In this document: in pieces, positions 1-64,000 of the stretch
How the letters are laid out: every line of letters starts with the position of its first letter
Position numbering within the stretch: the stretch's first letter is position 1
Assembly (NCBI RefSeq): GCF_019966495.1
Contig: NZ_JAIMIA010000007.1
Span: 1-64,000 of the forward strand
DNA length: 64,000 nucleotides
Direction of reading: 5' to 3'
Source: Tateyamaria pelophila
Lineage (GTDB): Bacteria > Pseudomonadota > Alphaproteobacteria > Rhodobacterales > Rhodobacteraceae
The notes under the pieces: model-generated
Told to the model about the DNA's origin: nothing
Database searches by the model: none
Seen by the model: the letters and a program-made list of their open reading frames with translations, nothing else
Program-made: the position numbers and the translations under genes

Positions 1-1
1 A

Positions 2-46
2 GACGATGTCATCAAGCAGTACCTGGAATTACATTCCGACAAATGA
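2..46 (+). CDS. C-terminal end of an unidentified upstream gene (partial)
   Basis: An open frame enters from the left edge, reads DDVIKQYLELHSDK and stops at TGA 44-46. That stop overlaps the ATG at 43 of the next gene (ATGA), the same coupling used throughout this operon. Only 14 residues are visible, so no function can be given. The overlap suggests it is the preceding cistron of the ABC importer operon. Confidence 0.5.
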   Translation, partial: DDVIKQYLELHSDK

Positions 47-1071
47 TGCCTCCGGCGTCAGCCGGTGGTCCTTCACTTTCGGCGGTTCCAGCCGCGAGCT
101 TGATGGGGACTTCGGCTCTCGCGCAAGGTTTGCGGGACATTACGTTCGTGCAGCCCAGCCCGTCGGCGATCAACTCGTTTCCGGTTTTTGTTGCCATTGG
201 CGAAGGCTATTTCGAAGAAGATGGTCTGAACGTCACCGTCGAGGCCATCAACGGCTCCGGTGCGGTCTTGCAGGCACTTTCCGCGGGACAGGCGCATTTC
301 GGGCGTCCGGGCCCCGGTCCGCTGATCGCGGCGCGGTCGCGCGGTGTCGACGCGGTGCATATCTACAATGTCGCGGCGCGCAGCAACTTTGGCATCGCGG
401 TCCAACAAGACTCTGATATCCAGGACATCGAAGGTTTGCGCGGCAAAGTGATCGGCACCGGAACGGCAGACGGCGCGGAAGTGGGCTTTGCCCGCAATGT
501 GATGAGCAGTGCCGGCATGGTCGAAGGAACGGACTACGAGTTCCTGACGGTCGGCGATGGCGGCCCCGCAACGGCGGCTTTCCTGAACGGCGAGATTTCC
601 GCCTATTCAGCATCAACGGCAGATACGGCCATTCTGAACCAGCGTGGCATGCCGGTGCGTGATATCACACCCGCTGAATTCGGACGTTTCTTTGGCAATG
701 GCATTGCGACAATGGCGGAGACGATCGAGAACGATCGCGCATTGGTCGAAGCCTGGAGCCGCGCATTTGCCCGTGGACACGCCTTTGCGCTGGATGATGC
801 CAACCGTGAAGCGGTTCTCAAGCATCTGGCCGATGGCAACCCGCAGGAAGGCGAAGACAAGGAATTCCAGTCAGCCCTGTTTGACGCGGTCCGCTCCAAG
901 ACGATCCCGACCGAAATGAGCAATGGCCTCGGCTGGTATCCGGCAGAGGTCTGGGCGGAATGGCAGGACGCCCTTGTGGCCGGGGGCGAAATTCCCGCAC
1001 CGCTCGACGATCTTGACGCTGTTTGGACGAACGAGTTCGCCGCCATCGGCAATGAGGCTGCCGGAGGATGA
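43..1071 (+). CDS. NitT/TauT-type ABC transporter substrate-binding protein
   Basis: A 342-aa periplasmic solute-binding protein of the NMT1/THI5-like (SsuA/TauA) fold. The segment starting ITFVQPSPSAINSFPVFVAI, followed by GYFEEDGLNVTVE, is the usual lobe-1 opening, and GLRGKVIGT is the typical lobe hinge. The N-terminus ends in TSALAQG, a plausible signal peptidase site, but residues 1-25 contain no Arg or Lys, which is unusual for a signal peptide. The frame is open to the window edge, so a start further upstream is possible. I chose ATG 43 because it overlaps the upstream stop. The downstream ATPase overlaps by ATGA at 1068. The ligand is unknown; the family handles sulfonates, pyrimidine precursors and aromatic acids. 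Confidence 0.8.
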   Translation: MMPPASAGGPSLSAVPAASLMGTSALAQGLRDITFVQPSPSAINSFPVFVAIGEGYFEEDGLNVTVEAINGSGAVLQALSAGQAHFGRPGPGPLIAARSRGVDAVHIYNVAARSNFGIAVQQDSDIQDIEGLRGKVIGTGTADGAEVGFARNVMSSAGMVEGTDYEFLTVGDGGPATAAFLNGEISAYSASTADTAILNQRGMPVRDITPAEFGRFFGNGIATMAETIENDRALVEAWSRAFARGHAFALDDANREAVLKHLADGNPQEGEDKEFQSALFDAVRSKTIPTEMSNGLGWYPAEVWAEWQDALVAGGEIPAPLDDLDAVWTNEFAAIGNEAAGG

Positions 1072-1877
1072 ACTCAGCGGTCCTCCAAGACTATTCAGGC
1101 GCGCCCTTGGGCGCGCCGGTTTACGAGCTGAACCATGTCAGCAAGACCTATGCGCGCAACCGCGTTGTCGCGCTGGAGGACGTGAGTCTGACCCTGCGCA
1201 AGGGCAGCTTTACCTCTGTGATCGGGTCCAGCGGATGCGGAAAATCGACGCTGCTCAAGATCATGGCGGGTCTGATCCCACCGTCAAAGGGCCGCGTGGT
1301 CCTGCAAGGACAGCCCGTCACGGGCGCGCGCCGGGACATCGGCATGATGTTTCAGCAAGCCACACTGTTTCCATGGAAGACGGCCGTGCAGAATATCGTG
1401 CTGCCGATCGAAATCCGGGACGGTCCTGCGGCGGCCAAGAAAGCCATGGACAAGGCCTATGAGTTGCTGGATGTGGTCGGCCTCAAGGGGTTTGAAAACG
1501 TCTATCCCAACGAGCTTTCGGGCGGCATGGCGCAACGCGCCTCGATCTGCCGGATGTTGATTACCGAACCCGCCGTCTTGCTGCTGGATGAACCGTTCAG
1601 CGCGCTTGATGAGTTGTCACGCGACATGATGAACATGGAGTTGCAGCGGATTTGCCGGGAGCAGGAGGCAACCGCCTTTCTTGTGACCCACTCGATTCAA
1701 GAGGCGGTGATCCTCTCGGACGAGATCGTCGTGATGAAACCACGCCCCGGTCGCCTCGCTGAGATCGTCGAGGTTGATCTGCCCCGCCCACGGACCCTTG
1801 ATATGATGACCACCCCGAAGTTTGGCGAAATCGTCGACTATATTCGCGGGCTTCTGGATAAGGGAGAGGACATGTGA
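1068..1877 (+). CDS. NitT/TauT-type ABC transporter ATP-binding protein
   Basis: A 269-aa cytoplasmic ATPase of the SsuB/TauB family that energises the importer. Visible motifs are Walker A GSSGCGKST (about residues 52-60), a Q-loop in MMFQQATLFPW, the signature ELSGGMAQR, Walker B AVLLLDEPFSALD and the switch His in VTHSIQEA. The start overlaps the stop of the binding-protein gene (ATGA). The stop overlaps the GTG start of the permease gene. All catalytic motifs are intact and the length is normal. It belongs with the binding protein at 43 and the permease at 1874. Confidence 0.9.
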   Translation: MNSAVLQDYSGAPLGAPVYELNHVSKTYARNRVVALEDVSLTLRKGSFTSVIGSSGCGKSTLLKIMAGLIPPSKGRVVLQGQPVTGARRDIGMMFQQATLFPWKTAVQNIVLPIEIRDGPAAAKKAMDKAYELLDVVGLKGFENVYPNELSGGMAQRASICRMLITEPAVLLLDEPFSALDELSRDMMNMELQRICREQEATAFLVTHSIQEAVILSDEIVVMKPRPGRLAEIVEVDLPRPRTLDMMTTPKFGEIVDYIRGLLDKGEDM

Positions 1878-2737
1878 CCGACGTGAAAAACAATCCAATA
1901 TCCTCGGAGCAGTTCGAAGATACCGTCTGGACGCAGGAAGTCGCATTCATCGATTCCGTTCCACGCTGGATCGCGATGACATTTGTGTTTGTCGTCTTCA
2001 TCGGGGTCTGGCAGTTCGTGACGAGCTTTGGGCTCGTGTCACCGATTATCCTGCCGACCCCGTGGGAAACACTGATGGACATGATCTTCGTCGGCAAGAA
2101 CCTTGCGACGGGCGGTTACATGCTGACGGCGCTGTGGATCACAATATTGGAGGTGATCTATGGCTTTGCGCTGGCCATCACGATCGGGTTCACGCTGGGC
2201 GTTATCGTGGGGGAAACAGCCTTTGGCGAGAAAGCCCTGATGCCTTACCTCGTTGCCATTGACACGATGCCCAAGGTCGCCTTTGCGCCGCTGTTTGTGG
2301 CGTGGCTCGGCTTTGGTATCGAATCCAAGGTGGCCCTTGCCGCCTTTATCGCAACCTTTCCCATCGTGGTGGGGACGGCAGCGGGTCTGCATGCAGCGGA
2401 TGAGAACGCACGGATGCTGTTCAAGACGATGGGTGCGAGCCGGATGCAAACGCTGATCAAGATGAAGCTGCCGACAGGGTTGCCGCAAATCTTTACCGGT
2501 CTCAAGATCGGAGCGGTCGGCGTGATGGCGGGTGCGATCACCGGCGAATTCCTCGGCGGCGGCAAAGGCTTTGGCGAATTGATCCGCGTCGCGGCATCCC
2601 AGTTGAACACGCCACGCGTCTTCTCGCTGATCCTCTATCTCAGCCTTGTGGGCCTGGCATTGTACATGCTGGTGACATGGACCCAGCGCAAGGTTGTGTT
2701 CTGGCACAAGGAACGCGTGGGGGACTACGATGGCTGA
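1874..2737 (+). CDS. NitT/TauT-type ABC transporter permease
   Basis: A 287-aa inner-membrane permease of the SsuC/TauC (BPD_transp_1) family. Hydrophobic segments are spread through the protein, and the cytoplasmic EAA-type loop lies around AAGLHAADENARMLFKTMGA, near residues 170-190. An N-terminal cytoplasmic extension of about 30 residues precedes the first membrane span. GTG 1874 is chosen as start because it overlaps the ATPase stop (GTGA); the ATG at 1872 is followed directly by a stop in its own frame. The end overlaps the start of the Ldh-family gene, so all four genes are translationally coupled. Confidence 0.88.
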   Translation: MTDVKNNPISSEQFEDTVWTQEVAFIDSVPRWIAMTFVFVVFIGVWQFVTSFGLVSPIILPTPWETLMDMIFVGKNLATGGYMLTALWITILEVIYGFALAITIGFTLGVIVGETAFGEKALMPYLVAIDTMPKVAFAPLFVAWLGFGIESKVALAAFIATFPIVVGTAAGLHAADENARMLFKTMGASRMQTLIKMKLPTGLPQIFTGLKIGAVGVMAGAITGEFLGGGKGFGELIRVAASQLNTPRVFSLILYLSLVGLALYMLVTWTQRKVVFWHKERVGDYDG

Positions 2738-3803
2738 AGTGGCGCCGATCGCTGTCGATACGCTTCGCGATTTTGTTGCCAGTGCGCTTGACTCGCGAGG
2801 TGTACCGGAAGCGGATGCCATCAAAGTGGCATCCTTGATGGTCGAAGCGGATATTTATGGCTACGGCACCCACGGGGTCTTCCGGTTGCGGCAGTATCTG
2901 GCGCGCCTTGCAGGGGGCGGTTGTAACCCGACCCCAACCATCAGGATCGCGCAGGAAACCGTCGCGACGGCCGTTATCGATGGCGATAACGGGTTGGGCC
3001 ACCTCGCCATGTCTGCTGCGCGCGACCTTGCCATTGAAAAGGCCCGCACCGCCGGGATCGGATGGGTCGGCGTACGACGGGGCAATCACGCGGGCCCACT
3101 GGCCCTTTACGTGCGCCCGCAAGCCGAGGCAGGCTTGCTTGGCATGGCCGCAGCCGTCGGCAGCGCAAATCACGTCCCGCCATATGGTGGCTCGGATCTG
3201 CTGCTTGGCACCAACCCGATTGCGTTTTCCGCCCCGGCGGACGGGCCGGACCCGTTTGTATTTGACATGGCGACGACGGTCGCCGCCATGGGCAAGATCA
3301 AGACGCTCCTGCAGCAAGGGGAACCAATGCCCGAAGGCTGGATGGTCGGGCGCGACGGCAACCCGCTGACCGATCCGGCCCGCAAATCCGAAGGGTTTCT
3401 CTTGCCGATTGGCGGACCGAAAGGCTTTGGCCTGTCCGTTGCCATTGGGCTTCTGGCGGGCGTGCTGAACGGTGCGGCTTTCGGTTCGGATGTTGTTGAT
3501 TTTACCTCTGATACGGCGTCGTCCACGAATACAGGCCAATTCGTCGTGGCGCTTGATCCGACGGCCTTTGGAATGGGAGACGACTTTGCCAGATCCGCGG
3601 CCCGGGTCTTTGCCGAAATGCGGGCATCGCCCCCGCTGCCGGGCCACGATCCGGTGCGCCTGCCGGGAGACGGAAAAACCGCTTTCGCGCAAGATCGCCG
3701 CCAGAATGGAATCATTCTCAAGCCCGCACTTCGTAGCGATCTGAACACGCTCGCGGCCGATTGCGGTCTGCCTGCGCCGTTTCCGCAAGAGGCGGCAGGC
3801 TAG
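2730..3803 (+). CDS. Ldh-family NAD(P)-dependent oxidoreductase
   Basis: A 357-aa member of the malate/L-lactate dehydrogenase (Ldh2, YlbC/AllD/ComC) family, unrelated to classical LDH. Family marks are YGTHGVFRLRQYL near residue 46, GDNGLGHLA, RRGNHAGPLALY, and the C-terminal GFGLSVAIGLLAG. These enzymes interconvert 2-hydroxy and 2-oxo acids. ATG 2730 gives the family-like N-terminus MAEVAPIAVDTLRDFV and overlaps the permease stop; an upstream in-frame start at 2694 would lie inside the permease gene. Context suggests it oxidises the imported compound or a product. The substrate (ureidoglycolate, sulfolactate, diketogulonate or another) cannot be read from the sequence. Confidence 0.82.
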   Translation: MAEVAPIAVDTLRDFVASALDSRGVPEADAIKVASLMVEADIYGYGTHGVFRLRQYLARLAGGGCNPTPTIRIAQETVATAVIDGDNGLGHLAMSAARDLAIEKARTAGIGWVGVRRGNHAGPLALYVRPQAEAGLLGMAAAVGSANHVPPYGGSDLLLGTNPIAFSAPADGPDPFVFDMATTVAAMGKIKTLLQQGEPMPEGWMVGRDGNPLTDPARKSEGFLLPIGGPKGFGLSVAIGLLAGVLNGAAFGSDVVDFTSDTASSTNTGQFVVALDPTAFGMGDDFARSAARVFAEMRASPPLPGHDPVRLPGDGKTAFAQDRRQNGIILKPALRSDLNTLAADCGLPAPFPQEAAG

Positions 3804-3822
3804 GACCGAAAACGTAGTAAAT

Positions 3823-3856
3823 ATGCCGCTGCCGATTTCGTGGTCGGCAACGGCAT
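3823..3856. terminator. Convergent stem-loop terminator candidate
   Basis: ATGCCGCTGCCGA (3823-3835) pairs with TCGGCAACGGCAT (3844-3856) around an 8-nt loop, a 13-position stem with one C/A mismatch. It lies between the convergent Ldh-family gene and the GlsB-like gene. There is no clean T-run, so a bidirectional rho-independent role is only probable. Confidence 0.55.
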
Positions 3857-3883
3857 GCTCTGCCCAGACACTACAGGTGCTCT

Positions 3884-4165
3884 TCAGACCTTCTTTATCA
3901 TCCTGATAATCACCAGAACGAGTGCGGCACCGATCATTGCCGAGATAACGGAGCCGAAAAAGCCGCTGCCAAAGCTCAAGCCAATGAGGGGCAAAACCCA
4001 GCTGGCCACGATTGCACCGCCAATCCCAAGGATCACGTTGCCAATAAATCCAAAACCGCCGCCACGCACGATTTTGCCGGCAAGCCAGCCCGCAAGACCA
4101 CCAATAATGATCGCAGCGATCAGGCCGGAAAACAGTGCGGGTCCCGCGTCAACAGATCCTTCCAT
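3884..4165 (-). CDS. GlsB/YeaQ/YmgE-family stress-response membrane protein
   Basis: A 93-aa glycine-rich membrane protein (transglycosylase-associated protein family). Three hydrophobic segments are visible: ALFSGLIAAIIIGGLAGWLA, FIGNVILGIGGAIVASWVL and VISAMIGAALVLVIIRMI, followed by a basic tail IKKV. The GWLAGKIVRGGGFGFIGN motif is characteristic of the family. In other bacteria, homologues are induced by general or acid stress, and their biochemical role is unresolved. It is monocistronic, convergent with the Ldh-family gene and tandem with the SDR gene on the same strand. Confidence 0.85.
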   Translation of the reverse strand: MEGSVDAGPALFSGLIAAIIIGGLAGWLAGKIVRGGGFGFIGNVILGIGGAIVASWVLPLIGLSFGSGFFGSVISAMIGAALVLVIIRMIKKV

Positions 4166-4311
4166 CAGTCAATTCTCCTCAGAATGATGTTTCAACCATG
4201 GTATCCGATGACTGTGTGGAACTGAATGCTTTTTCCATGGCAAATTCCGAACCGATCACGTCAGGCGGATGCTGAGCATGGCAAAGAAATTTCGGTTACG
4301 ACCGATGCGGC

Positions 4312-5064
4312 TTACGTCCGTAGGGCAGGGAGGCCGACGCCGGTGCTTTCAAACCCGCCATCTGACGCGATGATCTGGCCTGTGACATAACTTGCCTTCT
4401 CCGAGCATAAGAAGGTGATCACCTCGGCAATCTCGCGTTCGGATCCGTACCGGTTCAGCGGGATGGCGTCGTGGTAGCTGGCAATGATGTCGGGCGTATG
4501 CACGGCCATGGCCAGTTTGGTGCGCACAGGACCGGGGCAGACGCAATTCGCGCGAATGCCGTATTCACCCAGTTCGGCGGCCTGTTGTTTGGTGAGATGG
4601 ATGCACGCGGCCTTCGATGTGCCATAGGCGACCCGGAGCGTGGAGGCGCGCAGCCCCGATATGGAGGCGATGTTCACGATGGCCCCTTTCGTCGCCCGAA
4701 GCGCCGAAATGCAGGCTTGAGAGACCAAAAACACACCGTCCAGATTGGTTGCCATGACCGCGCGCCAACGGGCAAAACCTGTCTCTTCGATCGGGCCGAA
4801 ATCGGCGACGCCGGCATTGTTGACCACCGCGTCGATCCGGCCAAAGGCGTTTGTCACGCTGCCGACCATCTCGTCCACCTCGTCTGGGATCGAGACATCA
4901 TAGACAAATGGACTGGCCTCATTCAGACCACTGGCCGCCGCTTGCAAGGCATCGCCATCCCGATCCACCATCGCCACGCGCCAACCCTGTTCAATAAACA
5001 GATGCGTCGTTGCGAGGCCGATGCCACGGGCAGCCCCCGTGACCAAAGCTACTTTTTCAGACAT
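4312..5064 (-). CDS. SDR-family oxidoreductase (FabG-like)
   Basis: A 250-aa classical short-chain dehydrogenase/reductase. The cofactor motif TGAARGIG lies near residues 9-16, with NNAGVADFGP near 85 and the catalytic YGTSK in LRVAYGTSKAACIHL; a Ser upstream of the Tyr (NIASISG) completes the triad. The C-terminus carries VTGQIIASDGGF, as in FabG-like and sugar or alcohol dehydrogenases. D at the end of beta-2 (VDRDGD) suggests NAD(H) preference. No partner gene reveals the substrate. It is monocistronic, with MarC upstream on the same strand 121 bp away. Confidence 0.85.
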   Translation of the reverse strand: MSEKVALVTGAARGIGLATTHLFIEQGWRVAMVDRDGDALQAAASGLNEASPFVYDVSIPDEVDEMVGSVTNAFGRIDAVVNNAGVADFGPIEETGFARWRAVMATNLDGVFLVSQACISALRATKGAIVNIASISGLRASTLRVAYGTSKAACIHLTKQQAAELGEYGIRANCVCPGPVRTKLAMAVHTPDIIASYHDAIPLNRYGSEREIAEVITFLCSEKASYVTGQIIASDGGFESTGVGLPALRT

Positions 5065-5185
5065 CGCGAACCTTCATGTGATTTCAGGTTTTCGGAATGG
5101 CCCGGATTGGCGCGCGCGTCAATTGGCCAAACAGTTCGCTGAATCCGAGGTGCAATATCTGTGGGTGTACGGCGCCACCTGCGCC

Positions 5186-5824
5186 CTAGAGCGTTCCCGT
5201 TTGAACAATTTCGATGATGGACGACAACACCGCATCCGCCGCAACGGACGCAAGGATCATGCCCATGACCCGGCTCACGATCGCCGCGCCCGAATCTCCG
5301 ATAATGCGGATGATCGGCTCCGAGAGCAGCATGCAGATATAGGCGATGAGCAGGACAAAAACCATCACGACCCCGGTAATCGCCTGATCTGCGATGGAAA
5401 AGCGGTTGTTGTCCGTCAGCAGAACGATCGCCAGCATTGCGCCCGGAGAGGCGAGAGACGGAACGGCAAGCGGAAAGACCGCAGGGGAAGGCCGCTCCAG
5501 TTCCGGGACGTCTTCGCCGTCCGGCAACAGTTTCTTGTCGGTTTCCTGCTTGGGTTCTCCGAAAATCATCGTCAGGGCAAAGAGGAAGAGAACGATTCCG
5601 CCCGCCACCTGAAAAGACAGCAGGCTGATGCCGAGCGCGTCGATCAACAATTGGCCAAAGACAAGGAAGAACAGCAGAACACACATGCTGACCAACGCTG
5701 CCGTGCGGGCCGTCGCGCGCCGCGCCTGCGTCGTCATGCCTGCTGTGACCGCGATAAAAACCGGAATTGTGCCTATCGGATCGATGACAACCCAAAGGGT
5801 TACGAAGTTTTCCAGCAGATGCAT
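5186..5824 (-). CDS. MarC-family integral membrane protein
   Basis: A 212-aa inner-membrane protein of the MarC/UPF0056 family with about six hydrophobic segments. The opening reads ENFVTLWVVIDPIGTIPVFI, the family's conserved first helix, and AVPSLASPGAMLAIVLL is the second conserved loop. A charged cytoplasmic loop (EPKQETDKKLLPDGEDVPEL) sits between helices 3 and 4. Family members were once linked to antibiotic resistance, but transport activity has not been firmly shown. It appears monocistronic. Confidence 0.85.
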   Translation of the reverse strand: MHLLENFVTLWVVIDPIGTIPVFIAVTAGMTTQARRATARTAALVSMCVLLFFLVFGQLLIDALGISLLSFQVAGGIVLFLFALTMIFGEPKQETDKKLLPDGEDVPELERPSPAVFPLAVPSLASPGAMLAIVLLTDNNRFSIADQAITGVVMVFVLLIAYICMLLSEPIIRIIGDSGAAIVSRVMGMILASVAADAVLSSIIEIVQTGTL

Positions 5825-6237
5825 ACGATATTTCTACATGTCTTGTGCGCTCTGTCACGCACTTCTTGTTGTAGCGCGTGTTCTTTCGATGTGTTCCGAA
5901 GTCTTGCGGGTTATGTATGGATGATCCAGCTTGACCCCCTTTCATTCATAGGTGCGCACATAGTAGTTTCGGCGGCGGCGCGCATGAATCCTGACGCGTG
6001 ACCGTCAGTAAGCCTGCGGCGCATTCTCTCGGGCTATGGCCTGCGGTGCCTGTGCTGCCAATCGGGGTCATCGCTGAAAGTGATCTCAATCTTGCGGGAT
6101 ATCTGCGAAGGCGGTACTATGGACGCCAACAGATTTGAAACCTTCGCAATCTGTTTGTATGACCGCGTTTCGGGGCATGTCGGTCATAAGCGAACCCTCA
6201 AACATGGTGCAAGCATATGCCGATGGATAGGACGAAA
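5825..6237. other. Intergenic region between marC-like gene and secreted unknown
   Basis: This 413-bp region must hold the divergent promoters of the MarC gene (left) and the secreted-protein gene (right). I found no RNA gene and no convincing reading frame. The only structure is a weak interrupted inverted repeat, TGCGAAGG at 6104-6111 and CCTTCGCA at 6141-6148, too far apart to be a good terminator. Confidence 0.5.
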
Positions 6238-6684
6238 ATGACAAAGTCTCTGGCGTGCGCCATCGCGGTGCTGTTGCTGACATCGACGGCTGCCCTCGCA
6301 CGCTGTCCGACGCTGACCGGTTTTGCCGCCTTCCAGCGGTGCTATCTTGAGGCTGATAGCGCAATGGAACTCAACACCCTGCGTACGTTGTACGAGACCA
6401 TGCTTGCAGAAGACCGCGCGAATGCCCGCGCATGGCAGTATCAGCATTCGCTGGAAGCTTTGGGGGCTGCGGGGCCGCTGGAGCGACGGTCCAGATCGGA
6501 GTTGGAGCGCCAACAACACAGCCTGACCCCGCCCGAGCATCGCGACATCGAAGTGGAGATGCAGCGCCAACAAATCCTGCGCCAACAGAGAAGTTTCGAT
6601 GCGGGGCGTGCGCGCAATCAGTTCCGCGTAGATCAGGGGCGGGTCCGCAGCCAGGACTTTTTTAGCGGCCAAGGCAACTTCTGA
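6238..6684 (+). CDS. Hypothetical secreted protein, Gln/Arg-rich
   Basis: A 148-aa protein I do not recognise. ATG 6238 is chosen because AGGA lies 5 nt upstream and the product begins with a clear signal peptide (MTKSLACAIAVLLLTSTAALA). The mature part starts RCPTLTGFAAFQRC, with two cysteines 13 residues apart that could form a disulfide. It then becomes helical and polar, with repeated RQQ/RSR/LERQQ segments and a C-terminal half dominated by Q, R, E and D. A coiled-coil or extended periplasmic protein is plausible. There are no close neighbours on the same strand. Confidence 0.6.
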   Translation: MTKSLACAIAVLLLTSTAALARCPTLTGFAAFQRCYLEADSAMELNTLRTLYETMLAEDRANARAWQYQHSLEALGAAGPLERRSRSELERQQHSLTPPEHRDIEVEMQRQQILRQQRSFDAGRARNQFRVDQGRVRSQDFFSGQGNF

Positions 6685-6943
6685 GTGCCAGAAGCTTTCC
6701 TTCCGGGGCAAGGTGTCTAGGTCCTTGATATGCAAGATGAATATAGCACAGTTTTGTCTGTCCGATCGTGATTTGCGGCAACGCATTGCGGTTGTCGGAG
6801 CAGCTGAGGGTTTCGCCACGGTCCAATCATAGGTCGTTCATGGTCAGTGGTCCGGCGGGGTCGGGTGACCGTCCGGAGCGCTGGATCGATACCAAAGGTT
6901 GGCGACCTGTGGCTGTCTTTGATGAACATTTCTGTTCAGCCCT

Positions 6944-8326
6944 TCAGTTCTCCGGCTGGTCAACCAATGCGCGCCACCGCGCCGCATAGGCCCTGAGGCG
7001 CGCCACGTGTTGCGGGTTCGGGACAGTCTCAGGCGCCGCGAGACGATGTGCGGAGCCAAACAGAAGTGCCGCACCGATGCTGGTCCCGGTGGCGGATGAG
7101 CTTTGTAAAACCGGTCGGTCGGTCGCTGCGGCCAGCATCGCAAGGTATTGGTCGTTTGCCGCAAAGGGACCTTCGACGATGATAGGGCCGGCGGCACCTG
7201 TCAGTCGCAGGCACGTGCCTGTCATCAGCGCCAGATAGAAGGACAGGGCGACAGCACGCGCGCCCGACGCGACGGGTGGTTCAGGCCCGCGCCATGTCAT
7301 ATTGCGCCCCTGATAGGGTCCGGTTGACGGGATCACGGCGGGCAGCAACATCACCTCGGAGTTCAGAACCGCTGCGATGTCATCGGGTGTCGTCTGCACG
7401 GGACACCCTTGTTGGATGACTTCAAACTCGCGCCCCCCCATGAAGCGGGCGGACGGAACGGCATCGCCCAGGGCATTGACGTTCACCAAGGTGTCGCGCG
7501 AGGGGTCCAGTTGCATCCGGGTGTCCCCAACGGACATCACGATCACCCAGGTTCCCGTGGAGACGACCGAAAACGGTGCGTCCTGCATCAGAATATGCGG
7601 ATAGAGCGACGCATTGGAATCGTGAATGCCGCACAGAACGGGTGTGTCCACGGGCAAACCGGTCTCTGCGGCAATCTGTGGCAGAATGGGTCCCAGAACC
7701 TCCGTGGATTTGCGCACAGGTGCCATCTTGTCCGCGATATCCAGCGTTTCGACCAGATCGGAGAACTGCCCGTCTGCAGGCACCCACAAATCAGTATGGC
7801 ACCCGATCGACGTCACATCGCTGGCGATCACGCCGGTCAACCGGTGACCCCAATATTGCGGATAGGTCAGGATATGGGTGGTACGGACGTGCAGATCGGG
7901 ATCTGCCTGAAACTGCCAATGCAGTTGCGCGCCGACGTTCAACCCGTTGGACAGGCGCGGCGATCCGGTTTGTGCAAAAGGTGGGCGCAACGCGTCGTAT
8001 TGCGCGGCCGTTTTCATCGGTCCGTCATGTTCATAGTCAAGGATTGGGGCCGCCAGATCGCCCTTGGCGTCCAGCAGGACGATGCTGGCCCCGTGGGTCG
8101 TGGTGGAAATCGCATCTATCCCGTGGCTTTGGTGAAACTGCCGAAGGCCGTCCAACAGGAAAGCCCAGTGCCCTTCGGTATCGAAATGCGGCCAGGGTGG
8201 GCCGGGGCATACCGTGTTTGGCCGTGTCAGAACTGCGATCTCGGACAGTGTCTCCAGATCCACCAGCGCCAGCTTGGCGTTGGTTTTGCCGATGTCGATG
8301 ACGGCGATGTGGCGGGCCTGGGTCAT
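6944..8326 (-). CDS. rhaK: Rhamnulokinase-like FGGY-family kinase RhaK
   Basis: A 460-aa FGGY carbohydrate kinase, last gene of the leftward rha operon. The N-terminal phosphate-binding segment is [30 protein letters not shown] holds the usual catalytic-domain Asp, and [14 protein letters not shown] is the adenosine-binding part. In Rhizobium leguminosarum the equivalent RhaK phosphorylates rhamnulose and is also needed for operation of the RhaSTPQ importer (established knowledge). The start overlaps the stop of rhaU by 4 nt (ATGA). Gene order matches rhaRSTPQUK exactly, which supports this over fuculokinase or xylulokinase. Confidence 0.88.
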
Positions 8327-8640
8327 GGCATGTGAAACAGGCGCGGCAATTCGACGGCAACAGGCGCATTGTCGGGATGAGTTTCCATGATGTCACCCAT
8401 ATGCGCCCACCATTTCTGCATGACGGGATGATCGGGCAGGGCATCCATCCCGTGATCCTCCGTGCGGATAAGGATGCCGATCAGCAGCCCCGTTTCTTCA
8501 TCCAGATGAATGCTGTAGTCGCTGACGCCGGCCGCTTTCAAAAGCTCCACCAATTCAGGCCAGATCGCATCATGGCGCCGCTTGTATTCGTCAGCGGCCC
8601 CGTCGTTCAGACGCATGCGAAAGACAAAACGCTCACTCAT
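8323..8640 (-). CDS. rhaU: L-rhamnose mutarotase RhaU
   Basis: A 105-aa protein of the RhaM/RhaU mutarotase family, which interconverts the anomers of L-rhamnose. It shows the family's ferredoxin-like layout: [20 protein letters not shown] with the conserved His, [19 protein letters not shown], and a C-terminal [15 protein letters not shown]. The length is typical. ATG at 8640 overlaps the rhaQ stop by 4 nt, and its stop overlaps the rhaK start. It lies between permease and kinase, as in Rhizobium. Confidence 0.92.
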
Positions 8641-9644
8641 GGCTTGGCCCGTCTGGCGGCGATCATGGTCCATAGCCGGGGCAGCGCGATGACCCCGATC
8701 AGCAGAAGGCCGATGAATATCGACATGACAATGCCCGGCACATTGAGCAGACCGAGGCCAAAGGTGACCAGCCCCATCACGAAGGCCGCAATGACCACAC
8801 CGGGGATCGACCCGGACCCACCGAGGATGTTGACACCGCCCAGCACAACCATGGTGACGACCTCCAACTCCATCCCCGTCGCGATGCTGGGGCGGGTCGA
8901 GCCAAGCCGTGAGGTCAAACAGATGGCGGCCACGCCGGACATCAAACCGGTCAGCAGGAACAGGATAAACTTGACCCGCTGCACCCGGATGCCGCTGAAC
9001 AGCGCCCCGGTCGGGTTGTTGCCGATGGCATAGACGGCGCGGCCAAAATTGGTTTTGTGCAAGAGCACGCCATAGATCACGGCGATGATCACAAACAGAA
9101 CCATCTCTACCGTGATGACCCAGAAGACATAGCCCTGACCGAACCACGCGAAATCAGCCGGATAGCCGCGATAGGCGCCATCCCCGAGGATGATAAAGCT
9201 GATCCCGCGAAAGAGGCTCATCGTGCCGATGGTCACCACGATCGACGGCAGGCCAAGCACAGTGACGAAGAACGCGTTGAACGCCCCACAGAGCAGGCCC
9301 ACGGTCAGGCCGATGATCACCAACTCGGGCGTGCCTGCGCCGTATTGCGCGGCGAACCCCATCGCCGTGCTCGCCAGCGCGATGATGGACGCCACCGACA
9401 AGTCAATCTCTCCTGCGATGATCAGCAGGGCCATGGCAAAGGCGATCATCGCTTTTTCGGTGAAGTTGAAGGTCGCGTCGCTCAGGTTCCAGGCGTTCAG
9501 GAAATAGGGGGAGGTGAAGCTGTTGACGATAAAAATGGCGACCGCCACGGCCAGCAACAGGGCCTCCCAACTGCGCAGGGTGGCATAGAGCCTGCTATGC
9601 AGGCGGTCGGGAATGTGGCGGGTCTGGCTTGTGGCGTCGGTCAT
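8637..9644 (-). CDS. rhaQ: Rhamnose ABC transporter permease RhaQ
   Basis: A 335-aa inner-membrane permease of the RbsC/AraH family with many hydrophobic helices. The conserved [20 protein letters not shown] lies near residues 65-85 and [20 protein letters not shown] near the C-terminus. ATG 9644 is chosen because it overlaps the rhaP stop and gives a short cytoplasmic N-terminus ([14 protein letters not shown]). It is the second of two paralogous permeases (with rhaP at 9641), together forming the membrane channel of the importer. Confidence 0.9.
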
Positions 9645-10624
9645 GTCGAAGCCTCCGCTGATTTGAGGATGATGCGCCCTTTGGCCTTGCCTGCGCGCGC
9701 GTTGAACGCCACGGCGATCAGGATGGCACTGCCCGAAATGGCCAGTTGCCAGAACGGCGAGATGTTGACCACCGGCAGCGCGTTCTTGACGACGCCCAAA
9801 AACAGCGCGCCCAGCACCGCTCCGCCCACGGACCCGATCCCGCCAGCGATTGAGATGCCCCCGATGACGCAAGCCGCGACGACCTCAAGCTCGAACCCGC
9901 CCGCGATGTCCACATAGGCCACCGCGTAGCGCGCTACCCACAAATAGCCGGTGAGCCCCGCAAGTGCCCCCGAGAGTACGAAGGCCAGGAACTGCGTCTT
10001 GCCCACGTCGATGCCGGTGTAGACCGCCGCATGCGGGTTGCCGCCCACGGCAAAAATCGACCGGCCCAGCGATGTGCGCGCCATCATGATACCGAATATG
10101 ATCACGGTCAGAACAGCCACCCAGGACAAGACGGGCAGGCCCAGAACGGCGGCGCGCGGAAACCCGGTGAAGGCGCTGCTCATTTCATGCGCATTGACCC
10201 ATTTGCCGTCGGAAATCAGAAAAATGATGCCGCGAAAGATCGTCATCGTGCCGAGCGTGACAACAATGGGCGGGATGGCCAGTTTCCAGACCAGCAACCC
10301 GTTCACCGCCCCCATGAGCGCGCCGAGCAGGATCGCAATCGCGATGATCACCGGAATGGGAAGGCCCGGCAAAGCAACGTTGATCATCGCAACCACCATG
10401 CCTGTCAGGGCGAGGTTGGCCGCAACCGACAGATCAATGCAGCGTGTCAGGATCACGACCATTTGCCCGAGGGCCAGAATGATCAACGGGGCCGTGTCAT
10501 TGAACACATTGGCGAGGTTCGCAGGCGCGATAAAACCTGAAAACCGGGTGGAGATCAAAAGCAACAGCGCCAGAATGGCAACGCTCAGGATCGTTTCGCG
10601 GACCGGGAGAAATCGGGGCAGCAT
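9641..10624 (-). CDS. rhaP: Rhamnose ABC transporter permease RhaP
   Basis: A 327-aa RbsC-type permease, paralogue of the adjacent RhaQ. It shows LGQMVVILTRCIDLSVAANL, where the family usually has G-E/G-I-D-L-S, and GGISIAGGIGSVGGAVLGAL near the end. Start ATG 10624 lies 3 nt after the rhaT stop; the end overlaps rhaQ by 4 nt. RhaP and RhaQ probably heterodimerise beneath the RhaT ATPase. Confidence 0.9.
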   Translation of the reverse strand: MLPRFLPVRETILSVAILALLLLISTRFSGFIAPANLANVFNDTAPLIILALGQMVVILTRCIDLSVAANLALTGMVVAMINVALPGLPIPVIIAIAILLGALMGAVNGLLVWKLAIPPIVVTLGTMTIFRGIIFLISDGKWVNAHEMSSAFTGFPRAAVLGLPVLSWVAVLTVIIFGIMMARTSLGRSIFAVGGNPHAAVYTGIDVGKTQFLAFVLSGALAGLTGYLWVARYAVAYVDIAGGFELEVVAACVIGGISIAGGIGSVGGAVLGALFLGVVKNALPVVNISPFWQLAISGSAILIAVAFNARAGKAKGRIILKSAEAST

Positions 10625-10627
10625 CGT

Positions 10628-12151
10628 TCAAGCCTCTTCCATCTGCGCAGGTGTGGTTATGCCTGCCGCGTGTCTGACCAATGTTTCAGGCGTCAATGCA
10701 TCGTCCGCCAGTTCGGCCTCGATCCGCCCGTCGCGCATGACGATCACCCGGTCGGACATGCCGATCACCTCGGGGATTTCCGAGCTGACCATGATGACGG
10801 ACAGCCCCTGCGCGGCCAGTTCGGCCATGAAGTCATGCACGGCGGCCTTGGAGCCGATGTCGATCCCCTTGGTAGGTTCATCCAGAATGATGACCTGCGG
10901 CTGGGTTGCGAGCCATTTGGCGATGACGACCTTTTGCTGATTGCCACCGGACAGGTTGCCGACGTCCTGATCCAAGGACGCCGCCCTGAGATCAAGGCGT
11001 TCGGCATAGTCGCGCGCCAGTTTGAATTCCTCTGCCAGTTGCAGAAAACCCGATCTGGACGTCCGCCCCAACGAGGGGAGGGTGATATTCTGGAATATGG
11101 GCAAGCCGATGACAGCGCCCTGTTTGCCACGATCTTCGGGCACATAGACGATCCCGTTGGCCACGGCATCGGCGGGCGAGCGGATGACCTTGATCTGTCC
11201 GTTGATCTTGCACACACCTTTGGAGGGTTTGGTGATGCCAAAAAGCGATTGCATGAATTCCGAACGGCCCGCACCGACAAGCCCGTAAAACCCAAGAATT
11301 TCACCACGCTTGAGGGTAAAGTTGATGTCGGCGAACTCGGTCGGATGTGCGTAGCCCACGACTTGCAACACATCCTCGGCGACATTGGGCTGGCGCTCAG
11401 GAAATATGTGATCGACGGTGCGACCGACCATCATCTTGACCAGCGCGTCCTCGTCGATATCGGCAATCATCCCCGCGCCGACAAAGGCCCCGTCACGAAA
11501 GACGGCATAGCGGTCGGCAATGTGGAAAATTTCGTCGAATTTGTGGCTGATGAACAGGATCGCCTTGCCTTGCGCCTTGAGCGTCTCGACCAACTCGTAA
11601 AGCTCGGCAATCTCCTTGTGGGACAGGGCGGCGGTCGGCTCGTCCATGATGACCACGCGGGCATCGACAGAGAGGGCGCGCGCAATGGCAACAAGGTGTT
11701 TGTTGGCAATTCCAAGGTCACGCAGGCGGGTGCGTGGATCGAAGGGCGCGCCGATACTGTCCAGCAATCTGACAGCGGCGCGGTGCATTTCGGCGGTGTC
11801 GATCAGCCCTAGCCGGGTGCGCGGCGCGTGGCCGATAAAGATGTTTTCAGCGACGGATAATTCATCGAACAACACGGTTTCCTGATGGATGGCCGTAATG
11901 CCTGCAGCGCCAGCGGCGTTCGCGTTGGCAAATTTGATCGGCGCGCCGTCGATCCGGATGGTGCCGCCATCGGGCTGATAGATCCCCGTCAGGATCTTGA
12001 CGGTCGTGGATTTTCCCGCCCCGTTTTCGCCGACAAGGGCCGTGACCTGACCTGCATAAAGGTCCAGCCGGACCTGATCGAGGGCCTTGACGCCGGGAAA
12101 CGTCTTGGTGATCGCGTCCATCGACACGACGGGCGGTGCGCGCTCGGTCAT
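10628..12151 (-). CDS. rhaT: Rhamnose ABC transporter ATP-binding protein RhaT
   Basis: A 507-aa double-domain ATPase of the RbsA/MglA class. The first domain has Walker A GENGAGKST and Walker B VVIMDEPTAALS, with a degenerate signature (RDLGIANKHLVAIARAL in place of LSGGQ). The second domain has a degenerate Walker A (GLVGAGRSE, no Lys), a full signature NLSGGNQQKV and Walker B VIILDEPTKGID. This asymmetry is normal for the family. It is separated from rhaS upstream by 78 nt containing a stem-loop, and lies 3 nt from rhaP downstream. Confidence 0.92.
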   Translation of the reverse strand: MTERAPPVVSMDAITKTFPGVKALDQVRLDLYAGQVTALVGENGAGKSTTVKILTGIYQPDGGTIRIDGAPIKFANANAAGAAGITAIHQETVLFDELSVAENIFIGHAPRTRLGLIDTAEMHRAAVRLLDSIGAPFDPRTRLRDLGIANKHLVAIARALSVDARVVIMDEPTAALSHKEIAELYELVETLKAQGKAILFISHKFDEIFHIADRYAVFRDGAFVGAGMIADIDEDALVKMMVGRTVDHIFPERQPNVAEDVLQVVGYAHPTEFADINFTLKRGEILGFYGLVGAGRSEFMQSLFGITKPSKGVCKINGQIKVIRSPADAVANGIVYVPEDRGKQGAVIGLPIFQNITLPSLGRTSRSGFLQLAEEFKLARDYAERLDLRAASLDQDVGNLSGGNQQKVVIAKWLATQPQVIILDEPTKGIDIGSKAAVHDFMAELAAQGLSVIMVSSEIPEVIGMSDRVIVMRDGRIEAELADDALTPETLVRHAAGITTPAQMEEA

Positions 12152-12189
12152 ATCCGCTCTCTCTTCGGGCTCAGGGGAGGGTAGTGTTA

Positions 12190-12217
12190 GGCCCGACGCG
12201 TTCGGATGCGCCGGGCC
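12190..12217 (-). terminator. Intercistronic stem-loop between rhaS and rhaT
   Basis: GGCCCGACGCG (12190-12200) faces TGCGCCGGGCC (12207-12217) across a 6-nt loop: eleven positions, one A/C mismatch and one wobble. It sits directly after the rhaS stop, on the transcript leading to rhaT, and has no T-run on the transcribed strand. It therefore more likely stabilises the rhaS end of the message or partly attenuates than terminates fully. Confidence 0.6.
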
Positions 12218-12229
12218 AAGTGGGGGAGA

Positions 12230-13222
12230 TCAGAAGATCGACTTGAACGCGTCGATGTTGCTGGCGTCATAGATGAACGGATCGGCCATTGCGCCTTCGG
12301 AGTTTTCGTCCAGCGTCAGCGATCCCATGCGCCCCATCGGGATCGTCGCGCCCGCTTCGGTAGAGGCACCGTTCTTGGCGATCTCGTAGGCCAGCATCGT
12401 CGCGGAATAGCCCAGATCGATCGGGTTCCAGATCGCAAAGGACTGCGACGCACCGGATTCGATGGCACCTGCCATTTCTGATGGCAGACCCAGACCGGTC
12501 ACATTGACCTGGCCCACTTTGCCCGCATCCACCACGGCCTGAGCCGCTGCCACGATCCCAACGGAAGTAGGCGCGATGATTGCATCCAGATCGGGGAAGG
12601 ACTGCATCAGGCCCGTTGCCTCGCGATAGGATTTGTCGGCCAGATCATCTCCATAGACGGTGCTGACGACGTTGATGCCGGGGTAGTTGCCCATCACCTT
12701 GTTCATCTCTTCGATCCAGACGTTCTGGTTCGTCGAGGTCGTCGTAGCCGACAGCACAGCAACATCGCCGCCATCGGGCAGATGATCGGCGGCCAGCTTG
12801 ATGATCATGTTGCCGATCAACGGGTTCGACGACGGGTTCAGGTGCATCTGGCGGCCTTCGGGGGCCACGCCGCTGTCCCAGCTGATCACGGTGATCCCAC
12901 GCTGCATCGCCTTCTTCAAAGCGGGCACAAGTGCGTCCGTGTCGTTGGCCGAAATGGCGATGGCATCCACATTCTGTGCGATCAGCGCGTTGATGACCTC
13001 AATCTGGCCTTCTGCAGTCGTGTCCGTCGGGCCGGTATAGATGATCTCGACATCGCCCAGTTCTGCGGCGGCTTCCTCGGCACCTTTTGCGGCGGCCTCG
13101 AAAAAGCCGATGCCAAGGGCTTTGACGACCAGCGCGATGCGCATGTCCTCGGCCAGCGCAGGCGACGCGGCCATCATGGCCACAGCGGCTGCCGATGCCA
13201 TTATCTTCTTGATTACACTCAT
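12230..13222 (-). CDS. rhaS: Rhamnose ABC transporter substrate-binding protein RhaS
   Basis: A 330-aa periplasmic sugar-binding protein of the Peripla_BP_4 (RbsB-like) family. It starts MSVIKKIMASAAAVAMMAAS with cleavage near PALAEDM. The mature opening is MRIALVVKALGIGFFEAAAKGAEEAAAELG. VDAIAISANDTDALVPALKKAM and the interlobe segment VISWDSGVAPEGR are typical of this family. A strong GGGAGG ribosome binding site lies about 6 nt before the ATG. First structural gene after rhaR, separated by 38 nt. Confidence 0.92.
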   Translation of the reverse strand: MSVIKKIMASAAAVAMMAASPALAEDMRIALVVKALGIGFFEAAAKGAEEAAAELGDVEIIYTGPTDTTAEGQIEVINALIAQNVDAIAISANDTDALVPALKKAMQRGITVISWDSGVAPEGRQMHLNPSSNPLIGNMIIKLAADHLPDGGDVAVLSATTTSTNQNVWIEEMNKVMGNYPGINVVSTVYGDDLADKSYREATGLMQSFPDLDAIIAPTSVGIVAAAQAVVDAGKVGQVNVTGLGLPSEMAGAIESGASQSFAIWNPIDLGYSATMLAYEIAKNGASTEAGATIPMGRMGSLTLDENSEGAMADPFIYDASNIDAFKSIF

Positions 13223-13260
13223 GGTTTCCTCCCTTGGAGTGGTTGCAGTTTCGAGGCGGG

Positions 13261-14064
13261 TTATGACACCGCTCCCGTTTTTTGCGTCGCGCCCGTGGGC
13301 ACGACGATCAGGTTCACATCCGCCGCATCCAGCATCGCGGCCGAACGGTCATCGATGCCGTCATCGGTGATGATGGTGTCGATGCGGTTGAGTGGACACA
13401 GGATCAGGCTGGAGCGATTGGCGAATTTGGTGCTGTCGACCAGCACCACCAGTTCCTCGGCCTGTCCGATCAATTTTTGCTCTGCCTGGATCAGCAGCGG
13501 GTCTTGCTCCATCAGGCCCAGCGGACCGATGCCCTGTGCCCCCATGAACATCCGTTTGGCATAAAAATTGCGCGTCACATCATTGTCGAAGGGCGACAGG
13601 ATGATGTTCTGTTCGCGGTAGATCACACCGCCGGACAACAGCACCGTGTTACGCGTGTTCTTGAGCAGATGTTCGGCGATCGGGAAAGAGTTGGTGAACA
13701 CCTGCATCTGACGCGAGGCCAGCGGGTGCACCATCTGAAAGGTCGTCGTCCCACCATTGATGATAATCGGCTCGCCGTCGCTGCACAGATCAACAGCGGC
13801 GGCCGCGATGGCCTGCTTTTCGACGATGTTGATGGTTTCGTTGTACGAAAAAGGCCGCCCCGCCAAGCCGACAAAAGGTGTCGTCGTCAGTGCTTCGGCC
13901 CCGCCACGCACCCGGCGCAATTTGCGGGTCTCATCCAGCGTATTGATGTCGCGCCGCACCGTCGCCTCCGATGCGCCGGTCAGTGCGCACAGATCCGCAA
14001 CAGTCACGACAGACCGGTCCTGAACCGAGGATAGGATCACCCTGTGTCTGTCATTCTCGTGCAT
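13261..14064 (-). CDS. rhaR: DeoR-family regulator of rhamnose genes RhaR
   Basis: A 267-aa DeoR-family regulator. The N-terminal winged helix-turn-helix covers about residues 1-60 (ILSSVQDRSVVTVADLCALTGASEATVRRDINTL), followed by the DeoRC sugar-phosphate sensor domain with SDGEPIIINGGTTTFQM and the terminal IDTIITDDGIDD. The preferred start is ATG 14064, with CAGGAG 7 nt upstream; an in-frame TTG at 14091 has no such site. It is first in the leftward operon, so it is probably autoregulated through the paired 26-bp sites upstream. The effector is not determinable here; for the family it is usually a phosphorylated intermediate. Confidence 0.88.
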   Translation of the reverse strand: MHENDRHRVILSSVQDRSVVTVADLCALTGASEATVRRDINTLDETRKLRRVRGGAEALTTTPFVGLAGRPFSYNETINIVEKQAIAAAAVDLCSDGEPIIINGGTTTFQMVHPLASRQMQVFTNSFPIAEHLLKNTRNTVLLSGGVIYREQNIILSPFDNDVTRNFYAKRMFMGAQGIGPLGLMEQDPLLIQAEQKLIGQAEELVVLVDSTKFANRSSLILCPLNRIDTIITDDGIDDRSAAMLDAADVNLIVVPTGATQKTGAVS

Positions 14065-14111
14065 TGCGGTCTCCTGATTTCGTTCGTTCAAACTGAGGCG
14101 AGTCGCTGCGA

Positions 14112-14137
14112 CAAGTCAATCATTAAATGTCATAAAC
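14112..14137 (+). promoter_or_regulatory. Putative RhaR operator, left copy
   Basis: A 26-bp site reading CAAGTCAATCA, then 7 variable bases, then TCATAAAC on the plus strand. The same element with identical spacing occurs in inverted orientation at 14163-14188; all 19 non-spacer bases match. It lies 48 nt upstream of the rhaR start. The copy facing each divergent gene points to DeoR-type repression of both arms. Confidence 0.7.
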
Positions 14138-14162
14138 AATCATTCTGCATTGCAGCATGACG

Positions 14163-14188
14163 GTTTATGATTGAATGTGATTGACTTG
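14163..14188 (-). promoter_or_regulatory. Putative RhaR operator, right copy
   Basis: The reverse strand reads CAAGTCAATCA-N7-TCATAAAC, mirroring the copy at 14112-14137 about a centre at 14150. That centre is itself the palindrome CTGCATTGCAG (14145-14155). The site ends 67 nt before the rhaD start. Two copies looped together by one regulator would shut both divergent promoters. Confidence 0.7.
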
Positions 14189-14255
14189 GGGGTGCGACAG
14201 GGGCAGCGTGACCGCATCCGATAAACACCAGATCCCGCCGTTGATGGAGACGACC

Positions 14256-16358
14256 ATGCCCGATGCGAACACAAGACAACGCCTTGAAAATAAATGGGAT
14301 ACAGCCCGCGCAGAGGGGATGAGCGAGCCGGAGAAACTGCTCTATCGCTCCAATCTTCTGGGGTCGGACAAGCGAATCACGAATTATGGCGGGGGCAACA
14401 CGTCTGCAAAGGTCATGGAGGAAGACCCCCTGACAGGTGACACGGTCGAAGTGCTGTGGGTAAAAGGATCGGGGGGCGATGTCGGATCGATCAAGATGGA
14501 CGGATTTTCGACGCTGTACATGGACAAGCTGAACGCGCTGCGCGGCATCTATCGCGGGGTCGACTACGAAGACGAGATGGTCGGGTTGTTGCCGCATTGC
14601 ACGTTCAACCTCAATCCACGGGCGGCGTCGATCGATACGCCCTTGCACGCCTATGTGCCGCGCAAACACGTCGATCACATGCACCCCGACGCCATTATCG
14701 CGATTGCGGCGGCCAAGGACAGTAAAGCGCTGACGGCGCAGATATTCGGCGACAGCATCGGCTGGCTGCCGTGGAAAAAACCGGGCTATGAACTGGGTCT
14801 TTGGCTGTCGGATTTCTGTGAGAAAAACCCTGGCGCCAAAGGCGTGGTTTTGGAAAGCCACGGCCTGTTCACATGGGCCGACGATGCGCGCGAGTGTTAT
14901 GATTTGACGCTGGAGATCATCCAGACGGCAACGGACTGGTTTGCCGAGCAGACGACGGGGCATGAGGCCTTTGGCGGCGCTGTACACGCAAGCCTGACAC
15001 CAGTGGATCGTCGCGACGTCGCTGCGCGGTTGATGCCTGCCATTCGCGGCATGGTGTCGGGTCGGCAGCACATGGTTGGACATTTCACCGACAGCGATAC
15101 GGTGCTGGACTTTGTGAACGCCAAGGACATGACGCGTCTGGCGGCGCTGGGCACATCGTGCCCTGACCACTTCCTGCGCACCAAGATCTGCCCGCTGGTC
15201 GTGGATTTCGACCCGGCCAACCCGGATATCGATGCGACCCTGAGCGGACTTTCTGCCGCCGTTGACGCCTACCGCGAAGGCTACATCGCCTATTACGATC
15301 GCTGCAAACGGGATGACAGCCCCGCGATCCGCGACCCGAATGCGGTGGTCTACCTGATCCCCGGCGTCGGTATGATCACCTTCGCCAAGGACAAGGCCAC
15401 CGCGCGCATCTCGGGCGAATTCTATGTCAATGCGATCAACGTGATGCGCGGCGCCGACGCCGTATCGGAATACCAGGGCCTGCCCGAGCAGGAGGCGTTC
15501 GACATTGAATACTGGTTGCTGGAAGAGGCCAAGCTGCAACGCATGCCGAAGCCCAAGGCGCTGGCCGGGCGCGTGGCGCTCGTCACAGGCGGGGCAGGCG
15601 GCATCGGCTCGGCCACCGCCGCGCGATATCTGCGCGAAGGGGCCTGTGTGATGCTGGCGGATATTGACGAGGCCGCCTTGGCCGAAACGGTCGCTTCCCT
15701 CGCCGAACAGTTCTCCCCGGACGTCGTGCGTGCGGTTGCCATGAACGTCACTGATGAGACCGCGGTGGCCGCAGCCTATGCGGAGATTGCGGCGGAATTT
15801 GGCGGCGTCGATATTCTGGTGTCAAATGCGGGCATCGCCAGTTCCGCGCCGGTGACGGAAACCAGCCTCGAGCTTTGGAATACCAACATGTCGATCTTGT
15901 CGACGGGCTATTTTCTCGTCAGCCGCGAGGCGTTTCGCGTGATGCAGGTCCAGAAAATGGGTGGTGCGGTTGTGTTTGTCGCCTCGAAGAACGGTCTTGC
16001 GGCCTCGCCCAACGCGTCGGCCTATTGCACGGCCAAAGCGTCCGAAATTCATCTGGCCCGTTGTCTGGCGCTGGAAGGCGCGCCCGAAGGCATCCGCGTC
16101 AATGTAGTGAACCCCGATGCGGTTCTGAAGGGGTCAAAAATCTGGTCCGGCGACTGGCTGAAGGAACGCGCCTCGACTTACGGCAAGGACAAGGCGGGGC
16201 TGGAAGAACATTATCGCGAACGCTCCTTGCTCAAGCGATCCGTTTTGCCCGAAGACATCGCCGAGGCGGCCTATTTCCTCGCCTCCGACCTGTCGGCCAA
16301 ATCGACCGGAAACATCATCAATGTGGACGCGGGCAACGTTCAGGCGTTCACGCGCTAA
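14256..16358 (+). CDS. rhaD: Bifunctional rhamnulose-1-phosphate aldolase/short-chain dehydrogenase RhaD
   Basis: A 700-aa fusion protein. Residues 1 to about 430 form a class II aldolase/adducin-like domain that would split rhamnulose-1-P into DHAP and L-lactaldehyde. About 435-700 is an SDR domain with TGGAGGIGSATAARY and the catalytic YCTAKASEIHL, presumed to oxidise the lactaldehyde. The two-domain layout is known for RhaD of rhizobia and relatives. ATG 14256 is chosen because GGAGA lies 5 nt upstream; ATG 14244 is a weaker alternative. First gene of the rightward arm, 13 nt before rhaI. Confidence 0.9.
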   Translation: MPDANTRQRLENKWDTARAEGMSEPEKLLYRSNLLGSDKRITNYGGGNTSAKVMEEDPLTGDTVEVLWVKGSGGDVGSIKMDGFSTLYMDKLNALRGIYRGVDYEDEMVGLLPHCTFNLNPRAASIDTPLHAYVPRKHVDHMHPDAIIAIAAAKDSKALTAQIFGDSIGWLPWKKPGYELGLWLSDFCEKNPGAKGVVLESHGLFTWADDARECYDLTLEIIQTATDWFAEQTTGHEAFGGAVHASLTPVDRRDVAARLMPAIRGMVSGRQHMVGHFTDSDTVLDFVNAKDMTRLAALGTSCPDHFLRTKICPLVVDFDPANPDIDATLSGLSAAVDAYREGYIAYYDRCKRDDSPAIRDPNAVVYLIPGVGMITFAKDKATARISGEFYVNAINVMRGADAVSEYQGLPEQEAFDIEYWLLEEAKLQRMPKPKALAGRVALVTGGAGGIGSATAARYLREGACVMLADIDEAALAETVASLAEQFSPDVVRAVAMNVTDETAVAAAYAEIAAEFGGVDILVSNAGIASSAPVTETSLELWNTNMSILSTGYFLVSREAFRVMQVQKMGGAVVFVASKNGLAASPNASAYCTAKASEIHLARCLALEGAPEGIRVNVVNPDAVLKGSKIWSGDWLKERASTYGKDKAGLEEHYRERSLLKRSVLPEDIAEAAYFLASDLSAKSTGNIINVDAGNVQAFTR

Positions 16359-16371
16359 GGGAGGCAGATCC

Positions 16372-17646
16372 ATGATCGATACGGACATCATCGCACAAGA
16401 CAACGACCGGGCCGCAGCCCGGTTGAAGGCGGATTACGACGCGCTGGGCGCCCATTTGGACCGGCGCGGGATCGACATCGCGCGGATCAAGTCCAAAGTG
16501 GCCAGTTACGGTGTTGCGATCCCCAGTTGGGGTGTGGGGACGGGTGGTACACGTTTCGCCGGCTTTCCGGGCCCCGGCGAGCCGCAGGGCATTTTCGACA
16601 AGCTGGATGATTGCGGAGTGATCCAGCAATTGACGCGGGCGACGCCCTCGGTGTCGCTGCATATCCCTTGGGACAAGGCACCCGCCAGCGATCTGAATGC
16701 CAAGGCAGAGGCGGTTGGATTGAGCTTTGATGCGATGAACTCCAACACCTTTCAGGATCAGCCGGATCAACCTCACAGCTATAAATTCGGGTCACTGTCC
16801 AATACTGATGCCGCCACCCGTCAGCAGGCCGTGGACCACAATATCGAATGTATCGAGTTGGGGCGGCAAATCGGATCGAAAGCGCTGACGATCTGGGTGG
16901 GCGATGGGTCAAACTTTCCGGGTCAGGCGAATTTCACCAAGCAATTCGAGCGCTATCTGGATGCCGCCGCAAAGGTCTATGCGGCCTTGCCCGATGACTG
17001 GACGCTTTTGACCGAACACAAGATGTACGAGCCTGCGTTCTATTCCACTGTCGTGCAGGATTGGGGCACCAACCTGTTGATCGCCCAGCAAATGGGAGAG
17101 AAGGCCAAATGCCTCGTGGATCTGGGCCACCACGCCCCCAACGTGAATATCGAAATGATCGTCGCGCGGCTGAGGCAGTTCGGCAAACTTGGGGGCTTTC
17201 ATTTCAACGACAGCAAATATGGCGACGATGATCTGGATACGGGCAGCATCGATCCTTACCGCCTGTTTCTCGTTTTCAACGAGCTGGTCGAGGCCGAGGC
17301 CGACCCGTCCTTCAACCCGATGCACATGCTGGATCAAAGCCACAATGTGACTGATCCGATCGAAAGCCTGATGGCCTCCGCGATGGAGGTGCAGCGCGCC
17401 TATGCCCAGGCGCTGTTGGTGGATCGGGATGCGCTGTCGGGATATCAGGACGACAATGACGCGCTGATGGCGACAACGACCCTGAAACACGGATTTCGCA
17501 CCGATGTGGAGCCGATCCTGGCCGCTGCCCGGGTGGACTCCGGTGGTGCCATTGACCCGATCGCCGCCTACCGCGCATCCGGCTATCGCAAAAGCGTTGC
17601 CCAGGCGCGCCCGGAAGTGTCGGGGGCCGGCGGCGGGATCGTTTGA
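16372..17646 (+). CDS. rhaI: L-rhamnose isomerase RhaI (rhizobial type)
   Basis: A 424-aa isomerase of the xylose isomerase-like TIM-barrel group (RhaI of rhizobia, unlike E. coli RhaA). The central metal-binding region is seen at LTEHKMYEPAFYSTVVQDWG, CLVDLGHHAPNVNIE and GGFHFNDSKYGDDDLDTGS, supplying the expected Glu, Asp and His ligands. ATG 16372 follows GGGAGGCAGATCC and lies 13 nt after the rhaD stop. It converts rhamnose to rhamnulose ahead of RhaK. It is convergent with cysK. Confidence 0.9.
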   Translation: MIDTDIIAQDNDRAAARLKADYDALGAHLDRRGIDIARIKSKVASYGVAIPSWGVGTGGTRFAGFPGPGEPQGIFDKLDDCGVIQQLTRATPSVSLHIPWDKAPASDLNAKAEAVGLSFDAMNSNTFQDQPDQPHSYKFGSLSNTDAATRQQAVDHNIECIELGRQIGSKALTIWVGDGSNFPGQANFTKQFERYLDAAAKVYAALPDDWTLLTEHKMYEPAFYSTVVQDWGTNLLIAQQMGEKAKCLVDLGHHAPNVNIEMIVARLRQFGKLGGFHFNDSKYGDDDLDTGSIDPYRLFLVFNELVEAEADPSFNPMHMLDQSHNVTDPIESLMASAMEVQRAYAQALLVDRDALSGYQDDNDALMATTTLKHGFRTDVEPILAAARVDSGGAIDPIAAYRASGYRKSVAQARPEVSGAGGGIV

Positions 17647-17714
17647 CCCGTCAAGGTGGGAGCGGCTGTATACGCCGCCGTACGGCACAAGGCTGTTACG
17701 CCGCGCGTATCGGT

Positions 17715-18797
17715 TCAGTCCATTTGAGCATCGGGCGTGGATTTGGATATCTCAACTTCCGACGCATCCATGTCTTCGGCAATCCCGTCAAAAAGGGGCG
17801 TGCTCAAATATCGCTCTCCGGTGTCAGGCAACATGCACAGGATAACGGACCCCTCAGGGGCCGTTTCGGCCACTTTCAGGGCAACGGCAAAGGTTGATCC
17901 GCCCGAGATACCGGTAAAGATGCCTTCCTTCTGCGCAAGATCCTTTGCGCCCTGAATGCCGTCCGCGCCTGCAATCGGGATCAGATCATCATAATAGGCG
18001 TTGTCGATGGCCTCTTGCAGAACTGCAGGGATGAAATCTGGCGTCCAGCCCTGGATCGGATGGGGTTCGAAAGCCGGGTGGCTGGCAGTAGGCGCGTTCG
18101 TCGTGTCGCGTTCCTGCGCGTGCCCACTGCCGATCAGCTGTGCGTTCGCAGGTTCGGTCAGGATGATCTTTGTTTCGGGCCGTTCCTTGCGCAGCACACG
18201 TCCCAGACCGGAAACCGTTCCGCCCGTGCCATATCCCGTGACGACATAGTCCAGTCGGGAGCCGTCAAAATCCGCCATGATCTCGCGGGCGGTCGTAGCC
18301 TCGTGAATGTCGGCATTGGCCTCGGTCTCGAACTGGGACGCAAGGAACCAGCCATGCGCCTTGGACAGCGCAACGGCCTTTTGGTACATGCCGAAGCCCT
18401 TGAGGGCGCGGGGTGTCAGGATGACCTTGGCCCCAAGCATCCGCATCAACCGCCGGCGCTCGACGGAAAAGCTGTCCGCCATCGTGACCACCAACGGATA
18501 GCCCTTTTGGGCGCACACCATGGCCAGCCCGATCCCGGTGTTCCCGCTGGTGGCCTCAACAACCGTTTGGCCGGGTTTCAACGCGCCTGACCGTTCCGCG
18601 GCTTCGATGATGTTGACGGCCAGCCTGTCCTTGATCGAGCCTGCGGGATTGAACGCTTCGGCCTTGACGTAGATTGTGGCCCCGTGGGTCGGGATGGTGT
18701 TGATCCGGATTATCGGTGTATCACCGATGGTGTCCAGAACGTTGGAATACAGTCGGCCACGACCGGCTGTTGTCCGAATTGAAGTGTTTTCTGACAT
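17715..18797 (-). CDS. cysK: Cysteine synthase A
   Basis: A 360-aa PLP enzyme making L-cysteine from O-acetylserine and sulfide. The PLP lysine is in NPAGSIKDRLA (K56) and the phosphate loop is EATSGNTGIG (about 81-90). GYGTGGTVSGLGRVLR and GISGGSTFAVALKVA are typical fold-type II segments. The C-terminus carries a polar tail (EVEISKSTPDAQMD) a little longer than usual. The start follows AAAAAGGAG about 8 nt upstream. It is monocistronic, convergent with rhaI, with 68 nt between the stops. Confidence 0.92.
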   Translation of the reverse strand: MSENTSIRTTAGRGRLYSNVLDTIGDTPIIRINTIPTHGATIYVKAEAFNPAGSIKDRLAVNIIEAAERSGALKPGQTVVEATSGNTGIGLAMVCAQKGYPLVVTMADSFSVERRRLMRMLGAKVILTPRALKGFGMYQKAVALSKAHGWFLASQFETEANADIHEATTAREIMADFDGSRLDYVVTGYGTGGTVSGLGRVLRKERPETKIILTEPANAQLIGSGHAQERDTTNAPTASHPAFEPHPIQGWTPDFIPAVLQEAIDNAYYDDLIPIAGADGIQGAKDLAQKEGIFTGISGGSTFAVALKVAETAPEGSVILCMLPDTGERYLSTPLFDGIAEDMDASEVEISKSTPDAQMD

Positions 18798-19168
18798 GGA
18801 AAATCTCCTTTTTATGTTCGTCTGGACGTGTTTTGAAAAAAATGCGGTACGGCCTGATCCTACACCTTGCTGACAAAAATGCTTGGGTAAACTTGAGATC
18901 GTCACGGTATCGACCCAAACGCAGCCCCGCTTCCGGCCGGAAAACCCTGACCCGCAGACCTTGTCGGGGGATAACAGACAAAGCGTTTCTGCCGAAACAT
19001 CTCCGGGAATTCCAAGCGCCTGGCGCGACGCGCACGTCACTGAAACGTCGGTTTCACACTGCGGACATTGACACGACCTTGCATCGGATCGCTGACGATC
19101 TGTCGCCTGTCTTTGCAGATGAACGCTTGGCAAAGATGCCCGACGGTGCCGATGAGATCAGAGGGGTT
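18798..19168. other. cysK upstream region, otherwise featureless
   Basis: A 371-bp stretch between the cysK start and the end of the BLUF gene, both on the minus strand. It contains the cysK ribosome binding site (AAAAAGGAG) and presumably its promoter, but I cannot point to a defined operator, leader RNA or terminator. Confidence 0.4.
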
Positions 19169-19582
19169 TCAGGACTTTTGATCGGCTGCGACATTGCGCG
19201 ACAGATCTGCGAACACCTTCTCGAAATCCTCAGGGCTGGCCCGGTCCAGCGCGCCATCTGCAATTTCTTCCGAGGTCCAGATCCACGACTTTTCCGGGTC
19301 ATGCAGCATGGCCCAGTCCGAAAACATCCGCGTCTGCACGGACTTGGCGACCAATTTCCTGATCTCGACATGACGATCATCCCTGCGGATCCGATCATAG
19401 GTGGCCGTGACCTGCAGTTCCGGCCCTTCGAGCATTTGCAGGAAAATGTCATGCCTGCACACAAGCGCTCCGGTGATGTCGTTGCGCGCGTTGAGGCGCC
19501 GCGCATCCAGTAAAATGCCGCTGAGCATCGCCGCATCATAGCCAAAGGGCCGCGAGACATAGACAAGTTGGATCAAGTTCAT
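19169..19582 (-). CDS. Short BLUF-domain blue-light sensor
   Basis: A 137-aa protein that is essentially a lone BLUF domain, binding FAD to sense blue light. Aligned by eye with AppA/BlrB, it retains Tyr8 (IQLVYVSR), Asn31 (RRLNARNDITGAL), Gln49 (FLQMLEGP), Trp90 and Met92 (FSDWAM), the residues of the flavin hydrogen-bond switch. ATG 19582 is preferred, with GGGGA 5 nt upstream; an in-frame ATG at 19594 adds four residues. A short helical tail follows, ending NVAADQKS. No output domain is fused, so it should act through a partner. It is divergent from the cardiolipin synthase-like gene, 257 bp away. Confidence 0.88.
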   Translation of the reverse strand: MNLIQLVYVSRPFGYDAAMLSGILLDARRLNARNDITGALVCRHDIFLQMLEGPELQVTATYDRIRRDDRHVEIRKLVAKSVQTRMFSDWAMLHDPEKSWIWTSEEIADGALDRASPEDFEKVFADLSRNVAADQKS

Positions 19583-19839
19583 AGAAATCCCCATATGATC
19601 GTGCGCGGTGCGCCCCGAGACATCATCTGTTTCGACCATAGACTGTTTTGAGGCTGCAAGTCTTTGCCGATCTGGGGTGCCGGGGAAATTAGAAAGTGTT
19701 TGACTTGCGAACGATCCAGCGGTCGTGTCCGTCATCGGTGAAGAGGGTGCAAAAGCAGCACGGGGCGTGCAGTCACAAAAGCGGCGGCGGCACAGGTTGA
19801 GAGACGCCATTTGCACAAGGGTCTGGAGCGTGGCATCGC

Positions 19840-21312
19840 TTGCCCATAAGATGCCACGTGATCGCACCAAGGGTTTTTGCCGTGTTCCTGCTCCTTATAC
19901 ATGTCGTTCTCGTTATCTCCTGTATGTTTCGGATTCTGTTGCGGCGACACCGCCAGCCCGAGTCGCGCCTGGCCTGGGTGACCGTTGTGCTTGCCGTTCC
20001 GTTTGTCGGCGTGCTTGCCTATCTCTTGCTGGGCGAAACCAATATCGGACGCAAACGTACGGTGCGGTTGAACGAGACGCTTGAAAAACTGCCCCGCCCG
20101 GAGGTCGCCCCCGGTTGGGATCTGGCGGACCCGTCTCTCAATACATCGGACCGATACCAGTCGTTGTTCACTGTGGGTGAGGCAATCAGCGGCTACAAGG
20201 CGGTGGGCGGTAACCGCGCGCAGCTTATGGGCGATTCTGAGGCGACCATTGATGCCATGGTTGCTGATATCGACGCAGCCCGGGACCATGTTCATTTGAT
20301 TTTCTACATCTGGCTCACGGACGACAGTGGCATGAAGGTGGTCGAAGCCCTCAAGCGGGCGGCAGGGCGCGGCGTCCAATGCCGGGCCATGGTCGATGAT
20401 CTTGGATCGCGGGGCATGGTGCGCAGCCAGGCCTGGAAAGACATGGCGGCCGCAGGGGTGCAGGTGGCCTGTGCGCTTGAGATCGGCAACCCTTTGGTGC
20501 GGGCCTTCGAAGGCCGTATCGACTTGCGCAACCACCGCAAGATATTGGTGATCGACAACGACCTGACCTATTGCGGCAGCCAGAACTGCGCGGATGCGGC
20601 CTTCCTGCCCAAGGCAAAATTCGCCCCTTGGGTCGACACCGTCATGCGGTTCGAAGGCCCCGTCGCCCGCCAGAACCAGCATTTGTTCGCAAGTGACTGG
20701 ATGACCCATGTCGACGAAGACCTCAGCGACCTGTTGCGCCGACCGCTGCCACCAAAGCAGCCGGGATTTGTCGCACAGGTGGTAGGAACAGGTCCGACGA
20801 CCTGGGCGGCGGCGATGTCGGAGCTCTTTGAAACCCTGATGTACTGTGCGCGCAATGACCTGTTCATCACGACGCCCTATTATGTGCCCAATGCCCCTTT
20901 GCAGGCAGCCCTGTGCGCCGCGGCCAAGCGCGGTGTGGACACGACGATCATATTTCCCAAACGCAACGATGATTTTGCCGTCGGTGCGACCGCGCGCAGT
21001 TACTACGAAGAGTTGCTGACCGCAGGTGTGAAGATTTATGAATACCGGCCCGGCATTTTGCATGCAAAGACCATGACGATCGACACTGACATCAGCTTTA
21101 TCGGCTCCGCGAACATGGACCGGCGCAGTTTTGATCTCAACTACGAGAACAACATCCTGCTCAGGGATACGTCACAAACCGCGCAATTGCGCGCGCGACA
21201 GATCACGTTCCTGAGTGAAAGCAATCAGATCACACTCGAAGAAGTTCAGGCATGGCCTTGGCAGGAACGGCTTTGGAACAATGCGCTGGCAATCTTTGGC
21301 CCGGTCCTCTGA
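19840..21312 (+). CDS. cls: Cardiolipin synthase-like phospholipase D family protein
   Basis: A 490-aa membrane-anchored phosphatidyltransferase. Two N-terminal hydrophobic helices (VFAVFLLLIHVVLVISCMF and LAWVTVVLAVPFVGVLAYLLLG) precede two PLD domains, each with an HKD motif: RNHRKILVIDND near residue 230 and LHAKTMTIDTD near 408, each followed by GS-N (CGSQN, IGSANMDRRS). It would join two phosphatidylglycerols into cardiolipin. The start is uncertain: TTG 19840 extends the frame most, while GTG 19858 gives a shorter N-terminus; neither has a strong ribosome binding site. Confidence 0.85.
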   Translation: MPIRCHVIAPRVFAVFLLLIHVVLVISCMFRILLRRHRQPESRLAWVTVVLAVPFVGVLAYLLLGETNIGRKRTVRLNETLEKLPRPEVAPGWDLADPSLNTSDRYQSLFTVGEAISGYKAVGGNRAQLMGDSEATIDAMVADIDAARDHVHLIFYIWLTDDSGMKVVEALKRAAGRGVQCRAMVDDLGSRGMVRSQAWKDMAAAGVQVACALEIGNPLVRAFEGRIDLRNHRKILVIDNDLTYCGSQNCADAAFLPKAKFAPWVDTVMRFEGPVARQNQHLFASDWMTHVDEDLSDLLRRPLPPKQPGFVAQVVGTGPTTWAAAMSELFETLMYCARNDLFITTPYYVPNAPLQAALCAAAKRGVDTTIIFPKRNDDFAVGATARSYYEELLTAGVKIYEYRPGILHAKTMTIDTDISFIGSANMDRRSFDLNYENNILLRDTSQTAQLRARQITFLSESNQITLEEVQAWPWQERLWNNALAIFGPVL

Positions 21313-21698
21313 CCGCTTCGTTCAACCATGCATTTATGTGGCTTGGCTTTTGACGCGGGCAGGCACAGGCGATCCGGCGCAGACATTTTTCGAGGCTCGA
21401 GGCGGTGCTTTTGACGGCAAGCTCCTTTTCACTGCGTAAGCCGACCTCCAATTGCAGCTTTTGAATACTGTAAATCACGCAGATCGTTTTATCTTGTAGT
21501 GCTCTGTTTTTGCTTGATAAACTGTGAAACTGACACATCAAGACGACGATGGTTTATATGTCGGCCTTAAACGCAGGCTTGGAATATTAAGGAAGCTATC
21601 GTAATCAAAAGCAAGATCCGCCTGTCAGACCGCAATTGCGGACACCGGGGACAGGTTTTTTTGAAATTGAAAGACACTTTCTAAGGAATGGGCTGCCA
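21313..21698. other. Intergenic region upstream of mscS-family gene
   Basis: A 386-bp region between tandem plus-strand genes. It is more A+T-rich than its surroundings around 21440-21600, where a promoter for the channel gene is likely. Near its end it contains a terminator-like hairpin with a T-run (21621-21662). No credible reading frame was seen. Confidence 0.5.
21621..21662 (+). terminator. Terminator-like hairpin in the mscS leader
   Basis: CCTGTC (21621-21626) pairs with GACAGG (21650-21655), enclosing the perfect palindrome CCGCAATTGCGG (21630-21641), and is followed by seven T residues (21656-21662). It is oriented for rightward transcription and ends only 36 nt before the channel gene's ATG. 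It could terminate transcripts from upstream or act as a leader attenuator. Confidence 0.55.
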
Positions 21699-24002
21699 AT
21701 GAAATTTATCAAGTTCCTGCTTCTTGTGTGCGTGGTGTCTCTTTTCCTTCCGGTACAAACTGGTTTTGCGCAGTCATTGCCGGGCATAGGCTCACAAAGC
21801 AGCGCAGCGCCTGCAACGGCACAGGAACTTCCGACTCCCCTGACACCTGAAACCGTGCGCGACCTCGTTTCGCGGTTGTCGGACGATCAGGTCAGGGCCA
21901 TGTTGCTGGACCGGCTCGATGCCGTTGCGCAGGAGCAAGCAATTGACGCAGAACCGAGTGATGGTCTGATCACCGAGCTTTCGCAAATCGGCACCGGACT
22001 GCTGGCGCGTTGGGGCAAGGTCATCCGTGACCTGCCAACGATATTTTCGTCACAAGGCAAGGCCTTTGCCAACTTTTACGACCAGTTCCCCGGCAGCGGG
22101 ATCATGTGGCTGGTGGGGTTGACGGCGCTGGCCTTGGCCATTGGCTTTGCGGCGGAAAGGGCGGCGCTCTTGGGGCTCAACCGCTGGTTCCCACCTCGAA
22201 GCAGCGCCGACGGAACAGATTTGCGGTCGGCGGTGGTTTATCTCTTTGGCCGTTTCGGCCGCGAGTTTTTGGGCCTTCTCGTGTTTTTTATTTTTGTCAG
22301 GTTCGTCGGCGCGCGTTTGCTCGACAGCCAGCAGTTGATGTTTGCGGCGCCATTCCTGTTCTATCTGATCTGGATCCCCCGTGTTGGGGCTGCCGTGTCG
22401 CGGATGCTTCTGGCACCGCAACAGCCGGATATGCGGATCGTGAATATCGATGATCACTGGGCCAAATACCTGCATCGGCACCTGATCGGGCTGTTCCTGT
22501 TGATCGGTGTGTTGCTATTCATCATTGATTTCGATCTTAAGACCGGTCTGACGACGGGTGAAATCGTGATCACGTTCTGGCTCAACCTCGGGATTCACAT
22601 CTATCTGGCCTATGTCGTCTGGCAAGCGCGCGCGGGGCTGACCGACATGATGCGCGGGACGGATCCGGATCGGACGGCATTCGATGAAAAAGTCGCTGTC
22701 GGTTTTCCTTATTTCGCAATCTTCGTGTCAATCGCGACGTGGTTTGCTGTAGAGGTCATGGTTGTTGTTCAGGATTCGCCGACCCTTGAGCGTCTGCGGG
22801 GCGGTGCACATTATGTCACCATGTTCTGGCTCTTGGCAGCACCGGTGATCGATACTGCGATCCGCGGAATTGTCCGCCATCTGCAACCTCCCATGAGTGG
22901 AGAGGGCGATATCGCCAGGGCGGCCTATGTCTCGACCAAGCGCAGTTACATCCGCATCGGACGTATGGTCGCCGTCGTCTTTGTCGTCTTGATGATCGCC
23001 AATGCGTGGGACATCGATTTGCGTGATCTTGTATCGTCGCGGGTTGGCGACACCTTTGGGGCCAACCTGATCCAGTTCGTGCTGACGCTGGGTATCGGCT
23101 ATGTTCTCTATGAGCTGATGTCGGTCTGGGTGAACCGCCGTTTGGCCCGCGAACAGACACAAGGCGGGGACCATGTGGCGGAGTCCGGTGGCGAGGGCGG
23201 TGCCCCGGGTCAATCGCGTCTGGCCACGGTGCTGCCCTTGATGCTCATCTCGGGCCAGGTGGCCATCGCCGTGATCTTCGGCCTGCTGGCCGTCGGCGCA
23301 CTGGGCATCGACATTGCACCGCTTCTGGCCGGTGCCGGTATACTTGGTCTGGCTATTGGTTTCGGCGCTCAGAAACTGGTGACGGATATCGTATCCGGCG
23401 TCTTTTTCCTGATCGACGATGCGTTCCGTGTGGGTGAATATGTGGATGTGGGTGGCACCATGGGGGCGGTCGAAAAGATTTCGATCCGGTCCATGCAGTT
23501 GCGCCACCATCGCGGCCTTGTGCACACCATTCCCTATGGCGGCATCGAGAAGGTGACCAATTTCAGCCGTGACTGGGTCATCATGAAACTGATGTTCACC
23601 GTGCCGTTCGATACCGATCCCAACCAGGTCAAGAAGATCTTCAAGAAGATCGGCGCAGAGATGATGGAAGATCCGCTGTTCAAGGATGATTTCCTCGAGC
23701 CCTTCAAAAGTCAGGGCGTGTTCCAGTTTGACGACGTCGGCATCGTGATGCGCGGCAAGTTCATGGCCAAGCCGGGCAAGCAGTTCACCATCCGCAAAGA
23801 GATCTATAACCGGGTGCGCAACGAGTTTGCCGCCAACGGGATCGAGTTTGCGCGTCGTGAAGTGCGGGTGGCCATTCCTGGACTGGAAGATCATGACGAT
23901 CTGACTGACGAGCAGAAGACGGCCGTCGCGGGGGCCGTCAGCGGTGCCGTTCAGGCGCAAGTCGAAGAAGAGAACGCTGCCGCCGAAGCAAACAAGAAAT
24001 AG
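21699..24002 (+). CDS. Large MscS-family mechanosensitive ion channel
   Basis: A 767-aa protein with a signal peptide (MKFIKFLLLVCVVSLFLPVQ, cleavage near GFAQS), a periplasmic region of about 110 residues, then about ten hydrophobic segments. The C-terminal third is the MscS core: pore helix APLLAGAGILGLAIGFGAQK, beta domain VGEYVDVGGTMGAVEKISIRSMQLR, and GLVHTIPYGGIEKVTNFSRDW. The terminal tail is rich in A/E/Q. This places it with the large YbdG/YnaI/MscK-like members that protect against hypo-osmotic shock. ATG 21699 is selected for its signal peptide; AAGGA lies about 11 nt upstream. Confidence 0.88.
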   Translation: MKFIKFLLLVCVVSLFLPVQTGFAQSLPGIGSQSSAAPATAQELPTPLTPETVRDLVSRLSDDQVRAMLLDRLDAVAQEQAIDAEPSDGLITELSQIGTGLLARWGKVIRDLPTIFSSQGKAFANFYDQFPGSGIMWLVGLTALALAIGFAAERAALLGLNRWFPPRSSADGTDLRSAVVYLFGRFGREFLGLLVFFIFVRFVGARLLDSQQLMFAAPFLFYLIWIPRVGAAVSRMLLAPQQPDMRIVNIDDHWAKYLHRHLIGLFLLIGVLLFIIDFDLKTGLTTGEIVITFWLNLGIHIYLAYVVWQARAGLTDMMRGTDPDRTAFDEKVAVGFPYFAIFVSIATWFAVEVMVVVQDSPTLERLRGGAHYVTMFWLLAAPVIDTAIRGIVRHLQPPMSGEGDIARAAYVSTKRSYIRIGRMVAVVFVVLMIANAWDIDLRDLVSSRVGDTFGANLIQFVLTLGIGYVLYELMSVWVNRRLAREQTQGGDHVAESGGEGGAPGQSRLATVLPLMLISGQVAIAVIFGLLAVGALGIDIAPLLAGAGILGLAIGFGAQKLVTDIVSGVFFLIDDAFRVGEYVDVGGTMGAVEKISIRSMQLRHHRGLVHTIPYGGIEKVTNFSRDWVIMKLMFTVPFDTDPNQVKKIFKKIGAEMMEDPLFKDDFLEPFKSQGVFQFDDVGIVMRGKFMAKPGKQFTIRKEIYNRVRNEFAANGIEFARREVRVAIPGLEDHDDLTDEQKTAVAGAVSGAVQAQVEEENAAAEANKK

Positions 24003-24010
24003 ATGGGAAT

Positions 24011-24037
24011 GCCTTCTCGGTCCTTGACCGAGAAGGC
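24011..24037. terminator. Bidirectional terminator between mscS-family gene and nagA
   Basis: GCCTTCTCGGTC (24011-24022) and GACCGAGAAGGC (24026-24037) form a perfect 12-bp stem with a 3-nt loop, sited in the 52-bp gap between two convergent genes. There is no long T-run, but the position and stability fit a shared terminator. Confidence 0.7.
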
Positions 24038-24054
24038 GCGCTCGGACCCCCGGG

Positions 24055-25182
24055 TCAAGCGGAGATGTATCGCTCGAACCGGTGTGATGCGTTCAGGTAA
24101 ATCACAGGGCCGGGTTGGCCTGTGTCGAACCTGCCAAACCCGAGCGCGTCGCGCAGCAGCGCAGCGGGCCGGGTTGTCGTCATGGCGAAGGCGCGCGCCG
24201 GTTCAAGCCCGACCGTTTCGATCAACACCGACAGCGCTTTTGAAAACTCCAGATCCGCGCCCGCCAGGGTGCCGTCTTGCAGAGTCAGGCGACCATTCTG
24301 GCGCAGGACTTTCCGACCGTTCAGCAAGAACTCCGCAATGTCTGACCCGACGGTAGACATGGCATCGGTGACCAGAAAAATGTCGCTGTTTGCGGCCAGT
24401 GCGGCCCGCATGCTGCCCGCGTGCACGTGAATGTTGTCCGCGATCAGCCCGGCTGCGATCCCCGGCGTGCTGAGCGCTGCACCCACTAGGCCCGGCGCGC
24501 GGTTGCCCATCTGGCTCATGGCGTTGAAAAGGTGCGTGACGCAGCGCGCGCCGGACGCAAATGCCTCCACCGCATCGCCATAACTGCAATCCGTGTGCCC
24601 GAGCGAGACGATCACGCCGGCATCGGACAGTCGGGCGATTTGCGCGTAAGTGGTGCTCTCCAGCGCGACCGTGACCATCACATTCGGCAAACGGCGGGCC
24701 GCCTCGCAGAGAAATGCTTCGTCCACATCCTCCATCGCCCGGATCAGTGCGGGATCATGGGCGCCTTTGCGCGCGACGGACAAATGCGGGCCTTCCAGAT
24801 GGACGCCCAGGATACCCGGAACGCCTTGCGCGATTGCCTCTTCGACCGCGTCCACAGCAGCGCGGGTCTTGTCCCGCGTGTCGGTGATAAGGGTGGGCAA
24901 CAGTGCGGCCGTGCCTGTTGTGGCATGGGCGCGGGCAATTTGCGCCACGCCTTGCGCGTTGGTTTCATCATTGAACATGACGCCGCCGCCGCCGTTGACC
25001 TGAAGATCGACAAATCCGGGCATCAATGTGCCGCCGTCCAACGGCTCAATTTCGACGTCAGGCGGCACAGAATCCGGTGCGACAATGCCGTCGATGCGCG
25101 TGCCGTCCAAAACCAGCGCTTTGCCGGAGAGTAGAGACGTGCCGTCAAAGATGTCGGCCCCCAGATATGCGCGTCTGCTCAT
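24055..25182 (-). CDS. nagA: N-acetylglucosamine-6-phosphate deacetylase NagA
   Basis: A 375-aa amidohydrolase that deacetylates GlcNAc-6-P to GlcN-6-P. Typical segments are GGTLMPGFVDLQVNGGGGVMFND, VHLEGPHLSVARKGAHD (metal Glu), SLGHTDCSYGDAVEAFASGA (metal His), CVTHLFNAMSQMGNRAPGLVGAA and FLVTDAMSTVG (catalytic Asp). The start overlaps the SIS-deaminase stop (ATGA). It is last in the leftward operon kinase-nagR-SIS-nagA. Confidence 0.92.
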   Translation of the reverse strand: MSRRAYLGADIFDGTSLLSGKALVLDGTRIDGIVAPDSVPPDVEIEPLDGGTLMPGFVDLQVNGGGGVMFNDETNAQGVAQIARAHATTGTAALLPTLITDTRDKTRAAVDAVEEAIAQGVPGILGVHLEGPHLSVARKGAHDPALIRAMEDVDEAFLCEAARRLPNVMVTVALESTTYAQIARLSDAGVIVSLGHTDCSYGDAVEAFASGARCVTHLFNAMSQMGNRAPGLVGAALSTPGIAAGLIADNIHVHAGSMRAALAANSDIFLVTDAMSTVGSDIAEFLLNGRKVLRQNGRLTLQDGTLAGADLEFSKALSVLIETVGLEPARAFAMTTTRPAALLRDALGFGRFDTGQPGPVIYLNASHRFERYISA

Positions 25183-26207
25183 ACGGTTTCCGTCACTTTC
25201 TGGAGGTGGCGCGGTTCGTCGGGGTTGATGCCCCGCGCAACGGCCACCTGTTCGACCATCGCATAAAACGACACGATCAGGGAGATGGGATCCGTCAGCG
25301 GATGCGCGGTGCGCGCGGTCGGAAGGTGCGTCGCTTTTGACACCTTGTCGGACGTCACAAAAACTTCGGCCCCCTTTTCGGCAATCTGTTCGGCAACACC
25401 GACAAGCGAGGCTTCGGCCTGATCTGCGGCGGTCAGGGCAATGACCGGAAAGCCGGGGCTCACGATCGAAACGGGCCCGTGCAGCACCTCTGCCGACGAA
25501 TAGGATTCGGCGTGCAACTGGCAGGTTTCCTTGAACTTCAACGCCGCCTCATTCGAGATGGCATAGGCCGGGCCACGGCCCAGACAGAACACCGATTGCG
25601 CGTTCGCCATTTTCGCGCCCAAAGGTGACCAGTCGGCCTCGACCGCGCGTGCCAGAACTTCGGGCAATGCCCTGATGGCGGTCAGCAATTCCGCATCCTG
25701 TCGCCACTCGGCCAAAAGCCACAGCGCGGACACGAGGGACGTCACGAATGTCTTTGTCGCCGCAACGCTGCGTTCTGATCCGGCGTGCAGGTTAAGCGTA
25801 TGATGGCCAACCTGTGCCAGATCGCTGTCCGCATGGTTGGTCAGCGCAAAGGTCAGCGCGCCTTCTTCGGCGGCCATTCTGGCCATGCTCACGATGTCAG
25901 GGCTTTTGCCCGATTGCGAAACCGCAAGACATGCGCTGCCCGCAAGCTTCAGACGGCGGCCATAGATCGACGCAACCGATGGGCCGACAGAGGCAACGGG
26001 GACGCCACACATCAACTCGCTGGCATATTTGAAATAGGTCGCGGCGTGATCCGAAGACCCGCGAGCGACCGAGATCATGAAGGCCGGATCGTGATCGGCA
26101 AGGGCCCGGGCCGCAACGGTCATGTTGGCTTGACCGGCCAGCAGCAGGCGTTCGACGGTCTCCGGAATCTCGCGGATTTCGCGCCGCATATGGCTTGTCG
26201 ATGACAT
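25179..26207 (-). CDS. SIS-domain glucosamine-6-phosphate deaminase (NagB-II type)
   Basis: A 342-aa protein with two SIS domains and no glutaminase domain, as in the NagB-II/AgaS group that substitutes for classical NagB. Markers are MISVARGSSDHAATYFKY, CLAVSQSGKSPDIVSMAR, GSERSVAATKTFVTSLVSALW, LGRGPAYAISNEAALKFKETCQLHAESYSSAEVLHGP and the C-terminal DEPRHLQKVTETV. It would convert GlcN-6-P to fructose-6-P and ammonia. ATG 26207 has AAGGAG 5 nt upstream. It begins 2 nt after the nagR stop and overlaps nagA. A GlmS-like isomerase is excluded by the absence of the glutaminase half. Confidence 0.85.
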   Translation of the reverse strand: MSSTSHMRREIREIPETVERLLLAGQANMTVAARALADHDPAFMISVARGSSDHAATYFKYASELMCGVPVASVGPSVASIYGRRLKLAGSACLAVSQSGKSPDIVSMARMAAEEGALTFALTNHADSDLAQVGHHTLNLHAGSERSVAATKTFVTSLVSALWLLAEWRQDAELLTAIRALPEVLARAVEADWSPLGAKMANAQSVFCLGRGPAYAISNEAALKFKETCQLHAESYSSAEVLHGPVSIVSPGFPVIALTAADQAEASLVGVAEQIAEKGAEVFVTSDKVSKATHLPTARTAHPLTDPISLIVSFYAMVEQVAVARGINPDEPRHLQKVTETV

Positions 26208-26209
26208 GG

Positions 26210-26968
26210 TCACTCCTTCGACAGTGTGAGTTCGGCAACGAAGTTGTAAGCGTCGCCGCGATACAGGGATTGGGTGAATTCGGCGATACGGCCGTCTTTG
26301 AGGTGTGAAATCCGCACGATGCGCAGGCCCGCATCGCCCGGAGGCACCTCCAAAAGCTCCGCCTCGCGAGAGGCGAGGTTGATGGCAGATATCTTTTGCA
26401 ACGCGCGGATCGGGCGGTGCCCGTCACGCTCCAGCACTTCGTACAGCGAAGTTTCGACAATCAGTGGATTGGGCAGGATATCGGCCGGCAGGGATGCACT
26501 TTCGATGGCCATGGGCTGGCCGTCAGCCAGCCGCAGTCTGGAAATCCGCGCGACATTGGCATCGCGTGACAGATCCAGCATGTTTCGCTCTTCGGCAGAG
26601 GGCATGAAAAGCCCACGCTCCAGCCAGCGCGACGACACGGATTTGCCGCGGCGCTCCATATCCTCGGAAAATGAGGTGAGGCGTGTGAGCCTTTGTTCGA
26701 TCTGCGCCACCTTGGAGGAAATGAACGAGCCCGAGCCTTGTTTCTGGATGATCGTGCCTTTGTCGGCGAGCGACTTGATCGCCTTGCGCACGGTGACCCG
26801 GGAAAAGTCGGTGATCGCGGCAATCTCTCGTTCGGCGGGCAGGGGGCTGCCCGGGGCCAGAATGCCCTGTTCGACCCCGTCCGTCAGGCGCTGCCGAAGT
26901 TGAATGTAGCGCGGACCACCATCCGCCCGGAACCACGTTGACGGGGCGAGAAAGTCAGAGATATTCAT
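26210..26968 (-). CDS. GntR/HutC-family regulator of amino-sugar genes (NagR-like)
   Basis: A 252-aa regulator. The winged helix domain covers about residues 20-85 (YIQLRQRLTDGVEQGILAPG, LPAEREIAAITDFSRVTVRKAIKSLADKG). A UTRA effector domain (about 95-245) binds sugar phosphates in this family (typically GlcN-6-P or GlcNAc-6-P). It is second in the leftward operon, overlapping the kinase stop by 4 nt. The twin 22-bp AGGTAT-containing sites in the divergent promoter region are its likely operators. Confidence 0.88.
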   Translation of the reverse strand: MNISDFLAPSTWFRADGGPRYIQLRQRLTDGVEQGILAPGSPLPAEREIAAITDFSRVTVRKAIKSLADKGTIIQKQGSGSFISSKVAQIEQRLTRLTSFSEDMERRGKSVSSRWLERGLFMPSAEERNMLDLSRDANVARISRLRLADGQPMAIESASLPADILPNPLIVETSLYEVLERDGHRPIRALQKISAINLASREAELLEVPPGDAGLRIVRISHLKDGRIAEFTQSLYRGDAYNFVAELTLSKE

Positions 26969-27855
26969 GCCTGCGACTCCCTCTCTTTGAGCTGTTGCCG
27001 AGCCAGGTGCAGAGCGCCATCCAGTGCCACGCCTGCGGGCGGCTCAATTCGAGCGCGGTAAGCCGGTTGCAAGTAGGGCTCATAGTGGGGGCCTACGCCA
27101 CCCGTCAGGCAGACGGTTTCTGTTTCGGTGATCCCGGCCAAATCCAGCACCTTGTTCAGATACTCTGCGCCGCGCGACATCAACAGGCGTCCTGCGGCGT
27201 CATCGTCCGTCGCGGCGGACACCACCATGGGCGCGAATGTCGCAAATTCGGATGGTGTGGCCTGCACGGCGAAGGTGGCGATTTCGGTGGGCGTATCATT
27301 GAAGCGGGACAGCACTGCGCGGGTGAGGGCGCTTTGCGGCACCAGCCCGTCGGCGGCATACAGACTGTGTTCCAGAACCGCGCGCCCGAGCCACGCCCCC
27401 GAAGCCTGATCGCCCACGGCCAAGCCCCAGCCACCCCAGAATGTGACATCTGCCCCCCGGCGCGCCGCCACGAAAGACCCGGTGCCAACAGCAAGCACCG
27501 CACCGTCACGGGGTCCAAGTACCCCAAGGGCGGAGGTCATCCGATCATCAGAGACCGTGCAAACCGCGAAGGGCAGGCGCGCCACCATGTCAGCGACGTC
27601 ATGTGGTGTCAGGATGCCTGCGAGGCCCACATGGGTCGTGAGTGTTGCCATGTCGAGCGGCGTGTTGATCAGCCGAGCGGCTGCGCGCACAGCATCCAAC
27701 ACGCTTTGCGCAGCTTGCGCCGGGTTCGTGGTGTAATTGGCCGGACCGCCGGAGGCCCGCGCCAGCACGTTGCCACCCGCGTCCGCAATGAGAGCACGAC
27801 AGCCGGTGCCACCGCCGTCCACTGCACAGATAAGGTGTGTGATTCCGCTCAACAT
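26965..27855 (-). CDS. BadF/BadG-family amino-sugar kinase (GlcNAc/MurNAc kinase-like)
   Basis: A 296-aa ASKHA-fold kinase of the BadF/BadG/BcrA/BcrD group, which includes N-acetylglucosamine kinase and MurK. ATP-binding motifs are LICAVDGGGTGCRALIADAG at the N-terminus, VLAVGTGSFVAARRG, and GWGLAVGDQASGAWLGR. ATG 27855 gives the family N-terminus; earlier in-frame ATGs (e.g. 27903) would translate through the operator. The operator begins 2 nt upstream of this ATG, over the ribosome binding region. With MurQ and NagA adjacent, phosphorylation of imported MurNAc and/or GlcNAc is the likely job. Confidence 0.82.
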   Translation of the reverse strand: MLSGITHLICAVDGGGTGCRALIADAGGNVLARASGGPANYTTNPAQAAQSVLDAVRAAARLINTPLDMATLTTHVGLAGILTPHDVADMVARLPFAVCTVSDDRMTSALGVLGPRDGAVLAVGTGSFVAARRGADVTFWGGWGLAVGDQASGAWLGRAVLEHSLYAADGLVPQSALTRAVLSRFNDTPTEIATFAVQATPSEFATFAPMVVSAATDDDAAGRLLMSRGAEYLNKVLDLAGITETETVCLTGGVGPHYEPYLQPAYRARIEPPAGVALDGALHLARQQLKERESQA

Positions 27856-27856
27856 A

Positions 27857-27878
27857 TAATACCTATTCCATACCTTTT
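27857..27878 (-). promoter_or_regulatory. Putative NagR operator facing the kinase operon
   Basis: The minus strand reads AAAAGGTAT-GGA-ATAGGTATTA. It matches the site at 27965-27986 in 20 of 22 positions, in the opposite orientation. It ends 2 nt before the kinase ATG, so a bound regulator would cover both ribosome binding site and promoter. Each site has two AGGTAT half-repeats. Confidence 0.72.
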
Positions 27879-27964
27879 TCTTAATATGAAGCATAATCTG
27901 CATGCCACGCCATGGTAATTCAATTTTATCGGGAATTAATTACAATATGACAAAAAAGTTAGAC

Positions 27965-27986
27965 AAAAGGTATTGTATAGGTATTA
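27965..27986 (+). promoter_or_regulatory. Putative NagR operator facing murQ
   Basis: The plus strand reads AAAAGGTAT-TGT-ATAGGTATTA, 23 nt before the murQ ATG and mirror-oriented to 27857-27878. The two copies bracket an A+T-rich stretch that should hold the divergent promoters. The adjacent GntR gene is the best candidate to bind them. Confidence 0.72.
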
Positions 27987-28009
27987 CTTGTGAAGATAGG
28001 GGAATCATC

Positions 28010-28900
28010 ATGGATTATAGCAAGATGCAGGACCAACAGACTGTGCCAATAGATACACTTGCGCGCAGTGATGCCTTGGCGACCATGCTTGCCTCCCATA
28101 TGGCCGCCCTTGTTGCGATGGCACCTGCGCAAGCAGCCATCGATCGCGCGGCGGAGCAGGTGGCCACCACGCTCGCTGCCGGGGCAACATTGGTCTATGC
28201 CGCTGCCGGCAGTTCGGGGCTTATGGCGCTTGCCGATGCCAGCGAGTTGGCCGGGACATTCGGCATTCCATCCGATCAGGTCCGTGTCTGTATGGCGGGG
28301 GGCGTGCCAATTGATGGCGTCATGCCAGGCGACACTGAAGACGACGCCCAAGACGCCACGCGTGCGGCGCAGGCGATGAAGTCCGGCGATCTGGCTATCG
28401 TTCTCAGCGCCAGCGGCACCACGCCTTATGCGATTGCTTTTGCCAAGGTGGCCAAGGAACAGGGCAACACAGTTGTGGCCATCGCAAATAGGGAAAACAC
28501 CCCGCTTCTGGCGATGGCGGATGTCGCGATCGGTCTGTCCACCGGGCCGGAGGTCCTCGCAGGTTCGACGCGGCTTGCTGCGGGCACAGCGCAGAAAGTC
28601 GCGCTGAACATGATCTCGACGCAGGCGGGCATTTTGTTGGGCCATGTCCATGACGGGCTGATGGTCAATCTGGTGCCGGACAATATCAAACTGCGCCAAC
28701 GGGCACTGCGGATCGTGATGCAAATCACCGAGGCGACAGAAGAAACCGCACGAGCTGCGCTGGATATTGCAGAATATGACACGAAACTTGCCGTTCTGAT
28801 CGCCGCGGGCCTTAATATCGAGGTGGCCAGAAAACGGCTGAGCGAGTCGGGTGGGCGGTTGCGGGCCTGCATGCCCGATCCAGGAACAACGACAAATTGA
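28010..28900 (+). CDS. murQ: N-acetylmuramic acid 6-phosphate etherase MurQ
   Basis: A 296-aa SIS-fold lyase that cleaves the lactyl ether of MurNAc-6-P to GlcNAc-6-P and D-lactate. Two glutamates are placed like those of characterised MurQ, 31 residues apart: Glu79 in DASEL and Glu110 in DTEDD. GSTRLAAGTAQKVALNMIST and HDGLMVNLVPDNIKLRQRA are strong family signatures. The N-terminal 40 residues are diverged and lack the usual TE-RN opening. First gene of the rightward amino-sugar arm, 23 nt before the transporter genes. Confidence 0.88.
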   Translation: MDYSKMQDQQTVPIDTLARSDALATMLASHMAALVAMAPAQAAIDRAAEQVATTLAAGATLVYAAAGSSGLMALADASELAGTFGIPSDQVRVCMAGGVPIDGVMPGDTEDDAQDATRAAQAMKSGDLAIVLSASGTTPYAIAFAKVAKEQGNTVVAIANRENTPLLAMADVAIGLSTGPEVLAGSTRLAAGTAQKVALNMISTQAGILLGHVHDGLMVNLVPDNIKLRQRALRIVMQITEATEETARAALDIAEYDTKLAVLIAAGLNIEVARKRLSESGGRLRACMPDPGTTTN

Positions 28901-28923
28901 ACAACAAACCAAGGGAGTTACCA

Positions 28924-30180
28924 ATGATGAGACTTTCAACCAAGGGCGCGTTTCTTGCAACGACGCTGCTGGCGGCCACGGCGGCCAGCGCTCAAGAAGC
29001 GACGCTGATCATCGAAAGCTGGCGCAATGACGATCTGGCGATCTGGCAAAACGAAATCATCCCGGCCTTCGAGGCCGCGCACCCCGGCATCTCGGTCAAG
29101 TTCACGCCGTCCGCGCCGGCCGAATACAACGCGGTGCTGAACTCCAAGCTGGATGCGGGCTCTGCGGGCGATATCGTCACATGCCGTCCCTTCGACGCGT
29201 CACTGGCGCTGTTCGAGGCCGGCCATCTGGCGGACCTGAGCGATCTGGACGGCATGTCCAGCTTCTCTGACGTGGCAAAGTCGGGCTGGTCCACCGATGA
29301 CGGCAGCGCCACATATTGCGTGCCCATGGCCTCGGTCATCCACGGCTTCATCTATAACAAGGACGCCTTCGAAGAGCTTGGCCTGAGCGTGCCCACCACC
29401 GAAGCGGAGTTCTTTGCTGCCCTCGACACGATCAAGGAAGACGGCAGCTATATCCCGATGGCGATGGGCACCAACGACCAGTGGGAAGCGGCCACGATGG
29501 GGTACAACAACATCGGTCCGAACTACTGGAAGGGTGAAGAGGGCCGCAATGCCCTGATCGCGGGCGAACAGAAGCTGACGGATGAGGCATGGGTCGCCCC
29601 GTACCGCCAGCTTGCCAAATGGGGTCCCTATCTGGGCGACGGGTTCGAGGCACAGACCTATCCTGACAGCCAGAACATCTTTACCCTGGGACGCGCTGCG
29701 ATCTATCCGGCCGGATCTTGGGAAGTCTCGGGGTTCAACAACCTGGTCGACTTTGAGATGGGCGCTTTCTATCCGCCCGTGCAGAATGCGGGCGACACCT
29801 GCTATATCTCGGATCACACCGACATCGGCATCGGCATGAACGCGGCGACGGAACACCCCGAAGCGGCCATGACGTTCCTCAACTGGGTGGCATCGTCCGA
29901 ATTCTCGACGATCTTCGCCAACGCGCTGCCGGGCTTCTTCCCGTTGTCGAACGCCGAGGTGACTTTGGAAGATCCGCTGGCGCAGGAATTCATCTCGTGG
30001 CGCGGTGAATGCGAAAGCTCGATCCGGTCGACCTACCAGATCCTGTCGCGCGGCACGCCCAACCTTGAGAACGACACCTGGAACGCCAGCGCCGCCGTGA
30101 TCAAGGGCACCGAGACGCCCGAAGAAGCCGGCCAGCGTCTGCAAGACGGCCTGGCAAGCTGGTACGCCCCGCAGCAATAA
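28924..30180 (+). CDS. CUT1-type ABC transporter substrate-binding protein (amino sugar)
   Basis: A 418-aa periplasmic binding protein of the family-1 (MalE/UgpB-like) type. The signal peptide is MMRLSTKGAFLATTLLAATA, with cleavage near ASAQ. The mature protein opens ATLIIESWRNDDLAIWQNEI and contains GRAAIYPAGSWEVSGFNN and ATEHPEAAMTFLNWVAS, as usual for the group. ATG 28924 is preferred over the in-frame TTG 28897 because AGGGAG lies 6 nt upstream. It follows murQ by 23 nt and is followed by a strong hairpin. The ligand is inferred from neighbours: MurNAc, GlcNAc or a disaccharide of them. Confidence 0.85.
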   Translation: MMRLSTKGAFLATTLLAATAASAQEATLIIESWRNDDLAIWQNEIIPAFEAAHPGISVKFTPSAPAEYNAVLNSKLDAGSAGDIVTCRPFDASLALFEAGHLADLSDLDGMSSFSDVAKSGWSTDDGSATYCVPMASVIHGFIYNKDAFEELGLSVPTTEAEFFAALDTIKEDGSYIPMAMGTNDQWEAATMGYNNIGPNYWKGEEGRNALIAGEQKLTDEAWVAPYRQLAKWGPYLGDGFEAQTYPDSQNIFTLGRAAIYPAGSWEVSGFNNLVDFEMGAFYPPVQNAGDTCYISDHTDIGIGMNAATEHPEAAMTFLNWVASSEFSTIFANALPGFFPLSNAEVTLEDPLAQEFISWRGECESSIRSTYQILSRGTPNLENDTWNASAAVIKGTETPEEAGQRLQDGLASWYAPQQ

Positions 30181-30194
30181 GCGGTCATGACCAC

Positions 30195-30224
30195 GGCCTC
30201 TGGCGGCTCGCACCGCCAGAGGCC
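30195..30224 (+). terminator. Intercistronic stem-loop after the binding-protein gene
   Basis: GGCCTCTGGCG (30195-30205) and CGCCAGAGGCC (30214-30224) form a perfect 11-bp stem with an 8-nt loop, 15 nt after the binding-protein stop and 28 nt before the permease ATG. With no T-run it probably protects or partly attenuates the transcript, giving more binding protein than permease. Confidence 0.65.
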
Positions 30225-30252
30225 TCAAGTCTTCAGACGTGCAGGGGGCAGG

Positions 30253-31176
30253 ATGGCACATACGACCAAGCAAAAACCCAGATATCATATCGCTGTTTTT
30301 CTGGCCCCGGCCGTCATCGTTTACACGGCGGTGATGATCTATCCGCTGTTCAACACGCTGCGTCTGGCCCTGTTCACCGAGATCGATCAACAGCGCGTCT
30401 GGGTCGGATTGCAGAACTTCCGCACGCTTTTTGGCGATGCGATCTGGTCCGATCAGTTCTGGAATGCACTTGGCAACAACGCGTGGTTCTTCCTCATTCA
30501 CATGTTGGTGCAGAACCCCATTGGTGTGGCTCTCGCGGCGATCCTGTCCTCGCCGCGCCTGCGCTTTTCCGCCTTTTATCGCACGGCGATCTTTATCCCG
30601 ACCATTCTGTCCTTCGTGATCGTGGGCTTTGCCTGGAAGCTGATCCTGTCCCCGATCTGGGGGATCGCGCCGGATATGCTGGATGCCATCGGTCTCAAAT
30701 TTCTCTATGCGCCGTGGCTCGGCAAGGAAGAATACGCGCTGACCACCCTCAGCCTTGTGTCGGTCTGGCAATATGTGGGCATACCCATGATGCTGATCTA
30801 TGCCGCGCTGCTATCTATCCCGGATGAGATCCTGGAGGCCGGTGAATGCGACGGGATCACCGGTATGTCTGCGTTCTTCAAGATCAAGCTGCCGCTGATC
30901 CTGCCCTCGATCGGGATCATTTCGATCCTGACCTTCGTGGCGAACTTCAACGCTTTTGACTTGATCTATGCCGCCCAGGGCGCGCTGGCGGGGCCGGATT
31001 TCTCCACCGATATTCTGGGCACCTTCATGTACCGCACCTTCTTTGGGTTCCAGCTGCAGCTTGGTGATCCGCATATGGGCTCGGCCATTGCATCGGCCAT
31101 GTTCGGGGTCATCCTGATCGGAGTCTGTATCTACCTTTTCGGCATTCAGCGCCGCTTGCGCAGCTATCAGTTTTGA
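30253..31176 (+). CDS. CUT1-type ABC permease (MalF/UgpA-like)
   Basis: A 307-aa permease with six predicted membrane helices. The first is IAVFLAPAVIVYTAVMIYPL, followed by LRLALFTEIDQQRVWVGLQNF, the usual first periplasmic loop. The EAA loop is ILEAGECDGITGMSAFFKIKLPLILPSI. ATG 30253 lies downstream of a G-rich ribosome binding site (GGGGGCAGG); an earlier in-frame ATG at 30187 is within the hairpin region and less likely. Pairs with the permease at 31188. Confidence 0.88.
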   Translation: MAHTTKQKPRYHIAVFLAPAVIVYTAVMIYPLFNTLRLALFTEIDQQRVWVGLQNFRTLFGDAIWSDQFWNALGNNAWFFLIHMLVQNPIGVALAAILSSPRLRFSAFYRTAIFIPTILSFVIVGFAWKLILSPIWGIAPDMLDAIGLKFLYAPWLGKEEYALTTLSLVSVWQYVGIPMMLIYAALLSIPDEILEAGECDGITGMSAFFKIKLPLILPSIGIISILTFVANFNAFDLIYAAQGALAGPDFSTDILGTFMYRTFFGFQLQLGDPHMGSAIASAMFGVILIGVCIYLFGIQRRLRSYQF

Positions 31177-31187
31177 GGGGCCGGACA

Positions 31188-32027
31188 ATGAGCACCCTTC
31201 GCAAACCCGCAGGCACCACGATCGCCGCCCATGCCATCCTGATCACCTATACGCTGATCGCGCTGTTCCCGGTGTTCGTGATCCTGATCAACAGCTTCAA
31301 GACCCGCAGGGCAATCTTTCGCGAACCGCTGGCCTTGCCCAATGCAGACAGTTTTTCGCTGATCGGCTACCAGACGGTGTTCAATCAGGGCGATTTCTTT
31401 CTCTACTTCCAGAATTCGATGATCGTCACGGTCGTGTCGCTGACGCTGATCTTGTTGTTCGGCGCGATGGCGGCTTTTGCGCTGGCAGAGTACGGGTTTC
31501 GGGGCAACACGTTGATGGGCCTTTACCTTGCGCTGGGCATCATGATCCCGATCCGGATCGGGACTGTGGCCATTCTTGAAATGATGGTGTCGACCGGCTT
31601 GGTCAACACGCTGACGGCGCTGATCCTCGTCTATACGGCCCAAGGCTTGCCGCTGGCTGTCTTTATCCTGTCGGAGTTCATGAGAGGTGTCAGCGATGAT
31701 CTGAAGAACGCGGGCCGCATCGACGGGCTGAGCGAATACCAGATTTTCTTCCGGCTGGTTCTGCCGTTGGTGCGCCCGGCGATGGCGACGGTGGCGGTGT
31801 TCAACATGATCCCGATCTGGAACGATCTGTGGTTCCCGCTGATCCTCGCACCCGCCGAAGAGGTCAAGACGCTGACGCTGGGCAGCCAGGTCTTCATCGG
31901 CCAGTTCGTGACGGATTGGAACGCGGTTTTGTCGGCGCTGTCGATGGCGATCCTGCCGGTGATGATCCTCTATGTCATCTTTTCACGCCAACTGATCCGG
32001 GGCATCACATCGGGAGCTGTCAAATGA
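31188..32027 (+). CDS. CUT1-type ABC permease (MalG/UgpE-like)
   Basis: A 279-aa permease with six predicted membrane helices. The N-terminal helix is IAAHAILITYTLIALFPVFV with the motif INSFKTRRAIFREPL. The EAA loop is ELSDDLKNAGRIDGLSE-like (DDLKNAGRIDGLSEYQIFFR) and WNDLWFPLILAP is the conserved exit segment. ATG 31188 follows GAGGGG, 11 nt after the first permease stop. Its stop overlaps the following Gfo/Idh gene (ATGA at 32024). Confidence 0.88.
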   Translation: MSTLRKPAGTTIAAHAILITYTLIALFPVFVILINSFKTRRAIFREPLALPNADSFSLIGYQTVFNQGDFFLYFQNSMIVTVVSLTLILLFGAMAAFALAEYGFRGNTLMGLYLALGIMIPIRIGTVAILEMMVSTGLVNTLTALILVYTAQGLPLAVFILSEFMRGVSDDLKNAGRIDGLSEYQIFFRLVLPLVRPAMATVAVFNMIPIWNDLWFPLILAPAEEVKTLTLGSQVFIGQFVTDWNAVLSALSMAILPVMILYVIFSRQLIRGITSGAVK

Positions 32028-33052
32028 AGGTCCTTGTCGCAGGTCTGGGCAATATGGGGCGCAGTCACGCACTGGCCCATCACGCCGATGCGAGGTCCGA
32101 GATTGTGGGGCTGGTGAACCGGTCCCATGTCGATCTGCCGGAAGCCTTGCAGGGCTATCCACGCTTCGATGAATTCACCACCGCGCTTGAGGTGACAGAG
32201 CCTGATCTGGTCGTCGTCGCCACCTATACGGACACGCATGCCAACTATGCGATTGCAGCGATGGAGGCTGGCGCGCATGTGTTTGTCGAAAAGCCGCTGG
32301 CGGGCACTGTGGCTGATGCTGTTGATGTGGTCGCAACTGCAGAACGTCTGAACCGGAAGTTAGGCGTCGGATACATTCTGCGGCATCACCCAAGCTGGCA
32401 ACGCCTGATCGCCGAGGCGCGGGGCTTGGGGGGGCCCTATGTGTTTCGCCTGAACCTCAACCAGCAGTCCGACGGACCCACATGGGAAACCCACAAGGCG
32501 CTGATGGAAACCACGTCGCCGCTGGTCGACTGCGGCGTTCATTATGTCGACGTGATGTGCCAGATCACCGACGCGCAGCCGGTCAAGGTCAACGGCATGG
32601 GCTTGCGCCTCTCCGACGAAATCGCACCGGACATGTACAATTACGGTCAGTTTCAGGTGGTCTTCGACGATGGCTCAGTCGGTTGGTACGAAGCGGGCTG
32701 GGGCCCGATGATGTCCGAGACGGCCTTTTTCGTCAAAGACGTGATCAGCCCGAATGGCGCAGTGTCCATCACTGACGGCAACAAGGGGGCCTCGGACGAT
32801 GTGGACGGCCATACCAAGGTGGGCGGCCTGTTGGTGCACCGTCCCGGCAACGACCAGTTGATCGACCTGCCGGATGAACCGGGCCACCAGGCGCTATGCG
32901 ACGCAGAGCAAACCTGGATCATCGACGTGATCCAGAATGACGCCGACCTGACCCGGCACATGAACGACGCGGTGCAATCTCTGCGCATCTGCCTGGCTGC
33001 GGATGAAAGCATCCGCACCGGCCAAACCGTCCACTTGGGAGAGACCGTATGA
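32024..33052 (+). CDS. Gfo/Idh/MocA-family oxidoreductase in the amino-sugar transport operon
   Basis: A 342-aa NAD(P)-dependent sugar dehydrogenase. The Rossmann motif [10 protein letters not shown] is at residues 7-16, the family EKP motif in [11 protein letters not shown] (about residue 94), and a candidate catalytic His in [12 protein letters not shown]. It overlaps the second permease and, at its end, the ATPase, so it is made with the transporter. Its substrate is not determinable; no known MurNAc or GlcNAc step needs it, so it may act on another imported glycoside or hexosamine derivative. Confidence 0.85.
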
Positions 33053-34059
33053 CAGCCCTCAAACTTGAAAACGTCAACAAATCCTTTGGCCCGGTGCATG
33101 TTCTGAAGGATATCAACCTGACCGTGGAAGAGGGCGAGTTCGTCGTTTTTGTCGGTCCCTCTGGTTGCGGAAAATCCACCCTGCTGCGCGTCATCGCCGG
33201 GCTGGAAGATGCCAGCAGCGGCACCGTTCAGATCGGCGATGACATCGTCAACGACGTGCCCCCGGCCAAGCGCGGCATCGCGATGGTGTTCCAGTCCTAC
33301 GCGCTCTATCCGCACCTGACAGTGAAGGGGAATATGGGGCTGGGCCTGAAACAGGAAGGTCAGCCGAAATCGGTGATCGAAGAGCGCGTGGACAAGGCCA
33401 GCAAAATGCTGGACCTCGACGATTACCTGACCCGCCGCCCGGCCGAACTGTCCGGCGGGCAGCGCCAGCGTGTGGCCATCGGCCGGGCAATCGTGCGCGA
33501 CCCAAAGCTCTTCTTGTTCGACGAACCGCTGTCAAACCTCGATGCCGCGCTGCGCATGAACACGCGGGTCGAGATTGCAGCCCTGCACCGGACACTCTCG
33601 GCCTCCATGATCTATGTGACACATGATCAGATCGAGGCGATGACGCTGGCTGACAAGATCGTCGTGCTGCGCGACGGACGCATCGAGCAGATCGGCAGCC
33701 CGATGGAGTTGTACAACAATCCGGCCAATCGCTTTGTCGCGGGGTTCCTTGGATCTCCGTCGATGAACTTTCTGGTACGGTCTGTGCCCGGTGTCGCTCC
33801 GGGGCAAACCATTGGGATCCGGCCCGAATACCTTGGTTTGCGGGCTGACGGACAAATTGCCGGACAGGTAACGCATGTGGAACGGTTGGGCGGGGACACC
33901 AACCTGCTGGTCAGAACGGAGCAGGGCGAGACGCTGACCGTGCGCCTGTTTGGTCAGAATGACACGCAGGTCGGGGCCGATGTGCGCCTCGGCTTTGATC
34001 CGCAGATGGCGTTCTACTTTGACGAAACGGATCACCGCGTTTTGCCGAAAGCGGCGTGA
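33049..34059 (+). CDS. CUT1-type ABC ATPase (UgpC/MsmK-like)
   Basis: A 336-aa ATPase. Walker [11 protein letters not shown]-loop [14 protein letters not shown], signature [16 protein letters not shown], Walker [14 protein letters not shown] and His switch [11 protein letters not shown] form the nucleotide-binding domain. A C-terminal TOBE/OB domain starts near residue 240 ([20 protein letters not shown]). It completes the importer encoded from 28924. The last cistron of the operon; no clear terminator follows within 290 bp. Confidence 0.9.
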
Positions 34060-34349
34060 TTGGCGCTGTCAGGGCGGGCCGCACCATTTGACACCCGTGT
34101 CCTTGCCTGTGTTTCGAACATCAAAATGTGGTGGGGGGTGCGCGCAGGATCATCCTGAAACGCTGTCTTGTCCATTGTATACTGTGGCATGCTGCCGCAT
34201 ACCGTAGCTTGTCAGGCACACTGTAGTTCAACAACGTCAATGAGTTGCGCAAGAAAGCGCCCGCTCAATCAGCGCTGATGCAGATTGAAAAGTAGACTTT
34301 CAGACGCCAAGCGTTTACGGGGCAATCAGCAACGGAAAGGTTTTGAAAA

Positions 34350-36578
34350 ATGGCAAGTAGCTCGACACCCGATATCATTTACACCAAGGTTGACGAGGCG
34401 CCGCAACTGGCCTCCGCATCGTTGTTGCCCATCATTCGCGTCTTTGCGGATGCCGCCGGGATTTCGGTCGGCACCAAGGATATTTCGCTGGCAGGGCGCA
34501 TCATCGCCGCGTTCCCGGAACGCCTGACGGATGCGCAAAAGCAGCCCGACGATCTGGCCGAGCTTGGCGAACTGGTGAAACAACCGGATGCGAATGTCAT
34601 CAAGCTGCCCAACATCTCTGCCTCGGTGCCACAACTGGTTGCCGCCGTAACGGAGCTTCAGGCGCAAGGCTATGACCTGCCGGACTATCCCGAAGAGCCG
34701 ACAACAGACGCCGAGAAAGAAGCCCGCGCACGTTATGATGCGATCAAGGGATCGGCGGTGAACCCGGTTCTGCGCGAAGGCAACTCGGACCGCCGCGCGG
34801 CTGTTGCTGTCAAGAAATATGCCATGGCGAACCCACATTCGATGGGCACATGGTCTGCAGACTCCAAAACACGCGTCTCGACCATGTCTGAAGGTGATTT
34901 CCGCTCAAACGAAACCTCCGTCACTTTGAGCGACGCGCAGGCGGGTGCGGCACGGATCGAACACGTGGCACCTGATGGCACCGTCACTGTGCTCAAGGAC
35001 GGCGTGACCTTTCCTGCCGGGACGGTGGTGGACGCCACTTACATGTCGGCCAAGGCGCTTGATGCGTTCCTGACCGAGCAGATTGCTGCCACCAAGGCCG
35101 ATGGCACGCTGTTCTCCCTGCACCTCAAAGCCACGATGATGAAGGTTTCTGACCCGATCCTGTTTGGCCATGCGGTGGTCGCCTATCTCAAGCCTGTCTT
35201 TGACAAGCATGCTGCTGCATTTGACGCCGCCGGCGTCGATCCGAATTCTGGCTTGGGGTCGGTTCTGGCTGTGATCGAAGGCATGCCCGAAGGCGCCGCC
35301 ATCAAAGCCGAGATCGATGCGCTGATGGCCGAGCGGCCCCCGCTTTACATGGTGAACTCGGACAGAGGGATCACAAACCTGCATGTGCCGTCCGACGTGA
35401 TCATCGACGCCTCGATGCCCGCCCTGATCCGCGCCGGCGGAAAAGGTTGGGGCCCAGATGGCAAAGAAGCAGATTCCAATTGCGTGATCCCTGACAGCTC
35501 TTATGCCGCCGTCTATGACGAAGCGGTCAAGTTCTGCAAAGCAAACGGTGCGGTAGATCCGACCCGCGTGGGCACCGTTCAAAACGTGGGTCTGATGGCG
35601 CAAAAGGCCGAGGAATACGGCTCGCACCCGACGACATTTGAAATCCCTGCCGACGGCACGGTGCGTATGATCGCGGCGAACGGTGACATCCTGCATGAGC
35701 ATACAGTTGAGGCAGGCGACATCTGGCGGTCTGCCAGCACCCGTCGCGCGCCCATTGAAAACTGGGTCCAACTGGCCGTTGAACGTCAAAAAGCCGAAGG
35801 CTGCGACGCAATCTTCTGGCTGGACGACACCCGTGCCCATGACGCCGAGCTGATCAAGATGGTCAAGCCCTTGCTGGCCGAAGCAGGTGCTGCGGACAAG
35901 TTCCGCATCATGGCACCGCGTGAAGCAACGCGGGAGTCATTCGAAACGATCTATGCGGGCAAAAACAGCATCGCCGTCACCGGCAACGTGCTGCGGGACT
36001 ATCTGACGGACCTGTTCCCGATCCTGGAACTTGGAACGTCGGCCAAGATGCTCTCCATCGTCAAGCTGATGAAGGGCGGTGGCCTGTTCGAAACGGGTGC
36101 GGGTGGATCTGCCCCCAAGCACGTGGAACAACTGGTCGAGCAAAACCATTTGCGTTGGGATTCACTGGGCGAATTCTGCGCCCTTGGCGAAAGCCTGAAA
36201 TATTTCGGCATGGTCAACGACAATGCCAAGGCCACGATCCTTGGCGCCGCCGTGGATACAGCCACGCAGGGCATCCTGGACCATAACAAGTCTCCGGGCC
36301 GCAAGGTGGGTCAGCCGGACAACCGCGACAGCCACTATTTCTTTGCGCTCTACTGGGCCCAGTCGCTTGCGGCGCAAACCGAGGACGCTGAACTGGCGGC
36401 GCATTTTGCACCGATTGCCGAAGCACTGGCCAACAATCAGGACGCGATCACCGCAGAACTGGCGGCAAGTCGGGGCGCGGCCGTGGACCTTGGCGGATAT
36501 TATCACACGGATGATGCAAAGACGGCTGCGGTCATGGCCCCCTCCGCGACTTTGAACAAGGTTCTGGGTACCGCCTGA
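34350..36578 (+). CDS. icd: Monomeric NADP-dependent isocitrate dehydrogenase
   Basis: A 742-aa enzyme of the monomeric IDH family (IDH-II), converting isocitrate to 2-oxoglutarate with NADP in the TCA cycle. Length and segments fit the family: the opening [25 protein letters not shown] (isocitrate-binding), [17 protein letters not shown], the [15 protein letters not shown] metal region and [22 protein letters not shown]. It is monocistronic with a 290-bp upstream region and a good terminator downstream (36619). Confidence 0.93.
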
Positions 36579-36618
36579 ACCTGCTGGCGGGCACGTGTCC
36601 GTCAATACACACCCAAAC

Positions 36619-36653
36619 GCCATCGCCTTTTCAACGAGGCGGTGGCGCTTTTT
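36619..36653 (+). terminator. Rho-independent terminator after icd
   Basis: GCCATCGCC (36619-36627) pairs with GGCGGTGGC (36638-36646), with one G-T wobble, followed by GC and a T-run (36649-36652) ending TC. It is located 41 nt past the icd stop and before the convergent lipocalin gene. Confidence 0.75.
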
Positions 36654-36694
36654 CTTGAAAAGACCAAGCGATCCAACGCGCCCGTGACGCGCTG

Positions 36695-37237
36695 TCAGTC
36701 AGTGGCGTGCGGCACCTCGATAAGACGCGCCGGGTCATAGCCGTTGGCAACGAGTTCGGCTTCGGCTCGCGCGCGGTCGGCCGCCGAAATGCTGGGGGTT
36801 CGCGCCAAAATCCATCCCGCCCGGCCCGATGGCACGCCGACCACGGCAATCTGGTACGCCTCATCCACCCACAACACCCAGTAATCTGCGGCCACAAAGG
36901 GCACGCTGCCAAAGCGCACCTTCAATGCGCCGGGTCCGACTACCTCTGCGGTGCCTTCAATGCTGCGCCGCGGGCCGTCGGGGCTGTCCTGACGACAGGT
37001 ATTGATCACGGTGATATGCGTCGCATCGATCGGGCCGTAATCGGCGGTCGTCGCCGTACATCCCTTCTGAAACGGCACCGGATAGCGCGCGATTTCGTAC
37101 CAGCGCCCCAGGTACCGCTCGGCGTTGAAGTCCATTTGCGGGGCAATCGGCATGCTGGTGTCGCGGTAGATGCCGCCCGTGCAGGCGGCGACAAAAAAGG
37201 CCAGGGCCAAAGCAGCGAGAAAGCGGATTTGGGTCAT
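36695..37237 (-). CDS. Outer-membrane lipocalin (Blc-like lipoprotein)
   Basis: A 180-aa lipocalin-family lipoprotein. The signal peptide MTQIRFLAALALAFFVAAC ends in a lipobox with Cys19. The first lipocalin motif is YLGRWYEIARYPVPFQKGC, and WILARTP near residue 143 matches the third conserved region. Blc-type proteins bind lysophospholipids and fatty acids at the outer membrane and respond to envelope stress (family knowledge). AGGAT lies 6 nt upstream of the ATG. It is in tandem with a META-domain gene 147 bp upstream. Confidence 0.88.
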   Translation of the reverse strand: MTQIRFLAALALAFFVAACTGGIYRDTSMPIAPQMDFNAERYLGRWYEIARYPVPFQKGCTATTADYGPIDATHITVINTCRQDSPDGPRRSIEGTAEVVGPGALKVRFGSVPFVAADYWVLWVDEAYQIAVVGVPSGRAGWILARTPSISAADRARAEAELVANGYDPARLIEVPHATD

Positions 37238-37384
37238 CGGGTATCCTCATATATGGCACAGGGGCGTCTTCGGGATCAGTACAGTCGACGCACCCGAGTG
37301 GTTTCGCAAAATGCCCTTAGGACCCGATCTTTCTTTGAGAAGACGGCACGAGACTGTCAAACCCGTGCCATCGACCGTGCTCCG

Positions 37385-37804
37385 TTACTCGGCCGCGCGC
37401 TTGATCAAAGTCATGACGGACGCACCCGTGCCATCGGAAAGCTCAAGTTCCGGACCCTCGATCGCATAGGCACGGGCAATTTCAAGTCCGCGAAAAATCT
37501 GCATTTCCATCGCGGAATACGGATCTTCGCACAGCATCATCGTTGCTGCGATCGGTCCAACCAGGATCGCGTCGCCGTTGGTCACGAAACTGCCGCTGAA
37601 ATTGTTGCATCCACCGTTTCCTGACACGGATCCATCCGGCGCGAAACGAATGAGCACATCTTCACCCGCTTCCACGGCTTCGCCCGCAATTTCGACGGGC
37701 ACCCACGCGCTGTCGGCGAGCGATTGGGCCGACAAAGGGGCGGACAGGGCACAGATCAACCCGGCAATCAGAGTTGGACGCAAGGACTTGGACAAGGACG
37801 CCAT
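37385..37804 (-). CDS. META-domain (HslJ-like) secreted protein
   Basis: A 139-aa exported protein. The signal peptide runs to about LSAQS, followed by a META domain: WVPVEIAG, IRFAPDGSVSGNGGCNNFSGSF (the signature GxGGCNxxxG) and MMLCEDPYSAMEMQIFRGLEIA. HslJ-like proteins are linked to heat and novobiocin stress in E. coli, with no known catalysis. It lies between the lipocalin and L,D-transpeptidase genes on the same strand, suggesting an envelope role. AGGAG is 9 nt before the ATG. Confidence 0.85.
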   Translation of the reverse strand: MASLSKSLRPTLIAGLICALSAPLSAQSLADSAWVPVEIAGEAVEAGEDVLIRFAPDGSVSGNGGCNNFSGSFVTNGDAILVGPIAATMMLCEDPYSAMEMQIFRGLEIARAYAIEGPELELSDGTGASVMTLIKRAAE

Positions 37805-37855
37805 GTATAGATTCTCCTGAGGGATGATGCGTATTTCCCGTCTAGCATCCGAAGC

Positions 37856-39490
37856 CTACTTGTTCAAAGCTCCAAGAATGGCGTCGTCACGCTCGTAGAT
37901 ATCTTCTCGGAATTGGACGGCGCCGTCTTCGACCCACGCGGTCCAATAGGTCAGCAGGACAGGCATGGGCTCGGCCAGATCAATACGGGTGGTTTTCTTG
38001 CTGTCCAGAATGGATTGCATTCGCTCAAAGCTCCAATCGGGATCGTTTTCCATCAACAGCATGACAAGCTCGAACGGGTATTCGAGCCGGACACAGCCAG
38101 AGCTGAGGTTGCGTTCATTTCGACTGAACAGGGATTTGTTGTTCGTGTCGTGCAAATAGACCGCATATTCGTTTGGAAACATGAACTTGACCAAGCCCAG
38201 TGCATTGTCAGGGCCGGGTTGCTGGACAAGGGTAACGTTGGGGTTCGAGGCCGTCCAGTCCACCGAGTGAGCCGGGATCGTACGGCCTTCGGAATCCCGA
38301 ACGATGTAATCGTTGCGCCCAAGATATCCTGCATCGCGTCGGATCGTCTCAAGCTTGTCCTTGAGAAAAATCGATCTGGGCACTGTCCAGGTTGGATTGA
38401 ATTCCATGTATTTGATTTCGTCGCGAAAGATTGGCGTTTTGCGATATTGCGACCCGGTGATCGAACGGGTCATCCATAACGTGCCATCCTCGCGGACGAG
38501 ATAGGTCCGCGCACCGGCAATATTCACAAGAATGAAGTCGCCCTCGAGGTCGCGCATCAGCCACCGGCCGCGTTCAAGGCTCAGCCGCAATTGATCGACA
38601 CGGTGCGCCGCGGTGCGGTTCAAGGCCTGGAAACTGCGCCCGCCAATAACGCCGTCCGCGTCCAGGCCGTGACGGGTCTGGAACGCGCGCACGTCTTCTT
38701 GCAACGCGGCGTCATAGACCTCGCGGGGGTCGGTGTTGATGGCGGTGACCGGTGCAAGTGTCTTGCCTGCGCGCAGGACCCCTTCGGCCTCAAGCCGGTC
38801 CCGGAGCAGTGCCACAACCGGAGAAGTCATGCCGGGTTTGATCACCTCATCACTGGGCAATTCCGGCCAGCCTCCGTTTGAGACGATCATCTGGTACTGG
38901 GCCAGAGCGTCGATCAGTTGCGTGTATTGCGGCGTCTTGATCGAGATTCGCGCGATCAACGCGGAAAAACCTTCTCCGTTCAGGTATGTTTCCATGACTG
39001 CGACCGGATCGGCTTCGATGATTGGGCGGTCAAAGTTCCAGGCCTGGTCGAACTCCGCCGGGTTCACTTTTCCGAAGACATTGTAATAGATCAGACGCAC
39101 CGCTGCATCTGTGGCCAGAACGTCGTATCGGGCGATATCAGCCGGATCGCCCTGTTCCGCTACAAAACGGGCCTCGGGCAACGCGGTCAGGTGAAAATCC
39201 TGCGGCAGAAATCCGTGTGAAACGCCCGCGCGCAACTCGGTGATCAGCTCTACTTCGGCAGCTGTCCCGAACCACACCGGTGCGAATTGCCGCTGTGCGT
39301 AGAAATCGATGATGAATTGCTCAGCCAACAGAGTTTCAGCCCCGATTGCGGCGAGCCCCGGCTCTGAAATCTGCTTGGTCAACGCCTCGATCCGGTCTTT
39401 GACCGGACCCGCCGAAGCCTGCACGGGCGACAGGCCTGCCCATATACAAACGGCAATAATCCCAAAAATTCGATGAAAGCTGGCGATCAT
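37856..39490 (-). CDS. L,D-transpeptidase (YcbB/LdtD-like)
   Basis: A 544-aa periplasmic murein cross-linking enzyme. An N-terminal signal (HRIFGIIAVCIWAGLSPVQA) is followed by a scaffold domain, a PG_binding_1 domain (LQEDVRAFQTRHGLDADGVIGGRSFQALN) and a YkuD catalytic domain with the nucleophile Cys466 in LSSGCVRLEYPFE. The catalytic motif reads SSGCVRL in place of the usual SHGCIR, but keeps Gly-Cys and Arg. ATG 39490 with AGGGGA 6 nt upstream is preferred to earlier in-frame starts. It forms 3-3 (mDAP-mDAP) cross-links in this family. Confidence 0.87.
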   Translation of the reverse strand: MIASFHRIFGIIAVCIWAGLSPVQASAGPVKDRIEALTKQISEPGLAAIGAETLLAEQFIIDFYAQRQFAPVWFGTAAEVELITELRAGVSHGFLPQDFHLTALPEARFVAEQGDPADIARYDVLATDAAVRLIYYNVFGKVNPAEFDQAWNFDRPIIEADPVAVMETYLNGEGFSALIARISIKTPQYTQLIDALAQYQMIVSNGGWPELPSDEVIKPGMTSPVVALLRDRLEAEGVLRAGKTLAPVTAINTDPREVYDAALQEDVRAFQTRHGLDADGVIGGRSFQALNRTAAHRVDQLRLSLERGRWLMRDLEGDFILVNIAGARTYLVREDGTLWMTRSITGSQYRKTPIFRDEIKYMEFNPTWTVPRSIFLKDKLETIRRDAGYLGRNDYIVRDSEGRTIPAHSVDWTASNPNVTLVQQPGPDNALGLVKFMFPNEYAVYLHDTNNKSLFSRNERNLSSGCVRLEYPFELVMLLMENDPDWSFERMQSILDSKKTTRIDLAEPMPVLLTYWTAWVEDGAVQFREDIYERDDAILGALNK

Positions 39491-39663
39491 GCGGCGTCCC
39501 CTGTTTTTTTGTCTGCCTGCCATTCGTAACATCTGAGGCTTGACAGACAAGGTTGGCGGTCGCCTGAGGTCGAGAGTGCCGCAGCGGGCAGCCGCTCACC
39601 TTGCACCGACAACCGGAACGACAGCGACTTTGGACCGCGTCGCCTTTTGCCAGACGCACGGGG

Positions 39664-40653
39664 CTAGCCGATAGAAACGGCTTTACCTGTTTCCAAAGAT
39701 GTCGCAGCGGCATCAGCAAGAATTTGCGCCTTCAGGCCGTCGGTGATGTTCGGACTGATCGGCGTGCCCGCCGCGACTGCATCTGCAAAATGCACCAACT
39801 CAATCCGGTACGCTTCGGAATAGCGTTCCAGAAAGAAATTCAGGGTCGGCGCGGTGCGAAAGCCGCTGCTGTTGGCGACTTCAACGGTGTGTTCCATGAC
39901 GTTCCCGGCGCGCAGCATCCCCAGCGATCCATGCACCTCAACGCGCTGGTCATAGCCATATGTTGCGCGGCGCGAGTTCGTGATCTGACAGATGGCGCCG
40001 CGGGCTGTTGTGAGCGTGACGGCAGCGGTGTCGACGTCGCCTGCCGCACCAATGGCGGGGTCTACCAAAGCGGAACCAACGGCAAAGACCTGCACGGGCT
40101 CTTCGCCCAGCAAGAAACGTGCCATGTCGAAATCATGGATCATCATGTCGCGGAAAATGCCGCCCGACCGCTCGATATAGCTGATCGGGGGCGGGGCGGG
40201 GTCGCGCGACAGGATCGTGACCAGTTCCACCGCCCCGATCTCGCCGTCGCGCAGACGCGCCTGAAGGCTGGCAAAGTTTGGATCGAAGCGGCGGTTGAAG
40301 GCGGTGAGGAAAGGCACGCCCGCCTTTTCGACGACCTTGATGCAGTCGCGGATCCGGGCCGAGGACAAATCAACCGGCTTTTCGCAAAAGATTGCCTTTC
40401 CCGCACGGGCAGCGGCGTGGATCAGATCATAATGCGTGTCGGTCGGCGTGGCGATAATGATAGCGTCCACATCCGGGCTTGCGATGACGTCGGCGGCGTC
40501 CATGACCGCAGCACCTGTGCGCTTGGCGAGGTCTTGTGCCGCTTGCGGGAAGGCGTCAGCCACCGCACTCAGCCGCACATTACCCATTCGTTCAATCGTT
40601 TTGGCATGCACTTGCCCGATGCGCCCGCAGCCCAAAAGTCCGATATTCAGCAT
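39664..40653 (-). CDS. iolG: myo-Inositol 2-dehydrogenase IolG
   Basis: A 329-aa Gfo/Idh/MocA enzyme oxidising myo-inositol to scyllo-inosose. The Rossmann motif is GLLGCGRIGQVHA, the EKP motif IFCEKPVDL (about residue 94), and the catalytic region GGIFRDMMIHDFDMARFL carries the typical D-x3-H pair. SRRATYGYDQRVEVHGSLG is typical of IolG. ATG 40653 has AGGGG 7 nt upstream and lies 1 nt from the aldolase stop. Last gene of the leftward iol operon. Confidence 0.9.
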   Translation of the reverse strand: MLNIGLLGCGRIGQVHAKTIERMGNVRLSAVADAFPQAAQDLAKRTGAAVMDAADVIASPDVDAIIIATPTDTHYDLIHAAARAGKAIFCEKPVDLSSARIRDCIKVVEKAGVPFLTAFNRRFDPNFASLQARLRDGEIGAVELVTILSRDPAPPPISYIERSGGIFRDMMIHDFDMARFLLGEEPVQVFAVGSALVDPAIGAAGDVDTAAVTLTTARGAICQITNSRRATYGYDQRVEVHGSLGMLRAGNVMEHTVEVANSSGFRTAPTLNFFLERYSEAYRIELVHFADAVAAGTPISPNITDGLKAQILADAAATSLETGKAVSIG

Positions 40654-40654
40654 C

Positions 40655-41485
40655 TCATACCCCTTTGAATGCAGCCAGAACCCGGCGCGTGGCGTCAACG
40701 ACCGGGTCGTGGGTTTGTTTGAGGATCGTCACCCGGTCAAATTCCGCCGGATCGGCACTGACTGCCGCGCGCAGCGCCTGTCCAAAGGCCATGCGCAACT
40801 CGGTCCCGATGTTGAATTTGCAGATTTTGGAGCCGCGTGCGAGCGAACTGCGCTGTGCCATTGGCACGCCGGAACCGCCGTGAATGACCAGTGGCACGTC
40901 GGTCAGGGCCTCGATGGCGCGAATGCGCGGTTCGTCCAACCCACCGGCCTTGTCCTGTTGCAGATGCACATTGCCGACAGAGATCGCCATGGCGTCCACG
41001 CCCGTGTCGCGTGCAAATTGCGCGGCCTCGGCCGGATCGGTCCCTGCGGAGGTTTCGCCACCGGCATAGCCGACAAATCCGATCTCTCCCTCGCAGGAAA
41101 TTCCGGCCGCATGGGCCATTTCAGCGATGGCGGCCGTTTCGTCGATGTTTTGCTGTAAGGGCTTGCGCGATCCGTCGAACATGAGCGAAGTAAAGCCCGC
41201 CTCCAGCGCCTCTTTGCACTCTTCGAACGTGTATCCGTGGTCAAGGTGAGCCACAACGGGCACGCTTGCACCTTCGGCCAGATGCCGAAACATCTTGCCC
41301 AGAACGGGCAGGGGGGTGTGCGCCCGGCACGACGGCCCGGCCTGCAGGATCACGGGCACGCCTTCGGCTTCGGCAGCGGCCACATAGGCGCGCATATCCT
41401 CCCAGCCCAGCGTGACCAGACCCGCCACGGCATAGCCGTCTTTCAGCGCGGGTTGAAGCACATCGCGCAGGGTCGCAAGTGTCAT
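40655..41485 (-). CDS. iolJ: Class II aldolase, probable 2-deoxy-5-keto-gluconate-6-P aldolase
   Basis: A 276-aa class II (zinc) ketose-bisphosphate aldolase. Metal and substrate motifs are VVAHLDHGYTFEECKEAL, TSLMFDGSRKPLQQNI, CEGEIGFVGY, AISVGNVH and PLVIHGGSGVP. In the inositol pathway it would split 2-deoxy-5-keto-gluconate-6-P into DHAP and malonic semialdehyde. IolC here is unfused, so a separate aldolase is needed, and this gene sits inside the operon, overlapping iolB and 1 nt from iolG. A generic fructose-bisphosphate aldolase is the alternative. Confidence 0.8.
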   Translation of the reverse strand: MTLATLRDVLQPALKDGYAVAGLVTLGWEDMRAYVAAAEAEGVPVILQAGPSCRAHTPLPVLGKMFRHLAEGASVPVVAHLDHGYTFEECKEALEAGFTSLMFDGSRKPLQQNIDETAAIAEMAHAAGISCEGEIGFVGYAGGETSAGTDPAEAAQFARDTGVDAMAISVGNVHLQQDKAGGLDEPRIRAIEALTDVPLVIHGGSGVPMAQRSSLARGSKICKFNIGTELRMAFGQALRAAVSADPAEFDRVTILKQTHDPVVDATRRVLAAFKGV

Positions 41486-42324
41486 TTGAACTTCGCAATC
41501 ATGTCCTTGATGCCGGGGATGGTTTCAAGCTGTGCGGCGTGGGTCGGCTGGAAGTATTGCACCAGCGACCGTTGGCTGAGCCCGCCCAGAATGGTGAAAT
41601 AATACATCTCGTAGCCGGGCAGCACGGCGCAGGGGTGGTAGCCCTTGTCGAGGCAAATCGTCGAGCCATCCATGATGTGATAGGCGTCGCCCGGTTCATT
41701 GTCTTCGCGTTGCAGCATCTGCACGCCCGAGCCGTAGTTGGGCTTGAAGCGGAAATTATAGGTCTCGTCATGGCGGGTTTCATCGGGAAGGCGGTCCGTG
41801 TCGTGCTTGTGGCTTGGAAAGCCGGACCAGCCACCCTGACCAACGGTATAAAGCTCGCTCACCAGCAAACGGCCGACCTTGTCGTGGTGGGTGCCACCAA
41901 GGATGTGTTTGATTTTGCGGTGTGTTTTCGTGTCGTCCGATCCGTATTGCACCAGATCGATCCCATCGCCGCGCACGTCGAACGGATCGAGCACCTTGTC
42001 ATATTTGGCCCCGGCGATGAAGGTTTCGGTCTCGTCCGATGTGCATACGATGGTGACCTTGGCCCCGACGGGCACATAGACGCCTTCGGGCTCGCCGTCC
42101 CACACATCGACGGTGCGATTGCCCAGACTGGCGAAGGACACGCCTTCCACATCGACGTCTACGGTGCCTGTCGCAGGCACAATGCAGGTCTCGTAGCCCG
42201 GCACTTGATATTCGAACGCTTCGCCTTTTTTGAGTTTGACGATGTTGAAGTAGTTCAGCGGCACCAGCGCGTCTTCGACGTCGACGATCGGTTTGTTCTT
42301 GTTGTCGTGGGGGGCGATATGCAT
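41482..42324 (-). CDS. iolB: 5-Deoxy-glucuronate isomerase IolB
   Basis: A 280-aa bicupin isomerase converting 5-deoxy-glucuronate to 2-deoxy-5-keto-gluconate. Cupin metal ligands are visible in GGWSGFPSHKHDTD and ETYNFRFKPNYGSGVQML, with the family tail KGYHPCAVLPGYEMYYFTIL. Length fits. The preceding iolC stop is 12 nt away; the end overlaps the aldolase start by 4 nt. Confidence 0.93.
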   Translation of the reverse strand: MHIAPHDNKNKPIVDVEDALVPLNYFNIVKLKKGEAFEYQVPGYETCIVPATGTVDVDVEGVSFASLGNRTVDVWDGEPEGVYVPVGAKVTIVCTSDETETFIAGAKYDKVLDPFDVRGDGIDLVQYGSDDTKTHRKIKHILGGTHHDKVGRLLVSELYTVGQGGWSGFPSHKHDTDRLPDETRHDETYNFRFKPNYGSGVQMLQREDNEPGDAYHIMDGSTICLDKGYHPCAVLPGYEMYYFTILGGLSQRSLVQYFQPTHAAQLETIPGIKDMIAKFK

Positions 42325-42336
42325 TGGGTCGTCCTT

Positions 42337-43320
42337 TCAGGAATGGGTGGGGCCGGGATGCGAGGACAGGAACGCCTCAAGCTGGGCCGGGGTGGGCATG
42401 GCAGGTGCGCAGCCGGGTTGAGACACGACGATGGACGCGCAGGCAGATCCGCGCAGGACCGCATCGCGCAGATCGCGTCCTTCCGCAATACCCGCAAGCA
42501 GACCCGCCATGAAACTGTCACCCGCGCCGTTGGGTTTCAGAGCCGTGACGGGGTAAATGCCGGTCCGGATTTCCTGCCCGTCGGCAAAGGTCACAGCCCC
42601 TTGCTCGCCCATCTTGTAGATCACGATCCGGCCCGGTTTGGCGGCCAGTTCGCGGGCCTTGTCCATGCCCTTTTCGATGCCCCCCGCCATAAAGCCGAAC
42701 TCCTCGTCATTTCCGACGATCAGGTCGCTCTGCGCGCCTGCGCGCGACAGCACATCCGCTGCAACCTCGGGCGAGGGCCAGGAATAGGGGCGATAGTCGA
42801 TATCGAAAATGACGGGGAGGCCCGCAGCGCGCGCGTTCTCGAAGGCGCGGAAGGTTGATCCACGCGAGGGTTCAGCGGCAAAGACGGTGCCTGCGGTGAT
42901 CATTGCGCCGTATGCACCGTAATCCACGCGGTCCACGTCTTCGTTGGTGACCTGAAAATCGACCGCGTTGTTGCGATAGATCACCAGTTGGAAATCTTCG
43001 ATGACGCTTTCATAGACGGCCAGCGAGATGCGGTATTCTCCGCCAAGCACCTTCAGATACTGGGTGTCGACCCCGTAATGGTTCAGTCTGTTGGTACAGA
43101 ACCGCCCAACCGCATCGTCAGACACAGATGTGACAAGTGCCGATTGCGCGCCGAGCTTGCACAGCCCCGCGCAGATATTGGCCGAAGAACCGCCAAGGTC
43201 AGAGCGGAAGGTTTCAGCGGTTTCCGCCTTGGCTCCGACCGGGTCGGCGAACATGTCCATGCCCGCCCGGCCAAAAACGACAAAGCTGTTCTTGCGGATC
43301 CCGTCGATCAGGTTGCTCAT
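42337..43320 (-). CDS. iolC: 5-Dehydro-2-deoxygluconokinase IolC
   Basis: A 327-aa PfkB/ribokinase-family sugar kinase phosphorylating 2-deoxy-5-keto-gluconate. Typical segments are VVFGRAGMDMFADPVG, LGGSSANICAGLCKLGA and the catalytic LKPNGAGDSFMAGLLAGI, where GAGD holds the base. It lacks the C-terminal DUF2090 domain found fused in many rhizobial IolC proteins. Its start overlaps the iolD stop by one base (TAATG). Confidence 0.92.
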   Translation of the reverse strand: MSNLIDGIRKNSFVVFGRAGMDMFADPVGAKAETAETFRSDLGGSSANICAGLCKLGAQSALVTSVSDDAVGRFCTNRLNHYGVDTQYLKVLGGEYRISLAVYESVIEDFQLVIYRNNAVDFQVTNEDVDRVDYGAYGAMITAGTVFAAEPSRGSTFRAFENARAAGLPVIFDIDYRPYSWPSPEVAADVLSRAGAQSDLIVGNDEEFGFMAGGIEKGMDKARELAAKPGRIVIYKMGEQGAVTFADGQEIRTGIYPVTALKPNGAGDSFMAGLLAGIAEGRDLRDAVLRGSACASIVVSQPGCAPAMPTPAQLEAFLSSHPGPTHS

Positions 43321-45191
43321 TACACGCCCTGCCGTTGCTTGGGCCGCGATGATTCCCAGTCGGCATGCGCCTCACGCACCTTTTGATGGTCCGAGACTTC
43401 GGGGGTGCCGCATTCCCACCAGGCGTGGCCTTCGCCGGTCCAGCCTTCGTAGGCGTCAACCTTCATGCAGATCACGGTGGTCCTGTCGGCGGCCTTGGCG
43501 CGCTGGAAAGCCTCGCCCAGTTCCTCAGGGTTCGATACGGTCTCGGCAATGGCACCCTGCGCGCGCGCATGGGCCTCAAAATCCACGGCAAAGGGTTCCG
43601 GGATGGTCGGACAATCGGCAATCAGGTTGTTGAAACTTTCGTTGCCGGTATTGTTTTGCAGCTTGTTTATGACGGCGAAACCGCCATTGTCGAGCACCAG
43701 GATGATCAGCTTTTTCTGACTCAGCACCGAGGAATAGATGTCTGAATTCAGCATCATGTAAGACCCATCGCCGATAAAGACGATGGTATCCTGGTCCGGC
43801 TCACGCTCTGCCTGCGCAATGCGCGCACCCCAGGCGCCCGAAATCTCGTAGCCCATGCAGGAGAACCCGAATTCGACGTCGACAGTCCCGTGTTCCAGCG
43901 TGCGCCAGTTGGCGGTGACTTCGGCGGGCAATCCACCTGCCGCCGCAACCACACGGTCGCGTTTGTCGCACAGCGCGTTCACAGCTCCGATCGCCATGGC
44001 ATAGGAGTTTGGGCGGTTTCCGGGAGCTACGTTCTCGGCGACATAGCGGATCCATGCGGCGCGGTGGTCCTGCGCCTCGATTACCCAATCCTTGGGGGCG
44101 ACATAGTCGGTCATCTCGGCGTCCAGCGCGGTCAGCGCCAGTTTGGCGTCGCCGACGACGGGCAAAGACATGTGCTTGCCCGCGTCATGGCGCCCGGCGT
44201 TGACCGAGATAAACTTGGCCTCTTTCGAAAACGCCGTCCACGACCCCGTGGTGAAGTCCTGCAAACGGGTGCCAACGGCGAGGATCACATCCGCCTGTTC
44301 CGCAATGGCGTTGGCGGAGTTCGATCCCGTGACCCCAATCGGTCCGATGTTCAGCGGGTGCGTGTCGAGCATATTGGCGCGTCCGGCGATGGTTTCGACG
44401 ACCGGGATCTGATGCGCTTCGGCGAATGCGGTCAGTTCGGCCACGGCGCGGGAATACTGCACGCCGCCGCCGACGATGATCATAGGCCTTTCTGCGGCGG
44501 TCAGCAGACCCACGGCATCCGCGATTTCACCGGCGTCCGGTGTCTGACGGCGGATGCGGTGCACCTTTTTCTCGAACATCACTGCCGGGTAGTCATAGGC
44601 CCAGCCCTGCACGTCCTGCGGCAAACCGATAAAGGCCGGTCCGCAATCGGCGGGGTCCAGCAGGGTGGCAATCGCGTTGGGCAGTGATTGGATGATCTGC
44701 GCGGGATGGGTGATCCGATCCCAGTAGCGCACAACCGGTTTGAAGGCATCGTTGACGCCAAAAGTCGGATCGCCGAAATTCTCCATCTGTTGCAGAACAG
44801 GGTCGGGCAGGCGGGTCACATAGGTGTCTCCGCACAGCATCAGCATCGGCAGGCGGTTGGCATGGGCAAGGGCCGCGCTGGTCAACAGGTTCGACGTGCC
44901 GGGTCCCGCGCTTGCCGTGCAGAACATGAACCGCTGGCGCAGCCATTGCTTGGCATAGCCCGCTGCGGCAAATCCCATGCTTTGTTCGTTCTGACCGCGA
45001 TAGAGCGGCAGTTCCGCGCGCACATCATAAAGTGCCTCACCCAGGCAGGTCACATTGCCATGGCCAAAGATCCCAAAGCCGCCACCACACAGGCGCAGCT
45101 CTTCTCCGTCAATCTCGATGAACTGGTTGGACAACCAGCGGATGATGGCCTGCGCCGTTGTCATGCGGATGGTATCATTTGCCGTGGTCAT
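43320..45191 (-). CDS. iolD: 3D-(3,5/4)-trihydroxycyclohexane-1,2-dione hydrolase IolD
   Basis: A 623-aa thiamine diphosphate enzyme that opens the inositol ring. The N-terminal domain has the TPP glutamate region (GIFGHGNVTCLGEAL) and FCTASAGPGTSNLLTSAAL; the C-terminal TPP/Mg motif is GDGSYMMLNSDIYSSV. ATG 45191 gives MTTANDTIRMTTAQAI and follows AAAAGGA. An earlier in-frame frame extends through the operator and is rejected. First gene of the leftward operon iolD-iolC-iolB-aldolase-iolG, transcribed from the operator-bearing gap at 45192-45313. Confidence 0.93.
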   Translation of the reverse strand: MTTANDTIRMTTAQAIIRWLSNQFIEIDGEELRLCGGGFGIFGHGNVTCLGEALYDVRAELPLYRGQNEQSMGFAAAGYAKQWLRQRFMFCTASAGPGTSNLLTSAALAHANRLPMLMLCGDTYVTRLPDPVLQQMENFGDPTFGVNDAFKPVVRYWDRITHPAQIIQSLPNAIATLLDPADCGPAFIGLPQDVQGWAYDYPAVMFEKKVHRIRRQTPDAGEIADAVGLLTAAERPMIIVGGGVQYSRAVAELTAFAEAHQIPVVETIAGRANMLDTHPLNIGPIGVTGSNSANAIAEQADVILAVGTRLQDFTTGSWTAFSKEAKFISVNAGRHDAGKHMSLPVVGDAKLALTALDAEMTDYVAPKDWVIEAQDHRAAWIRYVAENVAPGNRPNSYAMAIGAVNALCDKRDRVVAAAGGLPAEVTANWRTLEHGTVDVEFGFSCMGYEISGAWGARIAQAEREPDQDTIVFIGDGSYMMLNSDIYSSVLSQKKLIILVLDNGGFAVINKLQNNTGNESFNNLIADCPTIPEPFAVDFEAHARAQGAIAETVSNPEELGEAFQRAKAADRTTVICMKVDAYEGWTGEGHAWWECGTPEVSDHQKVREAHADWESSRPKQRQGV

Positions 45192-45267
45192 GGTGGCGGG
45201 TCCTTTTGGAAAAGTCGCAGGCCGGACGTGTTGAAGCTTGCGAGCGTTCGGTTTCCTAGATACAAGT

Positions 45268-45285
45268 TTCGCAACCGGTTGCAAA
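45268..45285. promoter_or_regulatory. LacI-type operator between iolD and divergent Gfo/Idh gene
   Basis: TTCGCAACCGGTTGCAAA, containing the perfect 12-bp palindrome GCAACCGGTTGC (45271-45282) with the central CG typical of LacI-family sites. It lies 76 nt before iolD and 28 nt before the rightward gene. It matches the site at 49743-49760 in 16 of 18 positions. Confidence 0.78.
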
Positions 45286-45313
45286 GAGTATTTCACCTGG
45301 AATTGGATAGCGT

Positions 45314-46417
45314 ATGACTGAGGTCGGGATTGGCATTCTCGGAGGCGGCTACATGGGCAAGGCGCATGCCGTCGCGATGTCGGCCGTGGGCGCTGTGTTC
45401 AATACACCCTTGCGCCCACGGCTTGAGATGGTGTGTGCGAGTTCCGAACTGAGCGCAGAGCGGTATCGTGCGCAATACGGGTTTTCGCGCGCGACGTCAG
45501 ATTGGGAAGCGCTGGTGGCCGATCCCAAAGTCGAAGCGCTGGTGATCGCGACCCCGCAAGGCACCCACCGCGCAGCCGCCGAGGCGGCCTTTGCCCTTGG
45601 CAAGCCGGTGTTTTGCGAAAAGCCATTGGGCGCGTCATTGGAGGACAGTCGCGCCATGGTCGCCGCCGCCGAGGCCAGCGGATGTGTCAACATGGTCGGG
45701 TTCAACTATATCCGGACGCCCGCCAGCCAGTTCGCTCGCCAGTTGATCGCTTCCGGCGAGATTGGCGAGATCACGTGGTTTCGCGGTGAGCATACCGAAG
45801 ATTTTCTGGCCGATCCGCAGTCCCCTGCGACGTGGCGTACAACGGGCATGGCCAATGGCACGATGGGTGATCTGGCCCCGCATATGATCAACGGTGCGTT
45901 GGCTCTGATCGGGCCGATTGCGCGCTTGATTGCCGAAGTCGAGACGGTGCATGCAACGCGCCCCGGCGGCACTGTCACCAATGATGACCACGCCCAGATG
46001 ATGTGCCGTTTTGAGAACGGCGCCATGGGGCAGATGTATTTCAGCCGCGTCGCGACAGGCCGCAAGATGGGCTATGCCTATGAAATTACGGGAACAAAGG
46101 GCGCGATCCGCTTTGATCAGGAAGATCAGAACGCGCTCTGGCTTTACCGGATGGAGGGGCCCGAGGCGACGCGTGGCTTTACGAGGATCCTGACGGGCCC
46201 TGCGCATCCCGATTATGAACCGTTTTGCCAAGGGCCGGGGCACGGCACCGGCTATCAGGATCAGATCATCATCGAGGCCAAGGACTTCCTGACGGCGATT
46301 GCCACCGGTCAATCGATCTGGCCCACCTTCCGCGACGGGATGGAGGTCAACCGCATCGTTGCCTGTGCCCTCGCGTCATCGACATCGAAAACCTGGCAGG
46401 ACGTGGCAACGTTCTAA
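45314..46417 (+). CDS. Gfo/Idh/MocA-family oxidoreductase (inositol locus, copy 1)
   Basis: A 367-aa NAD(P)-dependent dehydrogenase with GILGGGYMGKAHA at the N-terminus, VFCEKPLGAS (about residue 97) and a catalytic block MGDLAPHMINGALALIG. It is the first gene of the rightward iol arm and shares the LacI operator with iolD. Likely roles are a second inositol dehydrogenase (scyllo- or D-chiro-inositol) or an inositol-glycoside oxidase; sequence alone does not decide. Clearly distinct from the IolG at 39664. Confidence 0.83.
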   Translation: MTEVGIGILGGGYMGKAHAVAMSAVGAVFNTPLRPRLEMVCASSELSAERYRAQYGFSRATSDWEALVADPKVEALVIATPQGTHRAAAEAAFALGKPVFCEKPLGASLEDSRAMVAAAEASGCVNMVGFNYIRTPASQFARQLIASGEIGEITWFRGEHTEDFLADPQSPATWRTTGMANGTMGDLAPHMINGALALIGPIARLIAEVETVHATRPGGTVTNDDHAQMMCRFENGAMGQMYFSRVATGRKMGYAYEITGTKGAIRFDQEDQNALWLYRMEGPEATRGFTRILTGPAHPDYEPFCQGPGHGTGYQDQIIIEAKDFLTAIATGQSIWPTFRDGMEVNRIVACALASSTSKTWQDVATF

Positions 46418-46438
46418 GAACCTGAAAGTTAGTGCTAA

Positions 46439-47329
46439 ATGACGATCAAGATTGGCAATGCACCCTGTTCCTGGGGCATCGAATTTCCCAGCGACCCGTC
46501 CTATCCCACCTGGCAATCCGTTTTGGATCAATGCGCGGGGGCCGGATATAAGGGCATCGAACTGGGTCCCATCGGCTATATGCCCGAAGACCCGGCGATC
46601 CTCGCCCCGGCCCTGGCAGAGCGGGATCTGGAAATCATTGGCGGTGTCGTCTTTCGCGCCTTTCACGACCCCGAGATGTGGGACGACGTGATGGATGCGA
46701 GCGTGCGCACCTGCAAAGCCCTGACGGCGCATGGCGCACAGCACCTCGTGTTGATCGACAGTATTTCGCCGCGCCGCGCACCCACCGCTGGACGCGCCGC
46801 CGAGGCCGAGCAGATGGGCGCGGCAGAATGGACGGCCTACCGCGACCGCATCGCCACAATCGCCAGAATGGGGGCCGAAGACTACGGGTTGACCGTTGGC
46901 ATTCACGCCCACGCCGGCGGTTTCATGGATTTCGAGCCGGAGTTGGAGCGGTTGCTGGACGAGGTCGACGAAAGCATCCTCAAGATCTGTTTTGACACCG
47001 GCCATCACAGCTATGCGGGCTTTGATCCCGTCGCCTTTATGGATCGGCACATGGCGCGGATTTCCTACATGCATTTCAAGGACATCGATCCGGTCGTAAA
47101 GGCGGATGTGGTCGAGAAACGCACCGATTTCTACAAAGCTTGCGGGCAGGGTATTTTCTGTAATCTGGGTCAAGGGGATGTGGATTTCCCCGCCGTACGC
47201 CAGCGTTTGCTGGATGCGGGTTTTGATGGCTGGTGTACGGTAGAGCAAGACTGTGATCCGTCCATGCCGGGCACCCCGCTGGAAGACGCGCGGGCCAACC
47301 GTGAATACCTGCAATCCATTGGATTTTAA
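46439..47329 (+). CDS. iolE: TIM-barrel inosose dehydratase/isomerase, IolE-like
   Basis: A 296-aa AP-endonuclease-2-like TIM-barrel protein (xylose isomerase superfamily). Metal-site segments are VGIHAHAGGFMDFE, ICFDTGHHSYAGFDP and ISYMHFKDIDP, and the C-terminal QGDVDFPAVRQRLLDAGFDG, with the TVEQDCDP end, resembles IolE. The N-terminus GNAPCSWGIEF is closer to the IolI-like branch. As no other dehydratase gene is present here, myo-inosose-2 dehydratase is the best guess and inosose isomerase the alternative. It is 21 nt after the first Gfo/Idh gene. Confidence 0.75.
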   Translation: MTIKIGNAPCSWGIEFPSDPSYPTWQSVLDQCAGAGYKGIELGPIGYMPEDPAILAPALAERDLEIIGGVVFRAFHDPEMWDDVMDASVRTCKALTAHGAQHLVLIDSISPRRAPTAGRAAEAEQMGAAEWTAYRDRIATIARMGAEDYGLTVGIHAHAGGFMDFEPELERLLDEVDESILKICFDTGHHSYAGFDPVAFMDRHMARISYMHFKDIDPVVKADVVEKRTDFYKACGQGIFCNLGQGDVDFPAVRQRLLDAGFDGWCTVEQDCDPSMPGTPLEDARANREYLQSIGF

Positions 47330-47340
47330 GGACGAAACCT

Positions 47341-48480
47341 ATGGCAAAACTGAAATGGGGCATGATTGGCGGCGGCGAAGGCAGCCAGATCGGACCCGCG
47401 CACCGTCTGGGGGCGCAAGCGGACGGCTTGTTTGAATTCACCGCAGGTGCGCTGGATCACCGTGCCGAAGTGGGGCGGGAATATGCAATGCGCCTCGGTC
47501 TGGCCGAGGATCGCGCCTATGGCAGTTGGCAAGAGATGCTCGCCGCCGAGAAGCACCGCGATGACCGGGTTGATCTGGTGACGGTCGCCACGCCGAACGC
47601 GACGCATTTCGAAATCACCAAAGCCTTCCTTGAGGCCGGGATCAACGTGCTGTGCGAAAAGCCCATGACCATGAGCGTCGAAGAGGGCGAGGAGATTGTT
47701 CGCGTGGCCGCAGCCACCGGCAAGATCTGTGCGGTGAACTACTGCTATTCCGCCTATCCTATGGTCCGCCAGGCCCGCGCTATGGTGCGCGCAGGCGAGG
47801 TCGGCAAGGTGCGCCTTGTGGTCACCAACTTCAGCCATGGCCACCACGGCGACGCCACCGATGCAGACAATCCAAGGGTACGCTGGCGCTATGATCCGGC
47901 GATGGCCGGGGTATCGGGTCAGTTCGCCGATTGCGGCATTCACGCGTTGCATATGGCCAGTTTCATCTGTGACGATGAGGTCGAGAAACTCTCGGCAGAC
48001 TTTGCCTCGACCATCCCCAGCCGGGTGCTGGAAGACGACGCCATGGTGAATTTCCGCATGTCGGGCGGCACGGTCGGCAGACTCTGGACCTCATCCGTGG
48101 CCATTGGGCGCCAGCACGGTTTCGACATCCAGATATTCGGCGAAACCGGAGGGCTGCGGTGGGCGTCGGAACAGCCCAACCAGCTGATCTATACCCCCGT
48201 GGGCGGTCGCACCCAGATCATCGAAAAGGGTGAAGGCGGCCTGCATGAAGATGCGGCGCGCTTGTCGCGGGTGGCGATTGCGCATCCCGAAGGGTTCCCG
48301 CTCGCCGTGGCTAATATCTACTGCGATCTGGCCGACGCGATCCGTGGCGAAGCGCGCGATGGTCTGCCCAACGCATCGGATGGTGTCAGGTCCATCGCGG
48401 CGGTGCATACGGCCGTGGCGTCAGCCAGGGAAAATGGCGCGTGGATGGATGCAAGACCCCCAATGTTTGCGGGGGCGTAA
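47341..48480 (+). CDS. Gfo/Idh/MocA-family oxidoreductase (inositol locus, copy 2)
   Basis: A 379-aa dehydrogenase with N-terminal KWGMIGGGEGSQIGPAHRLG, EKP motif VLCEKPMTMS and catalytic block SGQFADCGIHALHMASFI. The SQIGPAHR opening is seen in a branch of larger Gfo/Idh proteins often found next to iolE-like genes. AAGGA lies 8 nt upstream of ATG 47341. It ends the rightward arm before a strong terminator. Substrate unknown; scyllo- or chiro-inositol oxidation or another inositol-derived step is likely. Confidence 0.83.
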   Translation: MAKLKWGMIGGGEGSQIGPAHRLGAQADGLFEFTAGALDHRAEVGREYAMRLGLAEDRAYGSWQEMLAAEKHRDDRVDLVTVATPNATHFEITKAFLEAGINVLCEKPMTMSVEEGEEIVRVAAATGKICAVNYCYSAYPMVRQARAMVRAGEVGKVRLVVTNFSHGHHGDATDADNPRVRWRYDPAMAGVSGQFADCGIHALHMASFICDDEVEKLSADFASTIPSRVLEDDAMVNFRMSGGTVGRLWTSSVAIGRQHGFDIQIFGETGGLRWASEQPNQLIYTPVGGRTQIIEKGEGGLHEDAARLSRVAIAHPEGFPLAVANIYCDLADAIRGEARDGLPNASDGVRSIAAVHTAVASARENGAWMDARPPMFAGA

Positions 48481-48527
48481 GGGCCATCCAGTCATTCCGG
48501 TCTGAGGCTGATCATTTAATGTCTCCG

Positions 48528-48567
48528 ACTGCGGGCGCGCAAAGCATGGACTTTGCGCGCCCGCAGT
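48528..48567. terminator. Strong bidirectional terminator hairpin
   Basis: CTGCGGGCGCGCAAAG (48529-48544) and CTTTGCGCGCCCGCAG (48551-48566) form a perfect 16-bp stem, 17 bp with the flanking A-T pair, and a 6-nt loop. It lies between the convergent Gfo/Idh and LacI genes and is followed by the A+T-rich TAAATAATT. Confidence 0.85.
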
Positions 48568-48622
48568 AAATAATTTGGCAGTCTCGCGCATCGACAGAAG
48601 CCTCTTTAAATATAGACTATTT

Positions 48623-49648
48623 TCAGATGATTGTTGTGTCTGATACCGGGCTTTTTATTGGGCGCAACGTGCCGCGCTCAATGATCTTGCAGGCAAAAAT
48701 GCGATGCTCCGGATAGCGATCGGGATCGTCCAGCGTGCCGGACACCAGTTCGATCGAGGACGCGACAATCTGCTGGATCGGCTGGCGGATCGTGGTCAGG
48801 TTGATGTTTGCCCAGCCAGCCATACTCATGTCGTTCAGCCCGATAATGCCGATGTCATCGGGAACGGACAGGCCGTGATCCTGGATCGCCGAGAGTGCGC
48901 CGATCGAAAGCACATCATCGCCACAAAAATACGCTTCGGCGGTAGGCTCTTTTAGCAGGCGCAGCATTTCCTGCCGCCCTGCGTCAAAGCTGTACGCGTC
49001 CGCCAGGGACGTGGTGGCCGTCACGCCGGGGTGCTTGGCGATCTCGGCCAAAAAGCCTTCCATACGGTCCTGGGTCGAGGTGGCATCCGCGGGGCCACCC
49101 ATAAAGCCGACCCTTTCGTAGCCGCGTTCAACAAGCGTATGCGCGGCCATACGCCCCGCCTCGACGTTGTCGATGCCGACCACATGGGCCATCGGCGCGC
49201 GGGTCGGGCGGCCAAAAACCCGGACGACAGGGATGCCCGCGTCCCGGAACGCCTTGGCGAAGCCGGGGGGCAGGGTGGACGACGCGACGATCACACCATC
49301 CGCCGAGTACTGACGCATCATCTTGACCGAGTTTGCGGGATCGGTTTCATCGGTCAGGTTCACCAGCAGGGGGCGCAAACCCCTGTCCTGCAATCCGCGT
49401 GTGAACAGATCGAATACCTCGAGAAAAATCGGGTTGTGGAAGTTGTTGGATACAAGGCCGATCAGCTTGGTGCGGCCGGTCGTCAGGCTGGACGCAAGTG
49501 CATTGGGGCTGTAACCTAGCTCTTTCGCCGCTTTTTCCACCCTTTGGCGCATCTTGGCGGACACCGACGCACCGTCTGTGAACGTCCGCGATACCGCAGA
49601 GCGGGACACGCCCGCGCGTTCTGCAACATCTTTCAGCGTTGTGACCAT
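48623..49648 (-). CDS. LacI-family regulator of inositol genes
   Basis: A 341-aa LacI/GalR-family repressor. The helix-turn-helix and hinge are TLKDVAERAGVSRSAVSRTFTDGASVS and AAKELGYSPNALASSLTTGRTKLIGL, and the rest is a periplasmic-binding-type effector domain with VGIDNVEAGRMAAHTLVERG. ATG 49648 places the HTH at residue 3 as normal; the upstream in-frame extension is rejected. It sits between the catabolic and transport genes and faces the shared operator at 49743, so autoregulation and control of both iol promoters are likely. The effector is unknown. Confidence 0.9.
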   Translation of the reverse strand: MVTTLKDVAERAGVSRSAVSRTFTDGASVSAKMRQRVEKAAKELGYSPNALASSLTTGRTKLIGLVSNNFHNPIFLEVFDLFTRGLQDRGLRPLLVNLTDETDPANSVKMMRQYSADGVIVASSTLPPGFAKAFRDAGIPVVRVFGRPTRAPMAHVVGIDNVEAGRMAAHTLVERGYERVGFMGGPADATSTQDRMEGFLAEIAKHPGVTATTSLADAYSFDAGRQEMLRLLKEPTAEAYFCGDDVLSIGALSAIQDHGLSVPDDIGIIGLNDMSMAGWANINLTTIRQPIQQIVASSIELVSGTLDDPDRYPEHRIFACKIIERGTLRPIKSPVSDTTII

Positions 49649-49742
49649 GACAGGTAAAATCCTATTCCGAACGCTCGAATTCGATACCCAATCGATAGAC
49701 TGGCCTTGTGGCAGAAGGGAAGCCTGCAATTATGTGAAACAT

Positions 49743-49760
49743 TTTGCAACCGATTGCAAA
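49743..49760. promoter_or_regulatory. LacI-type operator between the regulator and the importer
   Basis: TTTGCAACCGATTGCAAA, an 18-bp near-perfect palindrome (only the central pair of positions breaks symmetry). It is 87 nt before the binding-protein gene and 95 nt from the lacI-type gene start. It is nearly the same as the site at 45268-45285, linking importer and catabolic operons in one regulon. Confidence 0.78.
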
Positions 49761-49846
49761 TTTTTACACGATGTGCTTAGCTTGAGTCGAAAGCGCAGGC
49801 CCCGTCTGCGCTTTAACCAATCATTTGGGAACTCAGGGAGAGAGAC

Positions 49847-50797
49847 ATGAAATCACTATTCAAGAGCGTCGCGCTTGCGACGGCCATGGTGGCCGCGCCG
49901 CTGCTGGTCGCGACAACCGCGTCCGCAGAAGGCGAGAAGTACATTCTGGTCAGCCACGCACCGGACAGCGACAGCTGGTGGAACACGATCAAGAACGGTA
50001 TCGCGCTGGCAGGCGAACAGATGGGCGTCGAGGTGGAATACCGCAATCCGCCCACCGGTGACCTTGCCGATATGGCGCGGATCATCGACCAGGCGGCCGC
50101 GTCCGGCCCCAACGGCATCATCACGACACTGGCCGATTTCGACGTGCTGAGCGGCCCGATCATGGATGCGGTCGCCTCTGGCGTCGACGTCATCATCATG
50201 AATTCGGGCACCCCCGATCAGGCGCGCGAAGTGGGTGCGTTGATGTATGTGGGTCAGCCTGAATATGACGCGGGCTATGCCGCCGGTCTGCGGGCCAAGG
50301 GGGACGGCGTCGCCAGCTTCTTGTGCGTGAACCACTATATCTCTTCGCCCTCGTCGACCGAGCGCTGTCAGGGCTTTGCCGACGGTCTGGGTGTAGATCT
50401 GGGCAACCAGATGATCGATTCCGGTCAGGACCCGGCAGAGGTCAAGAACCGCGTTCTGGCCTATCTGTCCGCAAATCCTGATACCGATGCGGTTCTGACA
50501 CTTGGGCCGACATCTGCTGATCCGACCCTGTTGGCACTGGCCGAAAACGGCCTCGCCGGTGACATCTATTTCGGCACCTTCGATCTGGGCACCGATATCG
50601 TACAGGGCATCAAGGATGGCGTGATCAATTGGGGCATCGACCAACAGCCCTTCCTGCAGGCCTATCTGCCGGTTGTGGTGATGACCAATTATCACCGTTA
50701 CGGCGTTCTGCCGGGCAACAACATCAACTCCGGCCCCGGCTTTGTCACGGCGGATGGTTTGACCAAAGTCGAAGAGTTCGCCGGTCAGTACCGGTAA
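49847..50797 (+). CDS. Ribose-type ABC transporter substrate-binding protein (probable inositol)
   Basis: A 316-aa periplasmic binding protein of the Peripla_BP_4 family. The signal peptide is MKSLFKSVALATAMVAAPLL with cleavage near ASAEG. The mature protein starts KYILVSHAPDSDSWWNTIKNGIALAGEQMG. GINSGPG-like ending NNINSGPGFVTADGLTKVEEF is typical of this binding-protein branch. The shared LacI palindrome and neighbours point to myo-inositol as ligand (IbpA-like). A terminator-like hairpin follows at 50814. Confidence 0.87.
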   Translation: MKSLFKSVALATAMVAAPLLVATTASAEGEKYILVSHAPDSDSWWNTIKNGIALAGEQMGVEVEYRNPPTGDLADMARIIDQAAASGPNGIITTLADFDVLSGPIMDAVASGVDVIIMNSGTPDQAREVGALMYVGQPEYDAGYAAGLRAKGDGVASFLCVNHYISSPSSTERCQGFADGLGVDLGNQMIDSGQDPAEVKNRVLAYLSANPDTDAVLTLGPTSADPTLLALAENGLAGDIYFGTFDLGTDIVQGIKDGVINWGIDQQPFLQAYLPVVVMTNYHRYGVLPGNNINSGPGFVTADGLTKVEEFAGQYR

Positions 50798-50813
50798 CTC
50801 CGAACGAAACGAG

Positions 50814-50849
50814 GGGCGGGTCTGCGCAATCGCGGTACCCGCCCTTTTT
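50814..50849 (+). terminator. Terminator-like hairpin after the inositol binding-protein gene
   Basis: GGGCGGGT (50814-50821) pairs with ACCCGCCC (50837-50844), with an inner GCG/CGC pairing, followed by TTTTT (50845-50849). It lies 16 nt past the binding-protein stop and 66 nt before the permease, so it should reduce transcription into the permease and ATPase genes. Confidence 0.75.
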
Positions 50850-50915
50850 CGTATACACACGGCGACCGTTTTGGCCACGCCGTGAGCCAGCCACATTTTC
50901 AGCAGGATGAATCTC

Positions 50916-52028
50916 ATGTCAGACGCCTCACCCGCAGATGAACGCGTAAAGGACATTTCGCGTTTCCGAAAAGCGCTGATCCGCCCGGAATTGGGAGGCA
51001 TGGTGGGAACCGTGGCTGTCTTTACCTTCTTTTTGCTGTTCGCCTTCGACAGCGGCATGTTCAACGCCCAAGGCATCATGAACTGGTCCGTGGTATCCGC
51101 GCAATTCGTGATCATTGCCGTGGGGGCGTGTCTGCTCATGATTGCGGGCGAATTCGATCTGTCGGTGGGGTCGATGATCGGCTTTGCGGGCATGATGATC
51201 GCCATTTTCGGCGTCACACTGGAATGGCCGATGTGGAGCGCGATCATGATCACTTTCGTGATCTGCATCACTTTCGGCGCGCTCAATGGCTATATTGTTG
51301 TGCGCACCGGACTGCCCAGTTTTATCGTCACGCTGGCCACGCTGTTCATTCTGCGCGGCTTTACCATTTTCATCCCGCAAACGCTTGAGCGCAAGACCAT
51401 CATCGGCGGCATCCGCGATGTCGCAGAGGGCGACTGGCTGGCGCCCGTCTTCGGTGGCAAGATCCTGGGTGGTTTGTTCACCTGGATGGGCGATGCGGGC
51501 ATCATCGGCGTGTTCGAGCGCGGCACACGCGAAGGGCAGCCTGTTGTCGACGGTATCCCGATGCTGATCGTCTGGGCCTTTGCGCTGATCATCTTTGGGC
51601 ACATCCTGTTGACGCGTACCCGGTTTGGCAACTGGATCTTTGCTTCGGGCGGTGACGCGGATGCGGCGCGCAATTCGGGCGTCCCTGTCAACAAGGTCAA
51701 GATCCTGATGTTCATGTTCACCGCCTGCTGTGCGACGATTTTCGCCACCTGTCAGGTGATGGAGTTCGGCTCCGCCGGGGCGGACCGGGGACTGCTGAAA
51801 GAATTCGAAGCGATCATCGCGGTGGTCATCGGCGGCGCGTTGCTGACAGGTGGATATGGCTCCGTCATCGGGGCAGCCCTGGGGGCGCTCATCTTTGGCG
51901 TGGTTCAGCAGGGCCTGTTCTTTGCGGGCGTCGAAAGCTCGCTGTTCCGGGTGTTCCTGGGGGTTATCCTGCTCTTTGCGGTGATCCTGAACACTTATAT
52001 CCGTCGCATCATCACGGGGGAGCGTTGA
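50916..52028 (+). CDS. Ribose-type ABC permease (probable inositol)
   Basis: A 370-aa permease of the RbsC/XylH family with about ten hydrophobic segments. CLLMIAGEFDLSVGSMIGFAGMM is the family signature and ALLTGGYGSVIGAALGALIFG the C-terminal one. A periplasmic insertion around residues 155-210 (TLERKTIIGGIRDVAEGDW) makes it longer than RbsC. ATG 50916 is favoured because AGGA is 8 nt upstream; ATG 50907, two codons of which overlap that site, is the alternative. Confidence 0.87.
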   Translation: MSDASPADERVKDISRFRKALIRPELGGMVGTVAVFTFFLLFAFDSGMFNAQGIMNWSVVSAQFVIIAVGACLLMIAGEFDLSVGSMIGFAGMMIAIFGVTLEWPMWSAIMITFVICITFGALNGYIVVRTGLPSFIVTLATLFILRGFTIFIPQTLERKTIIGGIRDVAEGDWLAPVFGGKILGGLFTWMGDAGIIGVFERGTREGQPVVDGIPMLIVWAFALIIFGHILLTRTRFGNWIFASGGDADAARNSGVPVNKVKILMFMFTACCATIFATCQVMEFGSAGADRGLLKEFEAIIAVVIGGALLTGGYGSVIGAALGALIFGVVQQGLFFAGVESSLFRVFLGVILLFAVILNTYIRRIITGER

Positions 52029-52029
52029 T

Positions 52030-52809
52030 ATGTCTGATCCTATCATCCAGATGAAGAATATCGAGAAACACTTCGGCAGCGTGATCGCACTGGCCGGGGT
52101 ATCGGTCGACGTGTTTGCGGGGGAATGCCACTGCTTGCTGGGCGACAACGGCGCGGGCAAGTCCACCTTTATCAAGACCATGTCGGGCGTGCACAAACCC
52201 ACCGCTGGCGAGATCATATTCGAGGGGCAGCCGATGGATTTCGCGGACCCGCGCGATGCGATTGCCGCGGGCATTGCGACCGTGCACCAGCATCTGGCGA
52301 TGATCCCGCTGATGTCGGTCAGCCGGAACTTTTTCATGGGCAATGAGCCGACAAAGAAAGTCGCGGGCTTCAACTTCTTTGATCATGAGCACGCCAATAC
52401 CGTCACCATGCAGGAAATGCGGGCCATGGGCATCAACCTGCGCGGCCCGGATCAGGCGGTGGGCACCTTGTCGGGGGGGGAGCGCCAGACCGTTGCCATT
52501 GCCCGTGCGGTGCATTTCGGAGCCAAGGTGTTGATCCTTGATGAACCGACCTCGGCCTTGGGTGTGCGCCAGACGGCGAACGTCCTGGCCACCATCGACA
52601 GGGTGCGCAAACAAGGGATCGCCGTCGTCTTTATCACCCACAATGTGCGGCATGCCATGGCCGTGGGCGACCGGTTCACCGTGTTGAACCGGGGCCAGAC
52701 ACTGGGCACCGCCGCGCGCGGCGAGATCACACCCGAAGAGTTGCAGGACATGATGGCCGGCGGGCAGGAGATGGCGACGCTGGAAGGAAGCCTTGGCGGG
52801 ACCGTCTGA
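52030..52809 (+). CDS. Single-domain ABC ATPase of ribose-type importer (probable inositol)
   Basis: A 259-aa ATPase of the FrcA type, with only one nucleotide-binding domain, unlike the double RhaT. Motifs: Walker A LLGDNGAGKST, Q-loop ATVHQHLAMIPL, signature TLSGGERQTVAIARAV, Walker B VLILDEPTSALG, His switch FITHNVRH. It starts 1 nt after the permease stop and closes the importer operon. As a homodimer it would serve the permease at 50916. Confidence 0.9.
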   Translation: MSDPIIQMKNIEKHFGSVIALAGVSVDVFAGECHCLLGDNGAGKSTFIKTMSGVHKPTAGEIIFEGQPMDFADPRDAIAAGIATVHQHLAMIPLMSVSRNFFMGNEPTKKVAGFNFFDHEHANTVTMQEMRAMGINLRGPDQAVGTLSGGERQTVAIARAVHFGAKVLILDEPTSALGVRQTANVLATIDRVRKQGIAVVFITHNVRHAMAVGDRFTVLNRGQTLGTAARGEITPEELQDMMAGGQEMATLEGSLGGTV

Positions 52810-52836
52810 CCTTTATCGCACAGTGCAGCGGTTTTT

Positions 52837-54006
52837 TTACGGTCGTTGCCGGTCGGCGATCTGGTCGAGGGCGGTGCCGAAGTCCAAAGCCGACATCCCG
52901 TTGCGTAATCCACGATGAAACAGGGCCTTTTGCGTCTCCGGCGCAAGGCCGCCAATGGGCGGATCGCTATCCAGATTGGTGGGAAAGGAGTAACCCTCGG
53001 CGCAGGATGCAATGGCTGCCGCCACATCGGCCCGGGACAGGGCGGATGCCTGCGCGGAAGGATAAAGTGCTATGCACATCGCGCGCCGATCAAGCGTTTC
53101 CATGGCTCGCCCAAAGGCGGACGACACCTGAAGCAGGTTTGCCATACGGTGGATATCCGCGCTGGTATTGGCTCCGGCCGCATGAAAGAGCGCGGGGTTG
53201 AAGAACAGAGCATCGCCCTTGGACAGGGGTAATTGCACGTAATTCTCTTCGAAACACGCCCGGAACTCGGGAAAGCGCCACGCAGCATATCCGGCCCGGA
53301 ACATTTGTGAAAACGGCAAGAGCTTGGTCGGACCGCTTTCGATCGGCATATCGCAATGGGCCACCGCCCCCTGCAACGTGAGCGCCGGGGTCAGGTCGTG
53401 CACATGGGCTGGATATTGCGCGCTGACCTCGGCGGACTGGAACCCCAGATGATAATCGCGATGCGCCTGCTGTGCCGCTCCGCCGGGATGCACCACATTC
53501 ACCTGCGCCGTCATCTGGTAGTTCGGACCCAGCCAGGCTTCGGACACCGCCTCGATGGCCGTGTTCCCGAAGTAGCGCAGAAAGACATCCGGGGCGCGCA
53601 GGCACAGCTTCTGGCTTGAATTCCAGATCCGGTCATTGGCGCCGGAGGCTGCAAAGTGATCGCCTCCACCTCCGCTGGCCTGTTTTTCTTCGGCGATAAC
53701 AGCCTCGTAAATCGCGGTGGCCTCATCCAGCACGCGGGTATTGGCGTAAGCGCCTTTCAAGACCAGAACACCGGGGCCGGACATCAGCACACCGGCCCAC
53801 TCGGCCATCAGGGCGGCACGTGCGTCCCGTTCCTCTAGCGACGGCCGCAATCGGGCCATGTCATAGATCGGAATGGCGTTCTGAACGTCGTCGGCATGGG
53901 CCAGCGTGCTGGTGTCCGCATTCTGACCGATCAGGGCCTTGAACGCGGCGATGTCGCAATCAGCCTCCGAGAAGTATCCGGTGCTATGGTGCTTCTGATC
54001 CTTCAT
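52837..54006 (-). CDS. Phytanoyl-CoA dioxygenase (PhyH)-family protein
   Basis: A 389-aa Fe(II)/2-oxoglutarate-dependent oxygenase-like protein. The iron-binding H-x-D is in AAQQAHRDYHLGFQ (about residue 180), and a distal His is in FNPALFHAAGANTSADIHRMANLLQ, with Arg nearby for 2-oxoglutarate. The gene is longer than minimal PhyH proteins by N- and C-terminal extensions. ATG 54006 has AAGGA 8 nt upstream; a GTG at 54021 is less likely. The substrate is unknown. It is 191 bp downstream of an MmgE/PrpD gene on the same strand and convergent with the inositol importer. Confidence 0.85.
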   Translation of the reverse strand: MKDQKHHSTGYFSEADCDIAAFKALIGQNADTSTLAHADDVQNAIPIYDMARLRPSLEERDARAALMAEWAGVLMSGPGVLVLKGAYANTRVLDEATAIYEAVIAEEKQASGGGGDHFAASGANDRIWNSSQKLCLRAPDVFLRYFGNTAIEAVSEAWLGPNYQMTAQVNVVHPGGAAQQAHRDYHLGFQSAEVSAQYPAHVHDLTPALTLQGAVAHCDMPIESGPTKLLPFSQMFRAGYAAWRFPEFRACFEENYVQLPLSKGDALFFNPALFHAAGANTSADIHRMANLLQVSSAFGRAMETLDRRAMCIALYPSAQASALSRADVAAAIASCAEGYSFPTNLDSDPPIGGLAPETQKALFHRGLRNGMSALDFGTALDQIADRQRP

Positions 54007-54197
54007 GGCGCTTTCCTTCACCTTTGCGCAACATGTCTTGCTTGCGCGTCAGCGTGACAGATTCCACAGGAACAGTCCAAGGAAAGCACCTTCCTATCCG
54101 TCGCGGATGGACGCGCCGTATCCGTCGACATGCACCTGCGCCGCCAGTCCCGTCGGTGGGGGTGTTCAGGGGTCATATGCGCAGCGCGCCGACCAGA

Positions 54198-55535
54198 TCA
54201 TGCGTCCGCACCGGGGTGTATCAGCGCCAGAAGTTCGCTGAACTTCGCATCGGGCTCCAGCAGACGGCTTTGCATGTCCCAAAGCGCCGCGCGTCGGGAG
54301 GCTGACAGAGGGGCCGCCATGACGTGAAACTTTGCCTCGATTTCGGCCATCGTCATGGGGGCTTCGGGGCCACCGCGCGCATGCACATCGCCGGACGGCA
54401 GAACACGGCTATCATGTGTGCGTACCGTGACGTCCGACCAGCGGCCCAATGGAAACCGTTCGGAATGGCGGGGATCTTCGGTGATGTCGATTTTGCTCAG
54501 CGCCTGGGCAACGTTGGTGTCCGTCAACCCGGCTTCGGTGATGTGATTTGGCCCGATCCGGCCATGAACCAGACGAACGGCCAGAGCGAAGAGCAAGGAA
54601 TATTGTGCCTGCGAGGTCGTGTCGGGGAGACCGGGATAAAGGGCTGCGGCTTGGGCAAACGTGCGCACGTCCACCTTCGCGATGTCCTGATCCGACAGCC
54701 CTGCCTCTTGCATGATCTGCCCCAGCGCGTCGATGGCTGCATGGGCCCAGCGACAGATCGGGTAGGGCTTGATGTAGTTGTCCATGATTGTCCAATGGGT
54801 GCCAAGGTCGGCCCAGTGATGTGCCACATCTGCGGCTTCGACGGTGATCGCGGGTGCCCCTTCAAACCCGTCCTCCGCCAGCAAGACTGCCATCGCACCG
54901 GCCAGCGCCCCCATCCCGGACCCATCGTGCAACATCGTCGGCGTCGCGATCTCGCGCATCATCTGGCTGCGGGGGCCATGATATTCAGCGATCCCAAGCG
55001 CATGGCGCAGCATGGTCGGCGACAGATGCCGCAATCGCGCGCCTAACGCTGCCACGCCCAGCGCGTTCCACGCCCCGGACGTGTGATAGTCGCTGACCGT
55101 GTCGTGCAGCGTGATACCGGCCCGCGCGGAGACTTCGTAGGACATGACCAGTGCGGCCAGTGCGTCACGCCCGCTCAGATCCGGCTGACGTTCTGCAAAG
55201 GCGCACAGGGCAGGCACGACGGCGCAGCCAATATGCCCTTTGGTCGGATTGTACCCGTCATGGGCATCCAGATTGTCGATCTGTGTCGCCGCGGCAAAGG
55301 AAGCCCCGACAATCGAGGCTTGCCGCCCGTCAAAGAGCATCGTCGCCGCGTCCTTGGGCGCGCCTGCGGCCATGAACCGATGCGCATGGGTACGGGCCAT
55401 GCGCGCAGAAGCCATATCGGTGGCCCCGGCCGCGACGCCAAGCGTGTCAACAAGCAGGGTCGCCGCCATCTCCAGCGCGCTTTGCGGAATATCCGGCGTG
55501 CCGAGGGTAAACGCCGCGATCTGGTCAAATGTCAT
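54198..55535 (-). CDS. MmgE/PrpD-family protein
   Basis: A 445-aa member of the family including 2-methylcitrate dehydratase PrpD, cis-aconitate decarboxylase and iminodisuccinate-epimerase-like proteins. Markers are LVDTLGVAAGA, the conserved AAATQIDNLDAHDGYNPTKGHIGCAVVPALCA (often D-D-H), SYEVSARAGITLHDTVSDYHTSGAWNALGVAA and KPYPICRWAHAAIDAL. No methylcitrate synthase or prpB is nearby, so methylcitrate catabolism is unlikely. ATG 55535 follows GGGAAG; earlier in-frame starts run into low-complexity upstream sequence. Confidence 0.85.
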   Translation of the reverse strand: MTFDQIAAFTLGTPDIPQSALEMAATLLVDTLGVAAGATDMASARMARTHAHRFMAAGAPKDAATMLFDGRQASIVGASFAAATQIDNLDAHDGYNPTKGHIGCAVVPALCAFAERQPDLSGRDALAALVMSYEVSARAGITLHDTVSDYHTSGAWNALGVAALGARLRHLSPTMLRHALGIAEYHGPRSQMMREIATPTMLHDGSGMGALAGAMAVLLAEDGFEGAPAITVEAADVAHHWADLGTHWTIMDNYIKPYPICRWAHAAIDALGQIMQEAGLSDQDIAKVDVRTFAQAAALYPGLPDTTSQAQYSLLFALAVRLVHGRIGPNHITEAGLTDTNVAQALSKIDITEDPRHSERFPLGRWSDVTVRTHDSRVLPSGDVHARGGPEAPMTMAEIEAKFHVMAAPLSASRRAALWDMQSRLLEPDAKFSELLALIHPGADA

Positions 55536-56031
55536 CCGACTTCCCTTTCCAACGGGCGGCCAGGTTCGGAAATCCGATCGGTGCACCCAAATGCGCCATA
55601 AGCCTCGATCCGCATGCCCGGTTTGGGCATGCCACAGGTTAAACCGGTTTTTGCTCGAAACGGTCAAGTTTTTCGACGGCGCGCAATGCCTTGCATGGCA
55701 GCTTTATGGCGTCCGCATCACGGCTTTCGGATCGCAGGCAACCGCTTCAAACTTCATAATGCCCAAAGTTCGCAGCGCCATAGTGTTGGCGGTTGGCACC
55801 TCAGGTTGTGCAACCCCGATCCGTCTTGCGAAGAGGCGTTTGAAAGATGGATGCGGGGATCAACGCATGTTGCGTGATAAATAACAATATCAGTCTATTA
55901 TGATGGTCTCTTGAAGTTTTTTTGCATTCTGCAACGCCAATCCCGATGACGGGCCGTGTGGTTGGCGCAGAAGCGCACTTTGCCCCAAGGAGTATTTTGC
56001 AAACCCGGCTTGCCGATATAATAAGAAAGAG
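55536..56031. other. Divergent region between the MmgE/PrpD gene and the MHYT-LytTR gene
   Basis: A 496-bp region that must carry both promoters. Near its left end are two overlapping hairpins (55612-55652). The stretch 55870-55935 is A+T-rich and could hold the promoter for the regulator gene. An AAGGAG at 55987 lies 40 nt upstream of the regulator ATG, too far to serve it. No convincing small gene or RNA is seen. Confidence 0.45.
55612..55652 (+). promoter_or_regulatory. Overlapping alternative hairpins upstream of the MmgE/PrpD gene
   Basis: GCATGCCC (55612-55619) pairs perfectly with GGGCATGC (55625-55632) around GGTTT. Alternatively CCGGTTT (55618-55624) pairs with AAACCGG (55641-55647), followed by TTTTT (55648-55652). 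The two structures are mutually exclusive. It may be an operator palindrome for the leftward gene or a terminator for rightward transcripts; nothing distinguishes these by eye. Confidence 0.35.
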
Positions 56032-57156
56032 ATGTTGGAACACGGGCACAATCATTATCTGGTCATTGCGTCGCTGGCGGTCGCGCTGATGTCGGCCTTT
56101 ACCGGCTTGTCGCTGACCAAGGGTGCGTCGAGGATGCCCGTCGCGCGGCGCAAGGTCATCGTGTCGATGTCCGCTTTTGCCCTCGGGGGCGGCATCTGGT
56201 CGATGCATTTTGTGGCCATGCTCGGGATGACCTTGCCCGTCTCGTTCCACTACGACGCATTGGTGACGCTGCTGTCTGCGCTGGTCGCTATTTTGCTAAC
56301 GGGCCTCGCCCTGCTCTTTGTGCATTTCGGTGAACGCACGCCTTGGCGCATTTCACTGGCCGGGCTGTGCGCAGGGGTGGGAATTCTGGCGATGCACTAT
56401 ATCGGGATGTCAGGCATTCAGGATGTGGAGCCGGTTTACGCCACACTTGGCCTTGCGCAGGCCATTGTCGCCGCCCTTGTTCTGTGCGTCGTGTCCTTCT
56501 GGATCTGTTACAGCAAACGGGGCAGCCGCAATATCGTGATCGGGACGATCGTCTTTGGCGGGACAGTGTTTGCGGTCCATTTCATCGCGATGGCCGGGAC
56601 GCATTTCATCGAGATCGAAGGTGCTGCCTCATCGGGCCTTTGGCTCAGCAATGAGATGCTGGCCTTTGGGGTGACCTTTTCGGCCTTCGTGATATCGGGT
56701 GCATTCCTGCTGGTCGGTGTGACCTTTGCAGGCGACGTCGAGGCCCCGGCCAAACCCGCTGACGCCCCCGCGCCGGTGTCGACGGAAAGACCCCCGGTGG
56801 CACCGGAACCCGATGCGCCTGCACTGGTCAGGCTACCGTATGAAAAGAACGGACAAACGCATTTCGTCTCCCATGAAGAGGTTGCGGCCGTGCGTGCGGA
56901 GGGGCGGTATACGTTTCTGTATCACCCGACGGGACGCTTGTTCTGTCCTTGGTCCATCACGCTGGTGGAAGAACGCTTGGCGCAGGTGAATTTTCTGCGC
57001 TGTCACCGCAGTTATCTGGTCAACGTTGATCATGTCGCGAGTTTTGAGCGCAGGAAAGACAACGGCGTCTGTTTCTTTGACGGGTCTGCACATCTGGATA
57101 AGGCACCGGTCAGCCGGTCCTACCTAAAGCAGGTGCGCGCACGTTTCGGCATCTGA
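56032..57156 (+). CDS. MHYT-LytTR membrane regulator (CoxC-like)
   Basis: A 374-aa membrane-bound regulator. Residues 1 to about 235 form seven hydrophobic segments with three MHYT-type motifs: WSMHFVAMLGM, LAMHYIGMSGI and FAVHFIAMAGTHF. A proline-rich linker (about 240-270) leads to a C-terminal LytTR DNA-binding domain, about 275-374 (VSHEEVAAVRAEGRYTFLYH, FLRCHRSYLVNVDHVASFERR). MHYT domains are proposed to bind copper and sense diatomic gases. CoxC/CoxH proteins of Oligotropha share this layout and lie beside CODH genes (established). Its position before coxM argues for a CO-responsive regulator. The ribosome binding site is weak (AGAAAGAG). Confidence 0.85.
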   Translation: MLEHGHNHYLVIASLAVALMSAFTGLSLTKGASRMPVARRKVIVSMSAFALGGGIWSMHFVAMLGMTLPVSFHYDALVTLLSALVAILLTGLALLFVHFGERTPWRISLAGLCAGVGILAMHYIGMSGIQDVEPVYATLGLAQAIVAALVLCVVSFWICYSKRGSRNIVIGTIVFGGTVFAVHFIAMAGTHFIEIEGAASSGLWLSNEMLAFGVTFSAFVISGAFLLVGVTFAGDVEAPAKPADAPAPVSTERPPVAPEPDAPALVRLPYEKNGQTHFVSHEEVAAVRAEGRYTFLYHPTGRLFCPWSITLVEERLAQVNFLRCHRSYLVNVDHVASFERRKDNGVCFFDGSAHLDKAPVSRSYLKQVRARFGI

Positions 57157-57194
57157 AACGGCGGCTGACACTCGGAACAGATTGCTGCACCTGC

Positions 57195-57249
57195 ATACGC
57201 ACTTCGTTCAGGCTATGCGCATTTCGTGCGCAAACCCATGCATTTCAGG
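57195..57249 (+). promoter_or_regulatory. Phased direct repeats upstream of coxM, candidate LytTR binding sites
   Basis: ATACGCACTTCGT (57195-57207) and ATGCGCATTTCGT (57215-57227) agree in 11 of 13 positions. The core CAYTTC recurs at 57200, 57220 and 57241, spaced 20 and 21 bp, i.e. two helical turns. LytTR proteins typically bind direct repeats about 21 bp apart. The last repeat ends about 75 nt before the coxM ATG, a normal activator distance. Confidence 0.6.
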
Positions 57250-57320
57250 TCTTTGCGCTCGTCTCTGATACGAAGATTTTGCTGAATGCGTCGGAATACC
57301 GCAGTCAGGGAGGACAGCGC

Positions 57321-58175
57321 ATGATACCAGCCGCATTCGAATATCACCGACCATCCGACATCGCAGGCGCGCTGTCCGTGCTTGCCGAACACGGCGATGA
57401 CGCCCGTGTGCTGGCGGGTGGCCACAGTCTGATCCCGATGATGAAACTGCGCATGGCAGACGTGCCGCATCTGATCGATCTGCAGGATATCGATGTGCTC
57501 AAGGGGATCAAAATAGATGGAGGAACGGTCACCATCGGCGCAATGGTTACGCAGCACGAGATCATCGTCAGTGACGCGTTGTTTGCGGCAGCGCCCATCA
57601 TGCGCGAAGCAGCATTGCAGATTGCCGACCCGCAGGTGCGCTACATGGGTACCATCGGCGGGAATGTGGCCAACGGCGATCCGGGCAACGACATGCCCGG
57701 CCTGATGCAATGCCTGGACGCCAGTTTCGTTCTGGAAGGGGCGGACGGCACGCGGACGACGAAGGCGCGTGATTTCTACGAAGCCGCCTACATGACCGAG
57801 CGCGATGACGAAGAAATCCTGACCCATATCGTATTCGACGCCACAACGGCGGGCTACGCCTACGAAAAACAAAAGCGCAAGATCGGAGATTATGCGACGG
57901 CGGCCTGCGCCGCGCTGATCACCAAGGACGGCGATACGGTCGCCTCTGCTTCGATCTCGATGACCAACCTGAGCGATGTGCCCGTGTTTTCCGAAGCGGC
58001 GAATGCGGCGCTCGTGGGCACGACCTGCGATGCCGCCGCTGTCAAGGCGGCTGTTGCCGCTGCCTTGGAAGACATCGACCCGACCGAAGACAATCGCGGC
58101 CCCGTTGAATTCAAAATGCACGTTGCCGGGATCATCATCGCCCGCGCAATCGAGCGCGCCTGGTCACGGGCGTAA
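57321..58175 (+). CDS. coxM: Carbon monoxide dehydrogenase medium (FAD) subunit CoxM
   Basis: A 284-aa flavoprotein subunit passing electrons from the iron-sulfur subunit to the quinone pool. FAD-binding motifs are [17 protein letters not shown] (about 30-46) and [18 protein letters not shown] (about 108-125), both typical of CoxM. A CO_deh_flav_C domain follows, with [16 protein letters not shown] 57321 has AGGGAGG close upstream. It is first in the operon coxM-coxS-coxL-coxD-coxE-coxF, with a 13-nt gap to coxS. Confidence 0.93.
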
Positions 58176-58188
58176 GGGAGGAGAGATC

Positions 58189-58680
58189 ATGACAAAACAA
58201 ATCATCAAATTGACCGTGAACGGAGAAGAGCAGGAAGTGCTCGCCGAGCCACGCGAGTTGCTGATCTATGTGCTGCGCGAAAAGATGGGCATGAAGGGTC
58301 CGCATGTCGGGTGCGAGACATCCCATTGCGGGGCCTGCACCGTCGAGATGGACGGCAAGTCGGTAAAATCCTGCACGATGTTCGCAGCCCAGGCTCAGGG
58401 GGCCGAAATCACTACAATCGAAGGATTAGGAACGCCGGATAACCTCCACGTTTTGCAGGAAAATTTCAAGGAGCATCACGGCCTTCAATGCGGCTATTGC
58501 ACGCCCGGCATGATCACGCGGGCGCACCGTCTGCTTCAGGAAAACCCGAACCCGACCGAAGAAGAGGTCCGCTTTGGCATCGCTGGCAACATCTGCCGCT
58601 GCACCGGCTACCAGAACATCGTGAAATCCATTCTTTCGGCTGCCGCTGAACTGAATGCCGCCAAGGAGGCTGCGCAATGA
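58189..58680 (+). CDS. coxS: Carbon monoxide dehydrogenase small (2Fe-2S) subunit CoxS
   Basis: A 163-aa subunit with two [2Fe-2S] clusters. Plant-ferredoxin-type cysteines are C42, C47, C50 and C62 ([16 protein letters not shown]). The second cluster uses C101, C104, C136 and C138 ([16 protein letters not shown]). All eight ligands are present with spacing like CoxS of Oligotropha. GGGAGGAG is the ribosome binding site. It overlaps coxL by 4 nt. Confidence 0.95.
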
Positions 58681-61091
58681 AGGATGAAGTCACACGTGAC
58701 GACCGCGTCGCCAATCTCAAGGGCTTGGGCTGTTCGCGCAAACGGGTCGAGGACGCGCGCTTTACCCAAGGCAAGGGCAACTACGTCGACGACATGAACC
58801 TGCCGGGCATGCTGACGGGAGATTTCGTGCGCTCGCCCTATGCCCATGCGCGCATCACGTCGATCAACACCGACGCGGCCATGGCGCTGGACGGTGTCAT
58901 CGCGGTTCTGACGGCGAAGGATCTTGAGCCGCTAGGCTTGCATTGGATGCCAACGCTGGCGGGTGACAAGCAAATGGTCCTGGCAGACGGCAAGGTGCTG
59001 TTTCAGGGCCAGGAGGTTGCCTTTGTCGTGGCCAAGGATCGCTATATTGCCTCGGACGCGGTTGAACTGGTCGAGGTCGAGTACGAAGAGCTTCCCGTGA
59101 TCGTGGACCCGTTCGCATCGATGAAATCGGACGTCGTGCTGCGCGAGGATCTCGATCCAACCGCACCCGGCGCGCACGGGCCGCGCAAACACCACAACCA
59201 TATCTTTACGTGGGAAGTCGGCGACGAGGACGGCACCAACGCGGTCATTGACGACGCGGATATCGTGGCCGAAGAATCCATGTATTACCACCGCACCCAT
59301 CCGTGCCCGCTTGAACCCTGCGGCTGTGTTGCAAGTATGGACAAGGTCAACGGCAAGCTGACGCTGTGGGGCACCTTTCAGGCACCGCACGTGGTGCGCA
59401 CGGTTGCGTCTCTGTTGTCGGGCATCGAAGAACATAATATCCGTGTTGTCTCCCCCGATATCGGCGGCGGTTTCGGCAACAAGGTTGGCGTCTATCCCGG
59501 CTATGTCTGCTCCATCGTGGCCTCCATCGTGACGGGCGTGCCTGTCAAATGGGTCGAGGACCGGATGGAAAACCTGATGTCCACCGCCTTTGCGCGGGAT
59601 TACTGGATGACGGGCAAGATCTCGGCCACCAAAGAGGGCAAGATCACCGGGCTGCATTGCCATGTGACGGCCGATCACGGCGCGTTCGACGCCTGCGCCG
59701 ACCCGACCAAGTTCCCGGCGGGTTTCATGAACATCTGCACGGGGTCGTACGACATCCCGATCGCTTACCTGGGCGTGGACGGCGTTTACACCAACAAGGC
59801 ACCGGGCGGCGTGTCCTATCGGTGTTCGTTCCGGGTGACCGAGGCGGTCTATTTCATCGAACGGATGATCGAGGTTCTGGCCATCGAGATGAACATGGAT
59901 TCGGCCGAACTGCGCCGGATCAACTTCATCAAGAAAGAGCAATTCCCCTACAATTCCGCGCTTGGCTGGGAATATGACAGCGGAGATTATCACACCGCGT
60001 GGGACAAGGCCCTGAAAGCCGTTGACTATGAAGGACTGCGCAAGGAACAGGCCGAACGGGTCGAAGCCTTCAAGCGCGGCGAGACGCGCACGATCATGGG
60101 CATTGGCCTGAGCTTTTTCACAGAAATCGTGGGGGCGGGCCCGGTCAAGAACTGCGACATCCTCGGGATGGGCATGTTTGACAGTTGTGAAATCCGTATT
60201 CACCCGACAGGCTCTGCGATTGCGCGGCTGGGCACGATTTCGCAAGGGCAGGGGCATGCGACGACATTCGCGCAAATACTTGCCTCCGAGATCGGGATTT
60301 CAGCGGATAGCATCACCATCGAAGAAGGTGATACGGATACGGCGCCGTACGGACTTGGCACCTATGGGTCGCGGTCCACTCCGGTTGCTGGCGCCGCGGC
60401 GGCTATGGTCGGGCGCAAGATCCGTGCCAAGGCGCAGATGATTGCCGCCTATCTGCTTGAGGTCCACGACGACGACGTCGAGTTCGACGTCGATCGTTTT
60501 GTGGTCAAGGGCGCGCCGGAACGCTTCAAGACCATGGGCGAGATTGCCTATGCTGCCTACAATCAGGCCATTCCGGGGATCGAGCCGGGTCTGGAGGCGG
60601 TAAGCTATTACGACCCGCCCAACATGACCTATCCGTTCGGTGCCTATGTCTGTGTGATGGACATTGATGTGGATACGGGCGTGCCAACCATAAAACGCTT
60701 CTATGCGCTGGACGATTGCGGCACCCGGATCAACCCAATGGTGATCGAAGGGCAAATCCATGGCGGTTTGACCGAAGCCCTCGCTGTCGCCCTGGGCCAG
60801 GAGATTGCCTATGACGATATGGGCAACTGCAAGACGGGCACCCTTATGGACTTCTTCCTGCCAACCGCTTGGGAAGTGCCAAACTACGAGACCGATCACA
60901 CGGTGACACCCTCACCGCATCACCCGATCGGGGCCAAGGGCGTCGGCGAAAGCCCGCATGTGGGCGGCGTTCCGTGCTTTTCAAATGCGGTGCAGGATGC
61001 GTTCCGACCGTTTGGCAATCGTCACACCAACATGCCCCACGATCACTGGCGCATCTGGAAGACCGCGAATGATCTTGGTCTGCATGATTGA
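58677..61091 (+). CDS. coxL: Form I aerobic carbon monoxide dehydrogenase large subunit CoxL
   Basis: An 804-aa molybdopterin subunit that oxidises CO to CO2 at a Cu-S-Mo centre. The form I active-site loop is present as [14 protein letters not shown] with Cys383 as copper ligand, one residue different from the usual AYRCSFR (Ala to Ser at 380). The catalytic Glu758 lies in [27 protein letters not shown] and [12 protein letters not shown] are Mo-cofactor contacts. Both key residues sit 5 positions earlier than C388/E763 of Oligotropha CoxL. Form II (AYRGAGR) is excluded. Confidence 0.95.
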
Positions 61092-61130
61092 AGAAAGGGC
61101 GGGGCGCATCCGCGTGCCCCGCGCAACCCC

Positions 61131-62009
61131 ATGACATCCTGGACAGATATTCAGACTGCATTGGCCAGCACCGGCTATATCGCCAGCGATGATCTGGCGA
61201 CGGCACTGCACATTGCCACCACTCTCGGGCGGCCTCTTCTACTGGAAGGGGCCGCTGGTGTGGGCAAGACGGAAGTGGCGCGCGCTTTGGCGAGCGTGAA
61301 TGAGACACAGTTGATCCGGCTGCAATGCTATGAGGGGCTGGATGCATCGCAGGCCATCTACGAATGGAATTACCAACGCCAGCTTTTGTCGATCCGCGCG
61401 GCGTCCGAGGCGGGCGAAACCGGTGCGGCGGTGGAGGCGCGTATATTCTCCGAAGAGTACCTGTTGGAGCGGCCGTTGCTCAAGGCGATCCGCCAGGACA
61501 AGGCCCCGGTCTTGTTGATCGACGAGATCGACCGGGCAGATGAAGAGTTCGAGGCCTATCTGCTGGAAGTCCTTTCGGATTTTCAGATCACGATCCCGGA
61601 ACTGGGCACGATCAGCGCCACGACGCGTCCCATTGTCATCCTCACGGCCAATGGCACCCGCGACCTGTCGGACGCGCTGCGCAGGCGTTGCATCTATGCT
61701 CATGTGGACTACCCGGACCGGGTGACCGAATTGGCGATCCTGGCTGCGCGATGCCCGGGGATTGAGGCGCATCTGGGGGCGCAAATCGTCGGTTTCGTTC
61801 AGAAAATTCGCGAAGAAGAGCTGGAGAAAGTGCCGGGCATCGCTGAAATGCTCGACTTTGCTGCCGCCTTGGCGGGGCTGGGGATCAAGGATCTGACCGA
61901 AGATCCCGTCGTGCTTCAGGCGGCGTTGGCAACTTTGCTCAAGACGCACGCCGACCGGGCAGCCGTGCCCATTGAAGTCGCGTCGCGTCTGGCCGGAAAA
62001 GCCGCATGA
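61131..62009 (+). CDS. coxD: MoxR-type AAA+ ATPase CoxD
   Basis: A 292-aa AAA+ protein. Walker A is LEGAAGVGKTEVA (about residues 37-49), Walker B PVLLIDEIDRADEEFEAYLLE, sensor 1 PIVILTANGTRDLSDALRRR with the arginine finger region, followed by a lid. CoxD is known to be needed for inserting sulfur and copper at the Mo site of CODH. The gene starts 39 nt after coxL; the gap holds a small GGGGC/GCCCC hairpin. It overlaps coxE by 4 nt. Confidence 0.92.
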   Translation: MTSWTDIQTALASTGYIASDDLATALHIATTLGRPLLLEGAAGVGKTEVARALASVNETQLIRLQCYEGLDASQAIYEWNYQRQLLSIRAASEAGETGAAVEARIFSEEYLLERPLLKAIRQDKAPVLLIDEIDRADEEFEAYLLEVLSDFQITIPELGTISATTRPIVILTANGTRDLSDALRRRCIYAHVDYPDRVTELAILAARCPGIEAHLGAQIVGFVQKIREEELEKVPGIAEMLDFAAALAGLGIKDLTEDPVVLQAALATLLKTHADRAAVPIEVASRLAGKAA

Positions 62010-63193
62010 GCAAGGTCACACGTTTCACCGCCGCCGATCCCGGACCTGCCGCGCGGGTTTCGGGATTCATGGCGCATTTGCGGGACCACGGGTTTCGGCT
62101 GGGCGTGGCGGAGACCGAAACAGCCCTGCGCGCCTTGTCCTGTGTGAACCCGATTGATCCATCCGACGCGCGGCTTGCGCTGAAATCGGTCTGCGCGGGG
62201 TCTGCCGAAGATGTGGCGCAGTTTGATTTGTTGTTTGATGCATTTTGGCGGGCGGAAGGCCGGGTGCGGCACAAGATCATGCCCTCCGACCAGACCACGC
62301 CCCAGCAGAATATGAAAAACTCACGCACGGACGAGACGCAGAAAAGTTCCGGAGATGGCTCGATCCACGCACCGGAAGAGGGCGACGATGGCGAGGAAAG
62401 CTATGCCGAGGGCACGGGCAAGCTTGTGGCATCCAAAGCAAGAAACCTGATGAAGAAAGACCTGCGCGAGATGGTGTCGGCCGAGGATATCCGGGCCGCC
62501 GAACAGGTTGCCATGCGTCTTGGCAAAGCCTTGCGGGATCGTCGGTCGCGACGGCGCAAGGCCGCAAAAAAGGGTGCGCTGATCGACTTGCGCCGGACCA
62601 TGCGTCACAGCCTGTCCTCGGGGGGTGAACCCTTGCGCCTCGCCAAACGCAAACGGCCAGAGCGACCTTTGAAAATCGTCGCACTTTGCGATGTGTCGGG
62701 GTCGATGATGAACTACGCGCGTCCCTTTCTGGCCTTCCTTGCGGGTTTGATGCGCGCCGACAGCGCGAGCGATGCGTACCTGTTTCATACCCGTCTCGTG
62801 CGGATCACCAATGCACTGCGCGATGATGATCCTCTGCGCGCGCTCAACCGGATCACGCTTTTGGCCGATGGCTTTGGCGGCGGCTCGAAAATCGGTGTGA
62901 ACCTTCAGCAGTTTGCGGGCAGCTATGCGCGCAATTTTGTCGACGGGCGCAGCGTCGTTGTGATCCTGTCGGACGGCTATGACAGTGACAGCCCTGAAAT
63001 ACTGGGTACGGCCTTGGCCAAACTGAAGCGGCGCGGATGCAAGATCGTGTGGCTGAACCCACTGAAAGGCTGGAAAGACTACAAACCCGTCGCGCGCGGC
63101 ATGGCAACGGCCTTGCCCCACCTTGATGCCTTTGCGGCGGCCACCACGTTGAACGATCTGGCCGCGTTGGAAACCACGTTGGCGCGGCTATGA
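62006..63193 (+). CDS. coxE: VWA-domain protein CoxE
   Basis: A 395-aa protein with an N-terminal alpha-helical region and a C-terminal von Willebrand A domain. The MIDAS motif is VALCDVSGSMMNYARPF (D-x-S-x-S about residues 230-234), with the other metal loop in VVILSDGYDSDSPE. A basic stretch (DRRSRRRKAAKKGA) precedes the domain. CoxE works with CoxD as a MoxR/VWA chaperone pair in CODH maturation. ATGA overlaps with both coxD and coxF indicate tight coupling. Confidence 0.92.
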   Translation: MSKVTRFTAADPGPAARVSGFMAHLRDHGFRLGVAETETALRALSCVNPIDPSDARLALKSVCAGSAEDVAQFDLLFDAFWRAEGRVRHKIMPSDQTTPQQNMKNSRTDETQKSSGDGSIHAPEEGDDGEESYAEGTGKLVASKARNLMKKDLREMVSAEDIRAAEQVAMRLGKALRDRRSRRRKAAKKGALIDLRRTMRHSLSSGGEPLRLAKRKRPERPLKIVALCDVSGSMMNYARPFLAFLAGLMRADSASDAYLFHTRLVRITNALRDDDPLRALNRITLLADGFGGGSKIGVNLQQFAGSYARNFVDGRSVVVILSDGYDSDSPEILGTALAKLKRRGCKIVWLNPLKGWKDYKPVARGMATALPHLDAFAAATTLNDLAALETTLARL

Positions 63194-64000
63194 CTCTCTC
63201 ACGCTCTGATCACGCCCGTCTTGAGGCAACGATGCAAGAGCTGAAGGCCAAGGGCGTGCCTTTTGCCATGGCGACGGTCGTGCGCACGGTCGATGCGACC
63301 TCGGCCAGGCCGGGGGGGAAGGCGCTGCTGGACCGAGATGGGAAAATCCTGCTGGGTTGGGTCGGCGGCGGATGCGCGCGCGGTGCCGTGGGCAAGGCCG
63401 CACGGGATGCCATCAGCAGTGGTGATCCGCAACTGATTTCCCTGCGCCCGCAGGAGCTTTTGGAGACCGAGGGCGTGGCGGTCGGAGAAGTGCGCGACGG
63501 CGTCCGTTTTGCCCGCAATGGTTGCCCCTCCAAGGGGACGATGGATGTGTTTGTCGAACCTGTTCTGCCGTTGCCGGAAATGGTGATCTGCGGCACGGGT
63601 CTGGTAGCCATGGCGCTGGCCAGCCTTGCAACGCGCTTTGATTTCAAGGTTGCAGTCCATGCAGCGGAGGGGATCGAAACGGATGCGGACGTCACGCGGG
63701 GCTTTGACTTTGACACCAGCGGTTTCGTTGTTGTTGCGACCCAGGGCCAGGGGGACCAGAACGCATTGCGGGCCGCCGTGTCCACCGATTGCAGCTATGT
63801 GAGCTTTGTCGGCAGTCGCAAGAAATTCAAGACATTGGCGGCCAGGCTGGTGGCCGAAAACGCTGATCTTGAACCCGCCTTGCGGACGGTTCACGCACCC
63901 GCCGGATTGGATATCAACGCGATCACGCCTGACGAAATCGCATTGTCCATTCTGGCACAGATTACCCGATTGCGCCGGGCCGGACTGACACACGGTCAGG
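63190..64000 (+). CDS. coxF: XdhC/CoxI-family maturation protein CoxF (partial)
   Basis: At least 270 residues; the frame is open at the right edge. An N-terminal XdhC_CoxI domain (FAMATVVRTVDATSARPGGKALL, GWVGGGCARGAVGKAARDA) is followed by a Rossmann-type XdhC_C domain (PEMVICGTGLVAMALASLATR, YVSFVGSRKKFKTL, AGLDINAITPDEIALSILAQI). XdhC proteins carry and modify the molybdenum cofactor. ATG 63190 overlaps the coxE stop. Any further cox genes lie beyond the window. Confidence 0.9.
   Translation, partial: MTLSRSDHARLEATMQELKAKGVPFAMATVVRTVDATSARPGGKALLDRDGKILLGWVGGGCARGAVGKAARDAISSGDPQLISLRPQELLETEGVAVGEVRDGVRFARNGCPSKGTMDVFVEPVLPLPEMVICGTGLVAMALASLATRFDFKVAVHAAEGIETDADVTRGFDFDTSGFVVVATQGQGDQNALRAAVSTDCSYVSFVGSRKKFKTLAARLVAENADLEPALRTVHAPAGLDINAITPDEIALSILAQITRLRRAGLTHGQ

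Follow-up and report, generated by a model that had tools for sequence, protein, structure and literature searches.

Phased direct repeats ahead of coxM as a probable docking site of the CO-sensing regulator CoxC in Tateyamaria pelophila

The direct repeats that precede coxM in Tateyamaria pelophila (Rhodobacteraceae) are very probably the DNA docking site of CoxC, the CO-sensing regulator encoded just upstream. Based on the comparison of coxC–coxM loci and on homology to CoxC of Afipia, we infer with a probability of roughly 0.88 that positions 57198–57251 are the operator of the CoxC homologue, whose grip on the DNA would be changed by CO, switching coxMSL. Positions refer to the window, the 64,000-nucleotide stretch that was analyzed (GCF_019966495.1, NZ_JAIMIA010000007.1:1–64,000, forward strand; Table 1). 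The presence of the boxes, their spacing, their conservation, their specificity for coxM and their tie to coxC are established by comparison between loci, and LytTR-domain binding and the sensing of CO with copper are carried over from the Afipia homologue (PMC11347149, in the passages considered here).

Table 1. Features of the coxC–coxMSL region (positions in the window; box scores from the matrix trained without the window).
Feature	Position	Strand	Remarks
coxC homologue	56032..57156	+	Pfam MHYT (9.3e-29) and LytTR (1.9e-18); ~32% identical to Afipia OM5 CoxC
Box 1, CGCACTTCGTTCA	57198..57210	+	9.0 bits
Box 2, CGCATTTCGTGCG	57218..57230	+	21.4 bits; 20 bp past box 1
Box 3 (weak), TGCATTTCAGGTC	57239..57251	+	-8 with the matrix, below threshold; 21 bp past box 2
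Inverted repeat GCGCAAA/TTTGCGC	57228..57258 (arms 57228–57234 and 57252–57258)	.	Not conserved
coxM	57321..58175	+	FAD_binding_5 and CO_deh_flav_C; first gene behind the putative operator
coxS	58189..58680	+	Fer2, Fer2_2
coxL	58677..61091	+	MoCoBD_1, MoCoBD_2, Ald_Xan_dh_C

The MHYT-LytTR gene that the original prediction had placed upstream of coxM is borne out by Pfam, with an N-terminal MHYT membrane sensor and a C-terminal LytTR domain (residues 275–372). The membrane part carries the motifs MHF at 58, MHY at 121 and VHF at 182; His is kept in all three, and Met and Tyr are missing from the third. coxC adjoins coxMSL with a gap of 164 bp to coxM, the start of which is preceded by GGGAGGA and lies 103 bp from the start of box 2. 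The order coxC–coxM–coxS–coxL is also found on plasmid pHCG3 of Afipia carboxidovorans OM5, and the genes past coxL resemble the Afipia order MoxR, VWA, XdhC (judged by position and by eye). The window CoxC shares 57–66% identity with relatives from other genera (G026, G408, L051 and L032) and 49–52% with those of its own; being closer to the former, it raises the possibility that the cox locus was acquired sideways.

The repeats can be read directly in the window where they had been predicted: CACTTC at 57200, CATTTC at 57220 and CATTTC at 57241, in steps of 20 and 21 bp, with 11 of 13 letters identical between ATACGCACTTCGT (57195) and ATGCGCATTTCGT (57215). CAYTTC is the core of the box CGCANTTCGTGCA. 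With a matrix trained without the window, 57218 outscores every other single site on either strand of the window (21.4 bits; next 12.8), and 57198/57218 is the best pair (score 30.4, against 3.2 for the runner-up among pairs that share neither box). By matrix score, box 1 falls short of what is usual in the family and box 3 does so most of all, and only box 2 retains TTCNNGC (TTCGTGCG); the position of box 3 at +21 and four of its six core letters fit the degenerate third box of the family. Single CAYTTC motifs are common, with 31 and 29 on the two strands (60 in total), as would be expected if the repeats were a chance pattern; the triplet with gaps of 14–15 bp nevertheless occurs once in 64 kb on both strands, and the only two CAYTTC pairs with such gaps are its halves. 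Among 24 perfect CGCANTTCGTG sites in the genome, the single one with a pair score above 10 is the coxM site (30.4; next 8.1); since this check was confined to the neighborhoods of perfect single boxes, it may overlook a target whose boxes are both imperfect.

Loci for comparison came from three sources: 33 of 101 relatives' genomes with MHYT-LytTR relatives at E ≤ 1e-3, from which the best 21 loci were taken; 97 of 394 family genomes at E ≤ 1e-30; and 53 of 80 further loci (L032–L083 and L101), the other 27 mostly matching the MHYT half at 27–35% identity. With the Afipia OM5 locus added there were 160 loci. In 146 of them coxM follows closely on the same strand, and 143 remain when identical 200-bp stretches before coxM are counted once; these loci are mutually related rather than independent, and the second and third sources may have some species in common. 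Between the end of coxC and coxM, GCATTTCG is present in 98 of the 143 loci, and the distances between pairs of TTCG[TC]G peak at 20 bp (27 pairs) and 21 bp (46 pairs), every other distance having at most 5. Training on the 142 remaining loci, with the window set aside, gave a matrix that converged on CGCATTTCGTGCA (141 of the 142 used); the 8-mer counts behind its seed did include the window. A looser genome-wide pattern, TTCGTG-N13-16-TTCGTG, was rejected as unspecific, with matches in 81 of 101 genomes.

Conservation of the repeats along with the gene pair, a check set beforehand, was found in 141 of the 143 loci, which carry a box pair 19–21 bp apart before coxM (19 bp in 3 loci, 20 bp in 67 and 21 bp in 71); the pair is missing from L021 and L075. 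At the same threshold, it occurs in none of the 143 stretches when reversed and in none of 141 stretches upstream of coxC; the latter leads us to reject the box pair as a device for coxC self-control. A chance origin of the repeats, set against the single triplet in 64 kb and against these controls, is ruled out for practical purposes. Among the 20 loci with a CoxC below 40% identity, 18 likewise have the pair. At +20/21, a third box matches at least 4 of 6 letters in 98 of 141 loci, the window included, and at least 5 of 6 in 34, compared with 4 to 31 loci and 0 to 6 loci, respectively, at non-overlapping control offsets; it is clear by eye in several distant loci (L071, L074, L077 and L083). 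In 105 of 141 loci the start of box 2 precedes that of coxM by 101–119 bp (median 111 bp); the spacing between the coxC end and box 1 is more variable, with a 10th–90th percentile range of 6 to 132 bp. Box 1 starts before the coxC stop codon ends in 33 of 141 loci (L010, L012, L014, L015, L017, L018 and others), so that the last coxC codons would form part of the gene's own operator.

The 14 loci dropped from the 160, either because no coxM turned up downstream or because the LytTR end could not be aligned, allow the boxes to be followed where coxC and coxM are apart. Five genomes concerned (G026, G337, G386, G354 and G245) were re-examined, and each of them carries the pair ahead of coxM. In three of them coxC lies away from coxM, at ~3.8 kb (G026), ~31 kb (G337) and ~14 kb on the other strand (G386, the genome of L057 by match position), and all three keep the pair before coxM (scores 40.0, 47.6 and 37.2, respectively); the coxC neighborhoods of G337 and G386 contain no pair scoring above 0, and that of G026 just one single site of at least 6 bits. 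G354 and G245, interrupted by a contig break, have the pair before coxM all the same (40.0 and 40.9). Among the other dropped loci, L066 likewise carries the pair ahead of coxM, L068, L079 and L063 have none on scanning, and in L076 a pair lies on the opposite strand; L159, L199 and L200 fell outside this further scan. L076, from an Afipia sp. MAG, has an MHYT-LytTR gene at 2947–4170 and no coxM nearby, and its array (L076:2540–2590, minus strand) lies ahead of a divergent ORF for a membrane-like protein of 226 aa, a possible target outside cox.

That another LytTR-type regulator, for instance one like RcoM, uses the boxes, with coxC as a mere neighbor, is improbable. The consensus does fit the RcoM sequence TTCNNGCA quoted in PMC11347149; yet CoxC is present in 96 of 101 family genomes with coxM (two lists compared by reading), and boxes and coxC occur together in 141 loci. 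Five genomes have coxM and no listed CoxC (G027, G142, G168, G161 and G412), three of them with an assessable locus, as the contigs of G161 and G412 end. G027 and G142 have no pair before coxM. In G168 (L288) a weak pair (14.3) precedes coxM and no MHYT-LytTR gene was detected, which speaks against a strict link between coxC and the boxes and in favor of another regulator, although a remnant or a missed gene are also possible readings. The LytTR proteins of G168 and G027, read by eye for hidden MHYT proteins, show no MHYT or obvious such sensor, which counts against both a concealed CoxC and an RcoM-like substitute; G142 and G161 have no LytTR match whatsoever.

The closest characterized system is that of Afipia, where CoxC is a membrane-bound, copper-dependent repressor of PcoxB that is relieved by CO, its LytTR domain binding three direct repeats and being released by CO with copper (PMC11347149). 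It was the only work on MHYT-LytTR control of cox genes recognized in an open-access search, most subscription papers being outside its reach; PMC6794299 makes no mention of MHYT, LytTR, regulator or promoter. As in Afipia, the window has an MHYT-LytTR regulator adjoining coxM and direct repeats, and phased boxes are also found in PcoxB. Unlike in Afipia, where the published operator precedes coxB and its repeats step by 29 and 26 bp, the operator in the window would precede coxM with steps of 20 and 21 bp; the two proteins also differ in their third motif (Val-His-Phe in the window, Met-His-Tyr in Afipia). Since the repeats are conserved and a homologue binds three repeats and answers to CO, the predicted reading as a LytTR site and CO switch is supported by locus comparison and homology.

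The published PcoxB repeats, as read from the mutated oligonucleotides of PMC11347149, lie at fragment offsets 15, 44 and 70. On the published fragment (L031:7172–7228) our matrix finds a pair of boxes, at offsets -2 and 19, that scores 19.1, and a third core coincides at offset 44 with published repeat 2; the substitutions made in published repeat 1 also strike the near-invariant CG of matrix box 2. The published repeats thus look partly out of register with the boxes of 20–21 bp period. Mutating published repeat 3 as well abolished residual binding (PMC11347149), and because this repeat lies outside the matrix triplet yet is needed for the last binding, it counts against the new register. 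Upstream of Afipia coxM (L031:10212–10264, pHCG3), CGTATTTCGTGCA, TGCTTTTGGTGAC and GATGTCTGGTGCG follow one another in steps of exactly 20 and 20 bp, with a pair score of 19.4; no pair scoring at least 9 occurs in reversed versions of the same 31 loci (~416,000 positions). This triplet, which goes unmentioned in the passages of PMC11347149 considered here, is likely a second CoxC operator.

RcoM1 of Paraburkholderia xenovorans binds a TTCNNGCA triplet with gaps of 12–13 bp at a cox target (quoted in PMC11347149), and the family consensus TTCGTGCA, with its 19–21 bp period, fits this RcoM-type sequence. The window resembles the RcoM1 operator in its triplet, its period of 20–21 bp and its cox targets, and also in the core, with TTCNNGC kept in box 2 only. 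RcoM differs in sensing CO through a heme domain and in being a reported activator; the window protein has only MHYT and LytTR domains, and no heme-binding sensor domain was found by Pfam before its LytTR domain. Compared with canonical LytTR sites as described in PMC11347149, the window has direct repeats about two turns apart in the same way, but an array of three in place of two 9-bp repeats, with a different core.

According to the proposed mechanism, the MHYT domain would hold copies of CoxC in the membrane, with their LytTR domains side by side on the CGCANTTCGTGCA boxes, one per two helical turns, on an operator of two strong boxes and one weak box ahead of coxM. When CO reaches the copper-dependent MHYT sensor, the grip of CoxC on the DNA would change and thereby switch coxMSL plus the genes behind. 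As no promoter could be placed, we infer the direction of the switch: CO would somewhat more probably lift repression here than trigger activation. The sigma-70 scan of the window found no promoter, the operator stretches across loci score 4.61 compared with 4.70 in shuffles, and these scans therefore placed no promoter at which overlap of the boxes with a -35 element, the geometry of a repressor, could be seen. With the promoter not found, activation stays a serious rival, if a less probable one: CoxC would recruit RNA polymerase from upstream of -35 when CO is present, as is described for RcoM. Most LytTR regulators, RcoM1 included, are activators that bind upstream of -35 (PMC11347149), and the boxes lie at a steady ~80–125 bp ahead of the coxM start; against this, the sole CoxC tested is a repressor (PMC11347149), and the missing promoter weighs on this side too. 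In 23 of 131 loci a YATGCA stands at exactly +59 relative to box 2, often with CTTCC, CTCCC or TTCCC at +67 to +70; the two could be a candidate -10 and start, or another site, and with YATGCA as -10 all boxes would sit upstream of -35, as activation would have it.

An inverted repeat overlapping the boxes had also been proposed as a second input. Its letters are present in the window where predicted, and this part of the prediction fails on comparison, although the LytTR site and CO switch keep their support: the perfect 7-mer repeat with this spacing is found in the window alone among 141 loci. If up to one mismatch per arm and any spacing are allowed, 26 of 141 loci have such arms, compared with 13.3 (sd 3.4) in shuffles, and the distances between them are scattered. 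A second input is accordingly rejected, and the inverted repeat is probably due to chance.

The type of operator is already known from CoxC of Afipia; beyond that case, the present analysis yields a well-defined consensus, a likely further operator in Afipia and grounds for re-mapping the one already published. We lean slightly toward a broader view, in which the phased CGCANTTCGTGCA triplet before coxM would be the main CoxC operator of aerobic CO oxidizers, Afipia included (with the PcoxB repeats partly out of register), and the membrane copper sensor CoxC and the soluble heme sensor RcoM would share one LytTR code, such that their sensor halves could be swapped on one operator. The findings suggest re-mapping the sole characterized CoxC operator together with the putative second one before Afipia coxM. 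Roseobacters oxidize CO in the sea, and a near-universal operator before coxM would offer a simple handle on when they do so, its sharp consensus allowing CoxC control to be read directly off genomes.
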